From positions 1 to 33,717 of the IMG/VR virus record IMGVR_UViG_3300043449_000970: 33,717 nt of DNA. The stretch is one strand, 5' to 3'. The position numbers and the translations under genes were made by a program. The notes beneath the pieces were generated by a model. It searched no databases, was not told the DNA's origin, and saw only the letters and a list, made by a program, of their open reading frames with translations. Positions 1 through 33,717 of the stretch are shown one piece after another (positions within the stretch are counted from its first letter, which is position 1; each line of letters begins with the position of its first letter). This DNA is from a virus.

Positions 1-231
1 CGGCCTCGGAAAGCGCATCCAAGGCGACGCGAGCGGCCAGCGTGAGCAGGTCGGTCTCCGTGCGCTCGGCGACGACCTCCTCGACAGGGGCAGACGCCTC
101 GTTTCGGGCCGAGGCAATCTCGGCACCCGGCACGGCAGGCATCGGGGTAATAGAGACTTCGCGCAACTCAATCTCGGTGAACCGCTCGACGGGCTTGCCG
201 TCGATGGTCACCATCTCGGACGACCGCGGAA
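1..231. repeat. Contig-end overlap, left copy (matches 33487-33717)
   Basis: Bases 1-231 equal 33487-33717 except position 104 (T) versus 33590 (C). The repeat lies inside the protease gene and keeps its frame, so it most likely marks closure of a circular or circularly permuted genome. The single difference is a synonymous Arg codon change on the minus strand. Confidence 0.95.
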
Positions 232-622
232 TGAACCCAATCGAGAACCCGGTCGAGGCACCCGAGGCGAGGACGGCCTTGACGTACTCCATCGCGGCCC
301 GTCCCTCGGCGGTGTCGAACACGTCGGCGGTCATCACGAGCGTATCCCCGGCGTCGGTCATCGAGGTAATGACCCCGACGTGCGCCTTCGACGTGCGCTC
401 GTGATCCATCAGGAGGGGCACCTTGCGAGCGGCCACCCGCCCGTCGATGGACCGCTTGGCACACTTCCGCGAGAACATCGTCCCGTAGGAATCGACGACC
501 TCGTAGGTCAGCGCCACGCCAGACACGCGCCCGGCGATGCCCGGCGGCAGGTCGGATTCGGCGCGCACCTCGAGGGTCGCGTCGGTCAGGTGCCAGAGCT
601 TGTCACGGACGGGCTTCGACAT
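1..622 (-). CDS. HK97-type prohead maturation protease, N-terminal part (gene continues across the contig join)
   Basis: Serine protease of the prohead protease family (S78/U35, HK97 gp4 type). It acts inside the immature capsid, trimming the N-terminal scaffold region of the major capsid protein. The frame starts with ATG at 622, preceded by AAGGAG at 6-nt spacing, and stays open to base 1. It continues at the other contig end (33717 down to 33323), giving a 261-residue protein after circularisation. Visible motifs are LLMDHERT with likely catalytic His74 and GFSIGF with likely catalytic Ser127. The gene follows the small 626-790 gene and precedes the major capsid gene, the standard head-operon order. 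I am very sure of the family; the catalytic residue assignment is by family pattern. Confidence 0.93.
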   Translation of the reverse strand, partial: MSKPVRDKLWHLTDATLEVRAESDLPPGIAGRVSGVALTYEVVDSYGTMFSRKCAKRSIDGRVAARKVPLLMDHERTSKAHVGVITSMTDAGDTLVMTADVFDTAEGRAAMEYVKAVLASGASTGFSIGFIPRSSEMVTIDGKPVERFTEIELREVSITPMPAVPGAEIASARNEASAPVEEVVAERTETDLLTLAARVALDALSEA

Positions 623-625
623 TGG

Positions 626-790
626 TTACTCCTTGGGGGCAATATCCGGCTGGTCCTGCGTGGCCGGGGCAATCTTTCGTGCAAGTACCGTGGCAGCTTC
701 GGCGACATTGAGACCGCCCGACTTGCAGGCGATGTCCAAAAGCTGGATGAGGGCGGTGGCTTCTTCCTTGGTCAACTCGATGGAGGTCAT
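626..790 (-). CDS. Small conserved phage protein, 54 residues
   Basis: Short frame between portal and protease. It begins MTSIELTKEEATALIQLLDI and contains the helical, amphipathic pattern GGLNVAEAATVLARKI. I recall similar short proteins with a KEEA...LLDIA...GGL.VAEAA.VLA.KI pattern in other tailed-phage genomes, but no function is known to me. The stop codon TAA at 626-628 is embedded in the ribosome-binding site of the protease gene, so the two are probably translationally coupled. No Shine-Dalgarno sequence precedes its own ATG, and no alternative start occurs before the upstream in-frame stop. The protein could be a structural helper or chaperone for head assembly; that is only inference from position. 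Confidence 0.7.
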   Translation of the reverse strand: MTSIELTKEEATALIQLLDIACKSGGLNVAEAATVLARKIAPATQDQPDIAPKE

Positions 791-823
791 ACGGGAGGTA
801 TGGGGATGAAGGTGAAAACGGAA

Positions 824-3547
824 CTACGCTGGCTCGTCCGAGTAAGCTAACACGCAACGGCAGTTGATGACCTCATCAGCCGCGCCACTCGGGTCGAGCG
901 GATACATCAAGCCATTCGTGAACGGCTGGTCAATCGGGATTGGTCCCTGCGCCATACACGCGGTATGCGTCTCCCGCGTCTCGGCGTCCGAGAAGGCGAG
1001 CCACTCCTTCGTGCGGTAGAGGTCGCCCATTTCCTTCGCTTGGTCCCACGAGCCCTGCGAGAGCGCCCCAGCAGACTCGGTGCGGGCAATCATCGTCGAC
1101 CGCGCATCGACCCGCTCCTCGCCATAGACGGCCCGACCGACAAGGCGCGAGGTCTCCTCGACCGTGAGCCCTGCCCGCTCCGACGCCTCGATGACCGCCA
1201 AGACCTCGCGGGCCGTGGTGTCACCAATGAGGGAGGCAAGGCGGGCGGTGCGCTTGCGGATCGCCTCGCGGACGGACGCCACGGAGCGACCCGCGAGACC
1301 CGCTTCCTGCACGTCGGCCTTGAGGTCAGCCCCGGCCCCCGCGACCTCGGTCGCACCGAAGGCGTAGGACTTGGAGACGAGCGGCGTGAAGCTCTCGCGC
1401 CAGTTCTCCTCGAGGTCGCCCGTCACACTATACGCCTCACGGACGCGAGCGCGAGCCTCGCTGAAGTCGGACGCCCCGGCAATCGACTTGGTGACCTTGG
1501 GCCGCTCGGCGCGGAAGAGCGCGGAGGCGGTCGCCTTGTAGGTCTGCTCGGTGCGGTCGAGTTCCTGCATCGCCCGCTCCCACATCCCCCGCTTCCGGCT
1601 CATCGTCTCGTCCATCGGGGGCGCAACCTCGGACTTCTCCTCGAGCGCGTCCTTGGCCTCGCGGATGACCTGCCGCATATGGTCGAGCCCACGATCGCCG
1701 ACCGCGAGCCACTTGATTTGCGCGACCACCCCGGCCAACTGGAAGTCACCCCGGTGCCGAGCGACCCACGCCTCGCGCAGCCGGATGGCGTTCTCCTCGG
1801 CCTCACCATCGGGCACCCCGCCCCGCTTGGCAATCGGCGCGAGCTTGGCGAACTGCTCGTTGCCCTTGATGTTGCCGCCCTTGGACCAGATGGCGGGCCA
1901 GTTCTCCTTCAGGTCTTCGGCCTCACCGACCGGGAAGAGCGCGTACTGCGAGTTCCGCAGCGTGACCTTCTTGTCGTCCCCGTCCTCGGGGAAGTTGCTC
2001 ACCGGCTCGGCGCGGGACGCCTCGACTTCCTCGTCCTCGAGTTCGTCCTCGTCCTCGACGTCCTCGCCTTCGGCCTCCATCTCGTCCTCGGCCTCTTCCT
2101 CGGCTTCCTCTTCGGCCTCTTCCGGCTCCTCGCCTTCCTCCTCCATCGCCTCGGCGGGCGTCGGGGCACCGAGCATCGGCGTCTCGTTGTCCGTCGCGGG
2201 CGGGCGGTCGAGGATGGTGGAGGGGTCAATCACGGCAACCGCGGCGGGAATCAAGTCCTTGCCCGCGGTCTTCAGGATGCTATCGGTCGGCTCCGGCAAC
2301 GGCGAGAGCTTGAGCGCGGTACGGCTTTCCTCCCACGTGCGGAGTCCCATATCGTACTCGGCCCGGATGCGCGTCGAGGTGGCCGTGTCGTCCTCGACGA
2401 GATCGCGGAGCACGTCGTGGTCGTAGGTCACCCACACGTCACCGAACTCGGGCGCGAGCCAATGGTTCAGCTCGTCCTCAAGCGCGGAGAACATCGGCTC
2501 AATGGTGTGCTGGACTAGCCGCGCACGAGCCTCGACGTACTGCGTCCCCGAGAGCCCCGCATCGCTCGACGCGGAGGCGATGCCAATCATCCGCGGGTCC
2601 ACGCCAAACGCGGCGCAGATGTCCTCACGCGAGACGCGCCGGAGGTCGGGGAACTCGAGGTCGGAGAGCGTGAAGCCGAGCGGCTTGATGTCCTTGACCG
2701 CGCCGAAGAAGGCGGGGGTGCCACGCTTGCCGCGATCCACCACGCGGGCGCGGTACCGGTCCTGCATCGCGGTGGCGTCCTCGGTGGTCGCTTCGTCGGC
2801 CATCAACACGGCGAACGTTGGGGTGCCGTCGTTGGTCACGACCTGCCGGACGTACTGCGTGGCCTCGTTGTCCGCGGCGATGGACGCGATGGCCGTCGCC
2901 CCACGGGGATAGCCGAACACCTCGGCCTCAAAGGGACGGCCCATATCGAGGTCGCGGAAGTGCAGGATGTCCTCGACCGGGACGTTGACGATGATGCCCG
3001 CCCAGTTCGCGTAGTCGTAGCGGCGCGGGTCGCCCTCGGGGTCAATCCAGACCTGCTGCATCGACTCCGCATTGATGGCGCGGAGGGCCACGGGGGGACG
3101 CGTCGGGGCCGTGCGCTCCATCTGGAAGAACGCGTTGCCGTACCCGAGGTAGTCCACCGCAAACCGCGCCCGGAACTGCCGCGCCGTAAAGCGCGGAGCG
3201 GGATAGTCGAGGAGCTTTTGGAGCGGGTGATCGGGGCCGACACGCGACTCGTAGTTGCCACGCTCTTGCAACACCACGAGCGGGACGGACGCGATAATGT
3301 CTGCGACAACACGGACACACGCGTGGACCACGGGGTGCTTGTTGAACCCGATGTTGCGGATCGTGGCCCCATCGTAGCGATACTCGCCGGGGTTCGCCGT
3401 GCGGACAAGCGACATCTGCTGCTGACCATTCGGCAGCGTCGGGTAGGTCAGCGGAATAATGGCGCGGGACTCGTCCCCGTCACCACGCAAAGCGCGGAGC
3501 GCGGTGCTCACACGCGAAAGGAACGACCTGCGCTCGGTATCAGACAA
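824..3547 (-). CDS. Portal protein fused to a Mu gpF-like head morphogenesis domain (907 aa)
   Basis: One uninterrupted frame combines two head proteins that are usually separate. Residues about 1-430 are an HK97-type portal, the dodecameric ring through which DNA enters the capsid. About 455-510 is a very acidic, Glu-rich linker of low complexity. About 530-630 is a separate module with the pattern ENWPAIWSKGGNIKGN and a later REAWVARH; I recall this block in other phage proteins but not its function. About 750-905 is the Mu gpF-like C-terminal domain (PF04233 type), recognisable by WLAFSDAETRETH, a proline/glycine-rich stretch and INCRC near the end. The proposed start is TTG at 3547, because an in-frame stop lies 15 codons upstream and the N-terminus then looks like other portals; the ribosome-binding site is weak. 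ATG at 3415 is an alternative but would remove typical portal sequence. Confidence 0.92.
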   Translation of the reverse strand: MSDTERRSFLSRVSTALRALRGDGDESRAIIPLTYPTLPNGQQQMSLVRTANPGEYRYDGATIRNIGFNKHPVVHACVRVVADIIASVPLVVLQERGNYESRVGPDHPLQKLLDYPAPRFTARQFRARFAVDYLGYGNAFFQMERTAPTRPPVALRAINAESMQQVWIDPEGDPRRYDYANWAGIIVNVPVEDILHFRDLDMGRPFEAEVFGYPRGATAIASIAADNEATQYVRQVVTNDGTPTFAVLMADEATTEDATAMQDRYRARVVDRGKRGTPAFFGAVKDIKPLGFTLSDLEFPDLRRVSREDICAAFGVDPRMIGIASASSDAGLSGTQYVEARARLVQHTIEPMFSALEDELNHWLAPEFGDVWVTYDHDVLRDLVEDDTATSTRIRAEYDMGLRTWEESRTALKLSPLPEPTDSILKTAGKDLIPAAVAVIDPSTILDRPPATDNETPMLGAPTPAEAMEEEGEEPEEAEEEAEEEAEDEMEAEGEDVEDEDELEDEEVEASRAEPVSNFPEDGDDKKVTLRNSQYALFPVGEAEDLKENWPAIWSKGGNIKGNEQFAKLAPIAKRGGVPDGEAEENAIRLREAWVARHRGDFQLAGVVAQIKWLAVGDRGLDHMRQVIREAKDALEEKSEVAPPMDETMSRKRGMWERAMQELDRTEQTYKATASALFRAERPKVTKSIAGASDFSEARARVREAYSVTGDLEENWRESFTPLVSKSYAFGATEVAGAGADLKADVQEAGLAGRSVASVREAIRKRTARLASLIGDTTAREVLAVIEASERAGLTVEETSRLVGRAVYGEERVDARSTMIARTESAGALSQGSWDQAKEMGDLYRTKEWLAFSDAETRETHTACMAQGPIPIDQPFTNGLMYPLDPSGAADEVINCRCVLAYSDEPA

Positions 3548-3631
3548 ACGTGCGCCCCGTGCGTAGAGGGGTGGGACTTGCCACCCAACACATTACGCGA
3601 AAGCAAGCAAGGGCGCAAGCCCTCCGCAACA
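3548..3631 (-). other. Gap between large terminase and portal, with two small hairpins
   Basis: This 84-bp non-coding gap holds two short perfect inverted repeats. GGGTGG (3569-3574) pairs with CCACCC (3581-3586) around a 6-base loop. AGGGC (3610-3614) pairs with GCCCT (3619-3623) around a 4-base loop. Neither is followed by a convincing T-run on the minus strand, so I do not call them terminators; they may be processing or pausing sites between the terminase and the portal gene. No consensus promoter is visible. Confidence 0.35.
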
Positions 3632-4831
3632 TCACACCACAAACACGCTCGGCCCCTTCTTGATGAGCGGGGCCAAGGCGTAGCGCACGGCGTCCCACAC
3701 GTGGTCGTTGCCGGGATGCAAGGCCGGTAGGACTTCCTCGGTGCGCGGGTCGGTCTTGTATCGCCAGAGCCGGGCTTCCTCGATGGCTCGCTTGCATCGT
3801 GGGTGGATCACGATGTCGGTGTAGGTGCGGAGGTGCTGGATGCCGTCTTGCACGGACCCGGACCACTTGGGCGCGGCCTCGCATCGGAACCCCCGCTTCC
3901 GCATCTCGGCGATGGTCTCGGGCCGTGCGGCGTCCGCTCGGATGACGTGCTCCCGTGCCTTGGGGACGCTCTCGAAGACCCGCGCCGTCGCATCGCTGTC
4001 AAGCTGCACCCCGCCCACGTCGTACTCGACGTAGAGCCGCCCGTCGTGGAGCCAGAGCTTGACCAAGGTCGTGGGGTCGTGCGCGAAGCCCCAGTCCGCG
4101 CCGAAGTACGGCCCCTGCCACCCCTCGCCGGGGGTGAACTCGGCCACGCGCCACTTGCCCGCGAGTACTTGGGCGTCCGACCGCGCCCACGGCTTCCCGC
4201 CCCACACGTGCGCGTGGGCCTCGGGGTCGGCCTTGAGCAACGCGTCGGCCTCCTCCTTCAAGACCGCGGGGAACCACGGGTTGTCGAGGTAGGAGACGAG
4301 CCGGACGACCGACCGCTCGGGTGGCGAGGTGACGAACCGCTGGTAGGTCGGGTCGGACTCGAGCGCGGGGTTGAAGGTCACCCAAATCTCGGACCCCGGC
4401 TTGCGGATCGTGGGGACGAGGGTGCGCCAGCTATGGTCGGAGACGGCCTCGGCTTCCTCGACCCAGCAGAGGTCGATGCCTTCGGTGGACTTGATTTGCG
4501 CGATGTCCCGCCGCAACCCCTTGAACAAGAACTCGGTCCCGTTGGCCCCCAAGATGGCCGACTCTTGGATGGTGTAGAAGCCGGAGAGTCCGAGGAGGTC
4601 GATTTGGTCCGCGAGGACGCGATGCACCGAGTCGCGGATGCTCGCTTGATACTCGCGGGCGCAGAGGATACGCAGCGGGGTGGAGAGCCCGTGAATCAGC
4701 AGGGCGCGAGCGTATTGCCACGACTTCGCCGAGCCACGGCCCCCGTAGGCCACGCGGTAGCGCAACTGGCCCAGCGTCGGCGTGTAGAGGAACCCAAACG
4801 CCTTGGGCGTGGGGACCGAGAGCGGGGTCAC
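3632..4831 (-). CDS. terL: Terminase large subunit (399 aa, PBSX/Terminase_3 type)
   Basis: ATP-driven packaging motor and headful or cos nuclease, acting at the portal vertex. The ATPase domain shows Walker A GGRGSAKS (about 30-37) and Walker B-like IDLCWVEEA (about 119-127), where the Glu pair provides the catalytic carboxylate. The RNase H-like nuclease domain shows GADWGFAHD with Asp246, an RADAARPE segment with Asp300, and NDHVWDAVRYAL near the C-terminus with Asp376 and Asp380. The 399-residue length suits this compact family. The start is GTG at 4831, overlapping the stop of the small-subunit candidate as GTGA, which implies coupled translation of the two subunits. The family is clear; the packaging mode (pac, cos or repeats) cannot be read from the sequence. 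Confidence 0.96.
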   Translation of the reverse strand: MTPLSVPTPKAFGFLYTPTLGQLRYRVAYGGRGSAKSWQYARALLIHGLSTPLRILCAREYQASIRDSVHRVLADQIDLLGLSGFYTIQESAILGANGTEFLFKGLRRDIAQIKSTEGIDLCWVEEAEAVSDHSWRTLVPTIRKPGSEIWVTFNPALESDPTYQRFVTSPPERSVVRLVSYLDNPWFPAVLKEEADALLKADPEAHAHVWGGKPWARSDAQVLAGKWRVAEFTPGEGWQGPYFGADWGFAHDPTTLVKLWLHDGRLYVEYDVGGVQLDSDATARVFESVPKAREHVIRADAARPETIAEMRKRGFRCEAAPKWSGSVQDGIQHLRTYTDIVIHPRCKRAIEEARLWRYKTDPRTEEVLPALHPGNDHVWDAVRYALAPLIKKGPSVFVV

Positions 4832-5157
4832 TCGGTGTCGCTTACCGGCGAGATAAGCTCGACCCGCACGGCGGTCGGCGGCAGCTTGTCACCGCCCGTC
4901 GTGTGGTCAACCGACTGGCGTGGCTTGCCGAAGGCGCGATCCAGCAGGGCTTCTGCGGCCCGGATGTCGCCCTTGACGGCCTTGGCGCGGAGAGCCATCA
5001 GGGTCGCCTCCAATGCCGAATAGCCGTCCTTCTCGTCGGCAAGAATCTTGGCAAGTGCCTCGGAGATGTCTGGCAGCTTGGGCCGTCCCTTGGGGTTGCC
5101 GGACTGCCCCTTCTTCCATTTGCGAAGGTTCTGCGGGTTGCCGCGTGGATTAGCCAT
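4828..5157 (-). CDS. Probable terminase small subunit, DUF5681-like (109 aa)
   Basis: The N-terminus contains WKKGQSGNPKGRPKLP, a motif of the DUF5681 family that is frequent just upstream of phage large terminases. The rest is predicted helical (ISEALAKILADEKDGYSALE, GDIRAAEALLDRAFGKPR). It fits a DNA-recognition small terminase subunit both by position (immediately before the large subunit, 4-base overlap) and by its basic N-terminus; function is inferred, not proven by homology I can check. ATG at 5157 is chosen because it lies next to the conserved MANPRGNPQNLRKWKKGQ segment and overlaps the methyltransferase stop by 8 bases. The longer open frame to 5256 would add sequence unlike the family. 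Confidence 0.72.
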   Translation of the reverse strand: MANPRGNPQNLRKWKKGQSGNPKGRPKLPDISEALAKILADEKDGYSALEATLMALRAKAVKGDIRAAEALLDRAFGKPRQSVDHTTGGDKLPPTAVRVELISPVSDTE

Positions 5158-6400
5158 TGGGTGTTCTTTCGTTGCTTGACGCCATCTGGTTGAACGTCTG
5201 CCCTGTAACGCTATGGATGGCATCGCGACCTGTAAAGTCCTGCCACCGCTTGACAATGACGTCGACGTACTTGGGGTCTAGCTCCATCAAACGAGCCACG
5301 CGGCCATTTCGTTCCGCGGCAATAAGAGTCGTGCCTGACCCGCCAAAACTGTCCAGCACGATGTCGCCACCCTTTGTGTTGTTAAGCAACTGGTACTCAA
5401 ACAAGGCAACGGGTTTCATCGTCGGGTGGCTTTCGTTGCGCGACGGACGTTCGAAGTCGAGGATAGTTGTTTGCTTGCGATCCGAAGCCCACAGGTGTCC
5501 AGCACCATCTTTCCATCCATACAGGCAAGGTTCGTGTTGCCAATGGTAGTCTTGACGGCCCATCACTAATCTGTTTTTACGCCATATCAGGCATTGACGA
5601 ACAGTCCATCCAATATCCCGACACGCTCCGCGAAAGTTGTAGCCTTCCGAGTCGGCGTGCCAAATATAAAAAACAGCACCCGGCTTCATTACCGTATCTG
5701 CAGTCAAAAAGGCATCGCGCAAAAACTGTCTAAACGAAGCGTCATCCATACTGTCGTTTTTTACGATTAATCCATCAGTTCGCCTTTTTCTCTTTTTTGC
5801 TTCTTCCGGTGTCTCATTCATCCCGAGTGCCACATTGTACGGCGGGTCCGTCAAAAGCATATCAACTGCCTGTTTATCAACAAGCAAATCCATTGTTGTT
5901 TGTTCAAGACTCGACCCACAAAGTACACGATGCTTTTCAAGTAGCCAAAGATCACCAAGCACGGTTGTGGGCGTCACAGGCGATTCCGGCACATCGTCAG
6001 GATCGGTCAGGCCATCCGCTGGCACCTTGTCAAACTCGGGAACGTCCAGCCCCCACTCGGCTAGTTGGTCGGCGTCCCACTCGTTAGCCAACGTCTCCCA
6101 TTCCCACTCGCCGAAGCCCACGTTGTCCTTGATGATGAACTCGCGCTGGCGTTCATCGGTCAATCCGGATGCAAGGATCACTGGCACCTCTTTGAGCCCG
6201 GCCTCCTTGCAAGCCTTGAGGCGCATATTGCCACCCAAGACCACCATCTCGCTGTTGACGACGATAGGGCGCAGCGCGAGCATCTCTGGGAAATCCTTGA
6301 TGGACTTCACCAGTTTGCGGAACTTGTCATCCTTGATGATGCGCGGGTTGTTGGGGTTTGGCTTGATGTCACCGATGGGGACGTGGCGGGCGTTTGTCAT
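5150..6400 (-). CDS. ParB/sulfiredoxin-like domain fused to a DNA N6-adenine/N4-cytosine methyltransferase (416 aa)
   Basis: Two-domain protein. Residues about 5-120 resemble the ParB N-terminal nuclease-like fold (IKPNPNNPRII, then GGNMR at 56-60 and KDN at about 91-93). Residues about 145-400 are an amino-methyltransferase of the beta arrangement: catalytic TDPPYN (about 184-189) precedes HPTMKP (325-330) and the AdoMet-binding DSFGGSGTT (350-358). It would transfer methyl groups from AdoMet to adenine N6 or cytosine N4 in DNA. No restriction enzyme gene is adjacent, so it looks like an orphan enzyme that protects phage DNA or marks packaging or replication sites. Much of the methyltransferase half (about 5540-5960) is clearly richer in A+T than its neighbours, a possible sign of separate acquisition. 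ATG at 6400 lacks a strong ribosome-binding site. Confidence 0.93.
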   Translation of the reverse strand: MTNARHVPIGDIKPNPNNPRIIKDDKFRKLVKSIKDFPEMLALRPIVVNSEMVVLGGNMRLKACKEAGLKEVPVILASGLTDERQREFIIKDNVGFGEWEWETLANEWDADQLAEWGLDVPEFDKVPADGLTDPDDVPESPVTPTTVLGDLWLLEKHRVLCGSSLEQTTMDLLVDKQAVDMLLTDPPYNVALGMNETPEEAKKRKRRTDGLIVKNDSMDDASFRQFLRDAFLTADTVMKPGAVFYIWHADSEGYNFRGACRDIGWTVRQCLIWRKNRLVMGRQDYHWQHEPCLYGWKDGAGHLWASDRKQTTILDFERPSRNESHPTMKPVALFEYQLLNNTKGGDIVLDSFGGSGTTLIAAERNGRVARLMELDPKYVDVIVKRWQDFTGRDAIHSVTGQTFNQMASSNERTPNG

Positions 6401-6576
6401 CCGGATAGAGTTGAGGCGTGGGATGGGGCTTGCTAGGTGGTGCGAGGTCGAGTCAACGGGCGGTGGTATGCTCGGAGGAGTGTACGCCCTCGTCGGCCTT
6501 ACGAGTGCAGTGGCGACCGGCGTTATGCGAACCGGGACGGTTGCACCCCACCACCTAGCAAGCGAGTGACGCTGCG
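6401..6576. repeat. Intergenic region with a 15-bp perfect inverted repeat bracketing 106 bp
   Basis: This is the longest gene-free stretch in the accessory block. The 15-base arm at 6428-6442 (GCTTGCTAGGTGGTG) is the exact reverse complement of 6549-6563. The intervening 106 bp contain further GC-rich short complements, such as ACCGG near 6516 and CCGGG near 6532. No reading frame, tRNA cloverleaf or good promoter could be assigned. Possibilities are a structured RNA, a miniature element with terminal inverted repeats, or a large hairpin separating the methyltransferase-terminase operon from the small-gene block. No target-site duplication is visible outside the arms. Confidence 0.6.
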
Positions 6577-6753
6577 TTATTCCTCGGGATCGCCGAGGGT
6601 TTCGCGGACGGGCTTGTCGGTCAGCGGGGTGTAGTGGTTCGGGTCGTAGCCGACGGCATCGTCGATGGCGGGGCCGAAGGCTTTCTGCCAGTTGCCGGTG
6701 AAGGTCTCGGGCGGGACGGAGAGGGGGCGCGGGGTGTCACCTTTGCCGGTCAC
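6577..6753 (-). CDS. Small phage protein of unknown function (58 aa)
   Basis: Proline-rich, hydrophilic small protein beginning MTGKGDTPRPLSVPPETF and ending DKPVRETLGDPEE. It has no cysteines or membrane segments and I recognise no domain. I chose GTG at 6753 because GGAG lies 6 bases upstream. The longer open frame to 6810 adds a Ser/Pro-rich tail with no ribosome-binding site and overlaps the membrane-protein gene 6737-6853 more extensively. The gene is last in its cluster before the inverted-repeat region. Confidence 0.6.
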   Translation of the reverse strand: MTGKGDTPRPLSVPPETFTGNWQKAFGPAIDDAVGYDPNHYTPLTDKPVRETLGDPEE

Positions 6754-6853
6754 GGACGACTCCAAGGGTGAGGAGGACGGATAACACGATGAGCAACGGG
6801 ACGGTGGCAAGCAAGAGGATGGCGGTCGCGGTCACTTCGAGGGCGCGGCGCAT
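6737..6853 (-). CDS. Tiny single-pass membrane protein (38 aa)
   Basis: The translation starts MRRALEVTATAILLLATV, continues with a hydrophobic run rich in Leu, Ile and Val up to about residue 31, and ends VVRDRQR. The positive N-terminus, roughly 25-residue hydrophobic segment and charged tail fit a single transmembrane helix. The start codon follows the stop of 6857-7063 by three bases, and its end overlaps the next gene by 17 bases, a tightly packed arrangement typical of genuine phage microproteins. Function is unknown; superinfection exclusion or a lysis accessory role is conceivable but unsupported. Confidence 0.55.
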   Translation of the reverse strand: MRRALEVTATAILLLATVPLLIVLSVLLTLGVVRDRQR

Positions 6854-6856
6854 CGG

Positions 6857-7063
6857 CTACTCGGCCTTGCGTTGCCGGGTGGCGGCGGCTTTGCGGCCTC
6901 GGGCTTTGTGGCGTTCCTTGATTTCGTCGAGGGCGCGGAGGTAGCCAGCGTGTTCTGCGTCGATGAGGTCGCTGCGGTTCAATCGCTTGACCGAGAAATA
7001 GCCGACAACGCAGCCGATACCGATGCCGATGCCGTAGGTCAGGACGGACGCGAGGATTGCCAT
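6857..7063 (-). CDS. Small membrane-anchored protein with basic C-terminus (68 aa)
   Basis: Residues about 3-23 (ILASVLTYGIGIGIGCVVGY) form one hydrophobic, Gly-rich transmembrane segment. It is followed by a charged helical region (LIDAEHAGYLRALDEIKERH) and a strongly basic tail with KARGRKAAATRQRKAE. ATG at 7063 has GGAG six bases upstream. The gene overlaps 7039-7554 by 25 bases and sits in a run of three tiny membrane-protein genes. No family recognised. Confidence 0.65.
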   Translation of the reverse strand: MAILASVLTYGIGIGIGCVVGYFSVKRLNRSDLIDAEHAGYLRALDEIKERHKARGRKAAATRQRKAE

Positions 7064-7554
7064 TCGAGTCTCCGTGCCGCGATGCGAGCGGCGTAGCGTT
7101 TCGCGCAGGTGGCGAGGTAGGACCGGCGACGCTTGGCGTTGGTTTCGGCGCGTCGGTCGGGTGAACGATACCAGCGATGGCGATCGGTGAGCGCGGCGAT
7201 GTGCTCGGGGCTCCAGATGTAGCGGAGCCGTGCCCCGGCGGTCGAGGTCTGTCGGACCGGCGTCAAGTCAATGGCGCGGGCGTAGGCGAGGACGCGTTGG
7301 CGTGAGACCCCGAGGCGGTCAGCGAGTTGGTCGGTGTAGAGGTGCCCCGGTGGGAGCGTCGGGAGCGGATCGTGGCCGTTGCCCTTGCGGACGCCCTTGA
7401 CGGCCCGTTTGATGGTGGGGCGGGCGGGTGCGGCGCGATAGGACGCCTCGGAGACGACGGGGCCGGGGCCGAGCTTGACCGTGGCGGTCGCCTTGTCGGG
7501 CGCGTCGGTGGTGCGGACGATTCGGCCCGCGTCGTCGAGGAGGTGCCAGCGCAT
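7039..7554 (-). CDS. Helix-turn-helix protein, putative DNA-binding (171 aa)
   Basis: The centre (about 74-118) reads like a MerR/excisionase-type winged helix: YTDQLADRLGVSRQRVLAYA followed by a wing-like GARLRYIWSPEHIAAL. The N-terminal 60 residues look like a separate small beta domain (MRWHLLDDAGRIVRTTDAPD). The C-terminus is very basic with many Arg residues (ETNAKRRRSYLATCAKRYAA). The protein probably binds DNA as a regulator, but its target is unknown. Its ATG overlaps the TGA of the 31-residue gene 7554-7649 (TGATG), so translation is probably coupled; no independent ribosome-binding site is present. Confidence 0.7.
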   Translation of the reverse strand: MRWHLLDDAGRIVRTTDAPDKATATVKLGPGPVVSEASYRAAPARPTIKRAVKGVRKGNGHDPLPTLPPGHLYTDQLADRLGVSRQRVLAYARAIDLTPVRQTSTAGARLRYIWSPEHIAALTDRHRWYRSPDRRAETNAKRRRSYLATCAKRYAARIAARRLEWQSSRPS

Positions 7555-7649
7555 CAGCGGATGAGCCAGAGGATGCCGAGGGCCGACAGCGTGACCAGCG
7601 CAATGACAAAGAGGAGCTCAAGCTCCCCGTCCCCAAGCGGCTTACGCAT
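7554..7649 (-). CDS. Tiny single-pass membrane protein (31 aa)
   Basis: The frame encodes MRKPLGDGELELLFVIALVT, then a hydrophobic stretch ending LWLIR. A charged N-terminus followed by about 20 hydrophobic residues predicts one membrane helix. Support for being a gene comes from overlap coupling at both ends: its ATG overlaps the upstream stop (ATGCGTAA) and its TGA overlaps the ATG of the helix-turn-helix gene (TGATG). No homologue is known to me. Confidence 0.5.
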   Translation of the reverse strand: MRKPLGDGELELLFVIALVTLSALGILWLIR

Positions 7650-7851
7650 TGGCGCGGACCATCTGATTCAGCGAGGACGAGACGCAATGCCAGAAGGTCC
7701 ACTTGAAGACGTCGGACTCGGTGACCTTGCGGTTCTCGAGGGCGGGCGCGATGCAGAGGTGGCGATGCCCACGCGATCCGGCGATGATGCGGGCCTTGAT
7801 GAGGCCGTGCTTCTCCACAAGTCCTGCGGCGACGCGCTGCTGTCTGGTCAT
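7642..7851 (-). CDS. Small hypothetical protein (69 aa)
   Basis: Begins MTRQQRVAAGLVEKHGLIKA and includes SRGHRHLCIAPALEN and a Trp/Cys/His-bearing FKWTFWHCVSSSLNQMV near the end. I recognise no family. Start ATG at 7851 is preceded by GGGAGG nine bases away. The longer open frame to 7953 would run through the hairpin at 7878-7896 and into the preceding gene, so it is rejected. The stop overlaps the next tiny gene by 8 bases. Confidence 0.6.
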   Translation of the reverse strand: MTRQQRVAAGLVEKHGLIKARIIAGSRGHRHLCIAPALENRKVTESDVFKWTFWHCVSSSLNQMVRANA

Positions 7852-7877
7852 TTGGTGATGCCTCCCGATGGGGTGGA

Positions 7878-7896
7878 GGGCCGCACCGCGCGGCCC
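7878..7896 (-). other. GC hairpin between two small genes
   Basis: GGGCCGC (7878-7884) pairs perfectly with GCGGCCC (7890-7896) around a 5-base loop, in the 56-bp gap between genes 7908-8093 and 7642-7851. No T-run follows on the minus strand, so a simple intrinsic terminator is not supported; RNA stability or partial attenuation is possible. Confidence 0.4.
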
Positions 7897-7907
7897 GGTG
7901 TGATGGG

Positions 7908-8093
7908 TTACTTCTGGACGAGGATGATTGAGTAATCCGGTTGCGTCAGCCAATAGTCAATGTTGTAGAACTTTTTGCACTTCTCACAGGTCACCTTGGC
8001 TGGTTCGTTTGTCATCCGACTGCGGTGCGTCGTGAGGCGGGTGCGGTTGGTGTTGCAAACCATCCCGTACTTGCCATTGAAGTGAACCTTCAT
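7908..8093 (-). CDS. Small zinc-ribbon-like protein (61 aa), first gene after a strong promoter
   Basis: Begins MKVHFNGKYGMVCNTNRTRL and contains VTCEKCKKFYNIDYW, a CxxC knuckle that could bind one zinc together with Cys13 or nearby His. It is less GC-rich than surrounding genes. ATG at 8093 has GGGAGG five bases upstream; the longer frame to 8123 lacks one. It lies about 37 bases downstream of the predicted transcription start of the promoter at 8137-8165, so it heads that transcript. Function unknown; small host-takeover proteins are often placed like this. Confidence 0.7.
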   Translation of the reverse strand: MKVHFNGKYGMVCNTNRTRLTTHRSRMTNEPAKVTCEKCKKFYNIDYWLTQPDYSIILVQK

Positions 8094-8136
8094 CACAACC
8101 TCCCGATAGGGGTTCGGCGTCATTGCCGACCCGTGA

Positions 8137-8165
8137 AGAATACACCGCCCCTATACGCCTGTCAA
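8137..8165 (-). promoter_or_regulatory. Sigma70-type promoter, minus strand
   Basis: On the minus strand the sequence reads TTGACA (8165-8160), a 17-base spacer, then TATTCT (8142-8137). The -35 box is a perfect consensus, the spacing is ideal and the -10 box matches four of six positions. Transcription would start near 8130 and run into the small zinc-ribbon gene at 8093 and the genes beyond it. A second promoter at 12205-12233 shares the 10-mer GGACTTGACA and the identical -10 box and spacing. Confidence 0.82.
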
Positions 8166-8196
8166 GTCCCCACCTATCCCCCTGTAAATCAACAAC

Positions 8197-8394
8197 TTAC
8201 GGCGTCGGGGCTACCCGGACGGCCCAGAAGAACCCCGTTTTGGTGCGGCTCGACGGCTCCTGACGGGCCTCGATGGTGCCGCTCTTGATGCGCTGGTGGA
8301 TGCGCTGACGGCTCACGCCGAGCACCTTCGCGGCCTCGGTCACGGTGAGCCAGCCGGTCGATACGTCGGGGGTGACGATGGTCACGTCGGTCAT
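8197..8394 (-). CDS. Excisionase/MerR-like helix-turn-helix protein (65 aa)
   Basis: Short DNA-binding domain: LTVTEAAKVLGVSRQRIHQR followed by IKSGTIEARQEP, the typical helix-turn-helix plus short wing of the excisionase/HTH_17 family. It may act as a transcriptional regulator; without an integrase in the genome an excision role is unlikely. The ATG at 8394 overlaps the stop of the RusA gene (ATGA). It is the last gene of the recombination cluster, immediately upstream of the 8137-8165 promoter, which it could plausibly control. Confidence 0.8.
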   Translation of the reverse strand: MTDVTIVTPDVSTGWLTVTEAAKVLGVSRQRIHQRIKSGTIEARQEPSSRTKTGFFWAVRVAPTP

Positions 8395-8750
8395 ACGCTG
8401 CGATCCTCTACGGTGAGATGTAATGCCCCGTCTTTGGGGCGGTCCTGCCGGTACAAGTGCAACTCGACGACTTGCGAGTCATCGTCCCACACGATGCCGT
8501 TCAAGGCATCGAGCGCGACCTTGGCGCGGTTGTCCAAGTCCCCGCGACGGGCCGAGCGGTACCAAACTAGCGTCACCGCGATGGGCTTGCCAGATGGGAA
8601 GGCGATGCGGCCCTTGGTGACCGCGTGAGCGATTGCCGCGAGGTGCGCCTTGTACGCCTTAGCCTCCGCGGAGAGGTAGGCGTGGCCGTTGCCGATGCGC
8701 CAGTAGCGGTTGGCACTCGGCGGCTCGGGGAGCCAGAGGTCAATCGTCAC
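8391..8750 (-). CDS. rusA: RusA-family Holliday junction resolvase (119 aa)
   Basis: Homodimeric endonuclease that resolves four-way junctions made during phage recombination and replication, clearing branches before packaging. The diagnostic block GDLDNRAKVALDALNGIVWD followed by DDSQV is present. Asp71, Asp73, Lys77 and Asp90 or Asp91 line up well with the known catalytic Asp70, Asp72, Lys76 and Asp91 of the E. coli RusA. The 119-residue length equals the family norm. The start is GTG at 8750, with GAGGA upstream and an N-terminus (TIDLWLPEPPSANRYWR) that matches the family; the longer frame to 9005 is spurious. It overlaps the upstream HNH gene by 11 bases. Confidence 0.95.
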   Translation of the reverse strand: MTIDLWLPEPPSANRYWRIGNGHAYLSAEAKAYKAHLAAIAHAVTKGRIAFPSGKPIAVTLVWYRSARRGDLDNRAKVALDALNGIVWDDDSQVVELHLYRQDRPKDGALHLTVEDRSV

Positions 8751-9099
8751 CCGGTCCTCGGGTCTGGGCGTACTTGAACTGGGTGACATACGCCAAGTAG
8801 CCGAGCTTGGAAACCGGGAACCCGAGTGCCCCCCAGCCCTTCGCGTGTTGCAAGCGATGGCACGATGAGCAGAGCGGGACGGTCTCGGTGTAGTCGGCCT
8901 TCCGGCCCATCCCGCCCGACTTGATGTGCGCCGTCTCGCACGGCCCCCGGCCACACGCCACGCACGGCTGGGCGGCGATCCACGCGACCCGCGCCTTGGA
9001 GCCATACACGCGGGCGAAGTCCGCGGTGCTGCGCTTCTTGGCCTTGGGCTTCGTCTTGGTGACCAGTTTGGTCTTGCGCTTCAAGGGGGTGCGCTTCAC
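8740..9099 (-). CDS. HNH-type nuclease, DUF968/Ref-like (119 aa)
   Basis: A Lys/Arg-rich N-terminus (KRTPLKRKTKLVTKTK) precedes a zinc-dependent nuclease core: CVACGRGPC (Cys46, Cys49, Cys54), AHIKSGGMGRKADY with His58, and VPLCSSCHRLQH (Cys77, Cys80, His81, His85). This arrangement is seen in DUF968 and P1 Ref-like proteins placed near RusA or other recombination genes. It probably nicks or cuts DNA during recombination or replication; specificity is unknown. The GTG start at 9099 overlaps the upstream stop as GTGA. One of three HNH proteins in this genome. Confidence 0.88.
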   Translation of the reverse strand: MKRTPLKRKTKLVTKTKPKAKKRSTADFARVYGSKARVAWIAAQPCVACGRGPCETAHIKSGGMGRKADYTETVPLCSSCHRLQHAKGWGALGFPVSKLGYLAYVTQFKYAQTRGPGDD

Positions 9100-9293
9100 G
9101 TGGGCCGTCCGTATCGCTCGGCGGTGTGCCGGGCGAGTTGCACCTTGGCCCAATGCTCGGGGAAGAACCGCGAGATGACGCGATTCCCGAGGTGCTGCGT
9201 GGTTAGGTCGATTGGCACAAGCGGGATGCGCTCGGCAATCCGCTCTTGCCACGTCGGTTCGGTCAGCTTGGACTCAATCTCATCAATCGGCAT
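9096..9293 (-). CDS. Small hypothetical protein (65 aa)
   Basis: Starts MPIDEIESKLTEPTWQERIA and includes IPLVPIDLTTQHLGNRVISR. It is soluble, with no cysteine clusters or membrane segments, and belongs to no family I recognise. ATG at 9293 has GAGGA about six bases upstream; the open frame to 9401 would include sequence overlapping the zinc-ribbon gene. It overlaps its neighbours by 11 and 4 bases. Confidence 0.65.
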   Translation of the reverse strand: MPIDEIESKLTEPTWQERIAERIPLVPIDLTTQHLGNRVISRFFPEHWAKVQLARHTAERYGRPT

Positions 9294-9435
9294 CGTTGAT
9301 CCTCGCAGGTTGGGCGCGGCACGTCTCGCACGTGGTCGCGTCTTCGTCTTTGTCATCACCGCAGAGACGGCAGACCTTACGCCGACGCTCGGCGAAGTCA
9401 TCGATGCCGGTGTTTTCCCAGTTGTCGCGCTCCAT
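9283..9435 (-). CDS. Small zinc-ribbon protein (50 aa)
   Basis: MERDNWENTGIDDFAERRRK followed by VCRLCGDDKDEDATTCETC: two CxxC pairs separated by 11 residues form a probable zinc ribbon. The start codon overlaps the TAA of the preceding gene (TAATG) and has GGAGGG upstream. It is embedded in the recombination cluster and may bind DNA or protein; the function is not recognised. Confidence 0.65.
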   Translation of the reverse strand: MERDNWENTGIDDFAERRRKVCRLCGDDKDEDATTCETCRAQPARINDAD

Positions 9436-9734
9436 TAGCCCTCCAGTCGGTAGGTGGCGACCCGCTTGCCATTGGGCAGGGTGACCATCGTCGAGGTGAT
9501 GGCATAGCCCGCGCCCTTCAGGTCCGCGATTCGAGCGGCGAGGCGAGAGCAGCCGAACATCTGCAACGCCTCGAGCGAGGTCAGGCCGTGCCCGGCGCGA
9601 AGATGCGCGAGGATCTGCCCGTTCTGCGTGGTGCCGTCGAGGGGTTGCGGGTGCGTGGTCGCGGTCTCCGCGGCGAAGAGCCCGAAGTCCACGGCGAGCC
9701 GCTTGCGGTAGACGTACATCTCGGTCTCGTCCAT
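9435..9734 (-). CDS. Winged-helix protein, HTH_39-like (99 aa)
   Basis: Residues about 35-99 carry a winged-helix pattern: NGQILAHLRAGHGLTSLEAL, then FGCSRLAARIADLKGAGY and a beta wing (MVTLPNGKRVATYRL). This resembles the phage HTH_39 domain family, which is often found among replication or recombination genes. Start ATG at 9734 overlaps the TAA of the upstream gene by one base and has GGAG upstream; the longer frame to 9827 begins in unrelated sequence. Likely DNA-binding; target unknown. Confidence 0.78.
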   Translation of the reverse strand: MDETEMYVYRKRLAVDFGLFAAETATTHPQPLDGTTQNGQILAHLRAGHGLTSLEALQMFGCSRLAARIADLKGAGYAITSTMVTLPNGKRVATYRLEG

Positions 9735-10108
9735 TAGCGGGGCTCCGAGGCAACGTAGCGCGAGAGGGTGTTGCCGCGAGTGATGCGGTCGGTGATGGAC
9801 TGGATGGCGTTCTCCGTCATCAGCCATTCGGCCCGACCCGCCTCGAGGGTGTCGAGGAAGGTGAGGTAGGTCGGATGGGTCCGGCTCATCGCGTCGACCT
9901 TGCCCTCGGTCGCCTTCTCGCCCGTCACGGCAATCGTGGCGCGGACCTGCAACTCCGCGAGCGCGAGGGCCACCTTGCGGCGATGCTCGGCGGTCCCGAA
10001 GGGGCCATACAAGGCGTAGAGCGATGCGGCGTCGGCGACTAACTGCTCGCGTTCGGCAAGCAAGGCGTCAAGTGGGGCGATCCCGACGCGGGATTCGAGG
10101 TCAAGCAT
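9734..10108 (-). CDS. Hypothetical helical protein (124 aa)
   Basis: Begins MLDLESRVGIAPLDALLAER and is rich in Ala, Leu and charged residues, consistent with an all-helical fold; the last third contains GRAEWLMTENAIQSITDRIT. No cysteines or membrane segments and no family recognised. ATG at 10108 has GGAGG six bases upstream and overlaps the preceding stop by 8 bases. It lies in a tightly packed run from the SSB-like gene to rusA, so an accessory recombination or replication role is plausible but unproven. Confidence 0.72.
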   Translation of the reverse strand: MLDLESRVGIAPLDALLAEREQLVADAASLYALYGPFGTAEHRRKVALALAELQVRATIAVTGEKATEGKVDAMSRTHPTYLTFLDTLEAGRAEWLMTENAIQSITDRITRGNTLSRYVASEPR

Positions 10109-10574
10109 TGGTTCCTCCGATGGGAGTGGTGGCCTGTTGCATCCGTTTGAGCATCTCGCGCTGGCGATGTTTGCGCCAGCGGGTTGTCGCGGCCTTCTTC
10201 GCAATCTCGCTCCGTCGTTCCGGCGTCAGCGCAGCGGCTCGCGCCAACCCGCGAATCCGTCCGACCGTCTTTTGATCAAGCGCGGGGCGACCCTGCCGTT
10301 CTTCGGCTCGCTTCCGGGCTTGCCGGATCGCCGCGCTCTTGTTGTACCGCTCGAGGTTCCGCAGTCGGTAGCGTAGATGGTTCTCGCGGTGCGCGATGAC
10401 CTTGTGCCACTCGCAATACTTGGCGACCCCGACCTTCCCGTAGACCGGCTTCGGGCATCGGACGCAGACGCCCGCCTTCCGCCGGGTGCAACCGGGACAG
10501 GTGTAGAGCACCCGCCCCAGTTGGTCGATGCGCTCGACCAGCACCATCCGGCACTTCTCAAGAGCGCAACGCAT
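10101..10574 (-). CDS. Cys-rich, basic putative zinc-binding protein (157 aa)
   Basis: The N-terminal third has repeated cysteine pairs (YTCPGCTRRKAGVCVRCPK, plus Cys3, Cys8 and CEWH), suggesting one or two zinc sites. The rest is strongly basic and helical (HLRYRLRNLERYNKSAAIRQ; EIAKKAATTRWRKHRQREML), as expected of a nucleic-acid-binding protein. It starts 3 bases after the stop of the HNH gene 10578-10985. It could be a diverged HNH or recombination accessory protein, but I see no HNH catalytic histidines. Confidence 0.7.
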   Translation of the reverse strand: MRCALEKCRMVLVERIDQLGRVLYTCPGCTRRKAGVCVRCPKPVYGKVGVAKYCEWHKVIAHRENHLRYRLRNLERYNKSAAIRQARKRAEERQGRPALDQKTVGRIRGLARAAALTPERRSEIAKKAATTRWRKHRQREMLKRMQQATTPIGGTNA

Positions 10575-10577
10575 TGA

Positions 10578-10985
10578 TTAAACCATCCTATGCACGTCCA
10601 TATGGTGCTTCCGGCAGAGCCATACGACCTCAAGGGGTTTGGTGTAGTCGGGATGGTGTGCATCCGTTCTCGTGTTGCCGCATTGCTCACACGGTCGTCG
10701 TATCACCTTGCCACGAGCAACAGCGTTATGAAGCGCAATCCGAGCGCGATACTTGACAGGGTCTTTCCGAGCCGACGCGCTAATTGCCTTGATGCGCTCC
10801 GGCTCCTTCGACCGCTGCCGATCGTACTCGCGATAGTAGTCGGCCTTCGCTTTGCGATTCTGCCGAACATCGTATCGCGCACACGCCTTACACTTGCCAA
10901 GATGCCCATCGGCCATCATCGGGTGTTTGTAGAAGTTCACGATGGGCAACTCGGCTTCGCACTTAAAACATTTCTTTGTCCGCAT
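10578..10985 (-). CDS. HNH endonuclease with N-terminal Cys4 zinc finger (135 aa)
   Basis: An N-terminal Cys4 finger (Cys6, Cys9, Cys32, Cys35) and a basic helical linker lead to an HNH core: CEQCGNTRTDAHHPDYTKPL (Cys99, Cys102, His110, His111) and VWLCRKHHMDVH (Cys124, His127, His128, His132). It probably cleaves DNA and has the look of a free-standing homing-type endonuclease. Its DNA is noticeably less GC-rich than neighbours, and an extended hairpin (10994-11050) separates it from the SSB-like gene, both consistent with a mobile insertion. ATG at 10985 has AGGA six bases upstream. Confidence 0.9.
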   Translation of the reverse strand: MRTKKCFKCEAELPIVNFYKHPMMADGHLGKCKACARYDVRQNRKAKADYYREYDRQRSKEPERIKAISASARKDPVKYRARIALHNAVARGKVIRRPCEQCGNTRTDAHHPDYTKPLEVVWLCRKHHMDVHRMV

Positions 10986-10993
10986 CTTTTATC

Positions 10994-11050
10994 CTAGAAG
11001 GGGTTGCGCACAAGGTACTAGCGCCTTGCTCTATAGCGCAACCCCTCTAG
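10994..11050 (-). terminator. Extended stem-loop after the SSB-like gene, terminator-like
   Basis: GGGGTTGCGC (11000-11009) and GCGCAACCCC (11036-11045) are exact complements, and the stem extends outward with CTAGA/TCTAG apart from one bulged base. An inner CAAGG/CCTTG stem occupies the loop. On the minus strand the structure starts at the stop codon of the SSB-like gene and ends just before the ribosome-binding site of the HNH gene. The trailing sequence (TTCTAGGATAAAAG) is not a clean T-run, so it may attenuate rather than fully terminate. Confidence 0.6.
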
Positions 11051-11697
11051 TCAAAAGGGAGGTCGTCCGTAAAGTCCGCGTCCGACGGCGGCGGCACCTT
11101 TGAGAAGTCGTAAGCCTCGGGCGGGCTCATACGCTTCCCGCTCGGCGGCGGGGTGGTCGGAATGGCCGGACCAGTCGAGGTGGTCGATGTCGTGGTCGGC
11201 TTGGCCGTCACCTTAATCCCCTCGGGCTGGATGCCGCGCTTGTCCCACGTGATCCAGATGGTGGCGGTCGCGGCCTGTACCGCTTCGGCGGCTTCCTGTG
11301 GGAGCGCCGTGCGGACGTGGCGGTAGAGCGCGAGGTAGGCGTTCGCGATGCTCATCCGAGCGTCGAGCCCGCCCACGACCTCGGTCTGCACCGGGGCGGG
11401 GAGGCGCTTCGACGGCGCGGCCTGCGGTCCGGCGACCTCGATGGACCAGTACGGCGCGGCCCCCGGCGTCTTGGTGTTGGCCTGACGCGAGAAGGTCAAC
11501 GTCTCACCGATCGCCGTCTCGGTCGTGAGCCCGCAGCGGTTCAACTGCCGCTCGGCGGTCTCGGCGCTGATAAACAACACGTCGCCGTTCTCGGCGGTGA
11601 ACTTGACCTGCGACCCGAACTTCCCGGCGACCGTCTCGCAGTCCGTGACCTTCCACGTCGCCGCGTCGCCTGCGTTTGCCAGCTTGATGATAGCCAT
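11047..11697 (-). CDS. SSB-like single-stranded DNA-binding protein (216 aa)
   Basis: The N-terminal half (MAIIKLANAGDAATWKVTDC; GKFGSQVKFTAENGDVLFIS) looks like a beta-rich OB-type fold. A helical middle and a disordered Thr/Pro-rich linker follow (KPTTTSTTSTGPAIPTTPPP). The protein ends ADFTDDLPFD, closely resembling the acidic C-terminal tip by which bacterial SSB recruits partner proteins. This supports a role in protecting ssDNA and recruiting host replication or recombination enzymes. Sequence similarity of the fold itself is not certain by eye. ATG at 11697 has AAGGAGAGG upstream; the open frame to 12351 includes a bogus N-terminal extension across two other genes. Confidence 0.75.
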   Translation of the reverse strand: MAIIKLANAGDAATWKVTDCETVAGKFGSQVKFTAENGDVLFISAETAERQLNRCGLTTETAIGETLTFSRQANTKTPGAAPYWSIEVAGPQAAPSKRLPAPVQTEVVGGLDARMSIANAYLALYRHVRTALPQEAAEAVQAATATIWITWDKRGIQPEGIKVTAKPTTTSTTSTGPAIPTTPPPSGKRMSPPEAYDFSKVPPPSDADFTDDLPFD

Positions 11698-11723
11698 CTG
11701 CCTCTCCTTCGAGTGTTGGGTGG

Positions 11724-11990
11724 TTACTGCTCGTCCCGGACCAGTCTGTCGCGGGCCGCTTGGAAGGCGCGATGCGCTGCGCCAAAGTCGAAGTCTGCGT
11801 TCATCGCCGCGAACGCGGCCCGCTCGAGGCGGTACTTTTGCTCGGGCGTCAGGCCCGTCGGCAGGTCGTCCCACGTCCCGGCGGTGAGGTAGTCGATGGT
11901 GCGCCGAAACGAGGCGATGTTCGCCTGCACCGCGGCGAGCTCGCCGTCCTTGATGGCGCAGTAGGTGGCGTAGCTGATGGGGTCGGTCAC
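11724..11990 (-). CDS. Hypothetical helical protein (88 aa)
   Basis: Starts with GTG at 11990, overlapping the upstream TGA (GTGA); the protein begins MTDPISYATYCAIKDGELAA and continues with NIASFRRTIDYLTAG and LERAAFAAMNADFDFGAAHR. It is predicted to be mostly helical. No family recognised. It is the second gene downstream of the 12205-12233 promoter and lies immediately before the SSB-like gene, which suggests early expression with replication proteins. Confidence 0.65.
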   Translation of the reverse strand: MTDPISYATYCAIKDGELAAVQANIASFRRTIDYLTAGTWDDLPTGLTPEQKYRLERAAFAAMNADFDFGAAHRAFQAARDRLVRDEQ

Positions 11991-12169
11991 TTGACCGCCG
12001 CCATCTGGTCGTTCGCCATCGCCTCGTCCCAGATGTTCTCCGCGAACGTCCACGTCCTCTTGCCATTGGGGAGCGTCTTGGCCTCGGCCACCGAGCCGTC
12101 CTCGAACACGGCGAGGAACCCGAACCGCGGATCATACACGACCTGCACCAGCGCGTTGCGGTCCTGCAT
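11987..12169 (-). CDS. Small hypothetical protein, promoter-proximal (60 aa)
   Basis: Begins MQDRNALVQVVYDPRFGFLA and contains FEDGSVAEAKTLPNGKRTWT, a likely small beta-sheet domain. ATG at 12169 has GGAGG five bases upstream and lies about 30 bases after the predicted transcription start of the promoter at 12205-12233, so it is the first gene of that transcript. No family recognised. Confidence 0.7.
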   Translation of the reverse strand: MQDRNALVQVVYDPRFGFLAVFEDGSVAEAKTLPNGKRTWTFAENIWDEAMANDQMAAVK

Positions 12170-12204
12170 TGCGACCTCCGATGAGAGGGTGAGCCAACGC
12201 CTAC

Positions 12205-12233
12205 AGAATAGGGGACGGCTTGCCGCTTGTCAA
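12205..12233 (-). promoter_or_regulatory. Sigma70-type promoter, minus strand
   Basis: Minus-strand TTGACA (12233-12228), a 17-base spacer and TATTCT (12210-12205). It shares GGACTTGACA, the spacing and the -10 hexamer with the promoter at 8137-8165. Transcription would start near 12198 and cover the small genes, the SSB-like gene and onward to rusA unless stopped by the hairpin at 10994-11050. Its upstream end overlaps the last codons of the PD-(D/E)XK gene. Confidence 0.83.
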
Positions 12234-12715
12234 GTCCTCGTCGTATCCCAGCGACGGGCCTCGGCCATCGGGAGGTAGGCGTTGCGCCGGACGATGGTCT
12301 CCGGGCCAACCGAGGTGGCGAGGGTTCGGCTACTGGCGACCGTCCAGCCAATCACGGGCAGACCCGCCTTGTCGCCGATGGGCCAGTAGAGCCGCGCCCC
12401 GTCGGACAATTCGGTCAAGAGGAAGGACGGGACGCCCAACGCCTTACTCGTAGCAAGCAGGGTCGTGAGCTTGTCCTCGGTGACCAAGTACGAGCCATAA
12501 CTGGCGATCTTGGGCAGGTCGTAGCTGATGCGTGTCTTGGCCTCGACGACGGCGACCAGTACCCCGTCCCGGCTGTACACGGCATCGAGCGTGGCGGGCA
12601 CATCGGGCGGGGTGTAGTGCGCGGTCGAGTGCGTAAAGGTGCCGAAGTCCCGGATGAGACGGCGACCGCGGTGTTCGTGGGCTTGTCCGATGGTGGTGGT
12701 GATGGCGAGCGTCAT
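12230..12715 (-). CDS. PD-(D/E)XK superfamily nuclease-like protein (161 aa)
   Basis: Contains a PD-(D/E)XK-like signature: Asp44 in ATLDAVYSRDG, then a hydrophobic strand VLVAVVEAKT with Glu58-Ala-Lys60. This is the metal-binding core of many phage recombination exonucleases and restriction-type nucleases. The following helix (YDLPKIASYGSYLVTEDKLT) also fits the fold. It could process DNA ends or junctions during recombination, or degrade host DNA. The ATG overlaps the upstream HNH stop (ATGA). The residue assignment is by motif only, so the fold is probable rather than certain. Confidence 0.72.
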   Translation of the reverse strand: MTLAITTTIGQAHEHRGRRLIRDFGTFTHSTAHYTPPDVPATLDAVYSRDGVLVAVVEAKTRISYDLPKIASYGSYLVTEDKLTTLLATSKALGVPSFLLTELSDGARLYWPIGDKAGLPVIGWTVASSRTLATSVGPETIVRRNAYLPMAEARRWDTTRT

Positions 12716-13107
12716 TCTTGTGAGGCCTTACGTCTTTTGGTCTGCGCTTTCACGCTGTACAAGTCCTTGAGCGGGGGCCGCGGCTCCGGTGCCGGGATAG
12801 GCTTTCGGCTCGGGAGCTTCTTGCGCCACGCCTCAATCAGCAGCCGCCGCTCCTTTACCGCCCGATCCGCGACCCGCTTTCGGAATATCGCCCACTTGCC
12901 GTGGACCGCTCCGTGACATTCGTCGCAGAGCACCGCCAAATCGGTGTCCAGTTCGTCGAAGAGCCGGACGTAGGTCAGGTGGTGGAGGTGCAGCTTGTAG
13001 CCGGACCCGCAGACCTCACACCGCCCGTTCCGGGCCGCGATCATCTCCCGACGGCGGGCCTTCCACTTCGGGGACCGGAGGTACTTTCGGTATTCGGCGT
13101 TAGACAT
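12712..13107 (-). CDS. HNH endonuclease (131 aa)
   Basis: Classical HNH core: GRCEVCGSGYKLHLHHLTY (Cys30, Cys33, His42, His43) and VLCDECHGAVHG (Cys61, Cys64, His65, His69), preceded by SPKWKARRREMIAARNG, a very common lead-in of this family. It is a metal-dependent DNA nuclease. ATG at 13107 overlaps the stop of the replisome-organiser-like gene by 8 bases; the longer frame to 13179 is rejected because the family normally begins near SNAEYRKYLRSPKW. The C-terminal 60 residues are basic and Pro-rich, likely a DNA-binding tail. Confidence 0.92.
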   Translation of the reverse strand: MSNAEYRKYLRSPKWKARRREMIAARNGRCEVCGSGYKLHLHHLTYVRLFDELDTDLAVLCDECHGAVHGKWAIFRKRVADRAVKERRLLIEAWRKKLPSRKPIPAPEPRPPLKDLYSVKAQTKRRKASQE

Positions 13108-13675
13108 TCCCGCACCCCGGCGCGTGAGTTTGGACCGGACGCTTCGACCCCGCGACCTCGGCCAGCACCCCGTCCCCACATTCGGCGCAGAACTTCGTCG
13201 GCATCAGGTTGACGTGACCGGGTGCGTAGTTTCCCACACGGTGCAACGCACCCCCACTAGTAGTTCGTCCGTCCGTCCGTCCGTACCCGCGACGCTCGCC
13301 GGTAGTGTCGCGCGACGGTCGCGCGACGGTCGCAGGATGGTCCCGCGACAATCGCAGGCGCTCCCGATCACGGTGCATCTTTTCTAACGCCTTGCCGTTG
13401 TGCTTGTCCCACGCTTCCCAAATGCCATCCTCGTTCAGGAAGATGGCCCGCAGCATCGCCGCGAACTGCCCCCGCTCACCCGACCACCCCGCCCATCGCT
13501 CAATCAGCCCGTCTGGGATGTCCTTTAGGTTCCCATCCGCGGCGTGTTCTGGGAACTTGGTCAGTAGCAAGACCAGTAACCCAACGGCGTGAGCCGCGTC
13601 GATGTTGAGGTGGTAGGCAATCGTGTGCACGTCCGGGTCGTCGCCTATGGCGACCGCTACTCTGATCCAGTTCAT
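13100..13675 (-). CDS. Replisome organiser / replication initiator-like protein (191 aa)
   Basis: The N-terminal 110 residues match the winged-helix pattern common in phage replication-organiser proteins: NWIRVAVAIGDDPDVHTIAY, AVGLLVLLLTKFPEHAADG, FAAMLRAIFLNEDGIWEAWD and a basic RDRERLRLSRD tail. Such proteins bind origins and load the host helicase. The second half is disordered and ends in a possible zinc knuckle (FCAECGDGVL; HAPGCGNV). DNA encoding residues about 105-123 forms an 11-bp tandem array, and a 4-bp tandem array follows. ATG at 13675 has no Shine-Dalgarno sequence; instead a U-rich run and a layered stem abut it. Assignment rests on the N-terminal pattern and gene context. Confidence 0.72.
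   Translation of the reverse strand: MNWIRVAVAIGDDPDVHTIAYHLNIDAAHAVGLLVLLLTKFPEHAADGNLKDIPDGLIERWAGWSGERGQFAAMLRAIFLNEDGIWEAWDKHNGKALEKMHRDRERLRLSRDHPATVARPSRDTTGERRGYGRTDGRTTSGGALHRVGNYAPGHVNLMPTKFCAECGDGVLAEVAGSKRPVQTHAPGCGNV
13266..13284. repeat. CGTC tetranucleotide tandem repeat, 4.75 copies
   Basis: Nineteen consecutive bases are a perfect 4-bp repeat inside the C-terminal half of the replisome-organiser-like gene. Because the unit is not a multiple of three, gain or loss of one unit would shift the frame and change the cysteine-bearing C-terminus. It sits 22 bp from the 11-bp array and may be part of the same DNA element. Confidence 0.85.
13307..13361. repeat. 11-bp tandem repeats, iteron-like, candidate replication origin
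   Basis: Five consecutive 11-bp units: GTCGCGCGACG twice exactly (13307-13328), then GTCGCAGGATG, GTCCCGCGACA and ATCGCAGGCGC. The perfect units contain the 8-base palindrome TCGCGCGA. The unit length is close to one DNA helical turn and is not a multiple of three, so the repeat is conserved at DNA rather than protein level. By analogy with lambda, whose origin iterons lie inside gene O, this is a candidate binding array for the encoded initiator. No A+T-rich unwinding region is obvious beside it. Confidence 0.55.
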
Positions 13676-13834
13676 AAAGAAAAAGAAGGCCCCGGCGTTC
13701 TCCCCTGTGAGAAGTCCGAGTCAATCAAGACGCGGAAGGGGATACTTACCGGGGCCGTCAGTTGTGACTACGGTGCAACGCTTCTCACGACGTTGCACGT
13801 CCTAACCTACACGCCACCCACCAAAGCGCAAGCC
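13676..13834 (-). promoter_or_regulatory. Structured leader upstream of the replisome-organiser-like gene
   Basis: A 159-bp gap. An 8-bp hairpin GTGCAACG/CGTTGCAC with a 10-base loop lies at 13773-13798. Downstream on the minus strand, GGCCCCGG/CCGGGGCC pairs 13688-13695 with 13749-13756. Nested inside it are TCCCCT/AGGGGA (13701-13706 with 13737-13742) and TCCG/CGGA (13715-13718 with 13733-13736). The outer stem is followed directly by TTCTTTTTCTTT and then the ATG at 13675. This looks like an intrinsic terminator or attenuator placed against the start codon. No convincing promoter was found in the gap. Confidence 0.55.
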
Positions 13835-14122
13835 CTAGAACCCGATGCGCCGACGTTTGGCCTCCGGTGGCATCTTCCAGTCCTCGATGCCCTCCTCGTC
13901 CGGCGTCTCGAACCCGCCCCCGTGCAGCGCCCCGGCGTCCACCACCAACTCCTCGTAGCCCGCCGCGACCAGTTGCCGCACGATGTCAAGCAACTCCTTC
14001 GCCACCAACCCCGAGTCCACCGCCGAGACGTCCTGAATCTCAATGGACAGCCCGTTCCGATGGACCGACACGTTCGCCTTCCGATTCGTGAACGGGTTGA
14101 CGCGACGTCTGGGCCTACTCAT
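13835..14122 (-). CDS. Hypothetical protein (95 aa)
   Basis: A basic N-terminus (MSRPRRRVNPFTNRKANVSV) precedes a small alpha/beta-looking domain with LSIEIQDVSAVDSGLVAKEL and VRQLVAAGYEELVVDAG, then an acidic, Gly-rich tail ending EAKRRRIGF. No family recognised. ATG at 14122 overlaps the preceding gene stop by 8 bases. It is the last gene before the structured leader region. Confidence 0.65.
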   Translation of the reverse strand: MSRPRRRVNPFTNRKANVSVHRNGLSIEIQDVSAVDSGLVAKELLDIVRQLVAAGYEELVVDAGALHGGGFETPDEEGIEDWKMPPEAKRRRIGF

Positions 14123-14339
14123 CGTCCCGCCGCAAGGCCCGGAGGACCAAGCCCTCCATCGTCGGGAGCTCGTGCCCACACCACGGACACTCCGTCCACG
14201 GCGTCACCACGTCCCGGCTCCGCCACCAGACCCAGCCGAGCCCCCAGACGTAGCTGAACTCGCCCAAGTCCCGCGCCATCTTCCGGCCCGGACACGGGAT
14301 CGGTGACCACGTCCGACAGACTACCGGCTTCTCCGTCAT
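14115..14339 (-). CDS. Small Trp/Cys-rich protein with zinc knuckle (74 aa)
   Basis: Contains CPWCGHELPTME, a CxxC knuckle with a nearby His, and upstream CRTWSPIPCPG, so one zinc could be bound by two cysteine pairs. The stretch VWGLGWVWWRSRDVV is unusually rich in tryptophan. ATG at 14339 overlaps the PP-loop gene stop (ATGA). No function recognised; its coupling to the PP-loop gene suggests they could act together. Confidence 0.65.
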   Translation of the reverse strand: MTEKPVVCRTWSPIPCPGRKMARDLGEFSYVWGLGWVWWRSRDVVTPWTECPWCGHELPTMEGLVLRALRRDDE

Positions 14340-15133
14340 ACGCCGCACATCCCTTCGCACTCGTTGACGAACATATTGACCTGTCCCCTCTCCTCGGCGG
14401 TTGAGAAGTCCACCTCAAGCAATGGGAGGAGACTGCGATGCGCGAACTGCCGCCCCTTCATCCCACGGACTGGCTCGCGGATCGCGTTGTCGATTTCGAC
14501 CGCATCGGCCCAGAGCGCCGGGTCCGACTTGATGGCCCGCCATTCGGTGTTGCTGTGAAAGGGACAGGCGATACAACTGGAGCGCGGCGGCTTGGGGTAG
14601 CCGTGCCGCTGCATCCACGCCAAGCAGTCCCGCCGAGACATCCCGAGTTCAATCAGGGGCCAGACGTTCGTGGCCCACTTGTCTCGCGCTGGCTTCATCC
14701 GCAACGCCTCATCGGTGCTGATGCCGATGAGCGTCTCGCACGAACCAGCCGGGATGCGCTGACGCGGCTGGTAGCCGAGGAGCTCGCGCTGCTTACGGAT
14801 CAGCGGAGCAATCTTGAACTCGGCGGTGCATTGCCGACGATTGATGCCACTTGATCCGTCCGCGTGTTCCACAAACCACGGGACAGCGGCGTACCGACCT
14901 CCTGCGCCGGACTGCTTGTTCAACACACTCTGACGCAGACTGCCAGCCGTCACGCGGTACACCGGGAACGGCAACTGCGTCTCCAGCCAGTCCAACCAGC
15001 GATACACGGCGGGCGGCTCCCATTGCGTGTCCGCGAAGATAGCCGCGTCCACCATCGGCACCTCGCCGTGCTTGATGAGCAGGGCAAGGGTTGAGGACTG
15101 GACGCCAGCACCTAATGACAAGAACCGCTTCAT
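14336..15133 (-). CDS. PAPS reductase/DndC-like PP-loop protein (265 aa)
   Basis: Adenine-nucleotide alpha-hydrolase fold. The nucleotide-binding PP-loop is seen as SLGAGVQSST (6-15), followed by IFADTQWEPPAVYRWLDWLE and RRQCTAEFKIAP (Cys102), and a CIACPFHSNTEWRAIK block (Cys187, Cys190) typical of this phage family. Related enzymes use ATP or PAPS chemistry in sulfate reduction, tRNA thiolation or DNA phosphorothioation; which reaction this one performs is unknown. ATG at 15133 overlaps the phosphoesterase stop (ATGA) and gives the family-like MKRFLSLGAGVQ start; the frame to 15175 is longer but unlikely. No dnd partner genes are present. Confidence 0.87.
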   Translation of the reverse strand: MKRFLSLGAGVQSSTLALLIKHGEVPMVDAAIFADTQWEPPAVYRWLDWLETQLPFPVYRVTAGSLRQSVLNKQSGAGGRYAAVPWFVEHADGSSGINRRQCTAEFKIAPLIRKQRELLGYQPRQRIPAGSCETLIGISTDEALRMKPARDKWATNVWPLIELGMSRRDCLAWMQRHGYPKPPRSSCIACPFHSNTEWRAIKSDPALWADAVEIDNAIREPVRGMKGRQFAHRSLLPLLEVDFSTAEERGQVNMFVNECEGMCGV

Positions 15134-16473
15134 ATCGTCCCCCGTCGGGGAGCGCGGTGCAGGTCGGGACTCCACGCATCAGAGCCGACCAGCGCCCCCC
15201 CGGAATGATACACGAACGCCTCGATCATCCGAGGGCTGACCGAGAACTTCTCGTCCGAGTGGTACTGGTCGGGCGGACAGAGCGCCGCGTGGGTCCGAAC
15301 AATGACGCCGCCGTGCGTCTCGATCGCCGCCTTCCCGTGCAGGTGGCCCGTGTGCAACTCGCGGTAGATGGTCTGGCCCCACTCGACCGCGCATTGCGCC
15401 GCCATCACCTCGGCGAGCCGCTTCTTCCCCTTGTCGCCGTGGTCGAGCCCGATCAAGACCTTCCCGTGCCGCAGGTACTTGGTCGTCGTGTGCGTGTCGT
15501 CAATCGTCACTCCCTTATGTCGCCGGAACTCGGAGACCAAGATGCGTTGCAAGGCCCACGTCAACGTCCGGTCGTGGTTCCCCGGCACGAGCACCACCTT
15601 CGTCGGCACCCGCTCGGCGCTCGCCGCGATAAGGTCGAAGAGCACCTCGGTCCCCCGCTTGAGCATCTGCTGAACCCGCGTGTCGTAGTCGAGGACCGTA
15701 CCCTTCGTCGTCGCGCCCTGCCCGTCGTGGTGGAAGTAGTCGCCGAGGAGCCAAAAGTGACGCGCTCCCACCTTGCGGTCGTCGCCCGCCTCGAGCATCG
15801 CCGAGACCCCATCCCGGATCACCGCGATAGCCTTGCCCGTGTCGTAGCTGTCGGCCCCCGTCCCTTCCGCCCACGCGAGCTTGGCGACGTGCGGGTCGGC
15901 AATCACCACGCCTTGCAGGAGGTCGGACGCGACGGGCTTGGGTCGTGGCGCAAAGACTGGCTGACGTGATGCGAACGCCCCCGCGAGCACCGCCTCGACC
16001 TGCTCCAATGTCGAGGGTCCGGCCTTTGGCTTGAGCTTAACGTAGACGCGGTGCAGTTCCGTCGTCTCAACGTCCCCCTCGGGGCTCTTGGTCGCCACCT
16101 CGTACTTGGTCGCCTGCGACTCCGCGACCTCGAACCGCGTCAGGTCCGCGTCGATATGCCGCAGCAGGTCGTCCACGGTCTTGATGCGTGAGCCGTTCGA
16201 CCGAGCGACGATGCCGTCCGTCCCCGCCGACTGCTCCACCGCCTGCTCCCGCTGCGTCACCGGCGTCACGCCCTTCGGACGCTCGCCGACCTTGATGCCG
16301 TGCTTGCCCCGCTTGAGTTGCACCGCCGAGATGGTGCGGATCGGGACGCCCTGATGGAACTCGCGGTTCAACGTCTCGGCGACAACTGCCGCCCCCATCC
16401 CCTGCGCGGAAAGGGACGCGAGCCGCTCAAGCTCGCGGAGACTCCACGCGGTCAGGTCTTTGCGAGCACCCAT
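15130..16473 (-). CDS. Calcineurin-like metallophosphoesterase (447 aa)
   Basis: The two-metal phosphoesterase motifs appear in order: VVIADPHVAK (Asp193, His195), WLLGDYFHHDG (Asp245), VLVPGNHDR (298-301), GLDHGDKGK (His345) and HTGHLHGK (377, 379). The first 180 residues are a separate helical region with an N-terminal HTH-like stretch (LRELERLASLSAQGMGAAVV) and may bind DNA. Substrates could be nucleotides, RNA or DNA ends. ATG at 16473 and GTG at 16497 are both possible; neither has a clear ribosome-binding site and both overlap the small Cys-rich gene. It is coupled by overlap to the PP-loop gene, suggesting joint function. Confidence 0.9.
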   Translation of the reverse strand: MGARKDLTAWSLRELERLASLSAQGMGAAVVAETLNREFHQGVPIRTISAVQLKRGKHGIKVGERPKGVTPVTQREQAVEQSAGTDGIVARSNGSRIKTVDDLLRHIDADLTRFEVAESQATKYEVATKSPEGDVETTELHRVYVKLKPKAGPSTLEQVEAVLAGAFASRQPVFAPRPKPVASDLLQGVVIADPHVAKLAWAEGTGADSYDTGKAIAVIRDGVSAMLEAGDDRKVGARHFWLLGDYFHHDGQGATTKGTVLDYDTRVQQMLKRGTEVLFDLIAASAERVPTKVVLVPGNHDRTLTWALQRILVSEFRRHKGVTIDDTHTTTKYLRHGKVLIGLDHGDKGKKRLAEVMAAQCAVEWGQTIYRELHTGHLHGKAAIETHGGVIVRTHAALCPPDQYHSDEKFSVSPRMIEAFVYHSGGALVGSDAWSPDLHRAPRRGTI

Positions 16474-16661
16474 TCGGGGAGCAGGCGATCGACCCACTCA
16501 CGGACCAGCCGTCCGTCGGGATGACGGTCGGGGACCGAGCCGTCGGTGTTGCGGTTGATGTCGATGTGCCCGCCGCACATACAATCCTCGCAGGCGGGAC
16601 TCGTGGGGTCGCGGCTCTCGCCCTGACACGACGGGCAGAACACGCGGACACATTCAGGCAT
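16452..16661 (-). CDS. Small Cys-rich zinc-binding protein (69 aa)
   Basis: Begins MPECVRVFCPSCQGESRDP and has CEDCMCGGHIDIN, giving two cysteine clusters that could bind one or two zinc ions; the remainder (REWVDRLLPEWVLAKT) is helical. Start at 16661 is preferred because GGGGA lies about 8 bases upstream, while the ATG at 16670 has GGGG directly abutting it. It lies between the spanin-like gene and the phosphoesterase. Not recognised further. Confidence 0.62.
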   Translation of the reverse strand: MPECVRVFCPSCQGESRDPTSPACEDCMCGGHIDINRNTDGSVPDRHPDGRLVREWVDRLLPEWVLAKT

Positions 16662-16673
16662 ACAGGGCATCCC

Positions 16674-17237
16674 CTACAATAGCGCCAAGACGACGACGGC
16701 CACCAGACTCCCGAGGGCGAAGGATTGCCACCGCGTCGGACACGGCCCGAAGAAGGTCGAGCAGCGCCCCGCCTCCAGCGCCTCTGCCTGTACGTCCATC
16801 ACCGCCTGCATCGCGTCCATCTTCACGCCAGCGGCTTGACGCTCGGCAAGATGCGCTCTGACAAGGGTGTCAACTTGACGCTCGTATGTCAAGACCTCGG
16901 CCCGATACGTCTCCGACCGCTCGACCAAATCGGACAAGGCCACCCGCAACCGCGCCGCGTTCGAGTCCGCGAGGACGGCGTTGGCCGTGTCAATGGCGTT
17001 TCCGAGCGCGAGGTTGGCGTCTGCGGCCCGATGTCCGGCCTCCCGGAGCCGGAGGACAACCGTGTCGGTGCGGCCCCGCACGGCGGCGTATCGCTCGTCT
17101 AGGCTGTCCACCACGACCTCCAAGCTGTCAATCGTCCGCTGGTAGTCCGGCGTCACCGCCCGCCCGCCCCACCACCCACCTACCGCGACCAGCGCGAGCA
17201 GGAGGAGGCCGACGACAAGGCTACTCGTAGTCCGCAA
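16674..17237 (-). CDS. Spanin-like coiled-coil membrane protein (187 aa)
   Basis: An N-terminal hydrophobic helix (LVVGLLLLALVAVGGWW, about 7-24) is followed by about 120 residues of charged helical, coiled-coil-like sequence. A GRCSTFFGPCPTRW turn and a second hydrophobic helix (FALGSLVAVVVLALL) end the protein. Position directly after the endolysin fits a Rz-type inner-membrane spanin, which joins and disrupts the cell envelope at lysis. The C-terminal membrane segment is unusual for Rz, and no lipobox or embedded outer spanin is visible, so it may be a different kind of spanin or a membrane scaffold. TTG at 17237 is the only plausible start that keeps the membrane helix; it overlaps the endolysin by 17 bases. 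Confidence 0.66.
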   Translation of the reverse strand: MRTTSSLVVGLLLLALVAVGGWWGGRAVTPDYQRTIDSLEVVVDSLDERYAAVRGRTDTVVLRLREAGHRAADANLALGNAIDTANAVLADSNAARLRVALSDLVERSETYRAEVLTYERQVDTLVRAHLAERQAAGVKMDAMQAVMDVQAEALEAGRCSTFFGPCPTRWQSFALGSLVAVVVLALL

Positions 17238-17673
17238 GGACGAATCCGGGGACGTGGTCGGGATCGTTCTTGCGACCGGGGCTGACCTTCGCGTGAGTCG
17301 TCACCGGAATCTGCCCGTACTTCCGGCGCACGTCCGCGATGAGGACTTTCATCGCCTTCTGCTGTGCCTCGGTCAACGGCTCCTTGCCGTCGTTCTTATT
17401 CGAGAAACAGAGGCCGACCGAGATGCCGTTCACATCCTTGTGCCCATTCCACTCGGCCTTGCCCGCGTGCCACGCCCGGCGGTCATACGGGACGACCGTG
17501 TAGACCTTGCCGTCCCGCCCGACGAGCGCGTGGTAGCTGACCTTGCTCTCGCTCGACTGGAGCCACGAGAGGCAGCCCTTCTCGTTCGGAGAGGCGTCCG
17601 CGTGGAGCACGATGACCTTGACGGCCTGCGCCCCACGCGTGTTGTGGTTGGGGCTCGGGTTCGTGCAACTCAC
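17221..17673 (-). CDS. Endolysin: N-acetylmuramoyl-L-alanine amidase, Amidase_2/T7 lysozyme type (150 aa)
   Basis: Cuts the amide bond between muramic acid and the stem peptide of peptidoglycan. Features are VKVIVLHADASP with zinc ligand His24, a substrate-groove segment VSYHALVGRDGKVYTVVPYD, RRAWHAGKAEWNG, NGISVGLCFSN, and the C-terminal THAKVSPGRKNDPD. By comparison with T7 lysozyme, His127 and Asp137 would complete the zinc site, with Lys135 nearby. The 150-residue length matches T7-type enzymes; no signal peptide or cell-wall-binding domain is present, so release needs a holin. GTG at 17673 overlaps the upstream stop (GTGA). Confidence 0.94.
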   Translation of the reverse strand: MSCTNPSPNHNTRGAQAVKVIVLHADASPNEKGCLSWLQSSESKVSYHALVGRDGKVYTVVPYDRRAWHAGKAEWNGHKDVNGISVGLCFSNKNDGKEPLTEAQQKAMKVLIADVRRKYGQIPVTTHAKVSPGRKNDPDHVPGFVLADYE

Positions 17674-18011
17674 TTTGGCACCCGGTAGGTGCCCGTCTTT
17701 CGGTCAATCGCCTTGACGCCCGTGATCACGCCGAACTTCTTGCCGTGCCACACCGCCGCCCACGACAGCACCAAGCCGAAGCCAAGGTTCATCAGCACCT
17801 CGCTCGCCGGGGGAACCGTGAGGAGCAACACGTTGAAGAGCGCCCCGGCGACGATGAACGCCAGCCCCGTGCGGACCGCGTGGTAGCTCACCTTGCCGAA
17901 CTGGTCGATCTGCTTCACGCCGTCGCCGACCTTCGTGAAGAGCATCACATAGAACGCGAGCCCGCCGAGGCAGATGAGGGCGTTGGCGAGGAGGTTGAGA
18001 GAGCGAATCAT
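17670..18011 (-). CDS. Holin-like membrane protein with three predicted helices (113 aa)
   Basis: Hydrophobic segments at about 5-25 (LNLLANALICLGGLAFYVML), 45-67 (VRTGLAFIVAGALFNVLLLT) and 72-89 (LMNLGFGLVLSWAAVW), with a basic C-terminus. Located between another small membrane protein and the endolysin with 4-base overlaps on both sides, it fits a holin or anti-holin that times lysis. Family assignment by sequence is uncertain. Confidence 0.68.
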   Translation of the reverse strand: MIRSLNLLANALICLGGLAFYVMLFTKVGDGVKQIDQFGKVSYHAVRTGLAFIVAGALFNVLLLTVPPASEVLMNLGFGLVLSWAAVWHGKKFGVITGVKAIDRKTGTYRVPK

Positions 18012-18286
18012 TCCTTCGTCTCCGGAAAGATTTTGGCAATAAGCATCTCGACGCCGCGCATCCCGAGCACCCCGAGCAGGAACGCCATCCCCGACTGCAC
18101 GTTCGGTGAGGCCGCGATGCCCGTGACCTCAAAGACCACCGGGGTCAGGAAGTAGGCGCTCGACGTGCCCGCCGAGATCGCGAGCAGGTTGTCGCGGAGG
18201 TTGGAGTGGTTCGCCTTCCCCACCGCCACCAGCGAGCCGAAGAAGCCCGCCACCAAGAGCATTACGCTCGACTTATCCTGCGCCAT
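18008..18286 (-). CDS. Holin-like membrane protein (92 aa)
   Basis: Contains a hydrophobic segment LLVAGFFGSLVAVG (10-23), an ISAGTSSAYFLTPVVFEVTG segment (about 37-56) and SGMAFLLGVLGMRGVEMLIA (65-84), ending in a charged tail. The size, three predicted membrane segments and lysis-cluster position suit a class I-type holin. It is the first gene after the gap 18287-18336 and its stop overlaps the next gene by ATGA. Which of the two membrane proteins is the true holin cannot be told from sequence. Confidence 0.68.
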   Translation of the reverse strand: MAQDKSSVMLLVAGFFGSLVAVGKANHSNLRDNLLAISAGTSSAYFLTPVVFEVTGIAASPNVQSGMAFLLGVLGMRGVEMLIAKIFPETKE

Positions 18287-18319
18287 CAGAACCCCCCGGT
18301 CGGTTATGTCATCCCGTCA

Positions 18320-18349
18320 AATATATATGCAACGTGTCAAGCGTTCCAA
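18320..18349 (-). promoter_or_regulatory. Possible weak promoter before the lysis cluster
   Basis: The short gap upstream of the holin-like gene is strikingly A+T-rich (AAATATATATGC). On the minus strand TATATT (18325-18320) lies 18 bases after TTGGAA (18349-18344), a moderate sigma70 match. A perfect TTGACA also occurs at 18340-18335 but lacks a -10 box at the right distance. The call is tentative. Confidence 0.33.
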
Positions 18350-19452
18350 CCAGTCACGGGGAACGCCCTATCGTCGATGCGCTCCTTGACGACCTTGAAC
18401 ACCGCGTCGTAGCCCTTCGCCACCGAGCGCATCCCGTAGAGCCGCCGCGCCCGCGACCGCACATCCTTGCGGTCCAAGTCCCGCACCCGGTCGATGGCCT
18501 CGAGGAACTGCGCCGTCGTCTGGCAGCGGAACCCCGTTCGGTCCTGCGCCACCGTCTCCGTGAACGCCCCAAACGCGGTCGTGATCGCGGGCGTCCCGCA
18601 GAGCGCCGCCTCGACGACCGTCCCGCAGAACGGCTCGACGTACGCCGACGGCGCGATGATGGCTCGCGCATTGCCCAAGAACGCCGCCCGCTCCGTGGTC
18701 AACGGCCCCACGAACGTCACGTTCGACGGCACCTCACCGAACGCATCCGGATCGCCCTGCCCGGCAATCACGAACGGGATGTTCGGGCGCAACCTCGCGA
18801 GCTCCAAGATGCGCGGGAGCCCCTTGCCCTCGGTCAACCGCCCAAGAAAGACGACCGCGTCCCCGCCCCGACCCTCGGGCCACTCGTCCACGTCGTAGCT
18901 GTTCGGCACCACAAACTCGAGCCGCCCCGATGTCTGATGCACCCCGTGCCGCCCCTCCTTCGCCATCGTGCCGTGCCGCACCGCCTCGCTCTCGTACACC
19001 CGCCACGGGAGGAGGCAGTCGTAGTAGCCGATTCCGGACTCAATCGCCCCGGCCCCGGCCTTGAGGACCGGCAGGTCACGGATAGCGGACGAGTGCGCGT
19101 GACCAAACGGGAGCAGGATGCAGTCGCCCGGCTGCACATACTCTTTGAGCGCGTCGCGGGCGTACAGGTTCCATTGCCGATAGACGGGCGAGTCGGCCTT
19201 CGCATCGTCGCCGTAGAAGCCCGTGCCGTGCTCGTGGTAAGCGTGACCGAGGAGGGCTTGGTGCTCGTCCTGCTCCATCAGCGTCACATCGACCGACGCC
19301 CCGGAGTCCGACCCCGCCACCCCGTAGTGGATGACCTCGTAGCCCAAAGGCCGGAGCATCCGGGGGAGCTTGTAGACCTTCTGCGTGAAGGCGCAATGCG
19401 CGAACGCTTGAGTCGTAACGGTGTGCGGGATAGAGAGCAGGTGGAGCCGCAT
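18337..19452 (-). CDS. GT-B fold glycosyltransferase, family 4-like (371 aa)
   Basis: The C-terminal half has the donor-binding pattern of GT4-type enzymes: VVFLGRLTEGKGL (201-212), FVIAGQGDP, then APSAYVEPFCGTVVEAALCG with the E-x7-E pair (Glu273, Glu281). The N-terminal half shows a Rossmann-like acceptor domain. It transfers a sugar from a nucleotide-sugar donor. Targets could be phage tail fibre or capsid proteins, modified phage DNA, or host surface glycans to block superinfection. Position directly downstream of the tail fibre genes favours a surface-glycan or fibre role (inference). ATG at 19452 has GAGG four bases upstream. Confidence 0.9.
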   Translation of the reverse strand: MRLHLLSIPHTVTTQAFAHCAFTQKVYKLPRMLRPLGYEVIHYGVAGSDSGASVDVTLMEQDEHQALLGHAYHEHGTGFYGDDAKADSPVYRQWNLYARDALKEYVQPGDCILLPFGHAHSSAIRDLPVLKAGAGAIESGIGYYDCLLPWRVYESEAVRHGTMAKEGRHGVHQTSGRLEFVVPNSYDVDEWPEGRGGDAVVFLGRLTEGKGLPRILELARLRPNIPFVIAGQGDPDAFGEVPSNVTFVGPLTTERAAFLGNARAIIAPSAYVEPFCGTVVEAALCGTPAITTAFGAFTETVAQDRTGFRCQTTAQFLEAIDRVRDLDRKDVRSRARRLYGMRSVAKGYDAVFKVVKERIDDRAFPVTGWNA

Positions 19453-19485
19453 ACTACCTCGATGGAGGAAGGTGAGAAAAGAAAC

Positions 19486-19824
19486 CTATGCCGACGCCTG
19501 CCACGGCGCAGGCAACGTGACCTGCGACGGGTGAATCTGTTGCTCGATCTGCGCGGCGAGGTTTGCCTGTAGCTGGGCGATCCGTTCCGGGCCCATCGCG
19601 GCGACCATCCAGCCCTCGACAATCTCGGGCGTCAAGTCAGCGAACGGAACAAACGGGTCGCCCTCCGTATAGGCGACGGACTGCGTTGAGTAATCGACCG
19701 CCGTATGTCCGGCATCGTCCGAGGCGTTGTATCGCCAATGCACCGTAAACACGACATCGACATAGCCGTCCTGATCGGGATAGCAGTCAAAGGCGGGGAA
19801 ATCCCACGTATAGGTCAGGCTCAT
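19486..19824 (-). CDS. Small conserved tail-adjacent protein, DUF7936-like (112 aa)
   Basis: Begins MSLTYTWDFPAFDCYPDQDG and contains VVFTVHWRYNASDD, GDPFVPFADLTPEIVEGWMV and a C-terminal AAQIEQQIHP...LPAPW. I recall this overall pattern (beta-rich start, TPE/V.GW, AQIE.Q..P...PW end) in many small proteins encoded beside tail fibre genes. The function is unknown. Its ATG overlaps the fibre gene stop (ATGA). Confidence 0.75.
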   Translation of the reverse strand: MSLTYTWDFPAFDCYPDQDGYVDVVFTVHWRYNASDDAGHTAVDYSTQSVAYTEGDPFVPFADLTPEIVEGWMVAAMGPERIAQLQANLAAQIEQQIHPSQVTLPAPWQASA

Positions 19825-22800
19825 CGGTTCTCCAGTTGGGCCACGCGCTCGCGTAGCGATTTGATTTCTGCCAGCATAAGGGGGATCATCGCGTTGTAGC
19901 TGACCATCTGCAACTTCGGGGTGCCGTCCTCGTTTACCGCGTCCTTCTCGCCCTCGACTGCCGACGGGTAGGCCTCTGCCAGTTCGTGCGCGAGGACCAT
20001 CGGATATCGGCCCTGCTCTCCGTTAATCGTGCCCTCGTGCATCCGGATCTTATCAAACACTTCGCCAGACTTGGTATACGGCCCGTGAATTGTCTTGATC
20101 CGGTAGTCCGAGGCGGTCGTCAGGTTGAGCGTCGCGTTGTCGCGGCGATAGTTGATATAGCCACGCAACGTCCGCGCGTTGTTCTGCCCATCAGAGTAAA
20201 AGCTGATGAAGTAAGTCGAGCCACTTTCGACGTTGTTCCAGACGTAGAGCGGGGACTGGTTCGCGGTGTTGCTGGTGCCGTTGATTTCAGCCGTGCTGCC
20301 CGACGACTCGGTAACGCACAAGCGCGATCCGTTCCAGCCCGCGCCGTTGATAAGAACATCACCGCCAGCAACGTCAAGGCGAGCCCCCGGACTCGTCGTG
20401 CCGATGCCGACGTTGCCGCTGGCGTCGAGGCGCATCCGTTCGGTGCTGTTGGTCATAAACAGCAACGGGCTGTTCGACAGCGTTCCGAAGAACGGATTCG
20501 TTGCTGACACAAACGCGCCAATCTGCACGCCCGAGCGGTCAAACCGGAACAGGTTGCCGTCGCCACTCACCGAGTCAAGCGTATACCCCGGCGTTGCCGT
20601 CCCGATCCCGACGCGGTTGTTGGTGCTATCAACCTTGAGCGTCGAGGTATCCACCGTCAGGTCGCCGCTCACCGTCAACGAGGACAGGGTGCCGACCGAG
20701 GTCAGGCTAGAGGCCGTGACGCCGGTGCCGAGGGCTGTCGCCGTCAAGACGTTCGTGCTATTGATCTGAAACGCCGAGCCGCTAGACAGGTTGACATTCC
20801 CAACCACGCTCACCGCATCGCCGAACCGCACCAGACCGGCGTTGGTGTAGATTGCGTAGTTAGTCGTCGCCCCGGTCTGCGCTTCGATATGCAGGCCGTA
20901 GTTCAACGCAATCGTGCCGCCAGCAGGAATCGTCGGGGTGCGAATGTACGCGCCAAAGGCGGCTGCTAGTGCGGTCGTCGCAGAGATTACCACACGCGCT
21001 TCGATGGCGCGGAGGTTCGTAACCGTCCCCTGCGCCGTCGGTTGCATTAACATCCCGTAGGATGTAGACGAGGTCAGGAGTGCGTGGTCCGTGCCGACCT
21101 GAATAGCTGTTGTAGAACTATTCGGGGCGGTCGAAATCGAAAGCGAACCATTGACGATCCGAACGTTATCGCCCAACCGTACCTGCCCAGTCCCGGTGTA
21201 GAGCGCGTAGTTTGTCGTACCGCCAGTTACGCTATCAATCTGAATACCATACTTCGTCGTCGCGGCGTGTGACGATGCTCCGATAAACACGCTATAAGCG
21301 TTCGTAACCGTCTGCCCCGCGCCAAGGGTATGCGGCTGAACATTGACGCCGATGACGTTTGTCGTGGTATAGGTTCCCGCCGCGCCAATCGTCGCTACAA
21401 AGACGCCGTGCATTCCGGACGTTGCCGCTACGGGGAACGTGGTCTGCACCAACGCGGCGTATTGATTAGTGCCGGACCCGGCCATCGTGCCACGCACATA
21501 GATTTGTGCGTTAGCGGACACCGCGCCACCGACTGCCGCATAACTCGACGCCTGTAGCGTCGAACTCGTCGAGAGCGCATTGGTAACGGCAAGCGACCCG
21601 GGGATGGATACCGCATCTGTTGCGCCGCGTGTGATTTGCAACGCCCACTTTGACGCGGTGCGGTCGTACAGGCCCCACAACGTTGCCGCGCTATTAAGTA
21701 CAAGCTCGACGCCGCCAGTTGCTACGCTATTCGTGAGCCGGAACCGCTGTTCCTGCGTGACCGCCGCCGTTGTGCCGAGCGTCAGCGTTCCAACCGCGTT
21801 GCCCGTGTTAAACAACGTGCTGGCACCGCTCACCGTAAGGCCGGTCAGCGTTCCGACCGAGGTGAGGCTGGAGTTAACGACATTCGAGGCAAGTGTTGTG
21901 CCGGTCAGGCTTCCGGCAGGGGCCGCACCATTTAAAGTCGCCGTAATCGTCCCGGCGGAGAAGTTGCCCGAGGCATCGCGGGCAACGACCTTGCTGGCCG
22001 TGTTCGTCGTCGTCGCATCGACCGTCGTGGTGACGTTCGCCGATCCGTTGTAGCTTCCACCCGTCAGGTAGGAGCCGAGCGTCAACGTGCCCGTCGTAGC
22101 CGTCGCCGAGGCTGCCGGGGCGCTAAACGTCTGCCCGCTCGTCGGCGCGACCAACTGCTCATCCAAGACGTCCGTGTCTTGGTATTGTAGGTAGTACTGC
22201 GTCGGCATCGCGGTATCGACGCTGACCTCAAAGACCCACGACTGCCCAGCCGTCGAGTCCCACGTCGCCTTCCACCCGTCGGCAGTCTTGGTGCCGCTCG
22301 TTACCACGTTGGTCGCCGTGGTCCCGCTCTGGTCCTTAACCGAGGCCGCAATCACCTGTGTCGTGAACGTCTGCTGCGTGTTCTGGTCGCCGTCCTCGTC
22401 AAGCGTCGAGTTGCCACGATCGAAATAGAAGCGCCACCAGACCTCGTACTTGCTGCTGCCCGCGTTGTAGCCCTGCTTCTGCACCTTGATGATGGGCTTG
22501 TTCTGCCCGTAGTTCTGCGGCCACTCGGTGTTGCCAGATCGAATGTACGACAGGTTGCCGTAGGCATCAGAGCCATAGATGCGCCACTCGACCTGATAGA
22601 TGGTCGTCGTCGTTGCGAGTCCCGTAATGCTTGAAAACGTGCCGGACGTTCGGCTCGCAATATCCTTAAAATACGGCGTCCACGCCGACCACGCGCCCCA
22701 CGTTTTCGTGGTTCTTGAGCGCGACCGAAACTCAAAAAACGCAACCCGATGCTGCGAATCGGTGTAGGTGATATCAATGTTGAACTGCGGCGACCCTACG

Positions 22801-25673
22801 TTAATGTAGGCGCTCGACGGAACAATGATTGGCTCTTGCGGTAGCACCGTTGCAAGAACCGGCGGGACGCCTGTTGCGACTGCGTTGACGCCGTAGTATG
22901 TCGTTGAGATATTCGTCCATCCCGGCACATACTCGGAGTCCGTCTTGCCAGCCGTGCGGTGTTTGATGCGATACCAGTAGGTCGTCCCATCCTTCGGCAG
23001 ATAGTCCACATAAGACGTCACCGTGCCCGGCAGGACCGCGATTTCGGCATACGTCCCCGGTACGCCAGCAACGTTGAGAGCCCGTTCGAGGATGGTCGTG
23101 ACCGACCCAGAGGACGGCCAAATCGCGAGGACTACGCCTTGCGGTAGGTTGGCGTCATCCACGCCTGCGATAACCTGCAACCCTGCCGGACGATCCGCCG
23201 TGCCCGTCGTAACGCCAGCCGTCGTGAACGTCGCCGTCACCGGCGTCATCGCCACGTTCGCCACGCGATCGCGGAACGCCACGCCCGTGATGTAGGCCGT
23301 CGACGCCGAGAGCCCCGTCAGCAAGGTCGAGGTCGTGCCCGGTGGCAACGTGTTCACGCGGTACGGCGTCCAGTCGCTCGGGGCCACCGACCCCGGTGCC
23401 ACGTACACGTCCACCGAGTCCGTCGTGTTCGTATTCAAGCTCCACGAGACCGCAGCCGTCTCGTTGGTCAGCGTCCCCACGGTCACGCCCGTCGGGGCCG
23501 TCCACGCATTGAGCGTCACCGTCGACCACCCCGACCACGCGCTCGGGAAGATGCCCGGCACCTCCGACCGCACCCGGACGTGGACCGTCGTCGCACCGAG
23601 CTTGACCGCCGGTAGCTGCACCGCACCCGTCGGGACCGCCCCCGGCGCGTAGCGCGTGAAGAGGTTCCCGTTCTTGCCAGCCGCAGGCGCACTCGCCCCC
23701 GTCGCCCACTCGACCGCGACCCCGATGTTATTGGCGTTCAGCCCACCAACACCACCAGCGTTCGTGATAGTGAACTGCGCCACCCGACGCGGATCGGCGG
23801 TCGAGACCGCGAGGGAGACCGTCGCCGCTGTCGCGGGCTGCACGAACCCGCCAGCGTCCACCAGCTTAAACGCGACCGACTCGGGCCGCTCCTCGCGCCG
23901 GACAATCTGCGCCACCCGCGCCCCGACCGAGCTCTCGCCGATGCGGTAGTTGCGGTTCGGGTAGTAGCTCGCCGAGAGGTACACGAAGTCCCCGACCTGC
24001 GCCGCCGCCGCCGACGACGTGCGGAGGACCGCCACCTCGGAGTTGACCGCGCCACGCCCGAATCGGTTGAAGCCCTCAAACACCACGCCCCGCGACCACT
24101 CCGTGAACGACGGCACGAACGATTCCGCGTCCGTCACCATCCCCGGTACGGTGTACGACACGACCCGCGTCGAGTAGGTCGAGGTGTCCCCGTTCGCATA
24201 CTCGAGTGTCTGCTCGGTCGAGACGATCCCGTCCGGCGCGGGCGCGGTATCGTCCGAGTCGAAGTTGGTCATCGCCGTGAGGACGTTCTGCGTCAGCGTG
24301 TAGCCGGTCACGACCGTCGCTTCGTCCAAGTCGTAGATTGCGGGCGGCTCGTCCCCGACGAGGTCGTTCGTCGCAATCGTGTAGGTCGGCGCGACGTAGT
24401 TGAGCACCCGCGTTGGGAAGAACTCGACCTCACCCGTACTATTGACCCGCGCCGCAAACCCGAACGGCCCGAACACCGACTGCTCAAGGAACTCCGCCAT
24501 CGTCTGCGCGGCGGTCACGCGGTACGTCACCCGCAGGTTCGCCCCGAGCGCGTCCACGACCGCGTTATACGCGGCGGTGTTGACCGTCAGGTTGATGATT
24601 TCGTAGAGCTTCTTGGCAACGTCCGCCGGATGCGCTTGGATGTAGACCGGGGACGCCTCCGATACCTGCCGCGTCACCACCCGCACCCGGAGCGCGGTGT
24701 TCGCCGACGGCAAGGTCGGCCACGTCGTATCGGGCGCGTAGAGCTTGACGTAGAGGTTCTGGTCGTTCAGGCCGAGCCGAGACTCCGCCGCCACCGCCTG
24801 CGATGGGCCGAGGTTGATCGCCCGCACCTCGCCGAGCCATTGGTTGCCCGTGGCGGGGTCGGTCACAATCGCCGTGAGGTCCGGCATTGCAAACACTTCG
24901 GACCCTTGCAGGTAGGTAAACGCCGCCCCCGTCGCCGACGCGTCCCCGCTTACCCGCTTGAGATAGGGCTTAACCGATCGCCACCATTGGGCGTTCTGAT
25001 TCGGCCCCGGCACCTTCTTCTGCTCGAAGAGCGGATAGAACGCACCCGAGGAATAGGAGAGCGCCAACGTATCCCCGGACACCGGGGTCGACGTGCCGGT
25101 GGTCGCCTTGTAGAGATAGGTCCACCCGCCGGAGTCGATAGTCCGGGTCGTCCCGCCACCCAAGCCCCCGATAATCGGGCCACCGAAGATGCACCCGCGC
25201 TTCGGAAAGGCGTCGCGCTCGGCCTTGCTCTGCCACGTGAACACGCGCTCGGTCTGCTCGACCCGCCGCGTGTTGCTGACCGTGATGGCGTAGCGAATCG
25301 CGTCGACCTGCCGGATGTTGGAGATAAACCCCGCGCACCACGCCGTCCACGACGAGCCGCCGTCGGTCGACATCTCGACGAACGCCCGACGCGAGAGCAG
25401 GTGCGGGCGGGCCGTAGTCGCGGAGGAGTCGTTGAGTTGGTTCGTGAGAACGCGGATCGTGCCCGTCCCGTCCGTCCCCGTCGCGACGTCCACTACCTCG
25501 ACGTTGTACGCCCCCGTCCGCACCGCGCCCGTGAGCAGGTCAACCTCTTGCCCGTCGCCGCTCGGTGGGGCCGCGATGTAGGGGTTGGTTCCCCCGGCAA
25601 TCGACGTGACGACGAGCGCGTCCGCCGAGTCGGCGGCGTTCCGAATACGAAGGCGATAGGCTTGGTTCGGCAT
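19821..25673 (-). CDS. Tail tip / tail fibre protein with C-terminal S74 intramolecular chaperone (1,950 aa)
   Basis: Very large host-recognition protein. Residues 1 to about 650 look like a tail-tip hub (SVFGPFGFAARVNSTGEVEF, about 395-415). Fibronectin III-type domains follow at about 725-820 and beyond (TAPTGVTVGTLTNETAAVSW). From about 1180 the sequence becomes fibre-shaft-like with repeated motifs (LTSVGTLTGLTVSG; RVGIGTATPGYTLD; NVGIGTTSPGARLDVAGG). The last 96 residues are a peptidase S74 chaperone beginning SDYRIK; Ser1855 and Lys1860 would form the self-cleavage dyad that releases the domain after trimerisation. It ends in a coiled coil (IKSLRERVAQLENR). No strong ribosome-binding site precedes ATG at 25673. 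Confidence 0.9.
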   Translation of the reverse strand: MPNQAYRLRIRNAADSADALVVTSIAGGTNPYIAAPPSGDGQEVDLLTGAVRTGAYNVEVVDVATGTDGTGTIRVLTNQLNDSSATTARPHLLSRRAFVEMSTDGGSSWTAWCAGFISNIRQVDAIRYAITVSNTRRVEQTERVFTWQSKAERDAFPKRGCIFGGPIIGGLGGGTTRTIDSGGWTYLYKATTGTSTPVSGDTLALSYSSGAFYPLFEQKKVPGPNQNAQWWRSVKPYLKRVSGDASATGAAFTYLQGSEVFAMPDLTAIVTDPATGNQWLGEVRAINLGPSQAVAAESRLGLNDQNLYVKLYAPDTTWPTLPSANTALRVRVVTRQVSEASPVYIQAHPADVAKKLYEIINLTVNTAAYNAVVDALGANLRVTYRVTAAQTMAEFLEQSVFGPFGFAARVNSTGEVEFFPTRVLNYVAPTYTIATNDLVGDEPPAIYDLDEATVVTGYTLTQNVLTAMTNFDSDDTAPAPDGIVSTEQTLEYANGDTSTYSTRVVSYTVPGMVTDAESFVPSFTEWSRGVVFEGFNRFGRGAVNSEVAVLRTSSAAAAQVGDFVYLSASYYPNRNYRIGESSVGARVAQIVRREERPESVAFKLVDAGGFVQPATAATVSLAVSTADPRRVAQFTITNAGGVGGLNANNIGVAVEWATGASAPAAGKNGNLFTRYAPGAVPTGAVQLPAVKLGATTVHVRVRSEVPGIFPSAWSGWSTVTLNAWTAPTGVTVGTLTNETAAVSWSLNTNTTDSVDVYVAPGSVAPSDWTPYRVNTLPPGTTSTLLTGLSASTAYITGVAFRDRVANVAMTPVTATFTTAGVTTGTADRPAGLQVIAGVDDANLPQGVVLAIWPSSGSVTTILERALNVAGVPGTYAEIAVLPGTVTSYVDYLPKDGTTYWYRIKHRTAGKTDSEYVPGWTNISTTYYGVNAVATGVPPVLATVLPQEPIIVPSSAYINVGSPQFNIDITYTDSQHRVAFFEFRSRSRTTKTWGAWSAWTPYFKDIASRTSGTFSSITGLATTTTIYQVEWRIYGSDAYGNLSYIRSGNTEWPQNYGQNKPIIKVQKQGYNAGSSKYEVWWRFYFDRGNSTLDEDGDQNTQQTFTTQVIAASVKDQSGTTATNVVTSGTKTADGWKATWDSTAGQSWVFEVSVDTAMPTQYYLQYQDTDVLDEQLVAPTSGQTFSAPAASATATTGTLTLGSYLTGGSYNGSANVTTTVDATTTNTASKVVARDASGNFSAGTITATLNGAAPAGSLTGTTLASNVVNSSLTSVGTLTGLTVSGASTLFNTGNAVGTLTLGTTAAVTQEQRFRLTNSVATGGVELVLNSAATLWGLYDRTASKWALQITRGATDAVSIPGSLAVTNALSTSSTLQASSYAAVGGAVSANAQIYVRGTMAGSGTNQYAALVQTTFPVAATSGMHGVFVATIGAAGTYTTTNVIGVNVQPHTLGAGQTVTNAYSVFIGASSHAATTKYGIQIDSVTGGTTNYALYTGTGQVRLGDNVRIVNGSLSISTAPNSSTTAIQVGTDHALLTSSTSYGMLMQPTAQGTVTNLRAIEARVVISATTALAAAFGAYIRTPTIPAGGTIALNYGLHIEAQTGATTNYAIYTNAGLVRFGDAVSVVGNVNLSSGSAFQINSTNVLTATALGTGVTASSLTSVGTLSSLTVSGDLTVDTSTLKVDSTNNRVGIGTATPGYTLDSVSGDGNLFRFDRSGVQIGAFVSATNPFFGTLSNSPLLFMTNSTERMRLDASGNVGIGTTSPGARLDVAGGDVLINGAGWNGSRLCVTESSGSTAEINGTSNTANQSPLYVWNNVESGSTYFISFYSDGQNNARTLRGYINYRRDNATLNLTTASDYRIKTIHGPYTKSGEVFDKIRMHEGTINGEQGRYPMVLAHELAEAYPSAVEGEKDAVNEDGTPKLQMVSYNAMIPLMLAEIKSLRERVAQLENR

Positions 25674-25695
25674 CAGTTATGTCGAAAGAGGTAGG

Positions 25696-26148
25696 TCAGT
25701 CGTAGAGGCAGAGCATAGGCGCGGCGGCGCTGTTGATGAGCACGAACGTCATCGAGTACAGCAACGCCGTCTTGTCCTGCAACGCAATCCCAACATCTCC
25801 TTCAGGCGCAAGGTAGGCCGTGTAGGTCCGGCTCCCGGCATCGCCCGTCGTCACCGTGACCGCGTTGCCGCGCAAGAGCCAGTCCTGCGTCCGCAGCATA
25901 TCCGTCATCTTGGAGTTCGGGAGGTCGTTCATCGTGAAGGACGCCCCGTAGTCCGTGCGGAATCGAAACTGCGACGGCACCCCCGTGCCGAGCGACACCG
26001 CCCGTGGTCCGATAGGCCGCTGAAACGGCACCCAGTCCGCGAAGCGAGACGCCGGAGCGAGAGCCGCCGCCGTCATCCCGTTGTCGAGCGTGACCGTGCC
26101 CGCCGCACCCGTGACGCCCGAGGCGTCGTTAAACGAGATACTTGCCAC
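25696..26148 (-). CDS. Distal tail or minor tail protein (150 aa)
   Basis: Begins with a GTG that overlaps the tape-measure stop by one base (TAGTG). The sequence MASISFNDASGVTGAAGTVT and later RFRTDYGASFTMNDLPNSKM and GDVGIALQDKTALLYSMTFV are rich in beta strands. Its place between tape measure and tail tip is where siphophages encode distal tail (Dit-like) or minor tail proteins. The family is not recognised at sequence level, so the role is from position. Confidence 0.65.
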   Translation of the reverse strand: MASISFNDASGVTGAAGTVTLDNGMTAAALAPASRFADWVPFQRPIGPRAVSLGTGVPSQFRFRTDYGASFTMNDLPNSKMTDMLRTQDWLLRGNAVTVTTGDAGSRTYTAYLAPEGDVGIALQDKTALLYSMTFVLINSAAAPMLCLYD

Positions 26149-27626
26149 TAGCCCACCCTCCCTCGGCTATTCGCCTTCGCCATCAACTCCTGCATCGCCC
26201 GCTGCGCGGTCGGATCGTTCGGCCCGATGATGGTCACGTTCGTCGCGCTCCGAGGTTGCATCCCAGCCGCCGTCGTCGCCGAGGTCGAGCCGAAGATAAG
26301 TTGCGTTGTCTGACCGCTTGACACCCCACCGCCGAAGCTAATGCTTGAGAACGCAGCCCCGCCGCCACCTCCACCACCTCCACGTCCGAACGCCGCTCGT
26401 GCCGTACCTTTCAAGGCCGCGCCGAGTCCAATCATTGCGATAGATGCCGCAATAGCACCGCCCGGCAAAAATCCAGCGAGTGCTTTTTGGATTTTGTCCA
26501 TTAACTGCGACGCAGCCAGCGAAGCGATGCCAAACTGCACCATCGCGTCGCCCAGACCAGCCAGCATTACGGCTGCCAGCGCCTTAAATCCTTCACCGAT
26601 GTTTCCAGACGCGATGGCGTTTTCGATACCTGCGACTATTCCCGTCGTGAGCGCCATCGAGACGCTCATCGCAAACGTCTGCTCTAACTGAACCGCAAGT
26701 TCAGCAGCCGATCTCTGCGCCTCGGTCAGTACGGGACCAATCGCCTGTGGGATACGACGCCGCATCGCCTCAATCATATCCTCTGGTCGCTGGCCGATGC
26801 CCGTCGTGCCAGCCCCCGCCGTTGGCAGACGCCCAAGCGTTCGCGCCGCCACCGCCGCTTCTGGCGCACCAGCCGCCGGAGCCGCAAAGCGTGGAGCCAG
26901 TTCTCGCGCTCGAAGCAAGCGACGCTCGTCCTCCTCTAACTGGCGAATCTGCCGCCCAAGTTCCCGCAGCCGCTCAATCCGCGCTCGGGCCTCGTTCATC
27001 TCCTGCATCGTGCGCCGACGTCCGCTAGTACGGGCTGCGTCCGCGCCTTCCGTGATTTGCCGGTTCAGCTTTTCATATTCAACGCGCAAGTCATCCAAGC
27101 CACCAATAAACTCGCCAGACGTAATATCGAGAAGCCCTTGCTGAACGTCGCGCAGTTTCTTGTCAATCGCCGCAACATCACCCGCCAAGACCATCTCTCG
27201 AATAGCCTTTTGCACTTCCTCGGCTGTCTTTTTCGCTTCGGTCGCCGTTCGACTAAACGCGGTCACGGCGGCAACGCCAAAGCCAAGCAGGGCACCGACC
27301 GCCAGACCAGTCGGACCGAACATCGAGCTAATCTGCGAACCCGCCTCAATAATCCGGGTTCCCATATCGGCGGTGATAGTACCGGTTCGAGCCAGCGAGT
27401 TACCAACCGCCGCGAACCCGATGGCGGCCTTGGCTGCGCGATCGCCGGCAATCTGCGTTCCCGCGCCAGCGGTCTGCATCGCTCGCCCGGTCGTCGTCAC
27501 CTGCGACGTCGTGACCTTCATCTGCGTGGCGACCGCGTTGGCCTCGTTCTTGAGGCGCTTGAGCGCGGCCTCGACGACCGCCGCGCCCTCCTCCTTCACC
27601 AGCATCTCAACGCTAAAGACCCGCAT
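26148..27626 (-). CDS. Tail tape measure protein (492 aa)
   Basis: Sets tail length and is ejected ahead of DNA. The N-terminal half is helical coiled coil (AALKRLKNEANAVATQMKVT; ARARIERLRELGRQIRQLEE), with hydrophobic segments such as GLAVGALLGFGVAAVTAF and a membrane-like SIAMIGLGAALKG. Near the C-terminus is a Gly run (GRGGGGGGGG) and an NVTIIGPNDPTAQRAMQEL segment typical of many tape measures. At 492 residues it is short for a siphophage. ATG at 27626 has AAGGAG six bases upstream, placed at the end of the chaperone GT frame. Confidence 0.9.
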   Translation of the reverse strand: MRVFSVEMLVKEEGAAVVEAALKRLKNEANAVATQMKVTTSQVTTTGRAMQTAGAGTQIAGDRAAKAAIGFAAVGNSLARTGTITADMGTRIIEAGSQISSMFGPTGLAVGALLGFGVAAVTAFSRTATEAKKTAEEVQKAIREMVLAGDVAAIDKKLRDVQQGLLDITSGEFIGGLDDLRVEYEKLNRQITEGADAARTSGRRRTMQEMNEARARIERLRELGRQIRQLEEDERRLLRARELAPRFAAPAAGAPEAAVAARTLGRLPTAGAGTTGIGQRPEDMIEAMRRRIPQAIGPVLTEAQRSAAELAVQLEQTFAMSVSMALTTGIVAGIENAIASGNIGEGFKALAAVMLAGLGDAMVQFGIASLAASQLMDKIQKALAGFLPGGAIAASIAMIGLGAALKGTARAAFGRGGGGGGGGAAFSSISFGGGVSSGQTTQLIFGSTSATTAAGMQPRSATNVTIIGPNDPTAQRAMQELMAKANSRGRVG

Positions 27627-27629
27627 CGC

Positions 27630-28327
27630 TTACTCCTTCTCGTTGGCCTTCGCGACGGCCTGCGCCATCCGTTGAGACAATGCGGTGAGCCGTTCCCGCG
27701 TCTGGTCAAACATCTGCGACAACTGGCCCGCCGCCTTCAAGTATCGCATCTCCATCTTCTGCAAGTCCTGCGGCTGATGGAACGCGATGGCGACCTGTCC
27801 CGCCAAGTCCGTCCGTTCCCCCATTCGCGTGACCGTCGCCTCCCGCTCCATCGTCCGCATCTCGGCCCACGTCCACAAGGTCAGCGCGAAACTCTCCCGC
27901 GCCACCGCCCCCACCCCGCGCCCGGTGCGGGTGGCCGTCTCGACCACCACGCGCCGGATATACTGCTCCGCGTCCCACTTGACGGCGACCGACGGGCCAT
28001 CAGCCGCCGCCAGCGTCAGTTTTTTGCGGCCTGCTCCGCGAGCATCGCCTCGACCTCGACCACCTGCCCACGGCTCAACTGCACCAGCGCCGCGACCTGA
28101 TCCACCGAGAGGCGAGCGACCTCCTCGGGCGTCAGATCCGGGCACGAACTCGCGACCACCTCGAGCAAGGCCCCGAGCATCGCGGAGCCGTTGTCGTCCG
28201 TCTGGAGCGCGGCGACCTTGTGCGCCGACGCCCCGGTGAGCGGATAGACCACGACCTCGCGACCGAATAGGGTGACACGCGGCAGGCGTGACGGGTTTAC
28301 CAAGTCGTCCAGATTGATTGTCGGCAT
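27630..28327 (-). CDS. Tail assembly chaperone GT, made by minus-one frameshift (232 aa fusion)
   Basis: The second chaperone frame (27630-28019) has no good start of its own and overlaps the end of the G frame, so it is expected only as a fusion: 103 residues from 28327 to 28019, then a minus-one shift at A AAA AAC and 129 residues beginning LTLAAADGPSVAVKWDAEQY. The shifted part includes FALTLWTWAEMRTMEREATV and DLQKMEMRYLKAAGQLSQMF, predicted helical. In lambda-like phages GT wraps the tape measure and recruits tube subunits. Its stop is followed at once by the tape measure gene. Confidence 0.85.
28016..28327 (-). CDS. Tail assembly chaperone G (103 aa)
   Basis: Begins MPTINLDDLVNPSRLPRVTL and contains VVYPLTGASAHKVAALQ and LSVDQVAALVQLSRGQVVEV, helical and acidic, as for the unshifted chaperone of siphophages. 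Most ribosomes stop at the TGA immediately after the slippery site, giving this short form; a fraction continue to GT. The ATG at 28327 lacks a clear Shine-Dalgarno. The gene lies between the tail tube and tape measure genes. Confidence 0.86.
   Translation of the reverse strand: MPTINLDDLVNPSRLPRVTLFGREVVVYPLTGASAHKVAALQTDDNGSAMLGALLEVVASSCPDLTPEEVARLSVDQVAALVQLSRGQVVEVEAMLAEQAAKN
28019..28025 (-). promoter_or_regulatory. Programmed minus-one ribosomal frameshift site, A AAA AAC
   Basis: On the minus strand the G frame reads GCA AAA AAC TGA. The heptamer A AAA AAC is a textbook X-XXY-YYZ slippery sequence in the zero frame, directly before the G stop codon at 28016-28018. Slipping back one base continues with CTG ACG in the downstream frame. 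The location at the chaperone gene overlap matches the conserved frameshift of long-tailed phages. Confidence 0.93.
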
Positions 28328-28353
28328 CGATAGGATGGCTGAATGGGAAAGAA

Positions 28354-28944
28354 TCAGACGGCGTTCAGGTACTCAATGCGGTACGGGGCGTCGCCGACGT
28401 TCGTGTAGCCGGTCTCGCCAAAGGCCAGACGCGCCTCAAGCTCGATGGCGATGGCGATTTCCGACCCGTCCTGCGAGGTGATGTCGTACTTGGTGCAGAG
28501 CGCAGAGCGGAAGTAGACCTGCACAAACGTCCCAGAACCGCGCAGCCAGATGGCGCGAATGTCCGAGAGGTAGTCGCCCGCCGCGAGGAGATTAGCGGCC
28601 CGCTTCGGCGTGAAACTCTGCGAGGCTCCGGTCCAGCCGCCAGCGGCGGTGACGGCGGTCACGCCCGTGGCGGAGGTGGCACCCGGCTCAAGCTGGCCGA
28701 CGTTCGTCGTCGACAACTGGATGACCGTGCCCGTGAGCTTCGGCATCTGCATCATCTTGCGGTCAATGCCCTTGACGGGCGACCGCTTGCCGTCGAACTC
28801 GACGTTTCGGTAGGTGAGGCCGGGGTCAAACTTGAGGCCCCCGGCGAACGCCCCGAACACGGTCGCGCCAGCGTAGAGAACGCCGGAGTCGAGGAGCACA
28901 TCGGACGGGAGGGTGGCGGTGTAGCCGGTCAGCGGTGCGGTCAT
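28354..28944 (-). CDS. Major tail tube protein (196 aa)
   Basis: Forms the stacked rings of the tail. It begins MTAPLTGYTATLPSDVLLDS and has a tube-like beta-rich composition, with TYRNVEFDGKRSPVKGIDRK, KLTGTVIQLS and IAIAIELEARLAFGETGY. Length and position (between terminator and chaperone) are typical. ATG at 28944 has AGGA seven bases upstream. The assignment rests mainly on gene order and size, supported by the FDG..SPVKG region typical of tube proteins with a central loop. Confidence 0.83.
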   Translation of the reverse strand: MTAPLTGYTATLPSDVLLDSGVLYAGATVFGAFAGGLKFDPGLTYRNVEFDGKRSPVKGIDRKMMQMPKLTGTVIQLSTTNVGQLEPGATSATGVTAVTAAGGWTGASQSFTPKRAANLLAAGDYLSDIRAIWLRGSGTFVQVYFRSALCTKYDITSQDGSEIAIAIELEARLAFGETGYTNVGDAPYRIEYLNAV

Positions 28945-28981
28945 TGGTCTATCCTACGGGTAAGGGGTGCGTGGGTGTAAT

Positions 28982-29476
28982 CTATACGGCCCGCGCCGTC
29001 AAGACACGGGGCCAGAGGAAGAGTTCGTAGTTGGCGACCACCGCGACCACGGAGCTATCGGCGGGGTCCGTCAACTGCGGCACGGTCTGGCGCGTCCGAC
29101 CCCGGCAGACCATCAAACCGGAGGAGGAGGCCGTCAAGGACGTCATCGCCTGATCCACGATGTCCATCGCGGACTCGACGAGCGGCAACTGGCTGTCCGG
29201 CTTGCCCACCCCCTGCACCTCAAGGATGGCCGTCTCGCGGTAGCCATTGAACTCTGGCAGGGAGACGCGGTCGAGCCGGAGCGTCAAGTACGGGAACACC
29301 GGGTCAGCGGGCGCGGCCCGGACCCAGATGCGCGTCCCCACGAACCCGGCGAGCGTATCCGTCGAAGGCGAGACGTAGTCGATGAGCGCCTTGCGAAGCG
29401 TCCCGTAGATTGCCGTCGTGGAGGTCGTGGACGGGAGCGTCAGGCTACCGGGGACGACGTAGGTCGGGAGAGTCAT
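28982..29476 (-). CDS. Tail terminator / tail completion protein (164 aa)
   Basis: Contains YGTLRKALIDYVSPSTDTLA, RIWVRAAPADPVFPYLTLRL and a later YELFLWPR segment, resembling siphophage tail-terminator proteins (lambda gpU/DUF3168-like) with an N-terminal helix followed by beta strands. It would cap the tail tube and form the neck interface. ATG at 29476 overlaps the preceding gene stop (ATGA). Family is probable, not certain. Confidence 0.75.
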   Translation of the reverse strand: MTLPTYVVPGSLTLPSTTSTTAIYGTLRKALIDYVSPSTDTLAGFVGTRIWVRAAPADPVFPYLTLRLDRVSLPEFNGYRETAILEVQGVGKPDSQLPLVESAMDIVDQAMTSLTASSSGLMVCRGRTRQTVPQLTDPADSSVVAVVANYELFLWPRVLTARAV

Positions 29477-29946
29477 CGGACGGCCTTGCCTCGCTCAAGG
29501 TAGCGGTTCAGGACGCGGTTGTAGGTGTCAATCATCTGCCGAGCCGACTCCATCGCCACGGGCTTGAAGATGGCGACCCGCTCGAACCGCCGCGTAAAGA
29601 TGTTATGGTGCCCGAGCTCCCACGCGAGCGCGATCTTGCCGACCGAGAACCGCGACGTGACCGCCTTCGCCTTCCGACCCTTCTTGGCTTTGGCCGTGAC
29701 CGTGATGCCCTCGGGGATGCCGACCTTCGTGTACCAGCCGTTCCCGCCGAACGTCGGCTCCTCCCGCTGGACGTGCTGAACGACCTGCGCCGTCGAGCGG
29801 AACGCCTGCGACGTGTAGTAGCCCTTGAAGAACCGCCGCTTGAGGTTGCCCTCGTACACGTTCGCCGCCGCGTCCAACGCCATCCGCGAGGCGTCGCGGT
29901 ACTGCTTCAAGAACTGGGGCGACAAGTCGCGGACGACGACCGACAT
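29473..29946 (-). CDS. HK97 gp10-like head-tail joining / neck protein (157 aa)
   Basis: Begins MSVVVRDLSPQFLKQYRDAS and has a helical N-terminus, a beta core (WYTKVGIPEGITVTAKAKKG) and GKIALAWELGHHNIFTRRF, the (A/L)xxxEfG-like motif common in gp10-type tail-joining proteins. A C-terminal helix follows (SARQMIDTYNRVLNRYLERG). Start ATG at 29946 overlaps the upstream TGA by one base; the longer frame to 30036 is rejected. Assignment is by pattern and position. Confidence 0.75.
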   Translation of the reverse strand: MSVVVRDLSPQFLKQYRDASRMALDAAANVYEGNLKRRFFKGYYTSQAFRSTAQVVQHVQREEPTFGGNGWYTKVGIPEGITVTAKAKKGRKAKAVTSRFSVGKIALAWELGHHNIFTRRFERVAIFKPVAMESARQMIDTYNRVLNRYLERGKAVR

Positions 29947-30197
29947 CAGGCCTCCACCATCGCGGCCCGCAGGCTCTCCAACGCGGCCCCCGCCGTGGCC
30001 CCGGTGCGCGTCAACGTCCGCTCGGTCCCAATCCACCGCAGGCCGACCCCGACGTTGCCGACCGGGAACGCCTCAAGACTGCCCCCGTATTGGCCCACAA
30101 ACGCCTCCAGACGGGCCGAATCGGACGGCCAGACCCCACGGCTTCGGATGTCCGAGCCGCACATCTGACGGGCATCGACGCCGTAGGACTCGATCAC
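29946..30197 (-). CDS. Small hypothetical protein in the neck gene cluster (83 aa)
   Basis: Begins MIESYGVDARQMCGSDIRSR and includes RLEAFVGQYGGSLEAFPVGN. No domain recognised. Overlaps at both ends (ATGA upstream, TGATG downstream) show it is part of the structural operon. It may be a minor neck component, inferred from location alone. Confidence 0.62.
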   Translation of the reverse strand: MIESYGVDARQMCGSDIRSRGVWPSDSARLEAFVGQYGGSLEAFPVGNVGVGLRWIGTERTLTRTGATAGAALESLRAAMVEA

Positions 30198-30739
30198 CGG
30201 ATAAACCCGACCGCCGACAGGGTGAGGCTCGTCGCCGTGACCGCCGTCGTGTCCGTCTCGTTGCGGACAAACACCGAGATGGTGTCGTTCTGCGATGTCG
30301 GTAGCAGACCGGTAATCGAGAACCCGTAGCCCTTGCCGGAATCCGAGAGGACCGCCGAAACGTGAATCCCCGTAATCGCCACGCCGTTCTTGGCGAACGT
30401 AATGCCAAAGGTCTTGTTATTGGACGCACACACCAACTCAACGTTGGCGGTAATCAACAGCACTTGGTTGACCGCCTTCGTCGCCCGGAGCTCGTTGTTG
30501 GCGTACTGCGAGAACCCGTCCTGCCCGAGCGTGGCGTCAAGCGCTGTCGTCCCGGCCAGCTTGTACCACGTATCGGTCAGCGCGAAGGTTGTCGCCGCCG
30601 ACGCCGTGAGGTCCAACTGGCCTCGGCTCGGGAACAGCGAGACCACCACGTCCCGGATATCCTCGGGCGAGATAAGGCCGGTCGTGTTATCGGGAAGCTG
30701 CGCCAAGAGCGCAGAGAGAACCTTCGGGGTCTCGGCCAT
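30194..30739 (-). CDS. Possible head fibre or decoration protein (181 aa)
   Basis: The N-terminus contains LLAQLPDNTTGLISPEDIRD, a short helical pattern I associate with the start of virion fibre and capsid-associated proteins. The remaining 140 residues look like a beta-sandwich or jelly-roll module (LTASAATTFALTDTWYKLAG; GITFAKNGVAITGIHVSAVL; NDTISVFVRNETDT). It sits among head-tail connector genes instead of the tail fibre genes, so a capsid or neck fibre is suggested. The role is inference; the beta-rich receptor-binding-like composition is what the sequence shows. Confidence 0.55.
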   Translation of the reverse strand: MAETPKVLSALLAQLPDNTTGLISPEDIRDVVVSLFPSRGQLDLTASAATTFALTDTWYKLAGTTALDATLGQDGFSQYANNELRATKAVNQVLLITANVELVCASNNKTFGITFAKNGVAITGIHVSAVLSDSGKGYGFSITGLLPTSQNDTISVFVRNETDTTAVTATSLTLSAVGFIR

Positions 30740-31182
30740 CAGTCGTAGCCCTCGTCAAAGCCCAACGTGAACGCGCTCGTCGCGTCCACCAAGTGCACCC
30801 CGTCCGCCACCGCGTCGGGATCGTTCGCGATGAACTCGGCGTAGGCCGTCGGGTCCACCTCCTCCAACGCTAACTGCTTGCACCGCATCTGCCGCACCTC
30901 GACCACCGAGCGCACGAAGTAAATCACCGTGTCGCCCTCAATCTTGACCACCCCGAACGGGTCAACCGGCACATAGTCAGCGACCGTCGCCGTAAGCGTG
31001 GTCCGGCTGTCCGTGTGGCCCTGCGGCGCACCCGCCACCGTGAACTGGTTCGCGGTCGCGTCAATGCGCCCCCAATAGACCCCGACCTTCGTGTAAAGCG
31101 GACGCTGGAACCCATACGCCCCGTCGTCCGAGCGCGTGTAGAACCCGAGCCGCTGGTCCAGCAGTCCCGGCGCGAGGTACAT
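30739..31182 (-). CDS. Head closure / stopper protein (147 aa)
   Basis: Begins MYLAPGLLDQRLGFYTRSDD and continues GVYWGRIDATANQFTVAGAP, a pattern typical of phage head-tail adaptor/stopper proteins (SPP1 gp16-like, DUF-type head-tail joining). It would close the portal channel after packaging. Its ATG overlaps the connector stop (TGATG). Position directly after the gp6-like connector supports the call. Confidence 0.78.
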   Translation of the reverse strand: MYLAPGLLDQRLGFYTRSDDGAYGFQRPLYTKVGVYWGRIDATANQFTVAGAPQGHTDSRTTLTATVADYVPVDPFGVVKIEGDTVIYFVRSVVEVRQMRCKQLALEEVDPTAYAEFIANDPDAVADGVHLVDATSAFTLGFDEGYD

Positions 31183-31748
31183 CAGCCCACCGCCACGGGC
31201 AGCTTGAGCGCCCGAAGCACCTTCAAGACCCGCGCCGCCGTGTCACGCGAGACATCCCACGTGATGCTCGTCCCCGCCCCCGTCTCCGAGGCCGCGTTCG
31301 GCGTCCGCTTTTGGTACAGGTCCGCCGCAAGGTCGAGGATACATTGCGAGATGACCGGCTCCCAGAGCGTGTAATGCTGCGAGAGCGAGAGCCCGCACGA
31401 GGCCGTGATCGTGTAGCGCCCGTTCGAGAACGAGCACCCAGCCTCGGCGTAGATGACCCCCGTCGCCCCGCTCACCCAATAGTCCGTCGTCGGAACCGTC
31501 ACGCCGTCCACATCGGTGATACTCACCGCCGCAATCGGGCGGCGCGGAAACACGAGCGAAGTCACGGGTCGGTCCGCGTCCGTCTCGGCGCGGTCGATAT
31601 ATGTCTGCGAGACTGCCGTCACGGGGCAGTCAATCCAGAGTTCCACCTGTGCCTGTGCCCTCGCAAGGAGGGCCGTCAGAAGCGTGTTCTCCGCGTTGGA
31701 CTCGATGCGGAGGTAGGACTTGAGGTCCGTTACGGTTGGGAGAGCCAC
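31182..31748 (-). CDS. Head-tail connector, HK97 gp6-like adaptor (188 aa)
   Basis: Contains the family pattern TVTDLKSYLRIESNAENTLL, ALLARAQAQVELWIDCPVTA, a beta segment with FPRRPIAAVSITDVDG, and a C-terminal helix QCILDLAADLYQKRTPN. These proteins form a ring under the portal that joins the stopper. ATG at 31748 overlaps the upstream gene by 19 bases. Strong match to the gp6-like arrangement, including the typical order portal-protease-capsid-adaptor-stopper. Confidence 0.88.
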   Translation of the reverse strand: MALPTVTDLKSYLRIESNAENTLLTALLARAQAQVELWIDCPVTAVSQTYIDRAETDADRPVTSLVFPRRPIAAVSITDVDGVTVPTTDYWVSGATGVIYAEAGCSFSNGRYTITASCGLSLSQHYTLWEPVISQCILDLAADLYQKRTPNAASETGAGTSITWDVSRDTAARVLKVLRALKLPVAVG

Positions 31749-31972
31749 GCAAACTCCGACGCAGGCAGGTGGTCCGGATCAGCGATCAAACCTTTCTGAC
31801 GCCAAACGGTCGCCCGTTCAGCGGAAATCTCAAACTCCTCGCCGGGGAGCCGCCGAACGCCGTCCACCTTGCAGGCGGCGATCAGCGTCACCCGGACAGG
31901 GTCGGACGAAGCCGTGGGGGGCGTCCCCCCCACGACCTCACCCGTCACCTTTGGCTTACGCAGCCGGCTCAT
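31730..31972 (-). CDS. Small beta-rich protein between capsid and connector genes (80 aa)
   Basis: After a disordered start (MSRLRKPKVTGEVVGGTPPT) it has VRVTLIAACKVDGVRRLPGE and FEISAERATVWRQKGLIADP, the pattern of a small beta domain often encoded right after phage capsid genes. Function unknown. ATG at 31972 lies inside the end of the capsid gene (17-base overlap) without a ribosome-binding site, so it depends on translational coupling. Confidence 0.65.
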   Translation of the reverse strand: MSRLRKPKVTGEVVGGTPPTASSDPVRVTLIAACKVDGVRRLPGEEFEISAERATVWRQKGLIADPDHLPASEFAWLSQP

Positions 31973-33305
31973 CCAGCACGACGAACGGCGAGTGCTCGTC
32001 AACCTTCGCGCCCGCGGCCGTCTTGTAGGCGTAGGTCGAGGTCGGGAGCGGGATGCCGCCAGCCCGAGCGACGAAGCGGTACGTGGTGATGTCGTTGACG
32101 AACTTGTAGTGAATCGACGACTCGACGGTCAGCGCCTGACGGAGGCCCATCGCGTAGAAGTCGCCGTTGACGAGGGCGACATCGCCCTCGGTCCCGAGCG
32201 CCGGAAGCAGATCCGACACGATGACCGGGAGCCCAAGGAGGGTCGCCGGAGCCTTGTCCCGAAGGTTCGGGAGGAAGGTGACCATCGTGTTATTGGTGGT
32301 CTGCATCGCGAAGAGCTGGGCCAGCACCTTACGGCTGATCATCCAGACCGAGTTCGGGCCGTGCGTATGCGACTCGTACATCTTGAACGCATCCGCAGCG
32401 GTGAACGTCGAGGCCGTGGCGCGGGGCACCTTGATGAGCGCGCCGTTGTTCGTGTTGAACGCGCCGAGCGGCTGCGACGAGCCCGTGCCGTCGATCGTGA
32501 TGTCTTCGTTGATCTTGTTGACCACCTGCCCGCCGACCGCCGAGGTGACATCGGACGGCAGCTCGCCGGTGAAGTCGTCGTCGAGAAGCTCGTCCCCGAA
32601 CTCCGTGATGGCGGCGTACTTGTACATCGTGAGCACCCGCTGGCCGAACGACGGCTCGCGGCTCGGCTTGGTCTCACCCTCGCCGACGATGGTCACGTTG
32701 GCAATCTTACCGGCCATCGGGCGGTTGAGGACCGTCGTGCCCTCGTCCTGAATGAGGTACGGGATGCGGAGCGACCGGCCGGGAACGTTGTAGCGGCGGG
32801 CATACTGGAAGAGGCCCGGCTGAATGTTCGAGGTCGAGAAGATCTCCGGCACCTGCGTCAGCGGGAGGAGGTACTCGCCGCCGTTGGTCGAGCCGGTGAT
32901 GGTGCGGGTCATCAGGTCGACGCGCTTGAGCGTCTCGGCCTCCTTCTGGTTGGCCGGACCCTTGGCGACGGCACGGATGAACGCGCCGACGTTCTTGAAG
33001 CCCTTGGACAGCTCCTTCCGCACCTCGTCCTGCGCGTCCTTCATCCCGGCGAACTCGCCACGATCGGCCCCAGCGTCCACGCGGACGAGGCCCTCGTCGC
33101 CGCCCTGACGGGCGATCTCGGCATCACCGGTGAACTCGGCAGCCGCGGCAGCCCGCATCTCAAGGGCGCGGATGTCGGCGGTGCGCTTCTCCACTTCCTC
33201 GGCGGTGAACGCAACCGAGGGGTCCATCAACTGCGACCGGAGGGCGTGAGCCTGCTCGCGCAGCTCATTCGCAGCCCGGTTCTTGGAAACCAGCGGGGTC
33301 TTCAT
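31956..33305 (-). CDS. Major capsid protein, HK97 fold (449 aa)
   Basis: Main shell subunit. The N-terminal ~110 residues are charged and coiled-coil-like (NELREQAHALRSQLMDPSVA; VEKRTADIRALEMRAAAAAE), the expected scaffold (delta) region removed by the protease. The rest has HK97-fold hallmarks: GGEYLLPLTQVPEIF, a spine-helix region, FGDELLDDDFTG, GTGSSQPLGAFNT, NSVWMISRKVLAQLFAM and a C-terminal HYKFVNDITTYRFVARAGG. ATG at 33305 has AAGGA nine bases upstream; ATG at 33323 lacks a site. The protease stop lies 18 bases upstream. Confidence 0.95.
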   Translation of the reverse strand: MKTPLVSKNRAANELREQAHALRSQLMDPSVAFTAEEVEKRTADIRALEMRAAAAAEFTGDAEIARQGGDEGLVRVDAGADRGEFAGMKDAQDEVRKELSKGFKNVGAFIRAVAKGPANQKEAETLKRVDLMTRTITGSTNGGEYLLPLTQVPEIFSTSNIQPGLFQYARRYNVPGRSLRIPYLIQDEGTTVLNRPMAGKIANVTIVGEGETKPSREPSFGQRVLTMYKYAAITEFGDELLDDDFTGELPSDVTSAVGGQVVNKINEDITIDGTGSSQPLGAFNTNNGALIKVPRATASTFTAADAFKMYESHTHGPNSVWMISRKVLAQLFAMQTTNNTMVTFLPNLRDKAPATLLGLPVIVSDLLPALGTEGDVALVNGDFYAMGLRQALTVESSIHYKFVNDITTYRFVARAGGIPLPTSTYAYKTAAGAKVDEHSPFVVLDEPAA

Positions 33306-33322
33306 TGTCGTGTATCCTTGCA

Positions 33323-33717
33323 TCAGTGAGTAAAGGTCGAACGCACCGCCGCGGTGCGCTCCTCCAACGTAGCATACCGCGCCGTCGATGCGGTCGAGGA
33401 GGGCGTCTCGGTCACCACGGGGGCGACGGAGGAAGCCGTCTCGGAGCGCGTCTCGGGGAGGTAGCGGACCAGCACCGCGTGGCGATCGGCCTCGGAAAGC
33501 GCATCCAAGGCGACGCGAGCGGCCAGCGTGAGCAGGTCGGTCTCCGTGCGCTCGGCGACGACCTCCTCGACAGGGGCAGACGCCTCGTTCCGGGCCGAGG
33601 CAATCTCGGCACCCGGCACGGCAGGCATCGGGGTAATAGAGACTTCGCGCAACTCAATCTCGGTGAACCGCTCGACGGGCTTGCCGTCGATGGTCACCAT
33701 CTCGGACGACCGCGGAA
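33323..33717 (-). CDS. Prohead maturation protease, C-terminal part (joins the 1-622 segment)
   Basis: The final 125 residues of the protease, counted from Met137, are encoded at 33700-33323; bases 33717-33701 repeat codons also present near 231-215. The segment contains VERFTEIELREVSITPMPAV, the conserved post-catalytic block of the family that ends the protease domain, then a disordered Glu/Val/Ala/Thr-rich tail. The stop at 33323-33325 lies 18 bases before the capsid start. The apparent start at 33700 is an internal Met, not a true start. Confidence 0.92.
   Translation of the reverse strand, partial: PRSSEMVTIDGKPVERFTEIELREVSITPMPAVPGAEIASARNEASAPVEEVVAERTETDLLTLAARVALDALSEADRHAVLVRYLPETRSETASSVAPVVTETPSSTASTARYATLEERTAAVRSTFTH
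33487..33717. repeat. Contig-end overlap, right copy (matches 1-231)
   Basis: Right-hand copy of the 231-bp overlap. Merging both copies leaves 33,486 bp and restores one uninterrupted protease gene. See the left copy for the single mismatch. Confidence 0.95.

Follow-up and report, generated by a model that had tools for sequence, protein, structure and literature searches.

A candidate replication origin formed by repeats inside the initiator gene of a phage and its relatives

Judging from sequence and conservation, an array of short palindromic repeats within the initiator gene of a phage is highly likely to be the iteron part of its replication origin, where binding, opening and helicase loading would take place. 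The analysed stretch, called the window below, is a whole IMG/VR phage record of 33,717 bp. Since respelled repeats are kept in the matching position by distant relatives, with a further simple repeat behind them, the array is very probably where copying of the phage genome starts. By analogy, the best reading is an origin situated inside its own initiator gene, similar to those of lambda O, SPP1 gp38 and TP901-1, in a family that has no Pfam model. Origins embedded in initiator genes are a known kind; the well-conserved variant itself is new. The gene, its parts and the elements around them are as follows.

13100-13675, minus strand: replication initiator (replisome organiser) gene, 191 aa, from PHROG and BFVD fold matches
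13340-13675, minus strand: N-terminal domain, about 112 aa, proposed origin-binding domain, the sole part conserved family-wide
13306-13349, minus strand: candidate iteron array, four 11-bp units, core GTCGC|GCGAC, from TRF, unit comparison and the matching gene position in relatives
13306-13316, minus (coding) strand: array unit GTCGCGCGACA, 10/11 bases as in GTCGCGCGACC
13317-13327, minus (coding) strand: array unit GTCGCGCGACC, the reference, 11/11
13328-13338, minus (coding) strand: array unit ATCCTGCGACC, 8/11 bases as in GTCGCGCGACC
13339-13349, minus (coding) strand: array unit GTCGCGGGACC, 10/11 bases as in GTCGCGCGACC
13350-13360, minus strand: degenerate flank, previously claimed as unit 5
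13289-13293, minus strand: outlying GTCGC half-site between the array and the short tandem repeat
13263-13286, minus strand: short tandem repeat GTACGGACGGACGGACGGACGAAC, period 4, candidate opening or loading element
13257-13264, minus strand: motif ACTACTAG at the end of the short repeat
13100-13225, minus strand: C-terminal tail, CxxC...H...C, set apart by DNA identity to the relative L002
13684-13758, minus strand: structured RNA-like leader upstream of the initiator start codon, outside the origin proper, from its fold z-score

The array has a period of 11 with 3.9 copies at 13307-13349 (TRF), and its units follow each other on the coding strand in the order GTCGCGGGACC ATCCTGCGACC GTCGCGCGACC GTCGCGCGACA. 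The original prediction, which correctly placed the array inside a replisome-organiser-like gene and left its strand (minus) unstated, counted five units over 55 bp. Four units, or 44 bp, stand; the fifth, with 5/11 matches, does not. The palindrome TCGCGCGA ascribed to the perfect units is present in both, and the only two exact occurrences of GTCGCGCGAC in the window are those in the array. The lag-11 self-match of the array is 27/36. This value was reached at any lag from 9 to 13 in none of 60 first-order Markov sequences of window size, and the periodicity was reached by one of 1000 synonymous codon shuffles of the initiator gene. Six further 36-bp positions of the real window also reach 27/36, and thus the strength of the repeat alone is not unique; the real evidence for the array is its position in the gene and its conservation. 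Nor is palindrome enrichment a main argument, as it is modest in the window and 33 of 1000 codon shuffles reach the observed level.

Residues 1-126 of the initiator match phrog_9474 (E 1.7e-20) and residues 2-115 match phrog_2509 (E 7.6e-10), both annotated as 'replication initiation protein'. An AlphaFold model of the N-domain, based on nine relatives, is helical throughout (mean pLDDT 84); among viral folds (BFVD), it best matches 'Primosomal protein 1' (E 8e-4) and 'Replisome organizer' (E 3e-3). Sequence and fold searches of the N-domain against solved structures gave no credible match, none in PDB, and so its DNA binding has no support from the fold. The window protein matches no Pfam family at E 0.1 and no NCBIfam family, phage_rep_org_N (TIGR01714) included; the nine N-domains match no Pfam replication family even at E 10. 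BUCT554 and epsilon15 have the N-domain and a DnaT primosome domain fused in a single protein, and immediately downstream of the initiator several relatives encode a DnaC/lambda P-type loader; these fusions and neighbours suggest that the initiator acts at the helicase-loading step. No helicase or loader gene was detected in the window.

We compared the window with 24 relatives from IMG/VR metagenomic phages, Gemmatimonadota genomes and isolated phages, the latter including epsilon15, Rac, phiPSA1 and Lagaffe. Repeated or inverted half-sites with divergent spelling occur directly past the N-domain in all 24 relatives, which are not mutually independent; no relative encodes the same protein without them. 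The half-site array lies at gene nt ~316-470 in 25/25 members, the window included, and in 16 of them no other stretch of the locus is as periodic. L023, Rac 442/2, VW-6S, BUCT711 and Xanthomonas SAC have half-sites, with periodicity not above the locus background. The spelling is GTCGC|GCGAC in the window, GTACC.C.GGTAC in L003, GAATG|CATTC in L004, GGGACA|TGTCCC in L011, GGAATTCC in L019 and GTWCG...CGWAC in L002, L007, L009, L012 and L013; one phage group has GTAACGC/GCGTTAC and another GTCCGC/GCGGAC. The linker protein sequence after the N-domain is not conserved among the relatives.

The array is followed by a second element. The original prediction of an origin caught the array and missed this adjoining repeat of 4-6 bp; as both are conserved after the N-domain in the relatives, the two together argue for the origin proposed there. 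In the window the second element is a GC-rich (GACG)4.8 repeat 20 bp past the array, and its periodicity (18/20 matches at lag 4) is equalled by no same-sized block elsewhere in the window. When the remainder of each locus is taken as the control, 19 of the 25 members have a 4-6-bp tandem repeat unmatched in their own locus; L009 comes next at 0.01, and the exceptions are L004, L013, L022, Carin1 and PAN70. Across 17 divergent members, Fisher p for an adjacent short tandem repeat is 4e-17. The repeat is usually purine-biased on the coding strand. It is spelled ACGA/ACGT in L002, ACGAG in L003 and L019, ACGAT in L023, GTAGAC in L011, AGAAG in epsilon15 and others, and GTAGA in a Vibrio phage and Lagaffe. 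Against the same control, DNA at or just past the repeat belongs to the least stable 2-13% of blocks in 19/25 members. The window has no marked low-stability region after the array, 52% of its blocks being equally unstable. In seven members, the window included, the short repeat ends in ACTACTAG-like DNA (ACTACTAG, ACTACAG, ACTACTGG, ACTGCTAG), the others being L004, L007, L009, L011, L012 and L019.

By analogy with the lambda O, SPP1 gp38 and TP901-1 organisers, the N-domain would bind the palindromic half-sites (GTCGC/GCGAC in the window) cooperatively, probably as stacked dimers about one helical turn apart. Such binding would bend the DNA and put strain on the adjoining duplex, so that the coding-strand short repeat and, in most relatives, the unstable DNA around it could open or be captured single-stranded. 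The replicative helicase might then be placed at the opened repeat by the C-terminal part of the initiator, by a separate loader or by a host factor. Least certain is the part played by the short repeat, which may facilitate melting, be bound as a single strand by the initiator or DnaT-like parts, or favour a purine-RNA hybrid during transcription. More tentatively, one could suppose a widespread uncharacterised initiator family with a two-part in-gene origin code, made of fast-changing palindromic iterons and a 4-6-bp repeat read on one strand through single-strand capture or an RNA-DNA hybrid. It would be a phage counterpart of the bacterial arrangement of DnaA-box and DnaA-trio, working even in GC-rich genomes without an AT-rich tract. 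The order of palindromic repeats and then a short tandem repeat after the initiator N-domain provides a sequence rule for origins in many unstudied phages. As the units differ between relatives (e.g. the window, L002, L003), the joint change of initiator and origin specificity can be studied in this family as a natural experiment, and the constant short repeat makes the opening of a GC-rich origin directly testable.

The repeats might have no function at the DNA level, arising as a by-product of a disordered protein linker of low complexity or of slippage where the sequence tolerates it. In about half of the members the period is 12 bp, divisible by three; in several relatives such units also yield repeated residues (TANGTANGTAN, PDGSPDGTPN), and in L003, L011, L013 and L023 the periodicity is attained by 8-33% of the codon shuffles. 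The protein-level argument is thus not closed for each member. We nevertheless consider this explanation very unlikely. In the window, L004 and L019 the periods are 11 bp and the protein has no repeat; the periodicity was reached by 1/1000 codon shuffles in each of L004 and L019 and by 0/1000 in L012, the linkers for the periodicity tests having been picked after the first relatives were seen. The half-sites occupy all three reading frames in the window array, and across the members they are found in either orientation and in several frames. The initiator of L022 is 117 aa long, and the periodic array persists past its stop codon, untranslated, which is the clearest single sign of the array working as DNA. 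Reading frames, codon shuffles and the L022 array favour selection on DNA rather than protein, as had been proposed at the outset, and a second repeat class at the matching place after the array would not be expected of a by-product.

It is also quite unlikely that the array is solely an operator, by which the protein binds its own gene for expression control and not for the start of replication. Palindromic half-sites do look like repressor operators, and regulation of the initiator gene is likely, given a separate operator-like inverted repeat upstream (13773-13798). However, the array lies 300 bp inside the gene, not at the promoter, no sigma-70-type promoter was seen near it, and it is followed by the short tandem repeat and often by unstable DNA; autoregulation could, moreover, coexist with origin function. 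DNA identity between the window and L002 is 62-84% in the N-domain, 41-58% in the array and 98% over the last ~130 bp of the gene, falling to background thereafter, as if the repeats marked a recombination hot spot at the joint of initiator-module swaps between phages. This would be highly improbable as the whole explanation: origins and initiator domains lend themselves naturally to exchange as units, so that the pattern could follow from origin function, and the palindromic half-sites and the second repeat would be left unexplained. Finally, short palindromic repeats can serve as nuclease, packaging (pac/cos) or integration sites, and endonuclease genes adjoin the initiator gene. That the array is such a site is extremely improbable, since 8-9 kb separate it from the terminase and head genes and since it accompanies the initiator N-domain in phages whose neighbouring genes differ.

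GC skew, proposed earlier as a check, was uninformative as origin evidence: the cumulative curve of the window has a maximum close to the array, near 12.8 kb, where a bidirectional origin would call for the opposite sign, and in four relatives the curve does not turn consistently where the array lies. L012 has a perfect DnaA box TTATCCACA just past the array (gene nt 449), and L002 and L007 have a one-mismatch box TTTTCCACA at gene nt 476. As no DnaA boxes were found near the array in the window or in the other relatives, the DnaA box was rejected as a general part of the origin. Rfam, tRNA, promoter and terminator scans around the initiator gene gave no matches.

The lambda iteron unit is 18-19 bp long, compared with 10-12 bp in the window family, and the second element is a plain AT-rich tract in lambda and a 4-6-bp tandem repeat in the window family. 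The arrangement itself is similar. The lambda ori, with iterons and an AT-rich tract, lies in the middle of O (PMC7466680). In lambda and Stx phages, ori-lambda thus has an opening element next to iterons placed midway through the initiator gene (PMC7466680, PMC5043065), an order to which the array and the short repeat of the window, as a candidate opening element, would correspond. Unlike lambda O, the window protein matches no Pfam family, Phage_rep_O included. In SPP1, the oriL repeats lie inside gene 38 (PMC6316719). The gp38/oriL system resembles the window in having direct repeats inside the initiator gene, and it includes an unwinding element (PMC6316719), the place of which might be taken in the window by the short repeat; it differs in that the window protein has no family match to other organiser models in the libraries searched, and in that neither a helicase nor a loader gene was detected in the window phage. 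In TP901-1 and Tuc2009, the organisers ORF13 and Rep2009 bind direct repeats of their own genes, and these repeats serve as the origin (PMC8965321). The phage_rep_org_N model is touched only by the remote relative Lagaffe (E 0.11, below the cut-off) and not by the window. The initiators of PHROG 9474/2509 (epsilon15, Rac 442/2 YdaU, BUCT554) have, by sequence, the same N-domain family as the window and the same layout of half-sites and then a short tandem repeat, whereas in the isolated relatives longer C-terminal domains, of the DnaT type or others, stand in place of the short CxxC...H...C tail.

YdaU of E. coli K-12 (L034 5120-5977) has a different N-domain, DUF1376, and the linker of its gene contains TGTTCAAAC/GTTTGAACA repeats, an AGATAA-like short repeat and a C/G hairpin; the layout may extend to this family. 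According to PMC3945230, the Rac prophage has an active origin, oriJ. We treat oriJ as a lead and not as support for an origin in ydaU, because PMC3945230 does not place it in that gene and the K-12 N-domain differs.

Every recognised gene of the window is encoded on the minus strand. The left part encodes portal, head and terminase proteins, the middle RusA, endonucleases, the initiator, a repair nuclease and lysis proteins, and the right part tail proteins, with the major head protein and a head protease encoded at the right end. The presence of head genes at both ends suggests a circularly permuted, nearly complete genome. A PAPS-reductase-like gene (14336-15175, minus strand, phrog_424, E 5e-49) lies beside the repair exonuclease gene and the replication region. 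The short CxxC...H...C tail of the initiator is common to the window, L002, L007 and L012. The last ~130 bp of the gene (13100-13225) are 90-98% identical to L002/L007, with far more diverged flanks, suggesting recent exchange of the C-terminal tail. A mosaic boundary thus appears to lie near the array. Module exchange with a joint near the origin fits the known behaviour of lambdoid phages.

The leader directly upstream of the initiator start has a fold z-score of -5.95 (window 13673-13765). The hairpin, at 13684-13758 (minus strand) in the window and 2914-2986 in L012, has a conserved internal loop UAAGUA opposite GAA and an outer stem GCCCCG.../...CGGGGC. It was also found in non-coding DNA of L049 (1-78) and L059 (1316-1395) with no initiator adjoining. 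The hairpin model scores E 5e-14 to 2e-20 on its four training members and has a weak match in L019 (E 2e-4), with most of the loop missing; it matched none of 150 Gemmatimonadota genomes, and the hairpin had no match in Rfam. Further upstream lies the operator-like inverted repeat GTGCAACG-N10-CGTTGCAC (13773-13798). A third copy is inside the gene, just past the short tandem repeat (13241-13248), and the 12-mer ACGGTGCAACGC has exact copies at 13238 and 13770. In L003, a 27-copy tandem array of 12-bp units of the CGCACTCGGCTG type is situated elsewhere in the contig (1252-1573).
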